A program made the position numbers and the translations under genes. From Candidatus Stygibacter australis (GTDB lineage: Bacteria; Cloacimonadota; Cloacimonadia; Cloacimonadales; TCS61): a stretch of DNA of 32,989 nt. The notes below the pieces were generated by a model that saw only the letters and a program-made list of their open reading frames with translations, did not search any database and was not told the origin of the DNA. The stretch spans positions 1 through 32,989 of the forward strand of contig JAVCDJ010000130.1 in assembly GCA_030765845.1 (NCBI GenBank), in the 5' to 3' direction. Shown here piece after piece: positions 1-32,989 of the stretch (positions are counted from its first letter, which is position 1; every line of letters starts with the position of its first letter).

Positions 1-91
<91 letters not shown>

Positions 92-130
92 TTGAAGCTC
101 TCTATTTTTTAAATTTAAGAACGAGGATAA

Positions 131-1828
131 ATGAGTTGGTTTGCCGGGGTATTTAATTCAAATCAATTGTCAGTAATAGATTATCAGATTAAATGTTTCT
201 GTGACTATGAATTTGAATTCAGGACTAATAATTTACTCTTATGGAGTGACAAAAATAATACAAATATATCTCAAAACAGTGACCGGTTAAAAATATTATG
301 CGGGATTGTCTTACAAAATACAAGTGATAATTGGAAAATGATTGAGACTGCCTGGTTGTCTGAATATGAATGTTCTTCTTGCTGCGGACATTATATTGGA
401 TTAGAATACACACCGAAGGGAATCACAATTTATAATGATAAATTTGGCTTAAGAGAGCTATATTATTTTCAGGATGATGAAACTGGCACTATTTATTTTT
501 CTACTCGTATGGATATTCTATTGAATTGGCGAGATGATAATGTAATCGATTGGGAAGAGTTTGGCAGTTACTGGCTGAATAGAGATCCGCTTGGGAAAGG
601 TTATTTTATCAAAGGTATCAAGAGATTAAATCAGGCTGGGAGAATACGAATATCAAATAATCAAATACACAAAACTAATGGTAAATGGACAGCTGAGCCT
701 GAAGAGAAGTATAGTAATGAAAACTTAAATATAATAATTGATAATCTTGTAGAATTGCTTAAAGCACCTGACAATAGTGGATATCAGACAGAATTAGCAC
801 TTTCAGGTGGTTATGACTCCAGAAGTCTATTAGCAATTATGAAGCATACAGGGATAGATTTTGAAGCGATCACCTGGGGACGTGCTGATCACCCAGATGT
901 TATATTAGCAAAGGAATTAGCAAAGATAACAGGGATTTGCCATAAGTGTATTTTCAATGATATTGTGGAAGATGATAATTCCTGGCAAAGGTTTTATGAT
1001 TATTGTGGACGCACACAGTTAGTTGTGATGGGCACAGCAGTATTTGAGTTATACCATTATCATGAGATTGATAAAGCAAGGGTACTATTGGATGGCGGGA
1101 GTGGTGAATATATCAGAAGATGTTTAAATGCAAATCTTGAGTATCGAGGCAGACAGGCAATTATTGATAAAAATGCTGCGCAAATATTGAGATACATGCC
1201 CCGAGTACGGGTAGATATTTTTGGAGAAGAACAGCTGCAGTCTATGCGAGAGGGTTTACTTTCACGAGCAGAAAAAGCAGTTAGTGAAATGCCTGATGCG
1301 AGTAAGGTTGGAATAGGGAACTGGATAGAGACCTGGGATGTACGTCAAAGGGTGAGTAATATCAGCAGCAGATCACAACAGGTACTTGATGATATTATCA
1401 AAAATTATATGCCCTATATACAGCCCCAAATAATTGAGGCTGCAATGAAAATCCCTGCCAATATCCGGGCAAAGAATAAAATACTCGAAGAGATATTGAT
1501 AAAATATGCAGCAGAATTAAGGAAATTGCCTACCATAAGAAATGGTTTAAGAATGAGGTATGGAATAGGTAGGATTGAAGGGAAATTACGAGCAGTACTG
1601 CAGAAGGAGATAAGTTATTCGAATGATACCAATAGAAGATTTTTAGTAAAATATAAAGATAGAATAAATGATATGGCAAGTGAATGTCAGAAGCTAAGTG
1701 ATATTTATGAACCAGAGAAGGTAAATAATTTGATCAGAAGATATTATCAGGAAGGATCAGGAGAGAATGAAGTTATCTGGTGGTTAAGCTTCGAAGTATA
1801 CCGTCAGCAATTTGGGATAAAAAAATAA
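131..1828 (+). CDS. Asparagine-synthase-like ATP-dependent amidotransferase/ligase, no N-terminal Cys
   Basis: 565 aa. Residues ~1-190 look like a class II glutamine-amidotransferase fold (the stretch ending GHYIGLEY...NDKFGLRELYYF matches the late Ntn-domain strands), but residue 2 is Ser instead of the catalytic Cys, so glutamine hydrolysis is unlikely. Residues ~220-460 are the synthase domain with the PP-loop LALSGGYDSR at ~223-232, which binds ATP and adenylates a carboxylate. Family knowledge: Cys-less AsnB homologues are common in polysaccharide, lasso-peptide and antibiotic pathways, where they form amide or lactam bonds using ammonia or an amine. No such pathway genes flank it here. 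The start is supported by GAGG upstream. It lies ~40 nt after the 5S gene and ends in a strong terminator. The substrate cannot be inferred. Confidence 0.8.
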   Translation: MSWFAGVFNSNQLSVIDYQIKCFCDYEFEFRTNNLLLWSDKNNTNISQNSDRLKILCGIVLQNTSDNWKMIETAWLSEYECSSCCGHYIGLEYTPKGITIYNDKFGLRELYYFQDDETGTIYFSTRMDILLNWRDDNVIDWEEFGSYWLNRDPLGKGYFIKGIKRLNQAGRIRISNNQIHKTNGKWTAEPEEKYSNENLNIIIDNLVELLKAPDNSGYQTELALSGGYDSRSLLAIMKHTGIDFEAITWGRADHPDVILAKELAKITGICHKCIFNDIVEDDNSWQRFYDYCGRTQLVVMGTAVFELYHYHEIDKARVLLDGGSGEYIRRCLNANLEYRGRQAIIDKNAAQILRYMPRVRVDIFGEEQLQSMREGLLSRAEKAVSEMPDASKVGIGNWIETWDVRQRVSNISSRSQQVLDDIIKNYMPYIQPQIIEAAMKIPANIRAKNKILEEILIKYAAELRKLPTIRNGLRMRYGIGRIEGKLRAVLQKEISYSNDTNRRFLVKYKDRINDMASECQKLSDIYEPEKVNNLIRRYYQEGSGENEVIWWLSFEVYRQQFGIKK

Positions 1829-1857
1829 CCGGGAACGAGTCCCGGTTATTTTTTTAT
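1824..1857 (+). terminator. Rho-independent terminator of the asparagine-synthase-like gene
   Basis: An 11-bp perfect stem (AATAACCGGGA / TCCCGGTTATT) with a 5-nt loop is followed by a T-run. It starts inside the stop codon of the preceding gene. Confidence 0.9.
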
Positions 1858-1871
1858 CCAATTTCTAAGAT

Positions 1872-1958
1872 TTAGAATGTGGTGCCGAACTGGAAGTGTG
1901 GTTCCCAGGTACCATCAGCAAGATTATAGGCATAATCAAAACCGATCAAGCCAAAGGG
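1872..1958 (-). pseudogene. Displaced 3' tail of bamA (29 codons including stop)
   Basis: These 87 bp match the last 87 bp of bamA (6180-6266) at 82 of 87 positions. Read on the minus strand they encode PFGLIGFDYAYNLADGTW and the rest of the terminal beta-strand, ending in Phe and stop. Homology stops abruptly at the Pro codon; upstream the frame is closed by TGA within a few codons. There is no start, so this is a relic. The mostly conservative changes (for example Lys to Tyr in FDYAKN/FDYAYN) suggest derivation from a diverged bamA paralogue or an old duplication. Confidence 0.85.
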
Positions 1959-2025
1959 GATGATTTGGTGATGGAATGTGAGAGCAGGTCAAAGCTTTCT
2001 TGAATCTTTCTGCCTTGATTTCTAA

Positions 2026-3273
2026 TTACCAGTGATAAAAGTTTCTGACTTCACTTTCACTGATCATACCATTTTCACCAACTGCAACAATTTTCCAGAA
2101 ATACATTGAATTATTATGCAAATTATTTACAGAAGTATTGAATTCTCGATCTGATTCAGGATATGGAGAATTGATAATATCATAACTACAGTTAAATAGC
2201 ATTCCAGCAATAATGATCAGCAACAGTAAGAAAAATATAGGTTTCCTTTTTGATGTAAAACCAGCTAAAAGAATCATACCAGATAGAAATGGAAGCTTCT
2301 TTTTAATTGGAAATACATTTTCTGTATCATTAACAACAATTGATTGGTAATCTGCAAAGAATTCATCAAGTGAATATTGTAAAATGTAGTAATCACTATT
2401 TCCTTTCCAAGAGAAAGTAACTTCCTGACTTGATATAACAGAGTTCTTCTCTGGCGAAGTTAATTGCAGCTGACAAAATAAAGAAGGTAATTCATAATAA
2501 TTTTCTCCTTTATTCAACTTTTCTGCTACATCGATGATGACGGTTTCTTCATAATTGTGAAAGTTGAAAACATACACCTTAAGATTGATCAAATCACAAA
2601 CAGTAGAAAACAAAGTTGGAGTACATCCCGTTTGATGTGTGGCTTCAAGTATTTCCTTCATCAGCTCAATTGATGGATTTTTTGTGTTTGTAAAAAGATA
2701 TTGTGCTATTTGATAACGATAGCAATTATCCCATTGAGAATTACTATTACAAAGATAAAAATTTGTCATTACCTGGAATTCTTCTTCTTTTTCCAGAAAA
2801 ACAACATCATTTTCGCCATATTCAATAATAACCGAATTGCCATTTGTATCCGCCCACATTGAATGCCCGTTCCAGTGTCTTGTGAAATATGTGGAATACA
2901 AATCAATCACTTCATTGACATTAGTACATTCGGCAAGTGCTTTTTCGCATAATTCACCTTTTATCTCAGGCTTGTTGTACACATTGTAAATATCAAAGCG
3001 TTCAGGCAGAGATGCACCTTCATACCACAGCCCTTTCTCATTGATCCCACAAGCGTTCTGGAATCCCTGGCTAACTTGATAACCAAAATAAATAGTGCCG
3101 TATTTTGATTCTTTTGAAGGGATTACTTTAATTCGTGTGGCAATGTTATTCCAGTCTTTGTTTCCACCAGCGAGAACAATGGAATCATTTGCTACACTGA
3201 TTACTGTGCATGCGTAAGCGAATGATATCAAGCAAAGAAAGAATCCAATTAATCCAAACTTACAGGTAGTCAT
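2026..3273 (-). CDS. Secreted Ntn-hydrolase, choloylglycine/linear amide C-N hydrolase-like, with C-terminal extension
   Basis: 415 aa. A signal peptide (residues 1-21, ending SFAYA) is directly followed by Cys22 in ACTVISVANDSIVLAGGNKDW. That is the arrangement of N-terminal-nucleophile amidases, in which processing exposes the catalytic Cys. GINEKGLWYEGASLP (~75-90) also fits the linear amide C-N hydrolase family, whose members cleave bile-salt, penicillin or acyl-amino-acid amide bonds. The domain ends near residue ~260. It is followed by a beta-rich stretch (PEKNSVISSQEVTFSW), which is fibronectin-like, then a hydrophobic helix (PIFFLLLLIIIAGMLF) and a short C-terminal tail. The extension is unusual for the family. 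ATGA overlap with the upstream barrel gene and a GGAG ribosome site fix the start. Substrate unknown; it probably acts in the periplasm or at the envelope. Confidence 0.75.
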   Translation of the reverse strand: MTTCKFGLIGFFLCLISFAYACTVISVANDSIVLAGGNKDWNNIATRIKVIPSKESKYGTIYFGYQVSQGFQNACGINEKGLWYEGASLPERFDIYNVYNKPEIKGELCEKALAECTNVNEVIDLYSTYFTRHWNGHSMWADTNGNSVIIEYGENDVVFLEKEEEFQVMTNFYLCNSNSQWDNCYRYQIAQYLFTNTKNPSIELMKEILEATHQTGCTPTLFSTVCDLINLKVYVFNFHNYEETVIIDVAEKLNKGENYYELPSLFCQLQLTSPEKNSVISSQEVTFSWKGNSDYYILQYSLDEFFADYQSIVVNDTENVFPIKKKLPFLSGMILLAGFTSKRKPIFFLLLLIIIAGMLFNCSYDIINSPYPESDREFNTSVNNLHNNSMYFWKIVAVGENGMISESEVRNFYHW

Positions 3274-3845
3274 AGATTCTCCTTCAAAAGTTTAATACCT
3301 ATCTGCAGAGAAAGAGTCTGGTTATTTATACTATTGCCATCAATGCATATTATCCCTTGTTGAAATCTCAATTCCATAGAAAGATATCGGAATTCAAAAC
3401 CAGTTGCAGCAAGAAGGCAAATATCGTAAAAGCCAATATTATCCAAAATTCCGGTATCATTTAAGGCAAGAGTATTAATTGCAAATGAAGAACCGCAGGA
3501 AATAGTGGGCGTTATGGCAGTTGAATTGAAGAATTTGTATTTGCAGGCAAAAGGTAATTCAAGATAAACAATGACATTATGTTGATCAATATCACCGATA
3601 GTGTTTACATAGCTACCTTTGGTTGTCAATAATAGTTCGGAATCAAAAGCAAAATGCTGGTTAATATCATAGGTGATGAAGCCACCGATTATAAAACCGG
3701 GTATATTGCTGACACCCTTACCGTAGATATCATTACCAGTGAAACGAGATGAATTGTAGCCAATTTTTAAACCTGTTGCATTAAAACTTAGAGCGGATAG
3801 AGAACAGATATTTAGCAATATGAAGATAATCAGAAACCGGTTCAT
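3270..3845 (-). CDS. Outer-membrane beta-barrel protein (PorT/OmpA-barrel-like)
   Basis: 191 aa. It has a signal peptide (MNRFLIIFILLNICSLSALS), then alternating hydrophobic/polar strands typical of a small 8-10-strand barrel: LKIGYNSSRFTG, GFIIGGFITYDINQHFAFDSELLLTTKGSY, and LGIKLL near the end. This matches the general pattern of the PorT-family/outer-membrane beta-barrel domain (PF13568-like). It overlaps the gene before it (ATGA at 3842-3845) and the gene after it (ATGA at 3270-3273), so the three are translationally coupled. Its role, whether porin, adhesin or partner of the hydrolases, is not visible. The terminal residues (KENL) lack the C-terminal aromatic of classical Bam substrates. 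Confidence 0.65.
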   Translation of the reverse strand: MNRFLIIFILLNICSLSALSFNATGLKIGYNSSRFTGNDIYGKGVSNIPGFIIGGFITYDINQHFAFDSELLLTTKGSYVNTIGDIDQHNVIVYLELPFACKYKFFNSTAITPTISCGSSFAINTLALNDTGILDNIGFYDICLLAATGFEFRYLSMELRFQQGIICIDGNSINNQTLSLQIGIKLLKENL

Positions 3846-5197
3846 AACTTCCTCTCGCTAATCCAGGATGTGATAAACTTGAGGAGTTCTACTGAAATAC
3901 TTTCTTCTATTTTGCCATATTCCTCCGGTTTTCCAGTTACAGCATTTTGCATATAATGGTTAAGTCCAGGCATTTCAATGACTTTATAACCCCACTTACT
4001 TCCGCTTTCAAGTGCATCAATAACAGCTTGCAAGTTTCCTTCAGGGGGTACTTGCCAGTCTTTTTCTCCAAATAGAGCCAATACAGGGCATTTTACTTTT
4101 TGCAAAACAACTCCCGGATCAGATCTAATGCTGTATTTAAACCAGGGAGAAAGAAATCTTTGAATTGCAGCATCAATCTGGCTTGATGAAATTCGACTGT
4201 CAAAATTCTGGTATAGCGCTTTGATTTCCTTTTCAGCTTTTTCATCAGAGATGCTTTGTGATATTACAGAAATGACGGCACGCTGTAATTTCAATTTTCG
4301 TTCAATTTCCAGTTCAGAAGCTCCCATGGCTCTACTCATTGAAGCCTCAAATTGATAGTTATATTCATCTCCTTTAAGACCAGGGCTTGCCATTAGAATA
4401 ATGAAGGCAATTTCAGGGTCATCGGCAGCCACTAAAGAAGCAATCAATCCACCTTCACTATGTCCCAGGAGTCCAATATTACTAATGTATTCCTTACTCT
4501 GCAAAAACTTTACAGCCGATTTTACATCAATAGCAAAATCAGCAGTTGTAGCGGTTTCTCTACCCTGAATCTCATCGTAGCGCAATACTGCAATTCCCTG
4601 GCGGGTCAAATAATCGGCAATAACAAAAAAGGGTTTATGCCCAAAAAATGTATTATCCCGATCATGGGTTCCTACTCCTGGAATTAGGATGACTGCAGAA
4701 CAGCTTTTTATACTGTCCGGAATAGTGAGAGTGCCGGAAAAACTCAATCCATCATGCTCGAAGACAACTTCTTGAGAACTATATGGGAACGGAGGTTTTG
4801 GTGTTTGGGGTCTGTGGGGCAGGGCAATTTCATCAACCAATTGCAATGCAAGAGGCATTTTTCTTTTCATTTGTTCCCAATTACCTGTGATTTTATTTTC
4901 GCTATATACTGCGCTGAAATTAAGCTGCATTTCTGAGGATGAAAGTTCAATATTAGGAAAATTAATTTCAATCTTTACTTCCTGTTGCGATTCAGATTGG
5001 TCAGGGAAGACGATGTGAGCAATATTATCTTCATTGCTGCTGATAATGATGATGATCCTGAATTTAAAAGCCGGGAATTCAACAGCTCCTGACCAGATAC
5101 CTGATAAATCAGTATCAATTTCTGAGTTTGCATAAAGTGAATTTGGCAAACATGACAAAAAAAGGACAAAAAAAAGTGCACAAATACATAGTTTCAT
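3842..5197 (-). CDS. Secreted alpha/beta hydrolase (serine esterase/peptidase-like)
   Basis: 451 aa from the ATG at 5197, chosen because AGGAG lies 7 nt upstream and a signal peptide follows at once (MKLCICALFFVLFLSCLPNSLYA). A longer reading to 5254 adds an implausible N-terminus. Residues ~25-130 form a beta-sandwich-like accessory region. Residues ~150-451 are an alpha/beta hydrolase with oxyanion loop LIPGVGTHDRD, nucleophile elbow GHSEGG (Ser ~245), acid FGEKDW (Asp ~380) and His in GLNHY (~413), so the full triad is present. Similar proteins are annotated as dienelactone-hydrolase-like or prolyl-oligopeptidase-like esterases; the substrate is unknown. It is first gene of a three-gene operon with the barrel protein and the Ntn-hydrolase. 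Confidence 0.82.
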   Translation of the reverse strand: MKLCICALFFVLFLSCLPNSLYANSEIDTDLSGIWSGAVEFPAFKFRIIIIISSNEDNIAHIVFPDQSESQQEVKIEINFPNIELSSSEMQLNFSAVYSENKITGNWEQMKRKMPLALQLVDEIALPHRPQTPKPPFPYSSQEVVFEHDGLSFSGTLTIPDSIKSCSAVILIPGVGTHDRDNTFFGHKPFFVIADYLTRQGIAVLRYDEIQGRETATTADFAIDVKSAVKFLQSKEYISNIGLLGHSEGGLIASLVAADDPEIAFIILMASPGLKGDEYNYQFEASMSRAMGASELEIERKLKLQRAVISVISQSISDEKAEKEIKALYQNFDSRISSSQIDAAIQRFLSPWFKYSIRSDPGVVLQKVKCPVLALFGEKDWQVPPEGNLQAVIDALESGSKWGYKVIEMPGLNHYMQNAVTGKPEEYGKIEESISVELLKFITSWISERKL

Positions 5198-5228
5198 TGT
5201 AACTCCTAAATTTAATATTAAAATGTTA

Positions 5229-5298
5229 AAAAAGATGGAGCAGGTCTTATACAAATAATCCAGAACTCGGAGGAAATGCTCATCTGATAAGACCTGCT
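5229..5298 (-). terminator. Probable terminator of the XRE/membrane-protein operon
   Basis: A perfect 12-bp inverted repeat (AGCAGGTCTTAT at 5239-5250 with ATAAGACCTGCT at 5287-5298) encloses 36 nt. On the minus strand it is followed by CCATC and six Ts. The long loop is unusual, so it may be an attenuator-like structure between this operon and the hydrolase operon downstream. Confidence 0.55.
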
Positions 5299-5305
5299 TG
5301 AAAAA

Positions 5306-5737
5306 TTATTCTGTTTCGATGATTACTTTCTGGTTCCAGGCGATTATTGCCGCTGGTAAACTGTGTGCCAGGTAAAGCAGAAATGCAGCCAGCACAACGT
5401 CAATTGGACCAAATCCAATAAAATTGAAAACATAGATCATCACCAGACATATGATAGTAAATATGGAATATGAAATCGTGGTTGCCTTGAAAACTAATTC
5501 TGTTTCTCGCTCATCTAAATCCTTATAAGCTGAATGGGTCAGCTTCCATAAATGCGATTTGCCAAAGGCTATATGGAAACTGAAAACTATTCCTGATAAA
5601 GGTAATAGGTTAGTGGAAAGATAGATCAGGGGAAATACTCCGGCTTTGACCAGGTAAAATATGCTCAAAAACAGGATAAAACTCAGGTAGTTTATCACCA
5701 GTGCCTTACGGCGTTCACTCTGCAATTCTTTCATCAT
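5306..5737 (-). CDS. Four-helix membrane protein paired with XRE regulator
   Basis: 143 aa with about four transmembrane segments (starting near residues 14, 37, 86 and 110) and a charged cytoplasmic loop KDLDERETELVFKA between helices 2 and 3. The DERE-type loop resembles small DUF2178-like membrane proteins that often sit next to HTH regulators; that resemblance is by eye. The ribosome site GGAGG lies inside the upstream regulator gene and fits either of two adjacent ATG codons (5737 or 5734). It overlaps the regulator by 23 bp, so they are one transcript. Function unknown; such pairs are thought to sense membrane or envelope state. Confidence 0.72.
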   Translation of the reverse strand: MMKELQSERRKALVINYLSFILFLSIFYLVKAGVFPLIYLSTNLLPLSGIVFSFHIAFGKSHLWKLTHSAYKDLDERETELVFKATTISYSIFTIICLVMIYVFNFIGFGPIDVVLAAFLLYLAHSLPAAIIAWNQKVIIETE

Positions 5738-5987
5738 TGCCTCCTTTTAAATTCTTTAATTCTACGCTTAATGGTTTCATCGGCTGAGTGGAAAAAATCA
5801 TTTCAACCGGAAGATTGAAGTATTCACTTAGTTTAAAAGCCAGGTCAAGACTTGGGTTGTATTCTTCTCTTTCCAGATAGCCGATGGTTTGAAAATTAAC
5901 ACCAATACTGTCTGCGAGTTCTTTACGAGAGACATTTCTCTCGCTTCTGAGAACAGCGATTCGGTTAAAGATTTTTCTTGATTTCAT
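5715..5987 (-). CDS. XRE-family helix-turn-helix regulator
   Basis: 90 aa from the ATG at 5987, preceded by GAGGTG. A longer frame to 6095 would place the operator inside the gene and is rejected. Residues ~5-60 form a complete Cro/C1-type HTH: IAVLRSERNVSRKELADSIG, then VNFQTIGYLEREEYNPSLDLAFKLSEYFNLPVEMIF, which matches the short stand-alone regulators of the YozG/Xre-HTH3 type. The remaining ~25 residues are a short tail. It is followed by an overlapping gene for a four-helix membrane protein. A perfect inverted repeat ~63 bp upstream of the start suggests autoregulation. Confidence 0.88.
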   Translation of the reverse strand: MKSRKIFNRIAVLRSERNVSRKELADSIGVNFQTIGYLEREEYNPSLDLAFKLSEYFNLPVEMIFSTQPMKPLSVELKNLKGGNDERIAE

Positions 5988-6049
5988 AAACACCTCGTTT
6001 TTTACTCTGTGACAAAGCAATGCCACCCTATATATTATGTCAAGCATAA

Positions 6050-6067
6050 TGTTGTAAAAATACAACA
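6050..6067 (-). promoter_or_regulatory. Likely operator of the XRE regulator
   Basis: TGTTGTA-AAAA-TACAACA is a perfect 7-bp inverted repeat with a 4-nt spacer, about 63 bp upstream of the regulator start. Half-site size and spacing suit a dimeric XRE repressor. A TTGACA lies just downstream on the minus strand, but a matching -10 is not clear. Confidence 0.5.
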
Positions 6068-6128
6068 ATAAGGTATAATCGGTATATGGAAACAATAATA
6101 TTAGTGTGTGCTTATAATAATAATCAGC

Positions 6129-6159
6129 AAAAAAAATAGCCCGGAATTCCGGGCTATTT
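6129..6159 (-). terminator. Rho-independent terminator of bamA
   Basis: AAATAGCCCGG/CCGGGCTATTT forms a perfect 11-bp stem around AATT, followed on the minus strand by a run of Ts. It lies ~20 nt after the bamA stop. It is nearly symmetrical and could act in both directions. Confidence 0.88.
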
Positions 6160-6179
6160 ATTTATTTTATTCAATACAA

Positions 6180-8429
6180 TTAGAATGTGGTACCGAACTG
6201 GAAGTGTGGTTCCCAGGTACCATCAGCAAGGTTTTTGGCATAATCAAAGCCGATCAAGCCAAAGGGACTGAATATTCTAATGCCAATTCCCGCACCTTTT
6301 TTTAAATCCCAAAGATTAAACTTATCAAAGCTGTTAAAACAATCTCCGGCATCTAAGAATGTAAGAAAAGCAACCTGATCAGTGACTATAGGAATAACAT
6401 ATTCAGTGGAAAACAACATTTCTCTTTCACCGCCATCATTATTACCAAATTCATCAGTCGGTCCCACAGACCTGTCAGTATATCCTCTTATTCCATCAGA
6501 ACCGGTTCCACCAAGATAAAACCGTTCATCCGGTGGTACAGTATGACCATCGTAACCAGTCACGTAACCGAACCTCCACTTAGTACGCAAGCCAAAATTA
6601 AAGAAGGTGCGAACATACCAGTTTGCCTGAAAAATCTGCTTGATATAGCTATTATCTCCCTGTAGTGGTCCTCCTGCGACTTCAGTGAATAGTACAAGCT
6701 GGGAGCCAGAAGTGGGGAAGTAGATATTATTACGATTATCACGGCTCAAGGTTATTGAGATACCGGAATTATCTTTCCAACCGTCATCAACCAGATCCTG
6801 CAATTCATCAGAAACTTCATCATCATCAGTATCATCCAGGATAGTATATTTTTTTCGGTAATATGAATAACCAAAGGTTAATTTAGCGCGATTGACCAGG
6901 TTGATAGGGAATCCCACTTTGAGAGATCCACCGTGCTTTCTAAGTTCATAGGTATCATATTCCTTAGTAGCGAAATAGGCATTAAATCCGGTAAGGAAAT
7001 TACTATCAAGGAAATAAGGATTTGTGAAGCTGAGATCAAGGTTTTGAGTAGAACCACCAAATTCCCAGGCAAGAGATACTTCCCAGGAATTTCCCAGTAG
7101 ATTATTATGACTGAGTCCCAATTGACCAACAATGCCATCTTCACTATTTAAGGCTACTCCGCCGTTCGCGGTTCCTGAAATCTTATCATTAACATTGATC
7201 ACCAGATCAATATCACCATTTCGATTTATGACCTTATAATCAGGATAGAGTTCAGGTTCAAAGAATCCGGTATTATATATATTAGAAAGAGATCTTCTTA
7301 CGCGTGACTGCTGAAAGTAATCACCCGGGGCAAGAACGAGCTGACGACGGATTACTTTTTCCTTAGTACTGCGGTTTCCTCTGATATGAATTTTATGGAT
7401 TTTTGCACGGGTATTCTCAATAATAGCAACCTTGAAATTAACTTCTTTCCCGTCCTTAATTTGCTGAGGAGTAATGCTTGAATAGATGTAGCCTTCTTCA
7501 TAATACATACTGTTTACAGCAGACATCTGCTCTTCAAATTTTTCTTTATTAAAGACCTCATTATCCTTGAATTTGAAATTTGCTACCAGCTGTTCATCCG
7601 TAAAGACAGTATTTCCATTAAAACTCACCTTACCAAAGGTAAAGGAGTCCCCTTCGTAAAGGTAGATATTAATATAGAACCCATCTCCGCTGATTTCCTT
7701 TTTCTGGGAAATTATATGAGCATCGATGTATCCCTTCTTATTATAAAATTTTATGATCTTATCCAGGTCTTCCTGATACTTATCTTCTTCCAGCTTACCT
7801 GAGTGGAAGAAACCCGCTTTTTTGGTGCTCATTTTGGAACGCAGCTTCTTGTTGGAAATATCATGATTTCCATGTATAGTGATCTTACGGATCACGATTT
7901 TTTCACCTTCATCAATATCAATGATCAAATCCACATAATCATCAGTAAAATTCTCTTCAAAGTTTATTTGAGCGTAGTGATAACCTTTTGTCTGATATTC
8001 TGCCATTATTCTGTTTTTGATTTCTGGTACGATATAAGGAGCATAATAATTTCCGGTTTCCACAATAACCAATTCTTCAAGTTTACTATCCTTGATCTTT
8101 TTATTTCCCTTGAATTTAAGTCTTCTGATCACCGGAAATTCCTTAAGATGCACAGTTACTACTATTCCCTGCTTCATGATGGTGCTGGAAATGCTGACAT
8201 CATCAAACACTTCAAGTTGATAGAGGTTGTGGATTGATTTAGAAGTATTATCTTGTGAGAGATAATCTCCGATATCAAATGCCAGAAGCGATTTGATCAG
8301 TTCTTTTTCGATACGATTATTACCTTCGATATTGATTTCGAGGATTTGTCCATAATCAGTTTCTGCTAACATCAGCAGGGGCAGCATAATGATCCCTAAA
8401 ATGAGGATCATACGGTGTAATTTACTCAT
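6180..8429 (-). CDS. bamA: Outer-membrane protein assembly factor BamA
   Basis: 749 aa, close to the family length. Signal peptide 1-22 (ILGIIMLPLLMLAETD). Five POTRA modules follow over ~25-410, recognisable by repeated starts such as ILEINIEGNNRIEKELI, RRLKFKGNKKIKDSKLEEL, KITIHGNHDISNKKL, KVSFNGNTVFTDEQL and KIHIRGNRSTKEKVI. The 16-strand barrel (~415-749) holds the conserved loop-6 motif GSDGIRGY and ends with an aromatic beta-signal (HFQFGTTF). BamA folds and inserts barrel proteins into the outer membrane. GGAGG precedes the ATG. It appears monocistronic, ending at its own terminator; no skp/ompH or lpx genes follow, unlike in proteobacteria. A diverged copy of its last 29 codons lies at 1872-1958. 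Confidence 0.95.
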   Translation of the reverse strand: MSKLHRMILILGIIMLPLLMLAETDYGQILEINIEGNNRIEKELIKSLLAFDIGDYLSQDNTSKSIHNLYQLEVFDDVSISSTIMKQGIVVTVHLKEFPVIRRLKFKGNKKIKDSKLEELVIVETGNYYAPYIVPEIKNRIMAEYQTKGYHYAQINFEENFTDDYVDLIIDIDEGEKIVIRKITIHGNHDISNKKLRSKMSTKKAGFFHSGKLEEDKYQEDLDKIIKFYNKKGYIDAHIISQKKEISGDGFYINIYLYEGDSFTFGKVSFNGNTVFTDEQLVANFKFKDNEVFNKEKFEEQMSAVNSMYYEEGYIYSSITPQQIKDGKEVNFKVAIIENTRAKIHKIHIRGNRSTKEKVIRRQLVLAPGDYFQQSRVRRSLSNIYNTGFFEPELYPDYKVINRNGDIDLVINVNDKISGTANGGVALNSEDGIVGQLGLSHNNLLGNSWEVSLAWEFGGSTQNLDLSFTNPYFLDSNFLTGFNAYFATKEYDTYELRKHGGSLKVGFPINLVNRAKLTFGYSYYRKKYTILDDTDDDEVSDELQDLVDDGWKDNSGISITLSRDNRNNIYFPTSGSQLVLFTEVAGGPLQGDNSYIKQIFQANWYVRTFFNFGLRTKWRFGYVTGYDGHTVPPDERFYLGGTGSDGIRGYTDRSVGPTDEFGNNDGGEREMLFSTEYVIPIVTDQVAFLTFLDAGDCFNSFDKFNLWDLKKGAGIGIRIFSPFGLIGFDYAKNLADGTWEPHFQFGTTF

Positions 8430-8613
8430 CTAACCTCCGAAGCTTATTCCTTTAGATAATACACTTTCCTGAACCACTGCAATTGAGTAAAGGTTTTTTT
8501 GCTGAAAAACTCCAATAAGTATCAGTATAAGGTGCTGATAATAGCGGAATATGGGATATTAAGAAAATTCTTGACCGAAAAAGAACTCTCCCCAAAGTGA
8601 ATTTCAAATATGT

Positions 8614-8689
8614 GGGGCATTAGCTCAGCTGGGAGAGCGCTACACTGGCAGTGTAGAGGTCAGCGGTTCGAGCCCGCTATGCTCCACCA
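8614..8689 (+). tRNA. tRNA-Ala (anticodon GGC)
   Basis: A 76-nt cloverleaf: acceptor GGGGCAT pairs with ATGCTCC (one G-U), D-arm TAGCTCAGCTGGGAGAGC, anticodon stem CTACA/TGTAG around loop CTGGCAG (anticodon GGC), T-arm CAGCGGTTCGAGCCCGCT, discriminator A and an encoded CCA. A T-run directly after the CCA may end transcription. Confidence 0.95.
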
Positions 8690-8737
8690 CTTTTTTATAT
8701 TTTAAATATTTTTAAGGTTTATATCAGGAGTTGTTTT

Positions 8738-9295
8738 ATGAAAATACTGGCAATTTATGGAAGCCCTAATAAGCAAGGTAGTACAGCAACAATTGTGGAT
8801 ACAATACTATCTACAGTGGATGATAAGCACGAGATCGAAAGAATTTATCTTTATGATAGAGAATTTCATGACTGTATTGCCTGCAGTGATGCTGAAACTA
8901 TTCACCGGGAAAAATTCTGTGTATTTGATGACTGGTTTCGGGAAGATATTATACCAAGTATCAATGCTGCAGATATTCTGATCATTAGTTCTCCAGTTTA
9001 TATGGGACAGATAACCGGGAAACTGAAGACAATGTTTGATCGCTGGCATACATATATCACACCAGAATATTCCATCAGGATCCTGCCGGATAAGAAATAT
9101 ATCGCAGTAACAGCATCTGGAGCCCCGGAAGATGTTTTTAAGTATGTCTCAGACTATTTGGCTGGCTGGCTAAGTGATTTTTTCAAAATGGGAAAAATCG
9201 CAGCACTCCATGTTGGAGGCATGGTTGATAGCAATTCATTAAAACCTGATAATCCTGTTTTGCAGCAAGCTAAGGAAATAGGGAAAGGGATATAA
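8738..9295 (+). CDS. NADPH-dependent FMN reductase / flavodoxin-fold iron-sulfur-flavoprotein-like
   Basis: 185 aa, flavodoxin-like fold. The FMN-phosphate loop is at the N-terminus (LAIYGSPNKQGSTATIVDTI, residues 4-23). Residues ~43-65 hold a Cys-containing segment (HDCIACSDAETIHREKFC followed by VFDDWF). This is where iron-sulfur flavoproteins and WrbA-like reductases have their Cys cluster, and three cysteines remain. SSPVYMGQITGKLKTMFDRW (~87-106) is the conserved second flavin loop. The likely role is FMN-dependent reduction of quinones or nitro compounds, or electron transfer in the cytoplasm. AGGAG precedes the ATG. It lies just after tRNA-Ala and before a phosphoesterase, with no obvious functional link. 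Confidence 0.85.
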   Translation: MKILAIYGSPNKQGSTATIVDTILSTVDDKHEIERIYLYDREFHDCIACSDAETIHREKFCVFDDWFREDIIPSINAADILIISSPVYMGQITGKLKTMFDRWHTYITPEYSIRILPDKKYIAVTASGAPEDVFKYVSDYLAGWLSDFFKMGKIAALHVGGMVDSNSLKPDNPVLQQAKEIGKGI

Positions 9296-9365
9296 TCCCC
9301 AGAAGCTCAATTAACAAGATAGGTTAATTATAAAGGGCTGCAGAAATTGACCCAGGAATATAAGC

Positions 9366-10715
9366 ATGTTGATAATACTCAGTGATTTGCACTTCAGTGA
9401 TGGCACTACTTCAATAAATGTAGTACCGGAAGTGTTTACTAAGATCCTTTTCCCACAGATCAATTCCAAGCTTTCAGCAGATGCAAACAAAGACATCAAC
9501 GAGATCCACCTTGTTTTGGCAGGAGATACTTTTGATATGGTCAGTACAGATAAATTTCTAATGATCCCTTATTCAAAACGACCCTGGAATGGCAATCTGG
9601 ATCCCGATTACGCTGTGAATCCTGATCATGATGTAGTAAATGAATATGTAAAAGTATTAGAAGACATTATTGCAAAACCCGGCTGCAAAGCTTTTATAGA
9701 AGAATTTCTTAAACTCAATAACATTCATAAAATACCTTTCAAGATAACCTATATCGCTGGAAATCATGATCGCACTATAAACTTTTATGCAGAACTAAGG
9801 CAAATAGTCAGAAAGCTATTTCCGGGAATTCACCTTGATTTTGCTAATAATCTGTGTTCAGAGAAATATTCAACTATCTGCCGGCACGGTAATGAATGGG
9901 ATAAAATATGTTTCGGTTATGAGTTTGCCAAAAAAGTGCTTCATAAGACCTATGAAAGCAGATTTCATTCAGAATATTACAAAGTCCAGAGTATTGGTGA
10001 AATTGTTACAGCAGAATTAATGGGTGGAATTATTTACAGACTAAATTATAAACATCACTGGAAAGGCGTTCATGATGACCTTATTGATAGCATCAAGGAA
10101 ATCAATAATGTTCGACCAGCACCTTTTGCTCTCGACTGGCTGATTTGGTCATTATCCGATAAATTCAGCCAGAAACTAAAAGATGATATATCAAATGCTA
10201 TTTATGATTCGCTGGAAGCATTTCTAAATACGTCACTAGCTAAATTATGGGATAGACAAAGCCCTGATCTAATTATCAGTGGTGACATTGTTGACAAGCT
10301 TCAATTATTAAAAAATTTCCTTAAGAAGGATAGCTTTGATTCAATAATCAAAGCTCTTGGACTGATCAGATTTATTGATAAACTCCCGGAATTCAAAGAT
10401 GAAAGTTTTCTGGAAGGGGCAATAGAAGATTTTAAAGAAAATCCTGATATTCAATTTGTAGTCTACGGACACACTCACTATTCCAAAGAAGCAGTTATCA
10501 CAGCTGAAAAAGATCAACCAGCAAAAAGATATATCAATACCGGGGCCTATCTTCCGCTTATTCAGAAAGCAAGATTAAATGGTTATGGAATCGCAAAAAG
10601 AATGACTATAACCTTTATTTATGATAAAAGTGAAGACAACAGAAATAATAACAAACACAAGGACACTGTATCTCTCGAATTCTGGAATGGCTTAAAACAA
10701 AAGGATTACATTTAA
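9366..10715 (+). CDS. Calcineurin-like metallophosphoesterase
   Basis: 449 aa. The metal-binding motifs appear in order: DLHFSDG (~8), LAGDTFD (~52), AGNHDR (~133), CRHGNEWD (~178), and the C-terminal GHTHYS (~369) followed by INTGAY. This is the complete two-metal site of the superfamily. A long, mostly helical insertion between ~185 and 355 enlarges it beyond a minimal phosphoesterase (250-300 aa). There is no signal peptide, so it is cytoplasmic. LpxH-like or nucleotide-directed activity is possible, but the insert does not let me choose. CAGGA precedes the ATG. It is probably independent of the genes around it. Confidence 0.85.
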   Translation: MLIILSDLHFSDGTTSINVVPEVFTKILFPQINSKLSADANKDINEIHLVLAGDTFDMVSTDKFLMIPYSKRPWNGNLDPDYAVNPDHDVVNEYVKVLEDIIAKPGCKAFIEEFLKLNNIHKIPFKITYIAGNHDRTINFYAELRQIVRKLFPGIHLDFANNLCSEKYSTICRHGNEWDKICFGYEFAKKVLHKTYESRFHSEYYKVQSIGEIVTAELMGGIIYRLNYKHHWKGVHDDLIDSIKEINNVRPAPFALDWLIWSLSDKFSQKLKDDISNAIYDSLEAFLNTSLAKLWDRQSPDLIISGDIVDKLQLLKNFLKKDSFDSIIKALGLIRFIDKLPEFKDESFLEGAIEDFKENPDIQFVVYGHTHYSKEAVITAEKDQPAKRYINTGAYLPLIQKARLNGYGIAKRMTITFIYDKSEDNRNNNKHKDTVSLEFWNGLKQKDYI

Positions 10716-10854
10716 TATAAATCTATACACCACTCACTGATTCAATGATGACACAATTGCAATTAATTTTCGGGGGGATGCGTGAATAGGGCAAAAGTAT
10801 TTGACATAGAATTGTGTGATAAATTGTTTTACAAAAAATATTAAGGAATGTAAT

Positions 10855-11223
10855 ATGAATAAGAATGAAGTTTTATCATTATTTGAAGAGTGGAATAATG
10901 CTTTGAAGACCGGAGATCCGGAAAATGTGGCAAATCTCTATGCACCAGGTGCAATATTGCTGCCAACCATGTCAAACAAGGTAAGGCATAATCATGATGA
11001 GATCAAGGACTATTTTGTCCATTTTGTAGTTAATAAACCAGTGGGTGAGATATTGGAATCAAACATCAGGGATTATGGTCAACTTGTGATCAACTCTGGT
11101 ATTTATCAATTTACTTTCCGGGATGGATCGGCTGTAAAAGCAAGGTTCACTTACGCTTACACCAAGACTAATGACCGCTGGATGATCATTGAGCATCACT
11201 CATCGCAAATGCCGGAGACTTGA
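10855..11223 (+). CDS. SnoaL-like / CaMKII-association-domain protein
   Basis: 122 aa from the ATG at 10855 (AAGGA upstream); an earlier in-frame ATG at 10816 lacks a ribosome site. The whole protein fits the NTF2-like/SnoaL cone fold of the CaMKII-association type: VLSLFEEWNNALKTGDPENV, ANLYAPGAILLPTMSNKVRH, FRDGSAVKARFTYAYTKTND, RWMIIEHHSSQMP. These small bacterial proteins (SgcJ/EcaC, DUF4440 relatives) form oligomers that bind small ligands or catalyse simple reactions. No ligand is evident. A TTGACA at 10801-10806 could be a -35 element, but a good -10 is absent. Confidence 0.82.
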   Translation: MNKNEVLSLFEEWNNALKTGDPENVANLYAPGAILLPTMSNKVRHNHDEIKDYFVHFVVNKPVGEILESNIRDYGQLVINSGIYQFTFRDGSAVKARFTYAYTKTNDRWMIIEHHSSQMPET

Positions 11224-11273
11224 CAAATTTTATAATATAATCAATTATTGAAGAGACTCGAAGAGGAGGAAAA

Positions 11274-12065
11274 ATGAAGAAGAAATATGCTATTGCATAC
11301 TTAATATTCCAGTTTTTCTTTGTGGTTGCATATTGTCAGGCAACATTCAATTCCGAGACAGCAATTAAAAAATCCAATGATATTGTAAATGAGCATTGGC
11401 AATCATACCAGGATAGCGTCAGTAGATATTACGGTAGGTACTGGTTAGATAATTATGCTAAACATCAATATATCGGGAATACTTCATTTCACGATGATTA
11501 TCTGCAGGGGCTGAAAAAAAATAATATAGAGAACATTCGCATGGATTGCACAATATATTGTGCTCGAGTGCTGAAAGCAGGTATGGGTGCAGCAGAATAT
11601 TCAAAGCTGATACAGTATCATAAAGGAATCTGGAATAGTAAAGGTTTGGCAGGTTGGAGTGTGGGTTATCTTCTGGTGGATCGTTTCGGCTGGAAAGGGT
11701 ATGCCTTTATAGAACCGAATGCAAATCTCCACTCTCACTATATCAGTTACTTCAAGAATAGTAATGAGTATCCGGTATTCAAACAGCCGAACATCAGAAT
11801 TGAAGAATATTATGTTTTAGGTAGGGACAATGATAAAATTGAAAATCTGCTGAAAAAATATAATTTCAGTTGGGGTTTCAGTCAAGACGGTATTCACACT
11901 TGGATAACGCATTATACTGATTTATTGGAATGTCACTGGGATGGAGTGCCAGCAGCTAAATACAATTTAAACAACAGATTTTCAGATTTATTCGAAACCA
12001 CAAAATTTATTGAATTCAAAGATTATGATGTTCATATTATCGTGGTTCCCCCTGAAGATAATTAA
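11274..12065 (+). CDS. Secreted protein of unknown function with possible Cys/His site
   Basis: 263 aa. Signal peptide MKKKYAIAYLIFQFFFVVAYC (1-21), GAGGAGG upstream. I do not recognise the family. Visible marks: MDCTIYCARVLKAGMG (~90-105, Cys92 at the N-terminus of a predicted helix), many aromatic residues, and DGIHTWITHYTDLLECHWDG (~205-224). A Cys at a helix start with a downstream His is the layout of papain/NlpC-type folds, so a secreted cysteine hydrolase is possible, but this is a guess from residue spacing only. The gene is plus-strand and ends just before a run of minus-strand relics. Confidence 0.6.
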   Translation: MKKKYAIAYLIFQFFFVVAYCQATFNSETAIKKSNDIVNEHWQSYQDSVSRYYGRYWLDNYAKHQYIGNTSFHDDYLQGLKKNNIENIRMDCTIYCARVLKAGMGAAEYSKLIQYHKGIWNSKGLAGWSVGYLLVDRFGWKGYAFIEPNANLHSHYISYFKNSNEYPVFKQPNIRIEEYYVLGRDNDKIENLLKKYNFSWGFSQDGIHTWITHYTDLLECHWDGVPAAKYNLNNRFSDLFETTKFIEFKDYDVHIIVVPPEDN

Positions 12066-12104
12066 GGATCGAAAAATAAGTTAACAGCGAATTTATATTA
12101 TAGT

Positions 12105-12275
12105 TCAAGAACTTAAGAAATGATCCTTGATCAAGTTTTCCAGATATCTGGCAATCTCTTTTGAAATTTCCAGGTCTTTCATTTTTTTTAGTTCAGCTTT
12201 ATCATTACCTTGTTTATTATACCACCCAGATTTGTCGTCATTACCGATTTCTTTTTGGGGGCGTGAAGCTGTTTG
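12105..12275 (-). pseudogene. 3' gene-tail relic, unknown parent (56 codons)
   Basis: On the minus strand an open stretch of 56 codons runs from a TAA (12276-12278) to a TGA (12105-12107). It has no plausible start in the right place. The reading is protein-like: TASRPQKEIGNDDKSGWYNK, then a charged helix ending EISKEIARYLENLIKD. It looks like the C-terminal end of a larger cytoplasmic protein whose 5' part is missing. It lies directly after the stop of the minus-strand gene at 12288. The parent gene is not in this window. Confidence 0.5.
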
Positions 12276-12287
12276 TTAGTGGCTTCG

Positions 12288-13064
12288 CTATTGATGTCTA
12301 TTTTTTATTTTCACATAAATCTTATCTAAAACTGATTGTGATATTTGTTTTAGAGTAGTATTATGTCTAACAATACCTGAAAGGTGAGGACTTATCAAAT
12401 AGTAAACTTTAATAAAAAATCTACCAAATATTTTTTTTGAAAGAAAATCGTCTCTGAATTTTCTAAATTCAATTACTTTGGGGTGATTGTAATCACCATA
12501 GGTCGCAGTTGCAATGAAACAGCCATCGCCAGCAGATGGTTTTATTTCAGACAGTTGACTATCTTCTCCAGAAATTTCATATTTAGCTTGAGGTTTGATA
12601 GCAGTATGGAGATAACTAGTTTTATCATATTGAATCTCATAATTATAGACATTTTTTAAAACTTCAAGAGCATCATATCCGCTTGCCTTTTCTTCAATAA
12701 AATTACCTAGTAAATCAAATTTACCAACTTTTGAAAGAGGTTCCAGCATCAAATCATTTCCTTCAATATATTGAAGAGCGGAACACACCATATTAAAATC
12801 TTTATTTGATGTTAATGACGCTCTAATTGTTTTTATTAATTTATTATTTCCTGTTTCAAAAGCAATAATAAATACATTTTCACTTCCACTTAATGTAGCC
12901 TGAGAATCGCCATGATAGAATTTTTCCAAATTACAAAAAAGACCTATATGAACAGATTTCCAAAATATTTCCCATGCAGTATAACCATAACAATGATTTT
13001 CATTATGTTTATTTAATTTATCAATATCAAATCTGATACCAATAGGATTATTAAAAAAGAACAT
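12288..13064 (-). CDS. CFI-box-type C-terminal domain protein, longer copy
   Basis: 258 aa, GGAGG 5 nt before the ATG. Residues ~1-175 are of unknown function and contain a WEIFWKSVHIGLFCNLEKF segment. From ~180 the C-terminus reads GCFIATATYGDYNHPKVIEF followed by RKFRDDFLSKKIFGRFFIKVYY and ISPHLSGI. This matches the module NCBI calls CFI-box-CTERM (Cys-Phe-Ile, AYG/TYG, LRxFRD, GRxFVxxYYxxSP), found at the end of many otherwise unrelated bacterial proteins. Its function is unknown. No signal peptide. A second gene with a degenerate version of the module lies immediately upstream (13089), so this looks like an old tandem pair. The region is more AT-rich than its surroundings. Confidence 0.72.
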   Translation of the reverse strand: MFFFNNPIGIRFDIDKLNKHNENHCYGYTAWEIFWKSVHIGLFCNLEKFYHGDSQATLSGSENVFIIAFETGNNKLIKTIRASLTSNKDFNMVCSALQYIEGNDLMLEPLSKVGKFDLLGNFIEEKASGYDALEVLKNVYNYEIQYDKTSYLHTAIKPQAKYEISGEDSQLSEIKPSAGDGCFIATATYGDYNHPKVIEFRKFRDDFLSKKIFGRFFIKVYYLISPHLSGIVRHNTTLKQISQSVLDKIYVKIKNRHQ

Positions 13065-13088
13065 TTAACCTCCAGATAGCAACATTAT

Positions 13089-13643
13089 TTATTTTTTACA
13101 ATAGATATTCAAGAAATTTGTAAGAAAATCTCTTAGCTTGTTTATGCTTTTTATGAAATCTACAATACTAGGGCTTATCTTATAATATAATTTAACAAAT
13201 AATTTTTCGAGATAGTTACTATAAAGAACTTTATCTCTGAATTCTCTATATTCGACAACTGAGGAATGATTGTAACTACCATAAGTGGGAGTAGCAATAC
13301 TACCAATCTTATCTTCTTGTTTGATATCTTCTTCTCGTTCTTGGGGTTGTAAATGACCAATTAATTTATGCATAAATTCTTGTGGGGAAGTTTCACGACT
13401 CTCTGTCCAAGATAACAGGTTGATGCTGCCAAATCCTACAGTTCCTTCTCTTTTATAGAAATCATCACATTTGATTTTAATTTTTTTGTATTCATCATCT
13501 GGAATTATTCCCCTATGATAAGCCTCAATAATCATCATTTTAGTTTTTACCATTTGCTCTGTTGAAAATGAAATTTTCAGTTTCTTCTCAATTTTATCGA
13601 TATACACTTCTTTTGGATATATAAAATCCTCCTTTTTATCCAT
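13089..13643 (-). CDS. CFI-box-like C-terminal domain protein, degenerate copy
   Basis: 184 aa. Residues ~1-115 are unrecognised and helical (STEQMVKTKMMIIEAYHRGI). From ~123 the C-terminus reads IGSIATPTYGSYNHSSVVEY, REFRDKVLYSNYLEKLFVKL, YYKISPSIVDFI. That is the same module as in the next gene, but the signature Cys-Phe is replaced by Gly-Ser, so the conserved cysteine is lost. The ATG at 13643 has only a weak ribosome site; a perfect AAGGAGG lies inside codons 4-6, with no ATG/GTG/TTG at normal spacing after it. Translation may therefore start elsewhere (an in-frame ATA is suitably placed). It could be a decaying paralogue. Confidence 0.6.
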   Translation of the reverse strand: MDKKEDFIYPKEVYIDKIEKKLKISFSTEQMVKTKMMIIEAYHRGIIPDDEYKKIKIKCDDFYKREGTVGFGSINLLSWTESRETSPQEFMHKLIGHLQPQEREEDIKQEDKIGSIATPTYGSYNHSSVVEYREFRDKVLYSNYLEKLFVKLYYKISPSIVDFIKSINKLRDFLTNFLNIYCKK

Positions 13644-14171
13644 TTCTTGATTATTATTTTTGCCACTAATGTGTATATGCCACGCCAGCTTATTTACTGT
13701 ATATAACCTACTAAAGTTATGGTAAATTACTGTGCAATAACTCCAAATCGAGTAGTTATTGTACAGTCCTCAATCATCCAAGTCCAAATCATCTATTGGG
13801 CTCTTGGTATTCGAAATTCTAAATTTAATCCCTCGATTCAAGATACAATCCCAAAACCAATCTTTTCTGTAATTCCTGTCAATTTATTTTTCCCTTTAAA
13901 GCAATTTTATGTAAGAGCTGATCTACCTTTGGCAATATCTGAATTTCTTGAATTACATAATCTGTAGTGAAATGTAAACTGAGAATTATACGATTGAAAA
14001 TCCGCTAATCTATCTTTTCTAAGCTATTCTGGAAGTGAAAAGAATTCCAGGTTAGCCAATTTTGATGAAATCGCAAAATCTATTGTCCATAAAATGCATA
14101 GTATAGTATATAATATAGAATGTTCTTAACACAATATTAGTATAATTTAAATATATACTATATAGGATGGT
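13644..14171 (+). other. Gene-poor AT-rich interval upstream of the transposase remnant
   Basis: No convincing gene. An 82-codon plus-strand frame at 13719-13967 has no ribosome site and no recognisable family; its complement reads as interrupted protein-like text, so it is probably debris. Bases after ~14090 are extremely AT-rich and carry an 11-bp inverted repeat listed separately. I could not identify the left end of the insertion sequence. Confidence 0.5.
14102..14162. repeat. 11-bp perfect inverted repeat before the transposase start
   Basis: TATAGTATATA (14102-14112) and TATATACTATA (14152-14162) are perfect reverse complements 39 nt apart, ending 10 nt before the transposase start. 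They may be an IS-borne regulatory site. In such AT-rich DNA chance is a serious alternative. Confidence 0.4.
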
Positions 14172-14666
14172 ATGATGGTAAAGATAAAAAATAAAGATCA
14201 GTTAGAAATCGTTGGAGTAGAAAATTGGCGTAATGGTTACTCACTAAAGAAGATAGCGCGATTGGAAAAATCATGGGCTTTAGTCTTTCGTGAATATATT
14301 CTACCTTACCTTCCCGTGAAGTTCATAAAGAAATTTTACTTTTATAAGACAGGTAGAAATTCCAAAGAACTTTATTCTACGATTGGAGCAGCCATTCTTC
14401 AGCAGTTTTTTGATTTATCAGACGCAGAAACAGTAGAAAAGTTAGCTTTCGATCAGCAATGGCACGTTGCTTTAGATTGTTTTGACGATGAAGATCAAGT
14501 TATGTGCGAGAGAACACTTTTTAGCATGCATACCCATATATCAGAAGAAAATCTGGCTGATAAGATATTTGCTCTTGCAACCGATGTGATGGTCGAAGCC
14601 TTACAAATAGATGTCAGTAAACAAAGACTTGATTCAGTTCATGTAAATTCCAATATGGCATGCTAA
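14172..14666 (+). pseudogene. IS1182-type transposase, 3'-truncated
   Basis: 164 codons remain of a protein normally ~450-550 aa. The N-terminal DUF772-type region is clear: YSTIGAAILQQFFDLSDAET, the Gln-Trp-His segment FDQQWHVALDCFD, RTLFSMHTHI, and the start of the catalytic domain at VSKQRLDSVHVNSNMA, which precedes the first DDE Asp region in IS1182 relatives. Homology ends there; the frame then reads one Cys codon and stops at 14666. The catalytic domain and right end are absent. The 3' end overlaps a minus-strand lipoprotein gene by 33 bp, so a deletion or recombination joined the remnant to that gene. Confidence 0.8.
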
Positions 14667-15260
14667 ATTAGCATCTGTATCAAATTGACTAAAAAGGTAT
14701 AAAGCATCATGCAAGGCTGATTGATAATTAGTTTTTATAAAGTCAGCTTCGTCATATGGTAAATCAGACGAATTATAAATCCCATTACCATCTACCTGCA
14801 TCATATTTAATCCTGTTTCAGCTAATTCCCTACTCATAATAATTCTTGAATAAATCAGGTTACCGTAAGGACCAAATTGCTTGATGGCATCGTCGATAAT
14901 TTCAAGAGCCTTAAATCTATGTCCATTTCTAAATAAACAATAAGCATAAATGTCTGTGATTTCTGGATGGGCTTCCTGATTTCTATACAAATCTTCCACA
15001 GTTGCTAAGGCTCTGGTACTATTATTCATAGTTATTTCATCATAGGCAGAATCTATAATTTGCACGATTTCTGGATCCAATTCCATCACAGGCATTTGTT
15101 CCATTTCCTCATAGTCAAAGAAAATTCTGGTAAATTGTTTTGGGGTTTCAGGTGCTTTTTCATTATCCGATTTATCAGGATCTTTTATTACCTCGTTAGT
15201 GGCGCAGGAAGCAAAAAATATTACACTGACCAAGATAAATAATTTAATAAAACTGTTCAT
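14634..15260 (-). CDS. Lipoprotein with TPR-like helical region, C-terminus replaced at IS junction
   Basis: 208 aa from the ATG at 15260 (GAGGAGGAG upstream). Lipobox at VSVIFFASC (Cys ~19), then a charged linker (DKSDNEKAPETPKQ). Residues ~70-170 look helical and repeat-like (IDSAYDEITMNNSTRALATV, AYCLFRNGHRFKALEIIDDA, DAIKQFGPYGNLIYSR), as in tetratricopeptide proteins. The last ~7 residues (HIGIYMN) are read from DNA that on the other strand encodes the conserved transposase motif ending SVHVNSNM. The natural C-terminus has therefore probably been lost and replaced by read-through. It may still be functional. A NlpC/P60-like gene lies upstream on the same strand. Confidence 0.68.
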   Translation of the reverse strand: MNSFIKLFILVSVIFFASCATNEVIKDPDKSDNEKAPETPKQFTRIFFDYEEMEQMPVMELDPEIVQIIDSAYDEITMNNSTRALATVEDLYRNQEAHPEITDIYAYCLFRNGHRFKALEIIDDAIKQFGPYGNLIYSRIIMSRELAETGLNMMQVDGNGIYNSSDLPYDEADFIKTNYQSALHDALYLFSQFDTDANLACHIGIYMN

Positions 15261-15315
15261 ATCTCCTCCTCTTAATTTCATTTAATATAGTTTATATGCA
15301 CATATTTGCCTGTAA

Positions 15316-16419
15316 TTAATTTTCAATATGCCGATAAATTATCAAATCACCAAAATCAGGAATTTCACTAATGCTTTCAATTTTGGGTTCGGCATAAAGC
15401 GTGTGGATAACCAGATCATATTGATTAAAAAGACCATCCCCTTTCCCACAATAAGAGCTTCCTGGATCACTTTTGTCTTCGTAATACAATCCAACATGAA
15501 CAGTGTCCCAATATACAAAATCACCTGGGTGGATTCCATTTTCACCAACTATAATTACGTCATTTTGTGCATCCAAATAATTACCGTTTTGCTCTGTTGC
15601 CTGTCTGGCAATAATTTTTGTTTTAGTAAGGTTTTTTATACTGTCATAAGCAAGTTGATATCCTGACATCTGATAAGCAGCAACAGCAAAATCAGCGCAG
15701 TCAGCACCTATAAATAACTCAGTTTGATGATTATCCAAATCATTTCCAGTAAAGCTTGCGCTGCCCCAAATATATGGCAGATTACACATAGCAAGGGCAC
15801 AATTGATAACTTCGCAGTCAGTATTACCTTTCAAGCTGATGCGATGCACTTTGTTGCTAATTGAGCCCTTATATTTAGAGTCTTTCCCTGGTGTCGAAAA
15901 AGTATCACCATCAATATTGAGTACAGCTTTATAACGCATTGTCCCCGTCACTTTGCCATTACAAAATACCGGTTTGAAAACAGTGGGAGTCACATCGGCT
16001 GTAACGATAAACTGATTTCGCCATTCAACAATTTCTGTTTCTTTGTAGGGGATATTCTCCCAATGCCAGGATGGCGTAGTATTACTATAGTAATCACCGT
16101 TTGCTTCCTCAATTTTATACCATTTTATTGATGATTCACCAGCTTCATCCCAATGTACAGTTTCGTTGCCAGATATTCCAGAATCTACAATCGATATATT
16201 GTCAACAGGAGAGTAATTGATAATATTATTTTGTAGTTTTTGATTGAAAACAATGCTCAATTTGATATCATCATCGATGGATGCGATTTTAGAGTCAATA
16301 GTATAAGCGCTGTTATTGATACTGGAAATTATTTGTATGGTCCCAGTATCAGAAAATAGAAAGCTTGAAAAAGCAAAAATGACAAATAAGACTATTATAT
16401 TTATCTTTTTAGTAATCAT
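15316..16419 (-). CDS. Secreted NlpC/P60-like cysteine peptidase or amidase
   Basis: 367 aa. Signal peptide MITKKINIIVLFVIFAFSSFLFS (1-23). Residues ~25-190 are beta-rich and unrecognised. Residues ~205-345 resemble the NlpC/P60 or CHAP/DUF1287 group: LPYIWGSASFTG, then GADCADFAVAAYQMSG with the candidate nucleophile Cys ~239, HPGDFVYWDTVHVGLYYED with His ~309, and a later HTLYAEP. That order (YxWGG, D-C, GD, H-V-G) is the family layout; members cut peptidoglycan peptides or other amide bonds. GAGGTG is present ~10 nt upstream. It is followed on the same strand by the TPR-like lipoprotein and could be co-transcribed with it. Confidence 0.75.
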   Translation of the reverse strand: MITKKINIIVLFVIFAFSSFLFSDTGTIQIISSINNSAYTIDSKIASIDDDIKLSIVFNQKLQNNIINYSPVDNISIVDSGISGNETVHWDEAGESSIKWYKIEEANGDYYSNTTPSWHWENIPYKETEIVEWRNQFIVTADVTPTVFKPVFCNGKVTGTMRYKAVLNIDGDTFSTPGKDSKYKGSISNKVHRISLKGNTDCEVINCALAMCNLPYIWGSASFTGNDLDNHQTELFIGADCADFAVAAYQMSGYQLAYDSIKNLTKTKIIARQATEQNGNYLDAQNDVIIVGENGIHPGDFVYWDTVHVGLYYEDKSDPGSSYCGKGDGLFNQYDLVIHTLYAEPKIESISEIPDFGDLIIYRHIEN

Positions 16420-16437
16420 ATTATCTTAACACCTCTT

Positions 16438-16566
16438 TCACTTTACTGTATAAAGTAATTCAGAATTAAACATATCAGCCGGGGAGATAACTGCCATATC
16501 CATGGGTAATCCCTCGGGGTAGCGTTTTTTAATACTTTTTGAAAATGTATCAAATTGAAAATCTGC
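16438..16566 (-). pseudogene. Displaced 3' tail of a YiiX-like gene (42 codons plus stop)
   Basis: On the minus strand this encodes IKKRYPEGLPMDMAVISPAD followed by MFNSELLYTVK and stop. The intact gene at 19286 ends MKKRYPQGVPLDMSVISPAD and MYNSELLYTVIHN, so the homology is clear at protein and DNA level. There is no start; just upstream the AT-rich frame is not coding, and the stop of the SecB-like gene follows at 16575. It is the remains of a second YiiX paralogue or a duplicated tail. Confidence 0.85.
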
Positions 16567-16574
16567 AAATTAAA

Positions 16575-17060
16575 TTAATATTCAACTGTTTTTGTTTTGT
16601 TTTTGGCAATCTCTTTATCAAGTTCTTTCTTAAGCAATTCCAATTTTTTTGATACCAATTCCTGCATATCAAAGGAGGGTAATATATATGTGCCATAGGG
16701 ACAATTATAAGTTAATGTTTTAAGATATGATCTGGAATACGAGATTACCATAGCAAGTGCTGAATTCTCTAAACCATTGGAAGAGGGGGCAGACTTCCTA
16801 TCTTGAATATAAAAATACCCATGAATTAGACAAGAGATTTTATATCCTTTTCGTTTTCTGGGTGGTGAAATACTAAGTTTCAGGCATAATCTGAAAAAAT
16901 CATCATTCTTATTATTGTATTGTTTATCAAAGTCAACTTTAATAATACTATCTTCCAGGATTACTCGATCATCATCACTGTTGGCAATTGTCTTAACAGA
17001 ATGCTCCAGTGATTTAATTTCAATTAATTTTAACGGGGACTCAGTCACTTTTATCATCAT
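16575..17060 (-). CDS. SecB-like chaperone of a toxin-antitoxin-chaperone (TAC) module
   Basis: 161 aa. The layout matches SecB: an N-terminal strand (IEIKSLEHSV), paired long strands (FFRLCLKLSISP and GYKISCLIHGYFYIQD), then the helix ENSALAMVISYSRSYLKTLT followed by YGTYILPSFDMQELV. The last part corresponds to the SecB signature of a helix ending in a glycine-rich turn and LPPxNFxAL. A basic insertion (PPRKRKG) and a charged helical tail distinguish it from housekeeping SecB. In TAC systems (for example M. tuberculosis Rv1955-Rv1957) such a chaperone protects the antitoxin. It starts 5 nt after the antitoxin stop; AGGAG fits the second of two adjacent ATGs (17057) slightly better. Assignment is by eye. 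Confidence 0.62.
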   Translation of the reverse strand: MMIKVTESPLKLIEIKSLEHSVKTIANSDDDRVILEDSIIKVDFDKQYNNKNDDFFRLCLKLSISPPRKRKGYKISCLIHGYFYIQDRKSAPSSNGLENSALAMVISYSRSYLKTLTYNCPYGTYILPSFDMQELVSKKLELLKKELDKEIAKNKTKTVEY

Positions 17061-17065
17061 AACTC

Positions 17066-17503
17066 CTATGCCGCTTTGGGCTTTGAGTCAGGACTATCCT
17101 TTTTTATATCAGCAATTGACTCTGTTAACTTTGTGATTTCATCCTTAAGTTGCTTCTTCAATGTTTCTCCTGCTTCCAAAGCACATGGATTATATTCAAC
17201 TTCACTTGAAGACAGCATAATTATATTACTTTCCGAAATTAATGCAAGCGAAATATCAATATTTAATATTCTTTCAATTTTGGCAATGTGCTTCAAATTA
17301 AGAAGTTTATTACCATTGAAGACGTTACTTAAAAAAGAAGGATGAACAGCCATTTTCTCTGATAATTCTTTTTGATTAATACCGATAATTCTCATTCTAT
17401 CTTTTACGTCTTCAAGAAATTGTAATTGAATACCAAAAGCACTGACTTCATCTACTATTTCATCGTTAAACCCGCTGATAAATTCTCTAAATTCCTGCTT
17501 CAT
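17066..17503 (-). CDS. XRE-family antitoxin (HigA-like) with C-terminal extension
   Basis: 145 aa, GGAGG before the ATG. Residues ~25-85 are a Cro/C1 HTH: QLQFLEDVKDRMRIIGINQK, ELSEKMAVHPSFLSNVFNGN, KLLNLKHIAKIERILNIDIS. After it comes a ~55-residue tail (SSSEVEYNPCALEAGETLKK, a coiled helix, then a Lys/Pro-rich end). In TAC systems the antitoxin carries a C-terminal chaperone-addiction region bound by the SecB-like partner; this tail is the natural candidate. It overlaps the upstream gene by ATGA (17500-17503) and is followed by the SecB-like gene after 5 nt, so all three are coupled. It is expected to repress its own operon. Confidence 0.75.
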   Translation of the reverse strand: MKQEFREFISGFNDEIVDEVSAFGIQLQFLEDVKDRMRIIGINQKELSEKMAVHPSFLSNVFNGNKLLNLKHIAKIERILNIDISLALISESNIIMLSSSEVEYNPCALEAGETLKKQLKDEITKLTESIADIKKDSPDSKPKAA

Positions 17504-17976
17504 ATTTTCCTCCTGGGACGTTTTTTCAATTCTATTTCTAAAATGTCCTGGATATATTTTTCTTTGGCAATGTTACCAATAATTTTTCGTTCTTGAGCCT
17601 GGTTTTTTTCCCCTTGTTTTACATGTACGCGACTCATCACGATGTGATATTTACCATTAATTTTATGCTCCTGGCAATAAATCCGCAAATTCCCGAATAT
17701 TGCAGCATTTCCTAGAAACTTCATTGCTACAACCTGATTTGGAGCTCCATCATTCTCTTCCCTATACATTTCTTTTTTGTACTGGTTTTCCTTCCTTTCA
17801 TAAAGAAATAGCAATATCTTGATAAAATGAACCACTCTTTGATCATTTTTCCTGATTGCTGAAAGAATTTCTTTCTTTCTTCTGCTATCCCAATAAAGAA
17901 GAAACTTAGCTTTAATTACTTCACTAGCGTTGAATTTTGGACTAATTTCCTGATAATTAACTTCTTCAATCAGCAT
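17500..17976 (-). CDS. Candidate toxin of the TAC operon (RelE/HigB-like)
   Basis: 158 aa from ATG 17976, which lies 7 nt after the stop of a small leader frame and has GAGTG before it; a TTG at 17994 would add six residues. The N-terminal half is helical and basic (KAKFLLYWDSRRKKEILSAI). The C-terminal half, AMKFLGNAAIFGNLRIYC, YHIVMSRVHVKQGEKNQAQE, RKIIGNIAKEKYI, follows the order of HigB/Gp49-type RelE-fold toxins: a strand with a basic residue, LRI, a strand ending in a Lys-rich turn, then a final helix. The similarity is structural pattern, not clear sequence identity, and the protein is longer than usual (90-120 aa). Operon position before an XRE antitoxin and a SecB-like gene supports the role. 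Confidence 0.5.
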   Translation of the reverse strand: MLIEEVNYQEISPKFNASEVIKAKFLLYWDSRRKKEILSAIRKNDQRVVHFIKILLFLYERKENQYKKEMYREENDGAPNQVVAMKFLGNAAIFGNLRIYCQEHKINGKYHIVMSRVHVKQGEKNQAQERKIIGNIAKEKYIQDILEIELKKRPRRKI

Positions 17977-17983
17977 ATTCACT

Positions 17984-18082
17984 CTATATGTCAATAAATT
18001 TACCTATAGGTAAATTTGTCAATCTTTTTTCTAGATGATTTCTTTCGAATTCTTGTAATTTAGACAATTTATTTTTTTTCAT
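17984..18082 (-). CDS. Possible 32-aa leader peptide upstream of the TAC toxin
   Basis: A frame of 32 codons begins at ATG 18082, preceded by AAGGGA at good spacing, and begins MKKNKLSKLQEFERNHLEKR. It stops with TAG at 17984-17986, 7 nt before the toxin ATG, an arrangement suited to translational coupling. It lies between a plausible promoter (18129-18156) and the toxin, and contains the 22-bp palindrome. It is Lys/Arg/Glu-rich and helical. I do not recognise it; it could be a leader peptide, a small TA component or chance. Confidence 0.38.
   Translation of the reverse strand: MKKNKLSKLQEFERNHLEKRLTNLPIGKFIDI
17996..18017. promoter_or_regulatory. 22-bp perfect palindrome, likely TAC operator
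   Basis: AAATTTACCTA and TAGGTAAATTT are adjacent perfect reverse complements centred at 18006/18007, just before the toxin gene. TTGACA flanks it on the minus strand. Size and position suit autoregulation by the XRE antitoxin. An alternative is an RNA hairpin affecting toxin translation. Confidence 0.6.
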
Positions 18083-18128
18083 AATTAATCCCTTTTTCTC
18101 TGAATATATGAAATTTACATTACATGAT

Positions 18129-18156
18129 ATTATAAAAAGACCATAGCTTATGCAAA
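18129..18156 (-). promoter_or_regulatory. Candidate promoter of the TAC operon
   Basis: On the minus strand TTTGCA (18151-18156) and TATAAT (18129-18134) are separated by 16 nt, ~47 nt upstream of the leader frame start. The -10 is perfect and the -35 weak. Confidence 0.45.
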
Positions 18157-18459
18157 TTTAACAGTAACACATCTATCACTAATCATTATATAAACAATGA
18201 ATACTTAACTTTCATCTCACCCCAATTGCTATTTAATTCAATACTTTGTCAAGTAGAAATAGATTTTATTAACTAACCAAATATAATAATCTGTATTGAA
18301 CATAGGATTGAATATATGTATTTCAGTGAATTGATTATTAGCAAAGATTCAGGTATTATTATCAGTTAGGCAAATAATCATAAATTCCTTGACAAGATCA
18401 ATAATGAAGTCATTTATTTACAAGAAATTAAAGGTTGGAAAAATGTTAAGGAGATTATC
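18157..18459 (+). other. Intergenic region between the TAC operon and a membrane-anchored secreted protein
   Basis: AT-rich and without a supported gene. TTGACA at 18389-18394, followed 17 nt later by ATTTAT, is a possible plus-strand promoter for the gene at 18460, but the -10 is poor. Nothing else is recognised. Confidence 0.35.
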
Positions 18460-19017
18460 ATGGATAAACGCTTCTGTAGAATAGTGATTTTCTGCTTTTT
18501 AGCTATATTTATCAGTTTAGCAATATATGCCGATACAGCAGTTATTGAGCAAAGTGCAAGCATGGAAGAAATTTTAAAGGAAATTCGCAATATCCAGCAG
18601 GTTGACACAAATGCAGCTATAATTCCGGATACGGTAAGTGATGAATATCTTATAAAACTGGGTAAAGCAATCGTGGCTCATATTTATTCTGACACTCAGG
18701 AGCAAGTTAAGCTGGAAAACAAGCTGGCAAGCGAAGGATCTGAGCAGCAGCAAGACATGTATAAATTATCAGGTTATAGATACATAGAAAGCGGATTTGA
18801 TTTAGAAATTAACAAAGAAATGCTTGATTCCTGGATTCAGGGCAAAGGTGCTGTGATAGTTGATGATTTTAACACTGATAAAAATGATGATGATTACAAC
18901 CCAGCATACGGTGAGGCTTTAATTATCCTTGCTCTATTTATTATTATAATTATTATCTATATTTTTAATAAAATCAAAAAAAAGAAGTCAACCTCTGAAG
19001 ATACTTCCTCAATTTGA
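18460..19017 (+). CDS. Exported protein with C-terminal membrane anchor, unknown function
   Basis: 185 aa, AAGGAG 7 nt before the ATG. Signal peptide or first helix at residues ~7-24 (IVIFCFLAIFISLAIYADT). The soluble part (25-148) is acidic and helical, with MEEILKEIRNIQQVDTNAAI, EYLIKLGKAIVAHIYSDTQE and GSEQQQDMYKLSGYRYIESG, and ends in an Asp-rich segment (DDFNTDKNDDDYNPAYG). A transmembrane helix follows (ALIILALFIIIIIIYIF, ~152-170) with a Lys-rich cytoplasmic tail, giving a periplasmic domain anchored at its C-terminus. The region around the QQQD and GYRY motifs resembles small cytochrome-c-like or PA2779-like helical bundles, but no CxxCH is present. I do not assign a function. Confidence 0.65.
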   Translation: MDKRFCRIVIFCFLAIFISLAIYADTAVIEQSASMEEILKEIRNIQQVDTNAAIIPDTVSDEYLIKLGKAIVAHIYSDTQEQVKLENKLASEGSEQQQDMYKLSGYRYIESGFDLEINKEMLDSWIQGKGAVIVDDFNTDKNDDDYNPAYGEALIILALFIIIIIIYIFNKIKKKKSTSEDTSSI

Positions 19018-19285
19018 TTTAATTGTAACCTAACTCGGCTAAACCGAAAACAAAAATAAAGATTTTTCAAACACAGAGGACACTGAGAAATGTAATGTGA
19101 AGACTTTTTTAGGCAACGAACAAGACGAACAAAACAATCTTACTAAAGCAAATAATGAAAGAATTATTAACCAAGGAAGATACAGTTTTTTTGCGTATCC
19201 AGACCATCCCTGGTCTGATTTAACTAAATCGGGTAGTAAATTTGTCAATTGACCTGTCGCCAGGAGTCTTGTCGAATCGCTCAGG
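19018..19285 (+). other. Intergenic region with degenerate repeat-like sequence
   Basis: It contains a hairpin (CAGACCA-TCCC-TGGTCTG, 19200-19217) and a plus-strand protein-like stretch ending SFFAYPDHPWSDLTKSGSKF and a stop at ~19251, without a start or ribosome site. The part around 19070 (ACACAGAGGACACTGAG) is like degenerate dispersed repeats seen in many environmental genomes. No supported gene. Confidence 0.35.
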
Positions 19286-19897
19286 TTAGTTATGGATTAC
19301 GGTATAAAGCAATTCTGAATTATACATATCAGCCGGGGAAATTACAGACATATCCAAGGGTACTCCCTGTGGGTAGCGTTTTTTCATGAGCTTCTGTACT
19401 TCAGGAGATGACAGATCGAAATCTGCCATGGTTTTAAGTTCCCCAATATCAATACCTAAAGCTCGATGATAAATTTTCCAGACCAGTTCGGAGCAGTAAA
19501 TACTTTCATCTGACCAGTCGAAGTAAATGTCATAAGGTTTATTCAGAAACTGGTCTCCGGATTCTTTCATTTTCAGTAAATTATCTTCGGTCAGCACATT
19601 TTTCCAGTTTTTAAGTCGCTTCACAACGTAATGATGATCTTCTCCTCTGGCAATCCACTCTTTAAATGGGGTTGTTTTTACTGGACCGACAGCTTCATAA
19701 ACATATATCTTACCTTCCAGTATATAGATAATCCCCATGTGACTGTATTGTGAATGAGTTGCCTTTTGGATAGCCAGGCTCTGACTGGATTTTGAGACCT
19801 GAAAGATGATATCCCCGTTGTGGAGCATATCTTGCTGGCATGAGCAGATCAAAATCACACATACCAGCAATATTGCTACAGTAAATTTCTTAATAAT
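19286..19897 (-). CDS. YiiX/YebB-like permuted papain-fold lipoprotein
   Basis: 203 aa if translation starts at ATT 19897. The frame N-terminal to the usual reading gives IKKFTVAILLVCVILICSC, a textbook lipoprotein signal with two lysines and a lipobox, with GGAAAG at proper spacing; the alternative TTG at 19870 would leave only MLVCVILICSC without a basic n-region. The mature part matches the YiiX family of permuted papain-like hydrolases: NGDIIFQVSKSSQSLAIQKA, SQYSHMGIIY with the catalytic His (~53), VYEAVGPVKTTPFKEWI, and SDESIYCSELVWKIY with the catalytic Cys (~134), ending VISPADMYNSELL. The family probably cleaves amide or thioester bonds at the envelope. A second copy of its tail lies at 16438-16566. 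Confidence 0.8.
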   Translation of the reverse strand: MIKKFTVAILLVCVILICSCQQDMLHNGDIIFQVSKSSQSLAIQKATHSQYSHMGIIYILEGKIYVYEAVGPVKTTPFKEWIARGEDHHYVVKRLKNWKNVLTEDNLLKMKESGDQFLNKPYDIYFDWSDESIYCSELVWKIYHRALGIDIGELKTMADFDLSSPEVQKLMKKRYPQGVPLDMSVISPADMYNSELLYTVIHN

Positions 19898-19924
19898 TTT
19901 CTTTCCTTTGCTATTTATACAGGT

Positions 19925-20392
19925 CTATAGACTAAAATTAAAGAATGGAAAGATCTTCAGGAAGCCATTTTCATTGTAATTGATCATCCCTAACTGCAAA
20001 TTCTGACCACCTCCAGTGATAATATTCAAAAATCCTATCTGCAAACCAACCATATCCTCTCTAACATAATTAACAGTACTTAATTGTGCTCCCGTCATGC
20101 TGCCAGATGCTGATAAAACTTCGCCAAACTGGATTCCAACAGAATTTCCCTCATTGAAATTGATCGTATTGAACTGGATACCAGTAAAGTCTTTATTCAC
20201 CTGGCTGAAAAACCCGATGTCCAGGCCGGTGAAATTATCGGTTGAACTATTTACCAGATTCAATTTAAATCCTTCCACGGGAGTGCTTGCAGGATGAAGC
20301 TGCAAGGTATTGATCACACCCACCTGGAAAACTTCCTCAGCAAAAAGACTTGTGAATAAAAATAAAACGCAGAAAAATATTAGCTTTTTCAT
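19925..20392 (-). CDS. LA_2272-like surface repeat protein
   Basis: 155 aa from ATG 20392 (GGAGT upstream; the upstream ATG at 20449 lacks a site and signal). Signal peptide MKKLIFFCVLFLFTSLFA. The rest is a run of ~20-residue repeats with a Gly-x-Gln-hydrophobic core: FTGLDIGFFSQVNKDFTGIQ, FNTINFNEGNSVGIQFGEVL, MTGAQLSTVNYVREDMVGLQ, IGFLNIITGGGQNLQLGMIN. This is the pattern of the LA_2272-type surface repeat family, predicted to form a beta-structured outer surface protein. It ends in an aromatic-rich FPFFNFSL, as in outer-membrane proteins. It lies between YiiX and the TerB-like gene on the same strand. Confidence 0.7.
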   Translation of the reverse strand: MKKLIFFCVLFLFTSLFAEEVFQVGVINTLQLHPASTPVEGFKLNLVNSSTDNFTGLDIGFFSQVNKDFTGIQFNTINFNEGNSVGIQFGEVLSASGSMTGAQLSTVNYVREDMVGLQIGFLNIITGGGQNLQLGMINYNENGFLKIFPFFNFSL

Positions 20393-20467
20393 AATAACTC
20401 CTTTTTTAATATAAAATTTATCAATCCATATCTGGTCAAGAATTTTCAAAGTGAGTTGAGAATTCTT

Positions 20468-20845
20468 CTAATACAGATGATTGGCTTTAATGAACTCGTC
20501 AATATCGACATTCCAGACTCTGCCCAGGATATTGAACAGCCTGATCTCTTCGGTAGCAATTTTCCCGTCAGATATCACTATCTTAAAGGCAAATTTTAGT
20601 AATTCGATTCTTTCTTCTTCAGAAGAGCTGCCTTTATATTCCAGAGCAGTTTCTTCCAATTTCAATTTAATCTCTTCTTCACTCAAAAAAAGCAATGAAC
20701 CGGTTAACTGATGATGATCAAAGTCAATCTTATCCTCATTTTCTTCGAGATATTTTATGATCAGATCAAGCTCAGAGGAACTTACTTCTCCATCACAAGA
20801 TGAAAGAAGATAAAGCATCGTAAATGCACTTTTTACATTATCCAT
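20468..20845 (-). CDS. TerB-like protein
   Basis: 125 aa from ATG 20845 (GGAG 5 nt upstream; a longer frame to 20929 has no ribosome site). Two acidic TerB signatures are visible: LLSSCDGEVSSSELDLIIKY near residue 15 and KIVISDGKIATEEIRLFNIL near residue 95, linked by acidic helices. This is the tellurite-resistance TerB/DjlA N-terminal fold, a metal-binding helical bundle at the membrane or in the cytoplasm. No other ter genes are near, so a tellurite role should not be assumed. No signal peptide. Same strand as the LA_2272-like gene, 75 nt upstream of it. Confidence 0.78.
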   Translation of the reverse strand: MDNVKSAFTMLYLLSSCDGEVSSSELDLIIKYLEENEDKIDFDHHQLTGSLLFLSEEEIKLKLEETALEYKGSSSEEERIELLKFAFKIVISDGKIATEEIRLFNILGRVWNVDIDEFIKANHLY

Positions 20846-21617
20846 GGGTACTCCTTTTTTTTTAACCAGACGTAGGCAATCAATCTGCTCAGATCCGGTA
20901 ATTCTAAATTCTCTATTATTCCAGAACAAACTAACTGAGAATCAGCAGTATGAATTACATTCAGAAAATTAAACTTACTCTATTTTTAGTCAATTAAAAC
21001 TTAGATATAAGTTACTTAACCTAAATATTACCTCTAAAAACAAATTTTAGGAGCTAAATAGGAGCATATAGGCATAAAAGCGATATCTGGTTCAGGGAAA
21101 AGAAATATAATTATTTCGATATCAACTAAAACATAATTAATCAGTCAATACGTTATTATCATAAGAGATTTTGACAGGATTTAAGGTGGAACAACAAAGC
21201 ACATAGTGACGTTTTAATGTTAGATTGTGCTAAGTTGTTCTGGTTTAGGGGTGGGAAATAGTTGTTAAATAGTTTTATAATAAATGATTATAGGTAGAAA
21301 GTACCTGAAATTTAGGTGAAAAACGGGTTTGGGTTGAGAAATGGTGATAAATGGAGATATTTAATAATTTTTGAGTGGGAACAGTTGTATTGATTATGGT
21401 GATTGTTGAAAATGTGAAAGATGGGTGATGATGTATAAATGAGATAGCTGGATATTTGCATTGCTAACTGGTTTATTTGTTGTGATTTATAAACAACTCA
21501 CTCTGATCAACCATTGCGGAGGTTTAGCAACCATTCGCAAGGTTTTGGTTGGGAGCAAATATTAATTTAATTTGACTGATTGGCAGGCAATAATCAGACT
21601 GTTAACAGGAGAGATCA
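20846..21617 (+). other. Long AT-rich intergenic region
   Basis: About 770 bp without a supported gene. The only recognisable element is one copy of the ACCATTCGnAAGGT doublet at 21509-21544. Both flanking genes read away from it, so promoters for both should lie here, but no convincing -35/-10 pair stands out. Confidence 0.5.
21509..21544 (+). repeat. Dispersed near-palindrome doublet, copy 1
   Basis: AACCATTGCGGAGGTT (21509-21524) and AACCATTCGCAAGGTT (21529-21544): two units of a ~16-bp near-palindrome 4 nt apart. Related doublets occur at 23752 (reverse), 28627 and 32101, always intergenic. Confidence 0.7.
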
Positions 21618-22259
21618 ATGTTATTATATGCGATATTTTACTTTGCTTGTATAGTTATTGCGGGACGGAAGTACTGGCAGGAAGAGCAGAGCAGTTTAGG
21701 TTTTATAGCAGGAGCTTTGCTGGGACCTGTCGGTGTGGTTATTGTCTATTACATGCCGGGCATACTTTCTAATTCATTTGTCACTAACCGTGTGGGTAAG
21801 TATGACAACAGTCTCAATGCTGCTGATCTGCTAAGTTTTACGGGTGTTTATGAAGACCAAAATCGATTGGAAGAGATCAAAAAGCGTCAGGTAGGAGCGG
21901 GATTTCAGGTAAGCAAGGTTTATATGCCGGTAACTAATGGCTGCTTTATTGCCATGCTTACACCTGTAGCGATGTTTTTTATTGCGTTTGTTTTTCGTTT
22001 TCTGGTTCACCCTGAACCGGCAAGTTTCGGAACAGTTATAGATTCCAGTCTTACATTTTTGATTTTCTTTATTCCCTTTGTTCTTTGTCTTAGTAATAAG
22101 CGTACTAATTATATTTGTCCACGCTGCGGTCATATTCATCAGGTGACCAGTCAATTTGAAAGGTTTATGGGCATTTTCAAAGACTTTGATCCCAATGAAA
22201 CCGGCTGCCGTGAATGCGATTATCTGCCTTCACGAGACAGGGTGATCACGGTATCATAG
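21618..22259 (+). CDS. Membrane protein with C-terminal zinc ribbon
   Basis: 213 aa, AGGAGA before the ATG. It has about four transmembrane segments: residues 1-15, ~26-48 (FIAGALLGPVGVVIVYYM), ~108-130 (GCFIAMLTPVAMFFIAFVFR) and ~143-162 (LTFLIFFIPFVLCL). Between helices 2 and 3 lies a cytoplasmic charged loop. The C-terminus carries CPRCGH at ~168 and CREC at ~197, a four-Cys zinc ribbon on the cytoplasmic side. No family recognised. Zinc-ribbon membrane proteins of this size are often regulatory or assembly factors, but nothing here shows a specific job. Confidence 0.65.
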   Translation: MLLYAIFYFACIVIAGRKYWQEEQSSLGFIAGALLGPVGVVIVYYMPGILSNSFVTNRVGKYDNSLNAADLLSFTGVYEDQNRLEEIKKRQVGAGFQVSKVYMPVTNGCFIAMLTPVAMFFIAFVFRFLVHPEPASFGTVIDSSLTFLIFFIPFVLCLSNKRTNYICPRCGHIHQVTSQFERFMGIFKDFDPNETGCRECDYLPSRDRVITVS

Positions 22260-22482
22260 CATTTTTCCATTAAATAAATTGAAGACATTTAATAAATTGC
22301 CCAACGTATTAAGGTTGCAAAATGAATGGATAAGAGTTCATTAAGGACTTAATAATACAAGAGCAAAGTAACAATTAGTTTTGCGAAAGTGTTAAATTAG
22401 TTATATTATATGTAAATAGTTATAAATATGATAGATAAGACATAAGTGAGATGTCAGGAGTGCTGAATTATAAGGAGTGTAG

Positions 22483-22764
22483 ATGAGAAATGAAGTGATA
22501 CACGATATTGAGAGGAATCAATTTTATCTGGAATTTGAGGGTAAACGGGCATTTTTGGATTACAAAGAGATCGATGATAAGTTACTGGAATTTCACCGGA
22601 CTTTTGTACCGCGAGCTTTGCGTAAACAGGGTTTAGCCTCGTTAGTGGTCTATGCTGCCCTGGAATATGCCAGGAATAACGGAATCAGAGTAATTCCCGC
22701 CTGTTCCTTTGTGAAACACTTTATAGAAACGCATAAGATGTTTCAGGATCTGGTGGCAATCTGA
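22483..22764 (+). CDS. Small GNAT-family N-acetyltransferase (YjdJ/COG2388 type)
   Basis: 93 aa, AAGGAG 6 nt before the ATG. The family's minimal acetyltransferase fold is complete: FYLEFEGKRAFLDYKEIDDK, EFHRTFVPRALRKQGLASLV containing the acetyl-CoA motif A (RxxGLAxxL), VVYAALEYARNNGIRVIPAC and a final SFVKHFIETH. Human and bacterial relatives (GTLF3B, YjdJ) are ~90-110 aa with the same motifs; natural substrates are unknown. Cytoplasmic. It lies 50 nt before the nitroreductase and may share a transcript with it. Confidence 0.88.
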   Translation: MRNEVIHDIERNQFYLEFEGKRAFLDYKEIDDKLLEFHRTFVPRALRKQGLASLVVYAALEYARNNGIRVIPACSFVKHFIETHKMFQDLVAI

Positions 22765-22814
22765 TCATTAATTGAAGTAATAAAAATAATAAATTGGATA
22801 ATCTGGAGATATAG

Positions 22815-23369
22815 ATGACAGTTAAAGAAGCGATCGAAAAAAGAAGGTCATTGCGTTCTATGGGTAAATTAGAGGTTACCGATGAACTGATCAGAGAACT
22901 GGGTGAAAGTGCACAGCTTGCGGCATCGTGTTATAATAATCAGCCGTGGCAGTATGTGTTTGTGTATGAAGCGGGTAGATTGAAAGAGATGCAGGGAGCT
23001 TTGAGCAAGGGTAACGATTGGGCAAATAAAGCAGGATTGATAATTGCGGTATTAGGCAAAAAGGAAGATGATTGCGTGATCCATGACCGTGAATATTACC
23101 ATTTTGATATTGGTATGGCGACGGCTCAGATGATATTACGGGCAACTGAGATGGGTTTAATGGTCCATCCTATAGCGGGGTATAGTCCCAGAAAAACCAG
23201 GGAAATATTGCAAATACCGGAAGATAGGGAAGTGATAGCGCTTTTGATAGTGGGTGGAGAACCTGAAGGGATTGATGAGGATCTATCTGAGCAGCAGAAA
23301 GCAGGGGAGTTGGAGCGTCCGGAACGTAAGAAGCTGGACGAGTTTATCTTTCATAATCAGTATAAATAA
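22815..23369 (+). CDS. Nitroreductase-family FMN oxidoreductase
   Basis: 184 aa, GGAG before the ATG. The N-terminal FMN-phosphate motif EAIEKRRSLRSM (5-16), ASCYNNQPWQYVFV (~38-51, the conserved S/C-xxN-x-QPW flavin-contact segment), the ADxG-like helix DIGMATAQMILRATEMGLMV, and IPEDREVIALLIVGGEPE near the C-terminus all fit a small single-domain nitroreductase of the NfnB/BluB-like superfamily. It uses NAD(P)H to reduce quinones or nitro groups via bound FMN, as a dimer in the cytoplasm. Cys in place of Ser is common in anaerobes. The physiological substrate is not evident. Confidence 0.9.
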   Translation: MTVKEAIEKRRSLRSMGKLEVTDELIRELGESAQLAASCYNNQPWQYVFVYEAGRLKEMQGALSKGNDWANKAGLIIAVLGKKEDDCVIHDREYYHFDIGMATAQMILRATEMGLMVHPIAGYSPRKTREILQIPEDREVIALLIVGGEPEGIDEDLSEQQKAGELERPERKKLDEFIFHNQYK

Positions 23370-23450
23370 TTCGTGACCAACCATTTTGAAGATATCAGCC
23401 TATGCATATCTCCGAAATTTCAACGATATTTATCTCAATTGTATTTTTGA

Positions 23451-23650
23451 TTATTCCCCGGTAGGGGATAAAGAAGCATAGACTCCGGTGAAACAAAGTG
23501 CCACCGGAGGTATAAATGTCTATTGTGACGCCCCTTCCTCATCCAGCGCTGCGCGCTGGATGAGGAAGGGGATGACGTGTTTTTTCTTTATTCCTCTGGT
23601 TGCAGAGTACTGCTACCAGAGGCTATGCATCTTAAACCCTTACCCGGGAC
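23451..23650. repeat. Composite palindromic (BIME-like) element A
   Basis: It is made of two inverted arms around a long hairpin. Left arm: small hairpin around CCCCGGTAGGGG, then GCATAG, then hairpin CTCCGGT/ACCGGAG (23483-23509). Centre: a perfect 19-bp stem (23531-23549 with 23553-23571) and a 3-nt loop. Right arm, in reverse: hairpin CCTCTGGT/ACCAGAGG (23593-23622), CTATGC, then CCCTTACCCGGG. The arms are reverse-complement homologues of each other. Element B at 28007 has the same plan. This resembles the BIMEs mobilised by RAYT (TnpA-REP) transposases; none is encoded in this window. Confidence 0.75.
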
Positions 23651-23751
23651 ATTAGAATAAAATGTGAAGTATCGTTCTATCAACAGATAACTTAGCCTAT
23701 ATAGAATTTTACAAAACAGGGGGATGCCAGTTTGAAATTGACCTGTCTAAG

Positions 23752-23784
23752 ACCTTACGAATGGTCTTGTACCTTGGCAATGTT
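23752..23784 (-). repeat. Dispersed near-palindrome doublet, reverse copy
   Basis: On the minus strand ACCATTCGTAAGGT (23752-23765) follows AACATTGCCAAGGT (23771-23784). It is the same two-unit arrangement as the plus-strand copies, with more divergence in the first unit. Confidence 0.5.
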
Positions 23785-23797
23785 GACCGATATCAGT

Positions 23798-24007
23798 TCA
23801 ATAACTAAGCTCTTTCAGGAATTTGATCCCATCTCTTATTTCCACACCATGTTTCATTATTTCTGTTTTTAGTTTGAAGACTATTTGAGTTGCCGGGATA
23901 TTGTATTTTTCCTTGAAGTAGAGCAGGTTTTTGGTTGGATTGTTTTCTGATAGTTGTAACCCCATAACTGACTGAATTATTAGGTGTCTATCCGTAAAAA
24001 TCATCAT
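23798..24007 (-). pseudogene. 3' gene-tail relic, probably of a DUF4143-type AAA+ ATPase
   Basis: 69 codons with no ribosome site; an in-frame TAA lies just upstream and a large inverted repeat begins 7 nt away. The reading LLYFKEKYNIPATQIVFKLK, KHGVEIRDGIKFLKELSY resembles the extreme C-terminus of AAA+/DUF4143 proteins (a strand of the restriction-endonuclease-like domain, then an aFLxxL end). The rest of the gene is absent. Assignment is from memory of the family ending and is tentative. It could also be a short hypothetical protein. Confidence 0.45.
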
Positions 24008-24013
24008 ATATTA

Positions 24014-24081
24014 CCTGACAATTGCTCACCGTAATGAGAATTTGTCACGATAATTGCTCAATACGGTGAGCAATTGTCAGG
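24014..24081. repeat. 20-bp perfect inverted repeat abutting a gene-tail relic
   Basis: CCTGACAATTGCTCACCGTA (24014-24033) and its exact reverse complement (24062-24081) enclose 28 nt, which contains a further AATTGCTCA. The structure begins 7 nt from the broken end of the ATPase-like tail, so it may be a small inserted element (MITE-like) or an excision scar. The remaining interval to the next gene (24082-24325) holds only small hairpins (GATCAATCT/AGATTGATC at 24194-24215; GAGTTG/CAACTC at 24101-24120). Confidence 0.7.
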
Positions 24082-24325
24082 TTTGTTAACTGTGAAAGCA
24101 GAGTTGAATTTTAACAACTCAATATACGCCTAATACGCCTTCTAAGCCTAATTTGTTCGCTACGCTCTGAAGTGAGCCGTGAACATAGTGAATGATCAAT
24201 CTGGAAAGATTGATCTACGTTTTGCCTGGCATCATATTTTAATTGTCTTGTAAGGTAATCGTTGACAATGAATTTGATTAATTCTAAGTAGATTACGTAG
24301 AGAAAAATAATACGGTGGTAAATTA

Positions 24326-25336
24326 ATGACAAAGATTTTGAATGATGTTTTGACAATTGATGCTGATACTAGGGCTGAGGTTGTAAATAAAGTTGCGGAG
24401 ATAATGCGGGATATATTTGTATTTCCGGAAAGTGGTGTGGAGATGAGTGATTTTGTTTCAAAGAAGCTTGCTGGTGGTGAATATGATGAGTTTGGTGAGA
24501 TCAAGCCATTTTGCTCCAAACTAACAGAAGATCTGCGATCAATTTGTCATGACAAGCATCTCTTTGTGTTTTACAATCCGGAAGAAGCTGTTGAAGTACG
24601 GGCAGCTAAAAACCTGCTTTCAGAAGCAGAAACTGCCAAAGTGAAAGCTATGTACAAGGTCTGGTATGAAAGGCAGAATTACGGATTCCAGAAAGTTGAG
24701 ATTTTGAAGGGTAATATAGGTTATCTTAAGCTCGATACTTTCCCGGGAATTAGGGGTGCTGATACCTGTATAAGTGCAATGGGTTTTCTGGAAAATACAA
24801 ATGCGATAATTATTGATCTGCGTGATAATGGTGGTGGAGAAGGATTTGATGGGCTACTTTCGAGTTATTTTTTTACTGCGGAAAAGGTTCTGCTGGGATC
24901 GGCAAAATATCGTGATCCTGCTCTAAACACAGAAAGCTGGACATTGCCTTATGTCCCCGGAAAGCGTCTGCCAGAGATCGATCTTTATATTCTGACAAGT
25001 TCACGGACATTTTCCGCTGCGGAAGGATTTACTTATGACCTTCAGCAATTAAAACGGGCAGTTGTGGTGGGTGAAACCACAAAAGGTGGAGCACATCCCA
25101 TTGATGTACTGATAGTTAAAGGTGATATTTTGACACAGGTTCCGATAGGTTGCTCATATAATCCGATATCTAAAAAGAACTGGGAAAAAAGCGGAGTGAT
25201 ACCGGATATTGTTACGAGTGATGATGCTGCATTGAAAACTGCTCATATTACTGCTTTGGAGAAGGTGATTGGGAAGATTGGGGATGAGGAATATAAGAAG
25301 CAACTTAGTAAGGTTTTGGAGGGTTTGAAAGTTTAA
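24326..25336 (+). CDS. S41-family peptidase, IRBP-like, without signal peptide
   Basis: 336 aa, weak GGTGG ribosome site. Residues ~1-105 match the helical N-terminal domain of the IRBP-like S41 branch (ADTRAEVVNKVAEIMRDIFV, LTEDLRSICHDKHLFVFYNP). The catalytic part has EILKGNIGYLKLDTFPG, IIDLRDNGGGEGF (~163-175), LTSSRTFSAAEGFTYDLQQL with the presumed nucleophile Ser in TFSAAE (~229), and VVVGETTKGGAH (~245). There is no PDZ domain and no signal sequence, so it is predicted cytoplasmic, unlike most tail-specific proteases. A separate diverged copy of its last ~100 codons lies at 28312-28617, starting inside the motif that follows the nucleophile. Confidence 0.85.
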   Translation: MTKILNDVLTIDADTRAEVVNKVAEIMRDIFVFPESGVEMSDFVSKKLAGGEYDEFGEIKPFCSKLTEDLRSICHDKHLFVFYNPEEAVEVRAAKNLLSEAETAKVKAMYKVWYERQNYGFQKVEILKGNIGYLKLDTFPGIRGADTCISAMGFLENTNAIIIDLRDNGGGEGFDGLLSSYFFTAEKVLLGSAKYRDPALNTESWTLPYVPGKRLPEIDLYILTSSRTFSAAEGFTYDLQQLKRAVVVGETTKGGAHPIDVLIVKGDILTQVPIGCSYNPISKKNWEKSGVIPDIVTSDDAALKTAHITALEKVIGKIGDEEYKKQLSKVLEGLKV

Positions 25337-25424
25337 CCCACTTTGTGCAGTAGGATTTCACAAATAGCGCTAAGTTTCTGGCAGAGGGAAAGCAATTACG
25401 CTTTCCCTCTGCTATCATATGACA

Positions 25425-27878
25425 CTATTTCATCAATATCATCTTCTTGATAGAAGAATAATTTTTTGTATCTAGTTTATAGAAATATATTCCGCTGGGA
25501 ACATCGTTGTTGTTATTATCCTTTCCATTCCAGGTCTCGGAGTAATAATCGGCATTTTTTGTTTCATTGACCAGAGTTTTTACCAATTGTCCCCTTGTGT
25601 TATATATCCTTATGCTTACTTTTCCCGGTTCATCGATAGTGTATTCGATGATCGTTGTTGGATTGAACGGATTTGGGTAATTACCTTTCAATTCAGTAAC
25701 CAGAGTCAGGGTTCCATCCTCAATTCCAGTACTCGGGGTAAGTTCAATATCGAGACCTAATGTTTCATTTGGCAATATTACAATATCTTCGGGATAAGTA
25801 TAGAACAGATAATCTTCGTGTTCACAAGTCAATTGGTATATTCCCGGAAGGATATCGAGGGAAAAATCCCCTTGAATATCTGTTATCGCCTGTAGGGTGT
25901 CTAGTGCAATTATCGCATTTTCCACGGGGATCATTGTTTCGCTATTGATCACTGTTCCCGTAAGTGTTCCGTTTAAGGGGATCAGCTCAATATCGACATT
26001 TACCGTTTCATTTGCTATGACATTGATAATTTCGGGATATGTAAAGAGTTGATAGTCTTCATGTTCACAAGTCAACTGATATTCTCCCTGAAGGATATCG
26101 AGTGAAAAGTTTCCCTGAATATCTGTCATTGCCAGATATGTACCCATGGTAATTAACGCATTTTCCACAGGTGTCATTGTCTGGCTGTCAATCACGGTTC
26201 CTGTAACAGCTCCGTTAATCGGGATCAGCTCAATTTCGAGTTCCAGTGTTTCATTTGGTAATACGATAATATCTTCGGAATATGTATAGAACAGGTAATC
26301 TTCGTGTTCACAGGTCAATTGATATTCTCCAGGAAAGATATCGATCACAAATTCTCCATGAACATCCGTTATTGCCTGGCATGTGTCCAGTGTAATTATT
26401 GCATTTTCCACAAAAGCCAATGTTTCGCTATTGATTATGGTACCTTCAACAGTTCCATTTGGAATGATCATCGGATAACCTTCTGTCCATTCCGCCCCAT
26501 TGATCAATCCTGTATGACCATTTCCAGTAAAGTCAATTGCCTCATTTCCGCTTCCAGATTCAAATCTCCATAAGGCAACTAATCCCGGTTCCACTCCAGT
26601 TAAAGGAATTGTCATATCGCCAAAAATCTCTTCCTCTGAATGAGCAACATTCCACAGGCGCACTTCATCAATGACGCCATTCCAATGCCTGTCAACATAG
26701 CTATCCCAGTGAGAGCCAATTCTTATATCTATATTTGACGGGATAATCGAGCCGTCATAAGGTGTGGAACCCTCCTCAACACCGTTTATGAAAATTCTAA
26801 TTGCTGATCCATCGAAAGTTCCTGCAACATGTGTCCATGTATCTAATGGTATTGAACCTGCTGGAGCACTTGCGCTTAGCCAGTTGTTATTTGTGCCGAT
26901 CTGGAATTGAGGAGTATTTAAATCAACATAGTTATCTATTCTCAAAATATAACCTGCTTCACTATTTGACCAATCTTCGTTTCCAATTATTGTTGGTATA
27001 TCGGTTAAAGAATTCAGCTTTACCCATGCTTCCACAGTTATTGTAGATGTGGGATTAAGAGCAGGATCAGAAGACACCACCACTTCATCATCAATTCCAT
27101 CGAAATAAAGGGCATTGTCATTCTCAGTATCGATATAGACAATTGTTACCTGGTTTGAAGATATGCTCTCAAAACCACCTTCATAGACTGCAGTAACATG
27201 ATATGAATAAATTCCGAAGGCGATGTTTTCATCAGTGAAAAATAAATCAGTAACAATATCTGCATTGATCACTTCTTCATTATTATAGACATTATAACCG
27301 ATAAGGTTAGTTTGTTCTGATGGTGGTTCCCAATCCATAATCACATCATTGTCAACCAAAACAGCCGTGAAATTAGTTGGAGGTAGATCGATAGCAGAGA
27401 TGGCAAGATTAAAGATATTCCAGAAATCATAATTGGCTGAAGATGAGCCATAACTCCGAAATCTTAATTGAACTTCTTCCCCAATATAATCCTCTATAGA
27501 AAGCGTAAGCTCTTCTCCACCTATAACACCCCAATTTCCCTGTGTCAGGTTCCAGCTCCAAATAACGTCCTCTGAACCATTATAAATAATGCTGATCTCT
27601 CCCATCTCATCAACAGCGCTGTTTTCCTGAAGATATTGAGTGACAATGCATTCAGAAACATTTTGAGGTAAAGGTATCACTGGTGAAGTTGCTGAAAGAT
27701 CGTAAGATGTAATTTCAGGTTCACCGGATAATATAAGCATATCATTTGCAATACTCCAATTATCATCAAAAGTCCAGGTTCCCGGATCAGTTTCAAAGGT
27801 TTCTGCCCAAATTATTGATTGAGAATACATAAATGAGGAAAAAAGTAGAAACAAAATCAATAACACTATATTTTTCAT
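25425..27878 (-). CDS. T9SS-secreted multidomain adhesin-like protein (LamG, three CarboxypepD-reg repeats)
   Basis: 817 aa from ATG 27878 (GGAGG 5 nt upstream). Signal peptide (MKNIVLLILFLLFSSFMYS). Order: a beta-sandwich domain (WAETFETDPGTWTFDDNW, ~25-165), a fibronectin-III-like segment (~168-250), a laminin-G/concanavalin domain (ALYFDGIDDEVVVSSDPALN, WTHVAGTFDGSAIRIFING, GVIDEVRLWNVAHS, ~252-455), three ~80-residue carboxypeptidase-regulatory-like repeats (~473-715, each containing YQLTCEHEDY), then a type A sorting domain (GNYPNPFNPTTIIEY ... GIYFYKL ... KKMILMK). Family knowledge: the C-terminal domain directs export through the Por/type IX machinery and surface attachment. LamG and CarboxypepD modules suggest glycan or matrix binding. 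Monocistronic. Confidence 0.9.
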   Translation of the reverse strand: MKNIVLLILFLLFSSFMYSQSIIWAETFETDPGTWTFDDNWSIANDMLILSGEPEITSYDLSATSPVIPLPQNVSECIVTQYLQENSAVDEMGEISIIYNGSEDVIWSWNLTQGNWGVIGGEELTLSIEDYIGEEVQLRFRSYGSSSANYDFWNIFNLAISAIDLPPTNFTAVLVDNDVIMDWEPPSEQTNLIGYNVYNNEEVINADIVTDLFFTDENIAFGIYSYHVTAVYEGGFESISSNQVTIVYIDTENDNALYFDGIDDEVVVSSDPALNPTSTITVEAWVKLNSLTDIPTIIGNEDWSNSEAGYILRIDNYVDLNTPQFQIGTNNNWLSASAPAGSIPLDTWTHVAGTFDGSAIRIFINGVEEGSTPYDGSIIPSNIDIRIGSHWDSYVDRHWNGVIDEVRLWNVAHSEEEIFGDMTIPLTGVEPGLVALWRFESGSGNEAIDFTGNGHTGLINGAEWTEGYPMIIPNGTVEGTIINSETLAFVENAIITLDTCQAITDVHGEFVIDIFPGEYQLTCEHEDYLFYTYSEDIIVLPNETLELEIELIPINGAVTGTVIDSQTMTPVENALITMGTYLAMTDIQGNFSLDILQGEYQLTCEHEDYQLFTYPEIINVIANETVNVDIELIPLNGTLTGTVINSETMIPVENAIIALDTLQAITDIQGDFSLDILPGIYQLTCEHEDYLFYTYPEDIVILPNETLGLDIELTPSTGIEDGTLTLVTELKGNYPNPFNPTTIIEYTIDEPGKVSIRIYNTRGQLVKTLVNETKNADYYSETWNGKDNNNNDVPSGIYFYKLDTKNYSSIKKMILMK
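25735..26460 (-). repeat. Three tandem ~240-bp repeats encoding CarboxypepD-reg domains
   Basis: Three consecutive ~238-243-bp units lie within the T9SS cargo gene. The segment encoding GxYQLTCEHEDYxxxTY is nearly identical in each. They reflect in-frame internal duplication and are a likely site of copy-number change. Confidence 0.8.
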
Positions 27879-28006
27879 AATGCCCTCCATATTTATATAA
27901 CTACCAGATCATAATAATGAAGCAATAATAAAAAATCAAGTCAAGAGATTTCTTCCTGATGGATAATTTGCTTGTGACGAGACTGTTCTGTCTTTGTTAT
28001 TGATTT

Positions 28007-28208
28007 ATCCCTGAAAGGGATTCACAATAATAGCCCCAGGTCGGCACGAAGTGACTACCTGGGGTTTATGATATAATAAGGCACCCCTCCCCCAAACACC
28101 GGCGTAGCCGGTGTTTGGGGGAGGGGAAGTAGTGGTGGGTATATTTTACCCCAGGTAGTTGAAATACAACAACCTGGGGCTATTATAGTTATTCCCCTGT
28201 CAGGGAAT
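28007..28208. repeat. Composite palindromic (BIME-like) element B
   Basis: Same plan as element A. Left arm: ATCCC-TGAAA-GGGAT (28007-28021), AATAATAG, hairpin CCCCAGGT/ACCTGGGG (28034-28064). Centre: a perfect 20-bp stem (28084-28103 with 28107-28126) and loop GTA. Right arm: hairpin CCCCAGGT/ACCTGGGG (28149-28179, with an inner GTTG/CAAC), CTATTAT, ATTCCC/GGGAAT (28191-28208). The right arm reversed aligns with the left arm. Directly after it is a further hairpin CTGTCAATTT/AAATTGACAG (28209-28233). Confidence 0.78.
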
Positions 28209-28311
28209 CTGTCAATTTCAGAAAAATTGACAGATATGATGCATATGTGCACTTTTATGTAGCAAAAATTGAAAACCTGCAACGATATCAATTACTTAAG
28301 TTGAACAGTCT

Positions 28312-28617
28312 CCTTGTGACCTTCAGCAATTAAAACGGGCAGTTGTGGTGGGTGAAACCACTAAAGGTGGAGCACATCCCATTGATGTACTAATTGTAAA
28401 AGGTGACATTTTAACACAGGTTCCGATTGGTTGCTCATATAATCCGATATCCAAAACGAACTGGGAAGAAACCGGAGTGATACCGCATATAGCGACTACT
28501 TCAGAGGAAGCGCTCCATACTGCACATATCACAGCATTAGAGAAAGTGAACCTTAAAACTACAGATCAGGAATATAAAGAAGAGCTGAATAAAATACTTG
28601 TGGATCTGAATAAATAA
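28312..28617 (+). pseudogene. Displaced 3' tail of the S41 peptidase gene (~100 codons)
   Basis: From TGTGACCTTCAGCAATTAAA onward this follows codons ~237-336 of the S41 gene at 24326: VVVGETTKGGAHPIDVLIVK, GDILTQVPIGCSYNPISK, then a diverging end. DNA identity is very high in the first ~130 bp and drops afterwards, while the frame stays open. The nucleophile and the rest of the catalytic core are missing. An internal ATG at 28345 could start a 90-aa frame, but there is no ribosome site. Homology begins abruptly ~80 nt after the hairpin that follows element B. Confidence 0.88.
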
Positions 28618-28626
28618 TCTGAGATC

Positions 28627-28662
28627 AACCATTTCGAAGGTGTGAACACCATCCGAAAGGTT
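28627..28662 (+). repeat. Dispersed near-palindrome doublet, copy before the first T9SS cargo paralogue
   Basis: AACCATTTCGAAGGT (28627-28641) and ACACCATCCGAAAGGTT (28646-28662), the same doublet as at 32101-32136. It sits directly after the S41 tail relic and marks the left limit of the duplicated unit. Confidence 0.75.
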
Positions 28663-28742
28663 TTAGAGGGATAAAAAACTTAATACTTGAAATCAGGGAT
28701 CAGATATTAGATTCTAATAATAATATTCATTCTAAATATTTA

Positions 28743-28936
28743 TGGAACAAATTATGCACGTAAAACTAATGCAAAAGACGTTAACGTAAGCCGAAATTAA
28801 TATAAGTGTTAAAAAGTGAAGAATAATTAACTAAAATCAGGCAGTGGGAGATGAAACCGTTTACGGGATGTATTGTTTGTTTACAATAATGTTGCCATTG
28901 TGTCAGTCGTGAAAGGATTGAATATTGGAGGCTCGG
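28743..28936 (+). promoter_or_regulatory. 194-bp leader/upstream region shared by both T9SS cargo paralogues
   Basis: It aligns without gaps to 32166-32359 with 165 of 194 identical bases. The first 51 bp (28743-28793) differ at only one position, the other 143 bp at 28, so conservation is concentrated far from the start codon. The conserved block holds the 10-bp palindrome ACGTTAACGT and two ACGTAA words. The region ends in the ribosome site GGAGG. A regulatory site or leader RNA is likely; its type is unknown. Confidence 0.5.
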
Positions 28937-31903
28937 ATGAAGAAATTATTTTTGTTATTAGTGTTATGTATCATAGTAAATTTAAGCGGTTTTATTTGTT
29001 GGGAAGAGAGTGGTAAACTGGTTCGTCCAGTATCAAATCTGAATTATTCCGGAGCAGTAACGACGCTTGTGGATGGCAGTTTTATGTTGCTATGGAGTGA
29101 TGCCGGTAATGGCGAACAGCAGATGAAGATCCAGAAAGTGAGTGAGAGTGGAGATATTGAGTGGACAGAGCCGCTAATGGTTGTTGATGAGGAATTATAT
29201 TATCCCAATGGAGAAATGATCTGCGAGACTACCAGTGGAGATGTTGTGATAGCGTGGCATGAGCAAACTAATCCGAGGGAAATGAGATTTCAGCGTTTTG
29301 ATACAGCAGGTAACCGTTTGTGGGGCGAAGATGGTATAACCATATATCCAACAGCATCTTATTTTAGTCCAAAGTGGAAGATGATCAGCAGTGAAGAAGA
29401 TGGCGTATATGTTGGTTGGGTTTGTAACGAGACAGTATATGGAATATATCTGGAGGAAGATGGCAGTATTGGAGAAAACTGGTCAGAGAATGGGGAAGTT
29501 ATTCTTACCGGAGTTATGGACAATAGTATACAGGTGATCGGAGATGGATTTGGGGGAATAGTAATCGGGAGTCTATCTGAGAGTGGAAATGAGCTTATGC
29601 TTCAAAGGTGTGGTATCAATGCTGATCAATATTGGGGAATAAATGGCATAATACATGAGGAATTAGGCTCAGAGGATGATTTTGCCATATTGAACTGGGA
29701 AGAAGGAGAGTATGCAGTAATAGTGAGACAAGGTAACCAGTATCTGGTGAATCTAATAGATGCAAATGGTGATCTGGAGTATGCCGAAATGCAATTGGCA
29801 GGTGAGTTGAGTGAGGGAGCGAATGATAAACGGTTTATGGCAGTGCGAACATCCGATGCTGAACTTGGTTTGGTTTGGGTGGAGGATATTGGGTCAACCA
29901 CAAAACTTGTTATGCAGAAATCAGCAATAGGCGGAGAATTAGAGTGGGAAGAAAGTAACTTTATATTTCCTTATAGTTCCAGTGAATTTCGGGATATAAA
30001 TCTTTTAGCCGATAGTGATGGAGGCTTGAAAGTATTTCTGAAATACAGATATGATAATATAACCAACCTGATTTTATATTTACATTATGATAGTGATGGT
30101 GACCTGCTGTCAGGAGAAGAGCCCGTAATTATAGGAAATTCCTATATTTGTCCTTATGGCAGTAATGAATATGAGATTGGATTAGCAGCATCAGGAGTAA
30201 CAGGATTATTCTGGAGGGAGTCAAGTGGTGACGAGGCAGATGATGTGATTCGGTTTCAGTATATAGATCCAGAGGATAATATATTATTTGAAGAGGGTGG
30301 AGATATCGTGCACAGCGTGTTATCAGGAAATATATATCAGTCTCTTATAGAGACAAATGGGGAGAATTCAATCATAGCCTGGGAAGATTCCCGGTATGGA
30401 CATGATCAAATATATCTGCAATTGATAAATAATAATACTGGCGAAAATGAATTTAGCGAATTTGGTATACCATTAACAGACAGAACAGATGAATCACAGT
30501 ATTTGGAATCATTATGTTTCAGTAATGATGGAGAAACTTTTTGCGTTAGCTTCACAATAAGCAATATAGATTCTCCTGAAGACTCCTGTGCAGTTCAGGA
30601 AATGGATCTGGCTGGTAATAGACTATTAGGTGATCAAGGTCTAATATTCAATAATGAAGAAGAGCATTGCCAAGATGCTTGCGTTGATGCTTATGAGAAT
30701 GGTTTTACAGTTGCCTGGACAACAATGGATCCAACCTGGATGGAGACAGAAAACACATTATATTTGGAGCGGATAATTAATAATGAGCCAATCTGGGGTG
30801 ATGGACTGGTGGTTTGTCAAACAGAAGAAGAAGATATAGTAGATTTTTATCTGGTTGGGGATAAGGTACTTTGGGCAAAGGAGAGTATGGCAGCAAGTCA
30901 ATTAATGATCCAGCGTTTTGATGATAATGGAGAACCGGCAACAGGTTGGGGAGCAGAGGGATTAGAGATAGCTGCGAGCAATGAAAGCATCCATGGAATT
31001 CGTGGAAAAGAAATGATTGAATATGGGGAAGGTGTACTGGTTTTCTGGCGTGAATATATTGATAATGAAAGAAAGTATATGGGACAATATATAAGTGATG
31101 CTGGAGAAATTCTCTGGGAAGAAGGTGGATATGAATTATTGTCAGATAATCATTTTTCAATGAATGTGCAGGTTTATGAAGATAATATATATATATCATA
31201 TCAAAATGTAGTGACAGATGAGATTGTGGTCGATAAATTTGATATGGATGGAAATTTTGTCTGGAGTGAGAGTCTGGCGGAATATAATTATAGAAAGTAC
31301 TGGTGTTTAGATATTTGGCAGGATATTATGGTGCTTTACTGGACGGATGAGGAAGTTGAAATTTTTAATGATAATCTTTATGCCAAGATATTTGATATTG
31401 ACGGAAATCTGTTGCCTGGAGTGCCTGATGAGGGTATCATAGTATGCCAGCATATATACACGGATATGTATGAACAGAGTCTGGCTGGTTCAGTGATAGA
31501 TGAAGCGGGAAACAGTATCGTCTTATGGAAAGATAACCGTGGAGGGTTTTATCATGAACTTTCCCCTGCTGCTTTATTTATCCAGAAAATAGATTTGAAT
31601 ATATTAGATGTGAGTGAAGAAAATATTGAAGAATCTTATCAGGTGCAGATAAGCAATTATCCTAATCCCTTTACTGGCAGTACGACTTTGAGATGTGATC
31701 TGCCTCGGGAAGTCAAGGATGCCCAGATTGATATTTATAATATTCGCGGGCAAAAAGTGAGAAGTCTTTCTGCTGAAAGAAATGAAGTGGAGTGGGATTG
31801 CCGGAATGCTGCGGGTAAATTAGTGAGTACTGGGATTTATCTCTATCAATTATCAGGAGATGGGATTGGCAGCAAAGCATCGCGGATGATACTTATAAAA
31901 TAA
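28937..31903 (+). CDS. Large T9SS-secreted beta-propeller-like surface protein, paralogue 1
   Basis: 988 aa from ATG 28937 (GGAGG 5 nt upstream). Signal peptide MKKLFLLLVLCIIVNLSGFI. The body (~25-900) consists of ~45-60-residue repeated blocks, in which DGSFMLLWSDAGNGEQQMKI, GDVVIAWHEQTNPREMRFQR and NSIIAWEDSRYGHDQIYLQL are alike (a strand with W, acidic turn, then xxQxI/RFD). This suggests one or more beta-propellers and resembles secreted proteins of this lineage with no known enzyme activity. The C-terminus (NYPNPFTGSTTLRCDLP, IDIYNIRGQKVRSL, GIYLYQLSG, SRMILIK) is a type A sorting domain for type IX secretion. The partial gene at 32360 is a close tandem paralogue. Probably a surface or structural protein. 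Confidence 0.85.
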   Translation: MKKLFLLLVLCIIVNLSGFICWEESGKLVRPVSNLNYSGAVTTLVDGSFMLLWSDAGNGEQQMKIQKVSESGDIEWTEPLMVVDEELYYPNGEMICETTSGDVVIAWHEQTNPREMRFQRFDTAGNRLWGEDGITIYPTASYFSPKWKMISSEEDGVYVGWVCNETVYGIYLEEDGSIGENWSENGEVILTGVMDNSIQVIGDGFGGIVIGSLSESGNELMLQRCGINADQYWGINGIIHEELGSEDDFAILNWEEGEYAVIVRQGNQYLVNLIDANGDLEYAEMQLAGELSEGANDKRFMAVRTSDAELGLVWVEDIGSTTKLVMQKSAIGGELEWEESNFIFPYSSSEFRDINLLADSDGGLKVFLKYRYDNITNLILYLHYDSDGDLLSGEEPVIIGNSYICPYGSNEYEIGLAASGVTGLFWRESSGDEADDVIRFQYIDPEDNILFEEGGDIVHSVLSGNIYQSLIETNGENSIIAWEDSRYGHDQIYLQLINNNTGENEFSEFGIPLTDRTDESQYLESLCFSNDGETFCVSFTISNIDSPEDSCAVQEMDLAGNRLLGDQGLIFNNEEEHCQDACVDAYENGFTVAWTTMDPTWMETENTLYLERIINNEPIWGDGLVVCQTEEEDIVDFYLVGDKVLWAKESMAASQLMIQRFDDNGEPATGWGAEGLEIAASNESIHGIRGKEMIEYGEGVLVFWREYIDNERKYMGQYISDAGEILWEEGGYELLSDNHFSMNVQVYEDNIYISYQNVVTDEIVVDKFDMDGNFVWSESLAEYNYRKYWCLDIWQDIMVLYWTDEEVEIFNDNLYAKIFDIDGNLLPGVPDEGIIVCQHIYTDMYEQSLAGSVIDEAGNSIVLWKDNRGGFYHELSPAALFIQKIDLNILDVSEENIEESYQVQISNYPNPFTGSTTLRCDLPREVKDAQIDIYNIRGQKVRSLSAERNEVEWDCRNAAGKLVSTGIYLYQLSGDGIGSKASRMILIK

Positions 31904-31907
31904 GTTA

Positions 31908-31938
31908 AACCTAACCTGAGCGTTGCTCAGATTAGGTT
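31908..31938 (+). terminator. Hairpin after the first T9SS cargo paralogue
   Basis: AACCTAACCTGAGC and GCTCAGATTAGGTT pair over 14 positions with one mismatch around loop GTT. No T-run follows directly; together with the next hairpin it forms a double terminator. Confidence 0.5.
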
Positions 31939-31956
31939 AAAAGTAATTAATAAAGA

Positions 31957-31999
31957 CAAAATCGATAATCTGATAGCAGTTTATCGATTTTGTTATTTT
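31957..31999 (+). terminator. Rho-independent terminator
   Basis: CAAAATCGATAA (31957-31968) pairs perfectly with TTATCGATTTTG (31981-31992) around a 12-nt loop, followed by TTATTTT. Confidence 0.8.
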
Positions 32000-32011
32000 C
32001 AGGAGATAATA

Positions 32012-32119
32012 ATGATTGTTATTAAGGCACTTCTGCATTTCTTGTGTAATGATGGCGGTCGTTATCTGCGCCCCACCTGGCAGCAGAAATATTTTTGTTC
32101 AACCATTTCGAAGGTGTGA
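32012..32119 (+). CDS. Possible 35-aa small ORF or gene-head remnant
   Basis: ATG 32012 has an excellent AGGAG ribosome site 6 nt upstream, right after a terminator. The reading begins MIVIKALLHFLCNDGGRYLR and ends at a TGA inside the first unit of the dispersed doublet. It may be the head of a gene cut by the duplicated unit. Family unknown. Confidence 0.25.
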   Translation: MIVIKALLHFLCNDGGRYLRPTWQQKYFCSTISKV

Positions 32120-32136
32120 ACACCATTCGAAAGGTT
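32101..32136 (+). repeat. Dispersed near-palindrome doublet, copy before the second T9SS cargo paralogue
   Basis: AACCATTTCGAAGGT (32101-32115) and ACACCATTCGAAAGGTT (32120-32136). It differs from the 28627 copy by one base within the units. The distance from the doublet to the conserved 194-bp block is ~29 bp here and ~80 bp in the first copy. Confidence 0.75.
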
Positions 32137-32359
32137 TTGCGGGTGAAAAAATGTTTGACTATTTGTGGAACAAATTATGCACGTAAAACCAATGCAAAAG
32201 ACGTTAACGTAAGCCGTAATTAATATATGTGTGTAATTGTGAAGTAAAATAGACTTAAATCAGTCAGTGGGACATAAAACCGTTTACAGGATGTATTATT
32301 TGTTTACTATAATTCTACCACTGTGTCAGTCGAGAATAGAATGAATAATGGAGGATCAG

Positions 32360-32989
32360 ATGAAGAAATTGTTTCTATTATTAGTATTATGTATCTTAGT
32401 GAATCTAAGCGGTTTTATTTCCTGGGAAGAAAGTGGTAAACTGGTTCGTCCAGAAGCAAATTTGAATTATTCAGGGGCAGTAACGACGCTTGCGGATGGC
32501 AGTTTTATGCTGCTGTGGAGTGATGCCGGCAATGGCGGACAGCAGATGAAAATCCAGAAAGTGAATGAGAGTGGAGATGTTGAGTGGACTGAGCCAATAC
32601 TGGCTGTGGATGAGGAATTATATTATCCCAATGGAGAAATTATCTGCGAGACTTCGAGCGGAGATATTGTTATCGCATGGCATGAACATTATCCGATGAT
32701 AATGCGTTTTCAGAGATTTGACACATCAGGTAACCGCTTGTGGGGTGAGCATGGGATAACCATAAATCCAACGGAATTTTCTCATCGTTCCAGGTGGGAA
32801 ATGATCAGTAGTGAAGAAGATGGAGTGTATGTGAGTTGGGTTTACGGTGATACTGTTCATGGGCTCTATCTGGAGGCAGATGGCAGCATCGGTGATAATT
32901 GGTCAGAAAGCGGAGAATTGTTATTGACCGGTTTAATGGATAATAATATTGAGATGATAAAAGACGGTTATGGTGGGATAATAATAGGT
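32360..32989 (+). CDS. T9SS-secreted surface protein, paralogue 2 (3' end outside window)
   Basis: 210 codons to the window end, open throughout. ATG 32360 with GGAGG upstream; signal peptide MKKLFLLLVLCILVNLSGFI. It is closely similar to the start of the 28937 protein with no frame break: ESGKLVRPEANLNYSGAVTT, DAGNGGQQMKIQKVNESGDV, YYPNGEIICETSSGDIVIAW, FQRFDTSGNRLWGEHGITIN. Substitutions cluster in the variable stretch near residues 105-140. The same propeller-like blocks and, presumably, the sorting domain are expected beyond the window. Product of a ~3.4-kb tandem duplication that includes the 194-bp upstream region. Confidence 0.85.
   Translation, partial: MKKLFLLLVLCILVNLSGFISWEESGKLVRPEANLNYSGAVTTLADGSFMLLWSDAGNGGQQMKIQKVNESGDVEWTEPILAVDEELYYPNGEIICETSSGDIVIAWHEHYPMIMRFQRFDTSGNRLWGEHGITINPTEFSHRSRWEMISSEEDGVYVSWVYGDTVHGLYLEADGSIGDNWSESGELLLTGLMDNNIEMIKDGYGGIIIG

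What the first reader, a model, noticed from the sequence alone, without database searches (positions are those of the whole stretch)
16575..18160. Candidate toxin-antitoxin-chaperone (TAC) operon with SecB-like third gene
Three tightly coupled minus-strand genes read: basic RelE/HigB-patterned protein, XRE protein with a 55-residue C-terminal tail, SecB-patterned protein (helix then LPSFDMQEL). ATGA overlap and a 5-nt gap couple them. TAC systems controlled by SecB-like chaperones are known in M. tuberculosis and Proteobacteria; one in a Cloacimonadota-like genome with a larger toxin and an XRE antitoxin would broaden the group. The tail of the antitoxin is the expected chaperone-addiction segment.
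Basis: partly seen in the sequence, partly recalled or inferred. Interest (0 to 1): 0.75.

Follow-up and report, generated by a model that had tools for sequence, protein, structure and literature searches.

The report
Toxin-antitoxin-chaperone operon with unfamiliar toxin
This is a three-gene bacterial self-poisoning switch in which a small SecB-type helper protein probably keeps the antidote alive; the arrangement is known elsewhere, but the presumed poison belongs to a family that the protein databases searched here do not describe, and the operon recurs, usually with its own on/off DNA site, in nine Cloacimonadota genomes.

Summary
Three minus-strand genes (T 17976-17500, A 17503-17066, C 17060-16575) are coupled by an ATGA overlap and a 5-nt gap. 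The same T-A-C order recurs in all nine Cloacimonadota genomes that carry T (of 125 searched); T was never found without C. C is SecB-related: it falls below Pfam, but comparison with Pfam-positive Cloacimonadota SecBs is decisive (hhalign E 9e-10; hmmsearch 29 bits), and a homologue hits CmdC (PD-T4-9_C, 2.6e-7). A is an XRE antitoxin with a fast-evolving tail ending in AA, like most SecB-associated antitoxins of the phylum. A perfect 22-nt palindrome lies just upstream of T; its 16-nt core is unique in this 3.8-Mb genome and occurs exactly at 7 of 9 T operons, with only four other sites in 125 genomes. T has no convincing match in Pfam, NCBIfam, PHROGs or PADLOC. A RelE/HigB relationship is plausible (empirical p about 0.004, fitting topology) but not proven; the AlphaFold models were low-confidence. 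Best reading: a genuine TAC module, a new variant by its toxin, probably an RNase-type toxin released when the chaperone is titrated. Toxicity, chaperone dependence and any phage role are untested.

The parts
17500..17976 (-). T: putative toxin, 158 aa, basic; no database family; RelE/HigB-like pattern (V-AMKF, N-R-YC-E, then H/K-K)
   Evidence: ATG 17976 preferred over TTG 17994 because the operator ends at 17996 and L002 has the same ATG
17066..17503 (-). A: XRE/HTH_3 antitoxin, 145 aa; HTH about residues 41-85; tail about 91-145 ending KPKAA
   Evidence: HTH_3 6.3e-7, above cut-off; tail 13/46 identical to L002 versus 63/90 in the HTH part
16575..17060 (-). C: SecB-like chaperone, 161 aa
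   Evidence: hhalign E 8.8e-10 and hmmsearch 29.1 bits against Cloacimonadota SecBs; PADLOC PD-T4-9_C 0.0017, homologue L005 2.6e-7; no Pfam hit for this copy alone
17996..18017 (.). operator: perfect 22-nt palindrome AAATTTACCTATAGGTAAATTT, next to TTGACA (18022-18017)
   Evidence: core unique in the genome even with 1 mismatch; core at 7 of 9 T operons and only 4 other sites in 125 genomes
17066..17233 (-). presumed chaperone-addiction segment (ChAD) of A with terminal AA (candidate ClpXP degron)
   Evidence: variable tail; comparison with PMC5105189 and PMC11618068; function inferred
17500..17503 (-). ATGA stop/start overlap T-A; an overlap (4-23 nt) is kept in all nine operons

Best explanation
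The locus is a tripartite toxin-antitoxin-chaperone (TAC) module. T inhibits growth, most likely as a RelE/HigB-type (BECR-fold) mRNA-cutting toxin. A binds T and, through its HTH, represses the operon at the 22-nt palindrome. The C-terminal tail of A is unstable (aggregation-prone and/or a ClpXP substrate through its Ala-Ala end) unless the SecB-like tetramer C holds it. When C is occupied or lost, for example because a phage structural protein or a stalled export substrate competes for it, A is degraded, T is freed, and growth or phage replication stops. Shown here: operon, gene order, SecB relationship of C, HTH of A, tail variability, shared operator, co-occurrence of T and C. Inferred: toxicity, RNase activity, chaperone dependence, protease, trigger.
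For: T-A-C order in 9/9 genomes that carry T, T never without C, in three families of Cloacimonadota. C is SecB: the C profile also finds four loci that Pfam calls SecB; hhalign score 62.8 versus at most 22.3 in 200 decoys. The PF02556-positive genes of the phylum whose neighbours were read lie just downstream of an antitoxin-like gene, and the window genome has no other SecB by PF02556. Operator: perfect palindrome, shared core at 7 of 9 T operons, none other in G000. Antitoxin end AA: window and L002 both keep it in an otherwise diverged tail; 10 of 13 SecB-associated antitoxins of the other types end AA, against 0 of 64 other ORFs of at least 200 aa. T against Gp49 HigB: collinear over 93 columns, score reached by 1 of 499 decoys, no decoy comparable over 80 columns; predicted core order helices-bbb-helix fits RelE b-a-a-b-b-b-a (PMC11980606).
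Against: T has no credible family hit in four libraries (only borfam52 at 9e-4, below its cut-off) and no PDB relative; its model is poor and Foldseek gave nothing. The AA end is not general in this subfamily: L003 TA, L008 PA, but L004 KK, L005 GD, L006 GC, L007 GY. L004 lacks the operator. The C model is low-confidence. No experiment.
Confidence: 0.83

Rival explanations
1. It is a TAC module, but T is not a RelE/HigB-type RNase; it is a separate toxin family with another fold or target (for example a nucleotidyl- or ADP-ribosyltransferase, gyrase poison or HEPN-like RNase).
For: No family match in Pfam, NCBIfam, PHROGs or PADLOC and no PDB relative by profile; TAC-like toxins of this phylum already differ widely (short RelE-patterned, HEPN, CmdT-type).
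Against: Collinear profile alignment with Gp49/HigB, score reached by 1 of 499 decoys, and the three-strand core followed by K/KK and a helix.
Confidence: 0.35
2. C is a general export chaperone (the only SecB of this genome) that happens to be co-transcribed with an ordinary two-gene toxin-antitoxin pair.
For: G000 has no other SecB by PF02556; Mtb SecB(TA) can replace E. coli SecB in export (PMC5105189).
Against: 112 of 125 Cloacimonadota genomes have no PF02556 match and only 9 of 125 have this type, so it is not a housekeeping gene; T and C always travel together and all C homologues follow an antitoxin gene.
Confidence: 0.08
3. Degenerate or silent remnant without function.
For: The operon lies beside a truncated gene copy and a transposase-like fragment.
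Against: Purifying-selection pattern in all three genes, intact starts and overlaps, conserved operator.
Confidence: 0.04

Closest known systems
M. tuberculosis TAC, HigB1-HigA1-SecB(TA) (Rv1955-1956-1957)
   Same: Toxin, XRE antitoxin with C-terminal extension, SecB-like third gene in the same order; antitoxin tail binds the chaperone and carries a ClpX degron (PMC5105189, PMC6377645, PMC8165232).
   Different: T not recognisable as HigB by family models; C below the Pfam SecB cut-off; addiction and toxicity not shown here.
CmdTAC (PD-T4-9) of E. coli
   Same: Three-gene TAC; the C subfamily hits the PADLOC CmdC model; CmdA ends LAA and is a ClpP substrate (PMC11618068).
   Different: CmdT is an mRNA ADP-ribosyltransferase and T shows no similarity to it. 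CmdA is described as two helices plus an unstructured tail, A has an HTH. Anti-phage role unknown.
HigBAC of E. coli C496
   Same: RelE-superfamily toxin, HigA antitoxin, SecB-like chaperone; released by the lambda major tail protein (reviewed in PMC11980606).
   Different: T lacks a HigB family match; trigger unknown.
Gp49/HigB toxins (PF05973)
   Same: Collinear profile alignment, arrangement b-a-a-b-b-b-a, K/KK after the last strand.
   Different: Similarity near the detection limit (hhalign P 0.04; empirical about 0.004); T is longer (about 140-165 aa).

Membership tests
TAC (toxin-antitoxin-chaperone) systems | Three co-directional coupled genes in the order T, A, SecB-like C | tested here: met
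TAC (toxin-antitoxin-chaperone) systems | Third gene homologous to SecB | tested here: met
   L003 homologue PF02556 1.3e-3; one member TIGR00809 2.2e-4
TAC (toxin-antitoxin-chaperone) systems | Antitoxin of a known family with a variable C-terminal extension | tested here: met
   HTH_3; variable tail of about 55 aa
TAC (toxin-antitoxin-chaperone) systems | ClpX-type degron at the antitoxin C-terminus | tested here: inconclusive
   window and L002 end AA, but four of nine homologues end otherwise
TAC (toxin-antitoxin-chaperone) systems | Toxicity neutralised by A only when C is present | not testable with these tools
   needs growth assays
SecB family PF02556 | Score above the curated Pfam cut-off | tested here: not met
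   no match for the window protein; L003 19 bits against 26; the relationship rests on profile comparison
SecB family PF02556 | SecB fold (four-strand sheet, two helices, tetramer) | tested here: inconclusive
   AlphaFold2 pLDDT 41 with 3 sequences
RelE/ParE (BECR) toxin superfamily | Sequence family match | tested here: not met
RelE/ParE (BECR) toxin superfamily | Topology b-a-a-b-b-b-a and remote profile similarity | tested here: inconclusive
Type II TA autoregulation | Palindromic operator in the promoter region of the operon | tested here: met
   site present and conserved; binding itself not tested
CmdTAC / PD-T4-9 | CmdT-type ADP-ribosyltransferase toxin | tested here: not met
   T: no PD-T4-9_A hit

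The most novel reading that the evidence does not exclude
T founds a new toxin family (own fold variant or own target), used only in chaperone-addicted modules of Cloacimonadota, and the module is a phage-sensing defence in which a phage structural protein takes away the SecB-like chaperone.
Probability: 0.25. Interest if true: 0.65.

Novelty: new variant of a known kind. Interest (0 to 1): 0.45.

Why it matters
TAC modules are now known to sense phages by letting a viral protein take away a chaperone. This locus adds a coherent subfamily in an almost uncultured phylum, with a toxin that no searched family library names, a SecB branch below the Pfam threshold and a shared operator. It suggests that chaperone addiction has been joined to more toxin types than HigB, MqsR, HicA and CmdT. 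The SecB genes of Cloacimonadota whose neighbourhoods were read appear to be TAC parts, which fits the earlier remark that SecB outside alpha-, beta- and gammaproteobacteria is mostly TA-associated (PMC4257090).

Tried and rejected
Family scans of T in Pfam, NCBIfam, PHROGs and PADLOC: nothing credible. PDB sequence search with T and C profiles: nothing. AlphaFold2 of T and C with 4 and 3 sequences: too poor to use; Foldseek of the T model meaningless. T against short toxins of Cloacimonadota XRE-SecB operons: no signal, but only 2 sequences. T or C in phages, plasmids and viral contigs: none. T outside the phylum: none in about 260 further genomes nor in a pattern-limited scan of GTDB contigs; these negatives are weak. 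A 32-aa upstream reading frame (18082-17984) is not kept in L002 and was dropped. Empty insertion site in sister genome G002: its contig ends too early.

Full report
What is there. The three minus-strand genes are present as described: T (158 aa from ATG 17976), A (145 aa) and C (161 aa), joined by an ATGA overlap and a 5-nt gap. The window belongs to a draft genome (G000, 3.8 Mb, 278 contigs); three of the related loci carry the record names Cloacimonetes / Candidatus Cloacimonadota.

Conservation. A search with C hit 10 of 99 relatives, the window's own genome included. Eight besides the window carry the same T-A-C order with overlapping T-A junctions; the remaining one (L010) has a short toxin-like gene, a double-HTH protein and a Pfam-positive SecB. 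A T profile finds nine genomes of 125 in the phylum, and a C profile finds the same nine plus four weaker hits, all of which PF02556 also calls SecB. T was not found without C. Codon-position differences against L002 (56-65% identical proteins) show purifying selection in all three genes.

C is a SecB relative. The window protein alone misses Pfam, but L003 scores 1.3e-3 for PF02556 and one family member 2.2e-4 for TIGR00809, L005 scores 2.6e-7 for PD-T4-9_C, the CmdC chaperone, and hhalign of the family against eleven Pfam-positive Cloacimonadota SecBs gives E 8.8e-10, score 62.8 against at most 22.3 in 200 column-shuffled decoys. hmmsearch with that SecB profile gives the window protein 29.1 bits. 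The AlphaFold model (3 sequences) is too poor to show the fold.

A is an XRE antitoxin. HTH_3 is above its cut-off. The HTH part is 63/90 identical to L002, the tail 13/46, yet both tails end AA. Among SecB-associated antitoxins of the phylum's other TAC-like types, 10 of 13 end AA (L025-L030, L032-L034, L036; not L023, L024, L031), whereas none of 64 other long ORFs does. The literature states that TAC antitoxins, CmdA among them, end in LAA, a ClpXP signal, and that the C-terminal extension confers chaperone addiction (PMC11618068, PMC5105189). In the T subfamily itself the AA end is kept only in the window and L002 (plus a single final Ala in L003, L008, L009), so the degron reading is an inference for this locus and doubtful for its distant relatives.

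Operator. A perfect 22-nt palindrome AAATTTACCTATAGGTAAATTT sits at 17996-18017, abutting TTGACA. L002 has the identical 22-mer; TTTAnCTATAGnTAAA occurs just upstream of T (or over an over-long TTG start of T) in L003, L005, L006, L008 and L009, and in altered form in L007. In 125 genomes the exact 16-mer occurs at 11 places: 7 are T operons; of the other four, three lie inside predicted genes and one (G103) lies near a contig end. The reversed control pattern occurs at 7 places in the 125 genomes. In G000 it is unique even with one mismatch. L004 has none. This is good evidence for autoregulation by A; binding was not tested.

T. No library names it. Invariant residues are I54, Y71, E74, A84, K86, N96, R98, Y100, C101, E103. 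Profile comparison with six Gp49/HigB toxins of the same phylum aligns 93 columns collinearly (score 18.1); 1 of 499 column-shuffled decoys reached that score and none combined a score of 14 or more with 80 aligned columns; the reversed profile scored 9. Two templates were tried; the empirical p is about 0.004 before allowing for that. The low-confidence model has helices, three strands and a helix, compatible with RelE b-a-a-b-b-b-a. I take a RelE/HigB-type RNase as the likeliest single reading (about 0.6) but not as shown.

Mechanism. Best reading: A neutralises T and represses the operon; the A tail needs C; removal of C exposes A to proteolysis and frees T. In CmdTAC and HigBAC the release is caused by phage capsid or tail proteins that take the chaperone (PMC11618068; PMC11980606). 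Whether that is the trigger here is unknown.

Comparison. It meets the genomic criteria of a TAC (order, SecB homologue, antitoxin with variable tail, operator). It is not CmdTAC (no CmdT) and not demonstrably HigBAC (no HigB match). The phylum already holds XRE-type, HEPN-type and CmdT-type TAC-like operons, so TAC presence in Cloacimonadota is ordinary; the toxin family and the low-similarity chaperone branch are what is new.

Noticed in passing
window 16443-16533 and 19297-19387: The stretch right after C is a 91-nt copy (86% identical) of the 3' end of the YaeF/YiiX C92 amidase gene at 19286-19870: a truncated gene copy, so the TAC operon lies in or beside a duplicated C92 gene.
   Followed up: partly
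L023, L028, L029, L030, L032, L033, L036: SecB-positive operons whose first gene is HEPN-like (L028 PF05168 3.7e-5) and whose second gene is a 140-190 aa protein without Pfam match (tested for L030) that mostly ends ..AA: a HEPN-type TAC that I did not find described.
   Followed up: partly
L034 (G108:C27, about 8086-8385): A CmdTAC-type operon in Cloacimonadota: CmdT model PD-T4-9_A 8.7e-14, an 83-aa protein ending SAA, and SecB.
   Followed up: partly
window about 19058-19250: A dispersed repeat (pieces of about 30-190 nt) with dozens of matches in G000, G001 and G002.
   Followed up: no
window 12288-13643: Two neighbouring genes share a C-terminal motif (CFIATATYGDYNHPKVIEFRKFRDDFL / GSIATPTYGSYNHSSVVEYREFRDKVL), apparently duplicated and diverged.
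   Followed up: no
window 14172-14666: Fragment that reads like the N-terminal part of a transposase (IS1182/IS5-like, from memory), cut short.
   Followed up: no

Follow-up and report, generated by a model that had tools for sequence, protein, structure and literature searches.

The closest described relatives of the repeats considered here are REPINs and BIMEs, inverted doublets of REP sequences with a hairpin-forming spacer that occur with RAYT (TnpA_REP) proteins; their copies are dispersed and show compensatory changes, the foot of the hairpin carries a tetranucleotide, and a low-copy Y1 gene has copies on its flanks (Nunvar 2010, PMC2817692; Bertels & Rainey 2011, PMC3116915). Certain REP dimers, namely GTAG-15, GTAG-23, and CGTC-1, lie in target palindromes and are likewise bordered by palindromic sequence (PMC3733652). 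For TnpA_Y1 proteins of subclass 1.2, no REP was listed in the survey of Quentin et al. (2018), whose search required GT[AG]G feet (PMC6006769). Oriented insertion at a fixed distance (13-17 nt) upstream of sigma-A promoters has been described for TnGBS, ISLre2, and ISKra4 (PMC3942029).

The window analyzed here, positions 1 to 32,989 of contig JAVCDJ010000130.1 of Candidatus Stygibacter australis, contains two three-stem elements, A and B. The inner part of B is a REPIN-like doublet of inverted half-units around a long palindrome, and this inner three-stem unit is nested in an outer MITE. The features of the inner units are as follows.

28007-28208: element B, inner unit, 202 bp
28007-28022, no strand: left terminal hairpin (TH) of B, ATCCCTGAAAGGGATT; a near-identical TH adjoins the C216 Y1 gene
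28023-28033, plus strand: spacer of B with foot/guide CACAATAATAG; the foot matches that beside Y1 genes
28034-28064, no strand: subterminal hairpin 1 of B, CCCCAGGT...ACCTGGGG; both-side changes in 2/8 pairs
28084-28126, no strand: central perfect palindrome of B, stem 20 bp, loop GTA of 3 nt; both-side changes in 5/20 pairs
28149-28179, no strand: subterminal hairpin 2 of B, CCCCAGGTAGTTG...CAACAACCTGGGG; both-side changes in 3/13 pairs
28180-28188, minus strand: minus-strand foot/guide of B, CTATAATAG, inverted relative to the left foot
28191-28208, no strand: right terminal hairpin of B, ATTCCCCTGTCAGGGAAT; sister copies read CCCTTTCAGGG
23453-23649 (about), no strand: element A, three stems like B; foot GCATAG; central palindrome at 23531-23571

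Both elements run in the order TH, spacer ending in ATAG, hairpin 1, central palindrome, hairpin 2, mirror spacer, and TH. A sequence-only reading of this DNA had pointed to the shared order, to the ATAG that precedes the subterminal hairpin in A and in B, and to central stems opening with CCCCTYCC, and this likeness survives proper alignment: A and B align end to end with a local score of 40 that none of 1000 shuffles reached (mean 11.5, maximum 23), their folds have z-scores of -6.6 (A) and -5.7 (B) relative to shuffled sequences, and the window contains five occurrences of CCCCTYCC where 1.0 is expected. That reading was right in its coordinates, 28007-28208 being the inner unit of B; it had taken this inner part for the whole, which extends over 27979-28312 with 8-bp duplications, and had overlooked that A and B each lie within a further TIR-bearing element, of two host types with unrelated TIRs and different duplication lengths.

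As in REP doublets, the hairpins are inverted and have a conserved foot tetranucleotide, although the foot is ATAG rather than GTAG in these elements, with ATAA and GTAG as further variants. The inner unit further differs from REPINs and BIMEs (PMC2817692, PMC3116915) in having a second, terminal palindrome in each half-unit, a spacer that is a perfect palindrome of 20+ bp, and a different Y1 subclass associated with it. Whereas GTAG-15, GTAG-23, and CGTC-1 dimers split one palindrome (PMC3733652), B has a whole palindrome on each side and lies inside a TIR element.

Four near-complete relatives of B, with 84-86% identity, are present elsewhere in the same 3.8 Mb genome. The genome-wide covariance search that the sequence-only reading had proposed was run with a model (R1) trained on eleven other three-stem elements, without A and without B; it recovers B at 93.9 bits (E about 1e-18), A at 57 bits (E about 1e-10), the C170 element at 64 bits, the C216 flanks at 46 and 40 bits, and some 20 additional genomic places. 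Units of the inner type are present in the genome as dispersed multiple copies. Half-units of the form CTGAARGG-N8-14-ATAGC occur 21, 23, 14, and 45 times in genomes G000, G001, G002, and G015, respectively, against 0, 0, 0, and 3 in the reversed control, and copies of the whole outer-plus-inner unit were found in same-genus genomes only.

Paired changes had been taken as a sign that structure itself is preserved, and the further copies bear this out: both-side changes affect 10/41 pairs among nine B-class copies and 13/43 pairs among eleven related elements (set A3), levels reached by 0/500 shuffles in either set, and when the pairing partner is slid by 1-3 columns the number of both-side pairs drops to 0-4. 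The subterminal hairpins also covary (2/7, 2/8, 2/8, and 3/13 pairs across both copy sets). Such strong covariation, together with folding energies far below those of shuffled sequences, might be expected of a structured RNA with pairing maintained by selection (a regulatory leader, terminator, or small RNA), as had been suggested from the sequence alone. This reading is nevertheless very improbable and was rejected: the B region has no Rfam match at the gathering threshold, the covariance model scores the two strands nearly equally (93.9 vs 85.5 bits), the feet are symmetric on both strands, and insertion makes target duplications, a mark of DNA. Because G-U intermediates are scarce across the copies, with about 6 one-sided (G-U) cells against 27 both-side cells in A3, the conserved structure looks like DNA rather than RNA, and the excess of both-side cells fits DNA hairpins or concerted palindrome correction better than RNA.

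Long perfect palindromes are known substrates of quasipalindrome correction. The paired changes may be a by-product of such correction (template switching) during replication rather than of selection, in which case the unit would still be mobile DNA; this is a real possibility, if not the expected one. In agreement with correction, the both-side changes are for the most part C-G pairs replaced in concert by T-A, and A3 has few one-sided intermediates, but the short, looped subterminal hairpins covary too, and the feet and terminal hairpins, which a Y1 protein is predicted to read, are the most conserved parts. The share of covariation owed to correction as opposed to selection is a main uncertainty.

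The outer unit around B and its insertion site comprise the following features.

27979-28312, no strand: outer MITE type 1, 334 bp, TIRs GAGACTGTTC../..GTTGAACAGTCTC; outer ends common to five B-class copies
27979-27990, plus strand: left TIR, GAGACTGTTCTG, the promoter-facing end
28301-28312, minus strand: right TIR, GAGACTGTTCAA on the minus strand, from the alignment of copies with flanks
27971-27978, no strand: left target-site duplication, CTTGTGAC, 8 bp, identical to 28313-28320
28313-28320, no strand: right target-site duplication, CTTGTGAC, identical to 27971-27978
28321-28610, plus strand: truncated S41 peptidase copy, the insertion target of B, similar to 25032-25329
27939-27944, minus strand: TTGACT, -35-like box of the presumed promoter of the gene at 25425-27890 (minus strand), 34 nt from the left TIR

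When the five B-class copies are aligned with their flanks, the TIR GAGACTGTTCAA appears at each end, delimiting a unit of about 330 bp (the right TIR is degenerate in the C202 copy), and perfect 8-bp target duplications border four of the five copies (CTTGTGAC, ATTCTACA, CACCTGTA, and CCTTCACA). Since TIRs and target duplications are common to the copies, the five spread as the outer unit. When one mismatch is allowed, there are 72 occurrences of the TIR 12-mer compared to 14 for the reversed control. With TIRs, a target duplication, and no listed ORF of 100 aa within 27979-28312, the outer unit has the properties of a MITE. No autonomous outer element was found among TIR pairs up to 2.6 kb in this incomplete genome. 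An IS256-type PF00872 gene was discarded as a partner, the sole PF00872 gene having different ends, and a search for UPF0236/ISLre2 gave zero matches, with controls equally silent. A plasmid origin was likewise dropped, with no match.

When the flanks of B are rejoined at the duplication, they align straight through the site with the intact S41 gene; the S41 copy had therefore been truncated before B inserted into it. The proximity of the elements to the displaced S41 tail had hinted at a role of B in its displacement, an idea that does not hold, and carriage or displacement of the tail by B was rejected, since the rejoined flanks continue into S41 sequence. Adjoining the truncated copy, a gene block is tandemly duplicated with a period of about 3.4 kb (28737-29036 / 32160-32459 and 29271-29568 / 32691-32988). 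Short repeats TCAACCATTTCGAAGG... at 21507-21559, 28625-28677, and 32099-32151 are apparent fragments of longer type 1 outer relatives (cf. L011, L031, and L035).

Element A and most other three-stem units sit in a second outer type, with the TIR CTGGCATCCCCCCG and target duplications of 12-15 bp where these are clean. In the window this element is marked by one end, the left outer end of A being degraded.

23713-23730, no strand: right TIR of the outer MITE type 2 that hosts A, AAAACAGGGGGATGCCAG

The variation of type 2 duplications between 12 and 15 bp (L316, L319, L321, L325, and L326) is unusual for a MITE. Between A and the S41 gene lies a separate large palindrome, a near-perfect 34-bp inverted repeat with a 2-nt gap (24013-24082), and GATCAATCTGGAAAGATTGATCTACG at 24190-24216 resembles the GTAG-footed repeats around the C93 Y1 gene.

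A promoter-like box sits at a narrowly defined distance from both outer types, as counted at loci of G000, G001, G002, G015, and G040. Among 38 type 1 ends with TTGAC[AT] within 80 nt, the box lies at 32-35 nt in 32 and at exactly 33 nt in 20, compared to a background of 0.4% for that interval of distances; it accompanies 14/18 hairpin-side ends and 2/26 right ends, so that orientation by one end is the rule but not strict. For type 2, the box lies at 15-24 nt in 28/33 ends of one kind and 1/34 of the other. The p-MULT trait of oriented insertion at a fixed distance upstream of a -35 is thereby found here. The TTGAC[AT] boxes likely belong to promoters, although the pooled insertion sites show no clear -10. 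In comparison to the promoter-targeting Mutator-type transposons TnGBS, ISLre2, and ISKra4 (PMC3942029), short target duplications are a common property, whereas the distance differs (type 1, 32-35 nt; type 2, 15-24 nt; those transposons, 13-17 nt), as do the clean type 2 duplications of 12-15 bp, and the outer units are MITEs of another lineage without a known transposase. At 25706-26460, the window also contains three tandem 243-bp repeats in an 821-aa gene, in whose protein Pfam identifies three carboxypeptidase-regulatory-like stretches.

Five Y1_Tnp genes are present in the genome, and two of these (C216 and C170) encode subclass 1.2 proteins of about 150 aa with the signature Y...Q..HH. 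The other three (L016 on C93, L017 on C133, and L018 on C243) belong to other subclasses, each in its own different palindromic-repeat array. Across 24 proteins, Y114, Q118, H121, H122, H54, H56, and W94 (DHxH, WQ) are invariant, and the likeness to TnpA_Y1 subclass 1.2 (Quentin et al. 2018, PMC6006769) covers the length of 148 aa, DH[LVI]H, WQ, Y...Q..HH, and low copy number. Either side of the C216 gene carries CTGAAAGGG-spacer-ACTATAATAG-hairpin, the two inverted relative to each other, which corresponds to the ends of B (TH-TNACTATAATAG-hairpin, inverted as in B). Three-stem elements of the A/B type lie on both sides of the C170 gene, together with one version without the long palindrome. 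In this genome, as with REPINs, the units flank a low-copy Y1 gene; a Y1 gene with the foot of A, GCATAG, was sought and none was found. Because the C216 protein scores 32 bits against REP_Tyr_transpos (class 2 RAYT), below the cut-off of 80, B is filed as REPIN-like and not as a classical REPIN.

The C216 protein goes under the name IS200/IS605 transposase in NCBIfam (64.6 bits; cut-off 55), and the nearest solved structures are those of ISHp608 and related TnpA, which would agree with B being a classical IS200/IS605 derivative (PATE) formed by internal deletion of an autonomous IS. Such an origin is improbable, as IS200/IS605 ends share one orientation without inverted repeats, whereas here the ends are REP-like, stand inverted, and lie on the flanks of a low-copy Y1 gene, and the Y...Q..HH signature of the C216 protein is that of subclass 1.2, not 1.1.

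A Y1 protein of G001 is 60% identical to that of C216. Of 118 related genomes, 66 contain relatives of the C216 protein, which occur also in Bacteroidota, Verrucomicrobiota, Planctomycetota, Calditrichota, Neomarinimicrobiota, and other named records. At 96 Y1 loci, the median inverted similarity of the flanks is 23.8 (12.5 in controls), there are 1.20 hairpins per 500 bp compared to 0.33 (p = 6e-8), and the commonest foot tetranucleotide is ATAG. Units consisting of TH, a spacer of 7-16 nt, and a hairpin occur in 100/191 Y1 flanks (52%) compared to 20/115 distal stretches (17%), about half of the flanks being without a clear REP unit; examples are gatccccgcaggggatc-AACATGAGTAG-ccgcaggtgaaacctgcgg (Verrucomicrobia, L153) and aaccccgtaggggtt-CCCCATGAATAG-ccaggggtcgcatgccccctgg (L174). 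Unlike the published description (PMC6006769), in which subclass 1.2 has no REP nearby, subclass 1.2 genes here are widely flanked by REP-like doublets, while the sequence signature of the subclass is uncontradicted. RAYT-type mobilized DNA, one of the options raised by the sequence-only reading, is the best match to the elements, the same architecture flanking Y1 (HUH) genes here and elsewhere.

It is therefore considered probable that B is a non-autonomous REPIN-like unit read by a Y1 protein of subclass 1.2 and nested in an outer MITE moved by a DDE transposase. This reading starts from what was observed, namely the nesting, the outer target duplications, the tie of the inner architecture to subclass 1.2 Y1 genes, the covariation, and the placement. 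Each half-unit consists of a terminal palindrome, about 11 nt ending in ATAG, and a hairpin, with two half-units inverted around a long perfect palindrome. When single-stranded on the lagging-strand template, a half-unit would be bound at its hairpin by a TnpA_Y1 (HUH) subclass 1.2 protein, for which ATAG would serve as a guide and which would cut at CT within or near the terminal palindrome; this reading of ATAG plus hairpin and the CT cleavage are predicted by analogy with the biochemistry of TnpA_REP and IS608 (PMC8266576). A putative DDE transposase acting in trans would insert the outer 334 bp at about 33 nt from a TTGACA box and thereby duplicate 8 bp of the target, the same outer end mostly facing the box.

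Every complete B-class copy lies inside an outer MITE and no inner unit was seen moving alone. Present-day movement of the units by a Y1 protein is a main uncertainty. The three-stem unit might instead be structural cargo of DDE-type MITEs, copied only with them, its likeness to the Y1 flanks reflecting an old capture without current Y1 mobility. All five B-class and most other three-stem copies do lie inside one of the two outer types, and the target duplications belong to the outer units; yet the unit is found in two outer elements that differ in duplication length and whose TIRs are unrelated, it adjoins both subclass 1.2 Y1 genes, and its foot and terminal hairpin match those at the C216 Y1 gene, which leaves the cargo explanation possible but less likely. 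The inner unit is a module of its own, because it occurs in a second MITE type (around A) and directly beside Y1 genes, as the preferred reading of a Y1-read unit has it.

Some outer copies (C30, C66, and C40) have a single terminal hairpin and may represent empty sites, products of excision, or deletions by slippage. The junction ATCCC-TTTCAGGGAA in the C66 and C40 copies would agree with a joint made at CCC^T in each of the two terminal hairpins, and on its sequence would equally be expected from slippage or from an ancestral empty site. A further outer copy, on C7, carries other cargo between two terminal hairpins. A sequence containing GACATTTACGGGTCCATC was observed between the THs of outer unit L146 (C7:1714-2178) and in a REPIN of G002 (L307, G002:C228), and is possibly a further element using TH palindromes as a target.

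New in this analysis are REPIN-like units for a Y1 subclass reported without them, a second palindrome in each half-unit, and their carriage in MITEs placed relative to a box. Tentatively, subclass 1.2 HUH proteins might form a large unrecognized REPIN system, spanning several phyla, in which half-units have two hairpins and ATAG is the guide; here the REPINs would ride on promoter-targeting MITEs, so that two unrelated transposition systems jointly set long palindromes at a fixed distance before promoters. The units provide a plausible DNA substrate for a widespread HUH class previously described as having none, with a conserved two-hairpin architecture that is open to direct in vitro testing. 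The REPIN-like elements hitch-hike in MITEs whose insertion keeps within a narrow range of distances from a -35-like box (TTGACA), a placement that allows one to ask how the transposase recognizes the promoter and whether the delivered palindrome changes gene expression.
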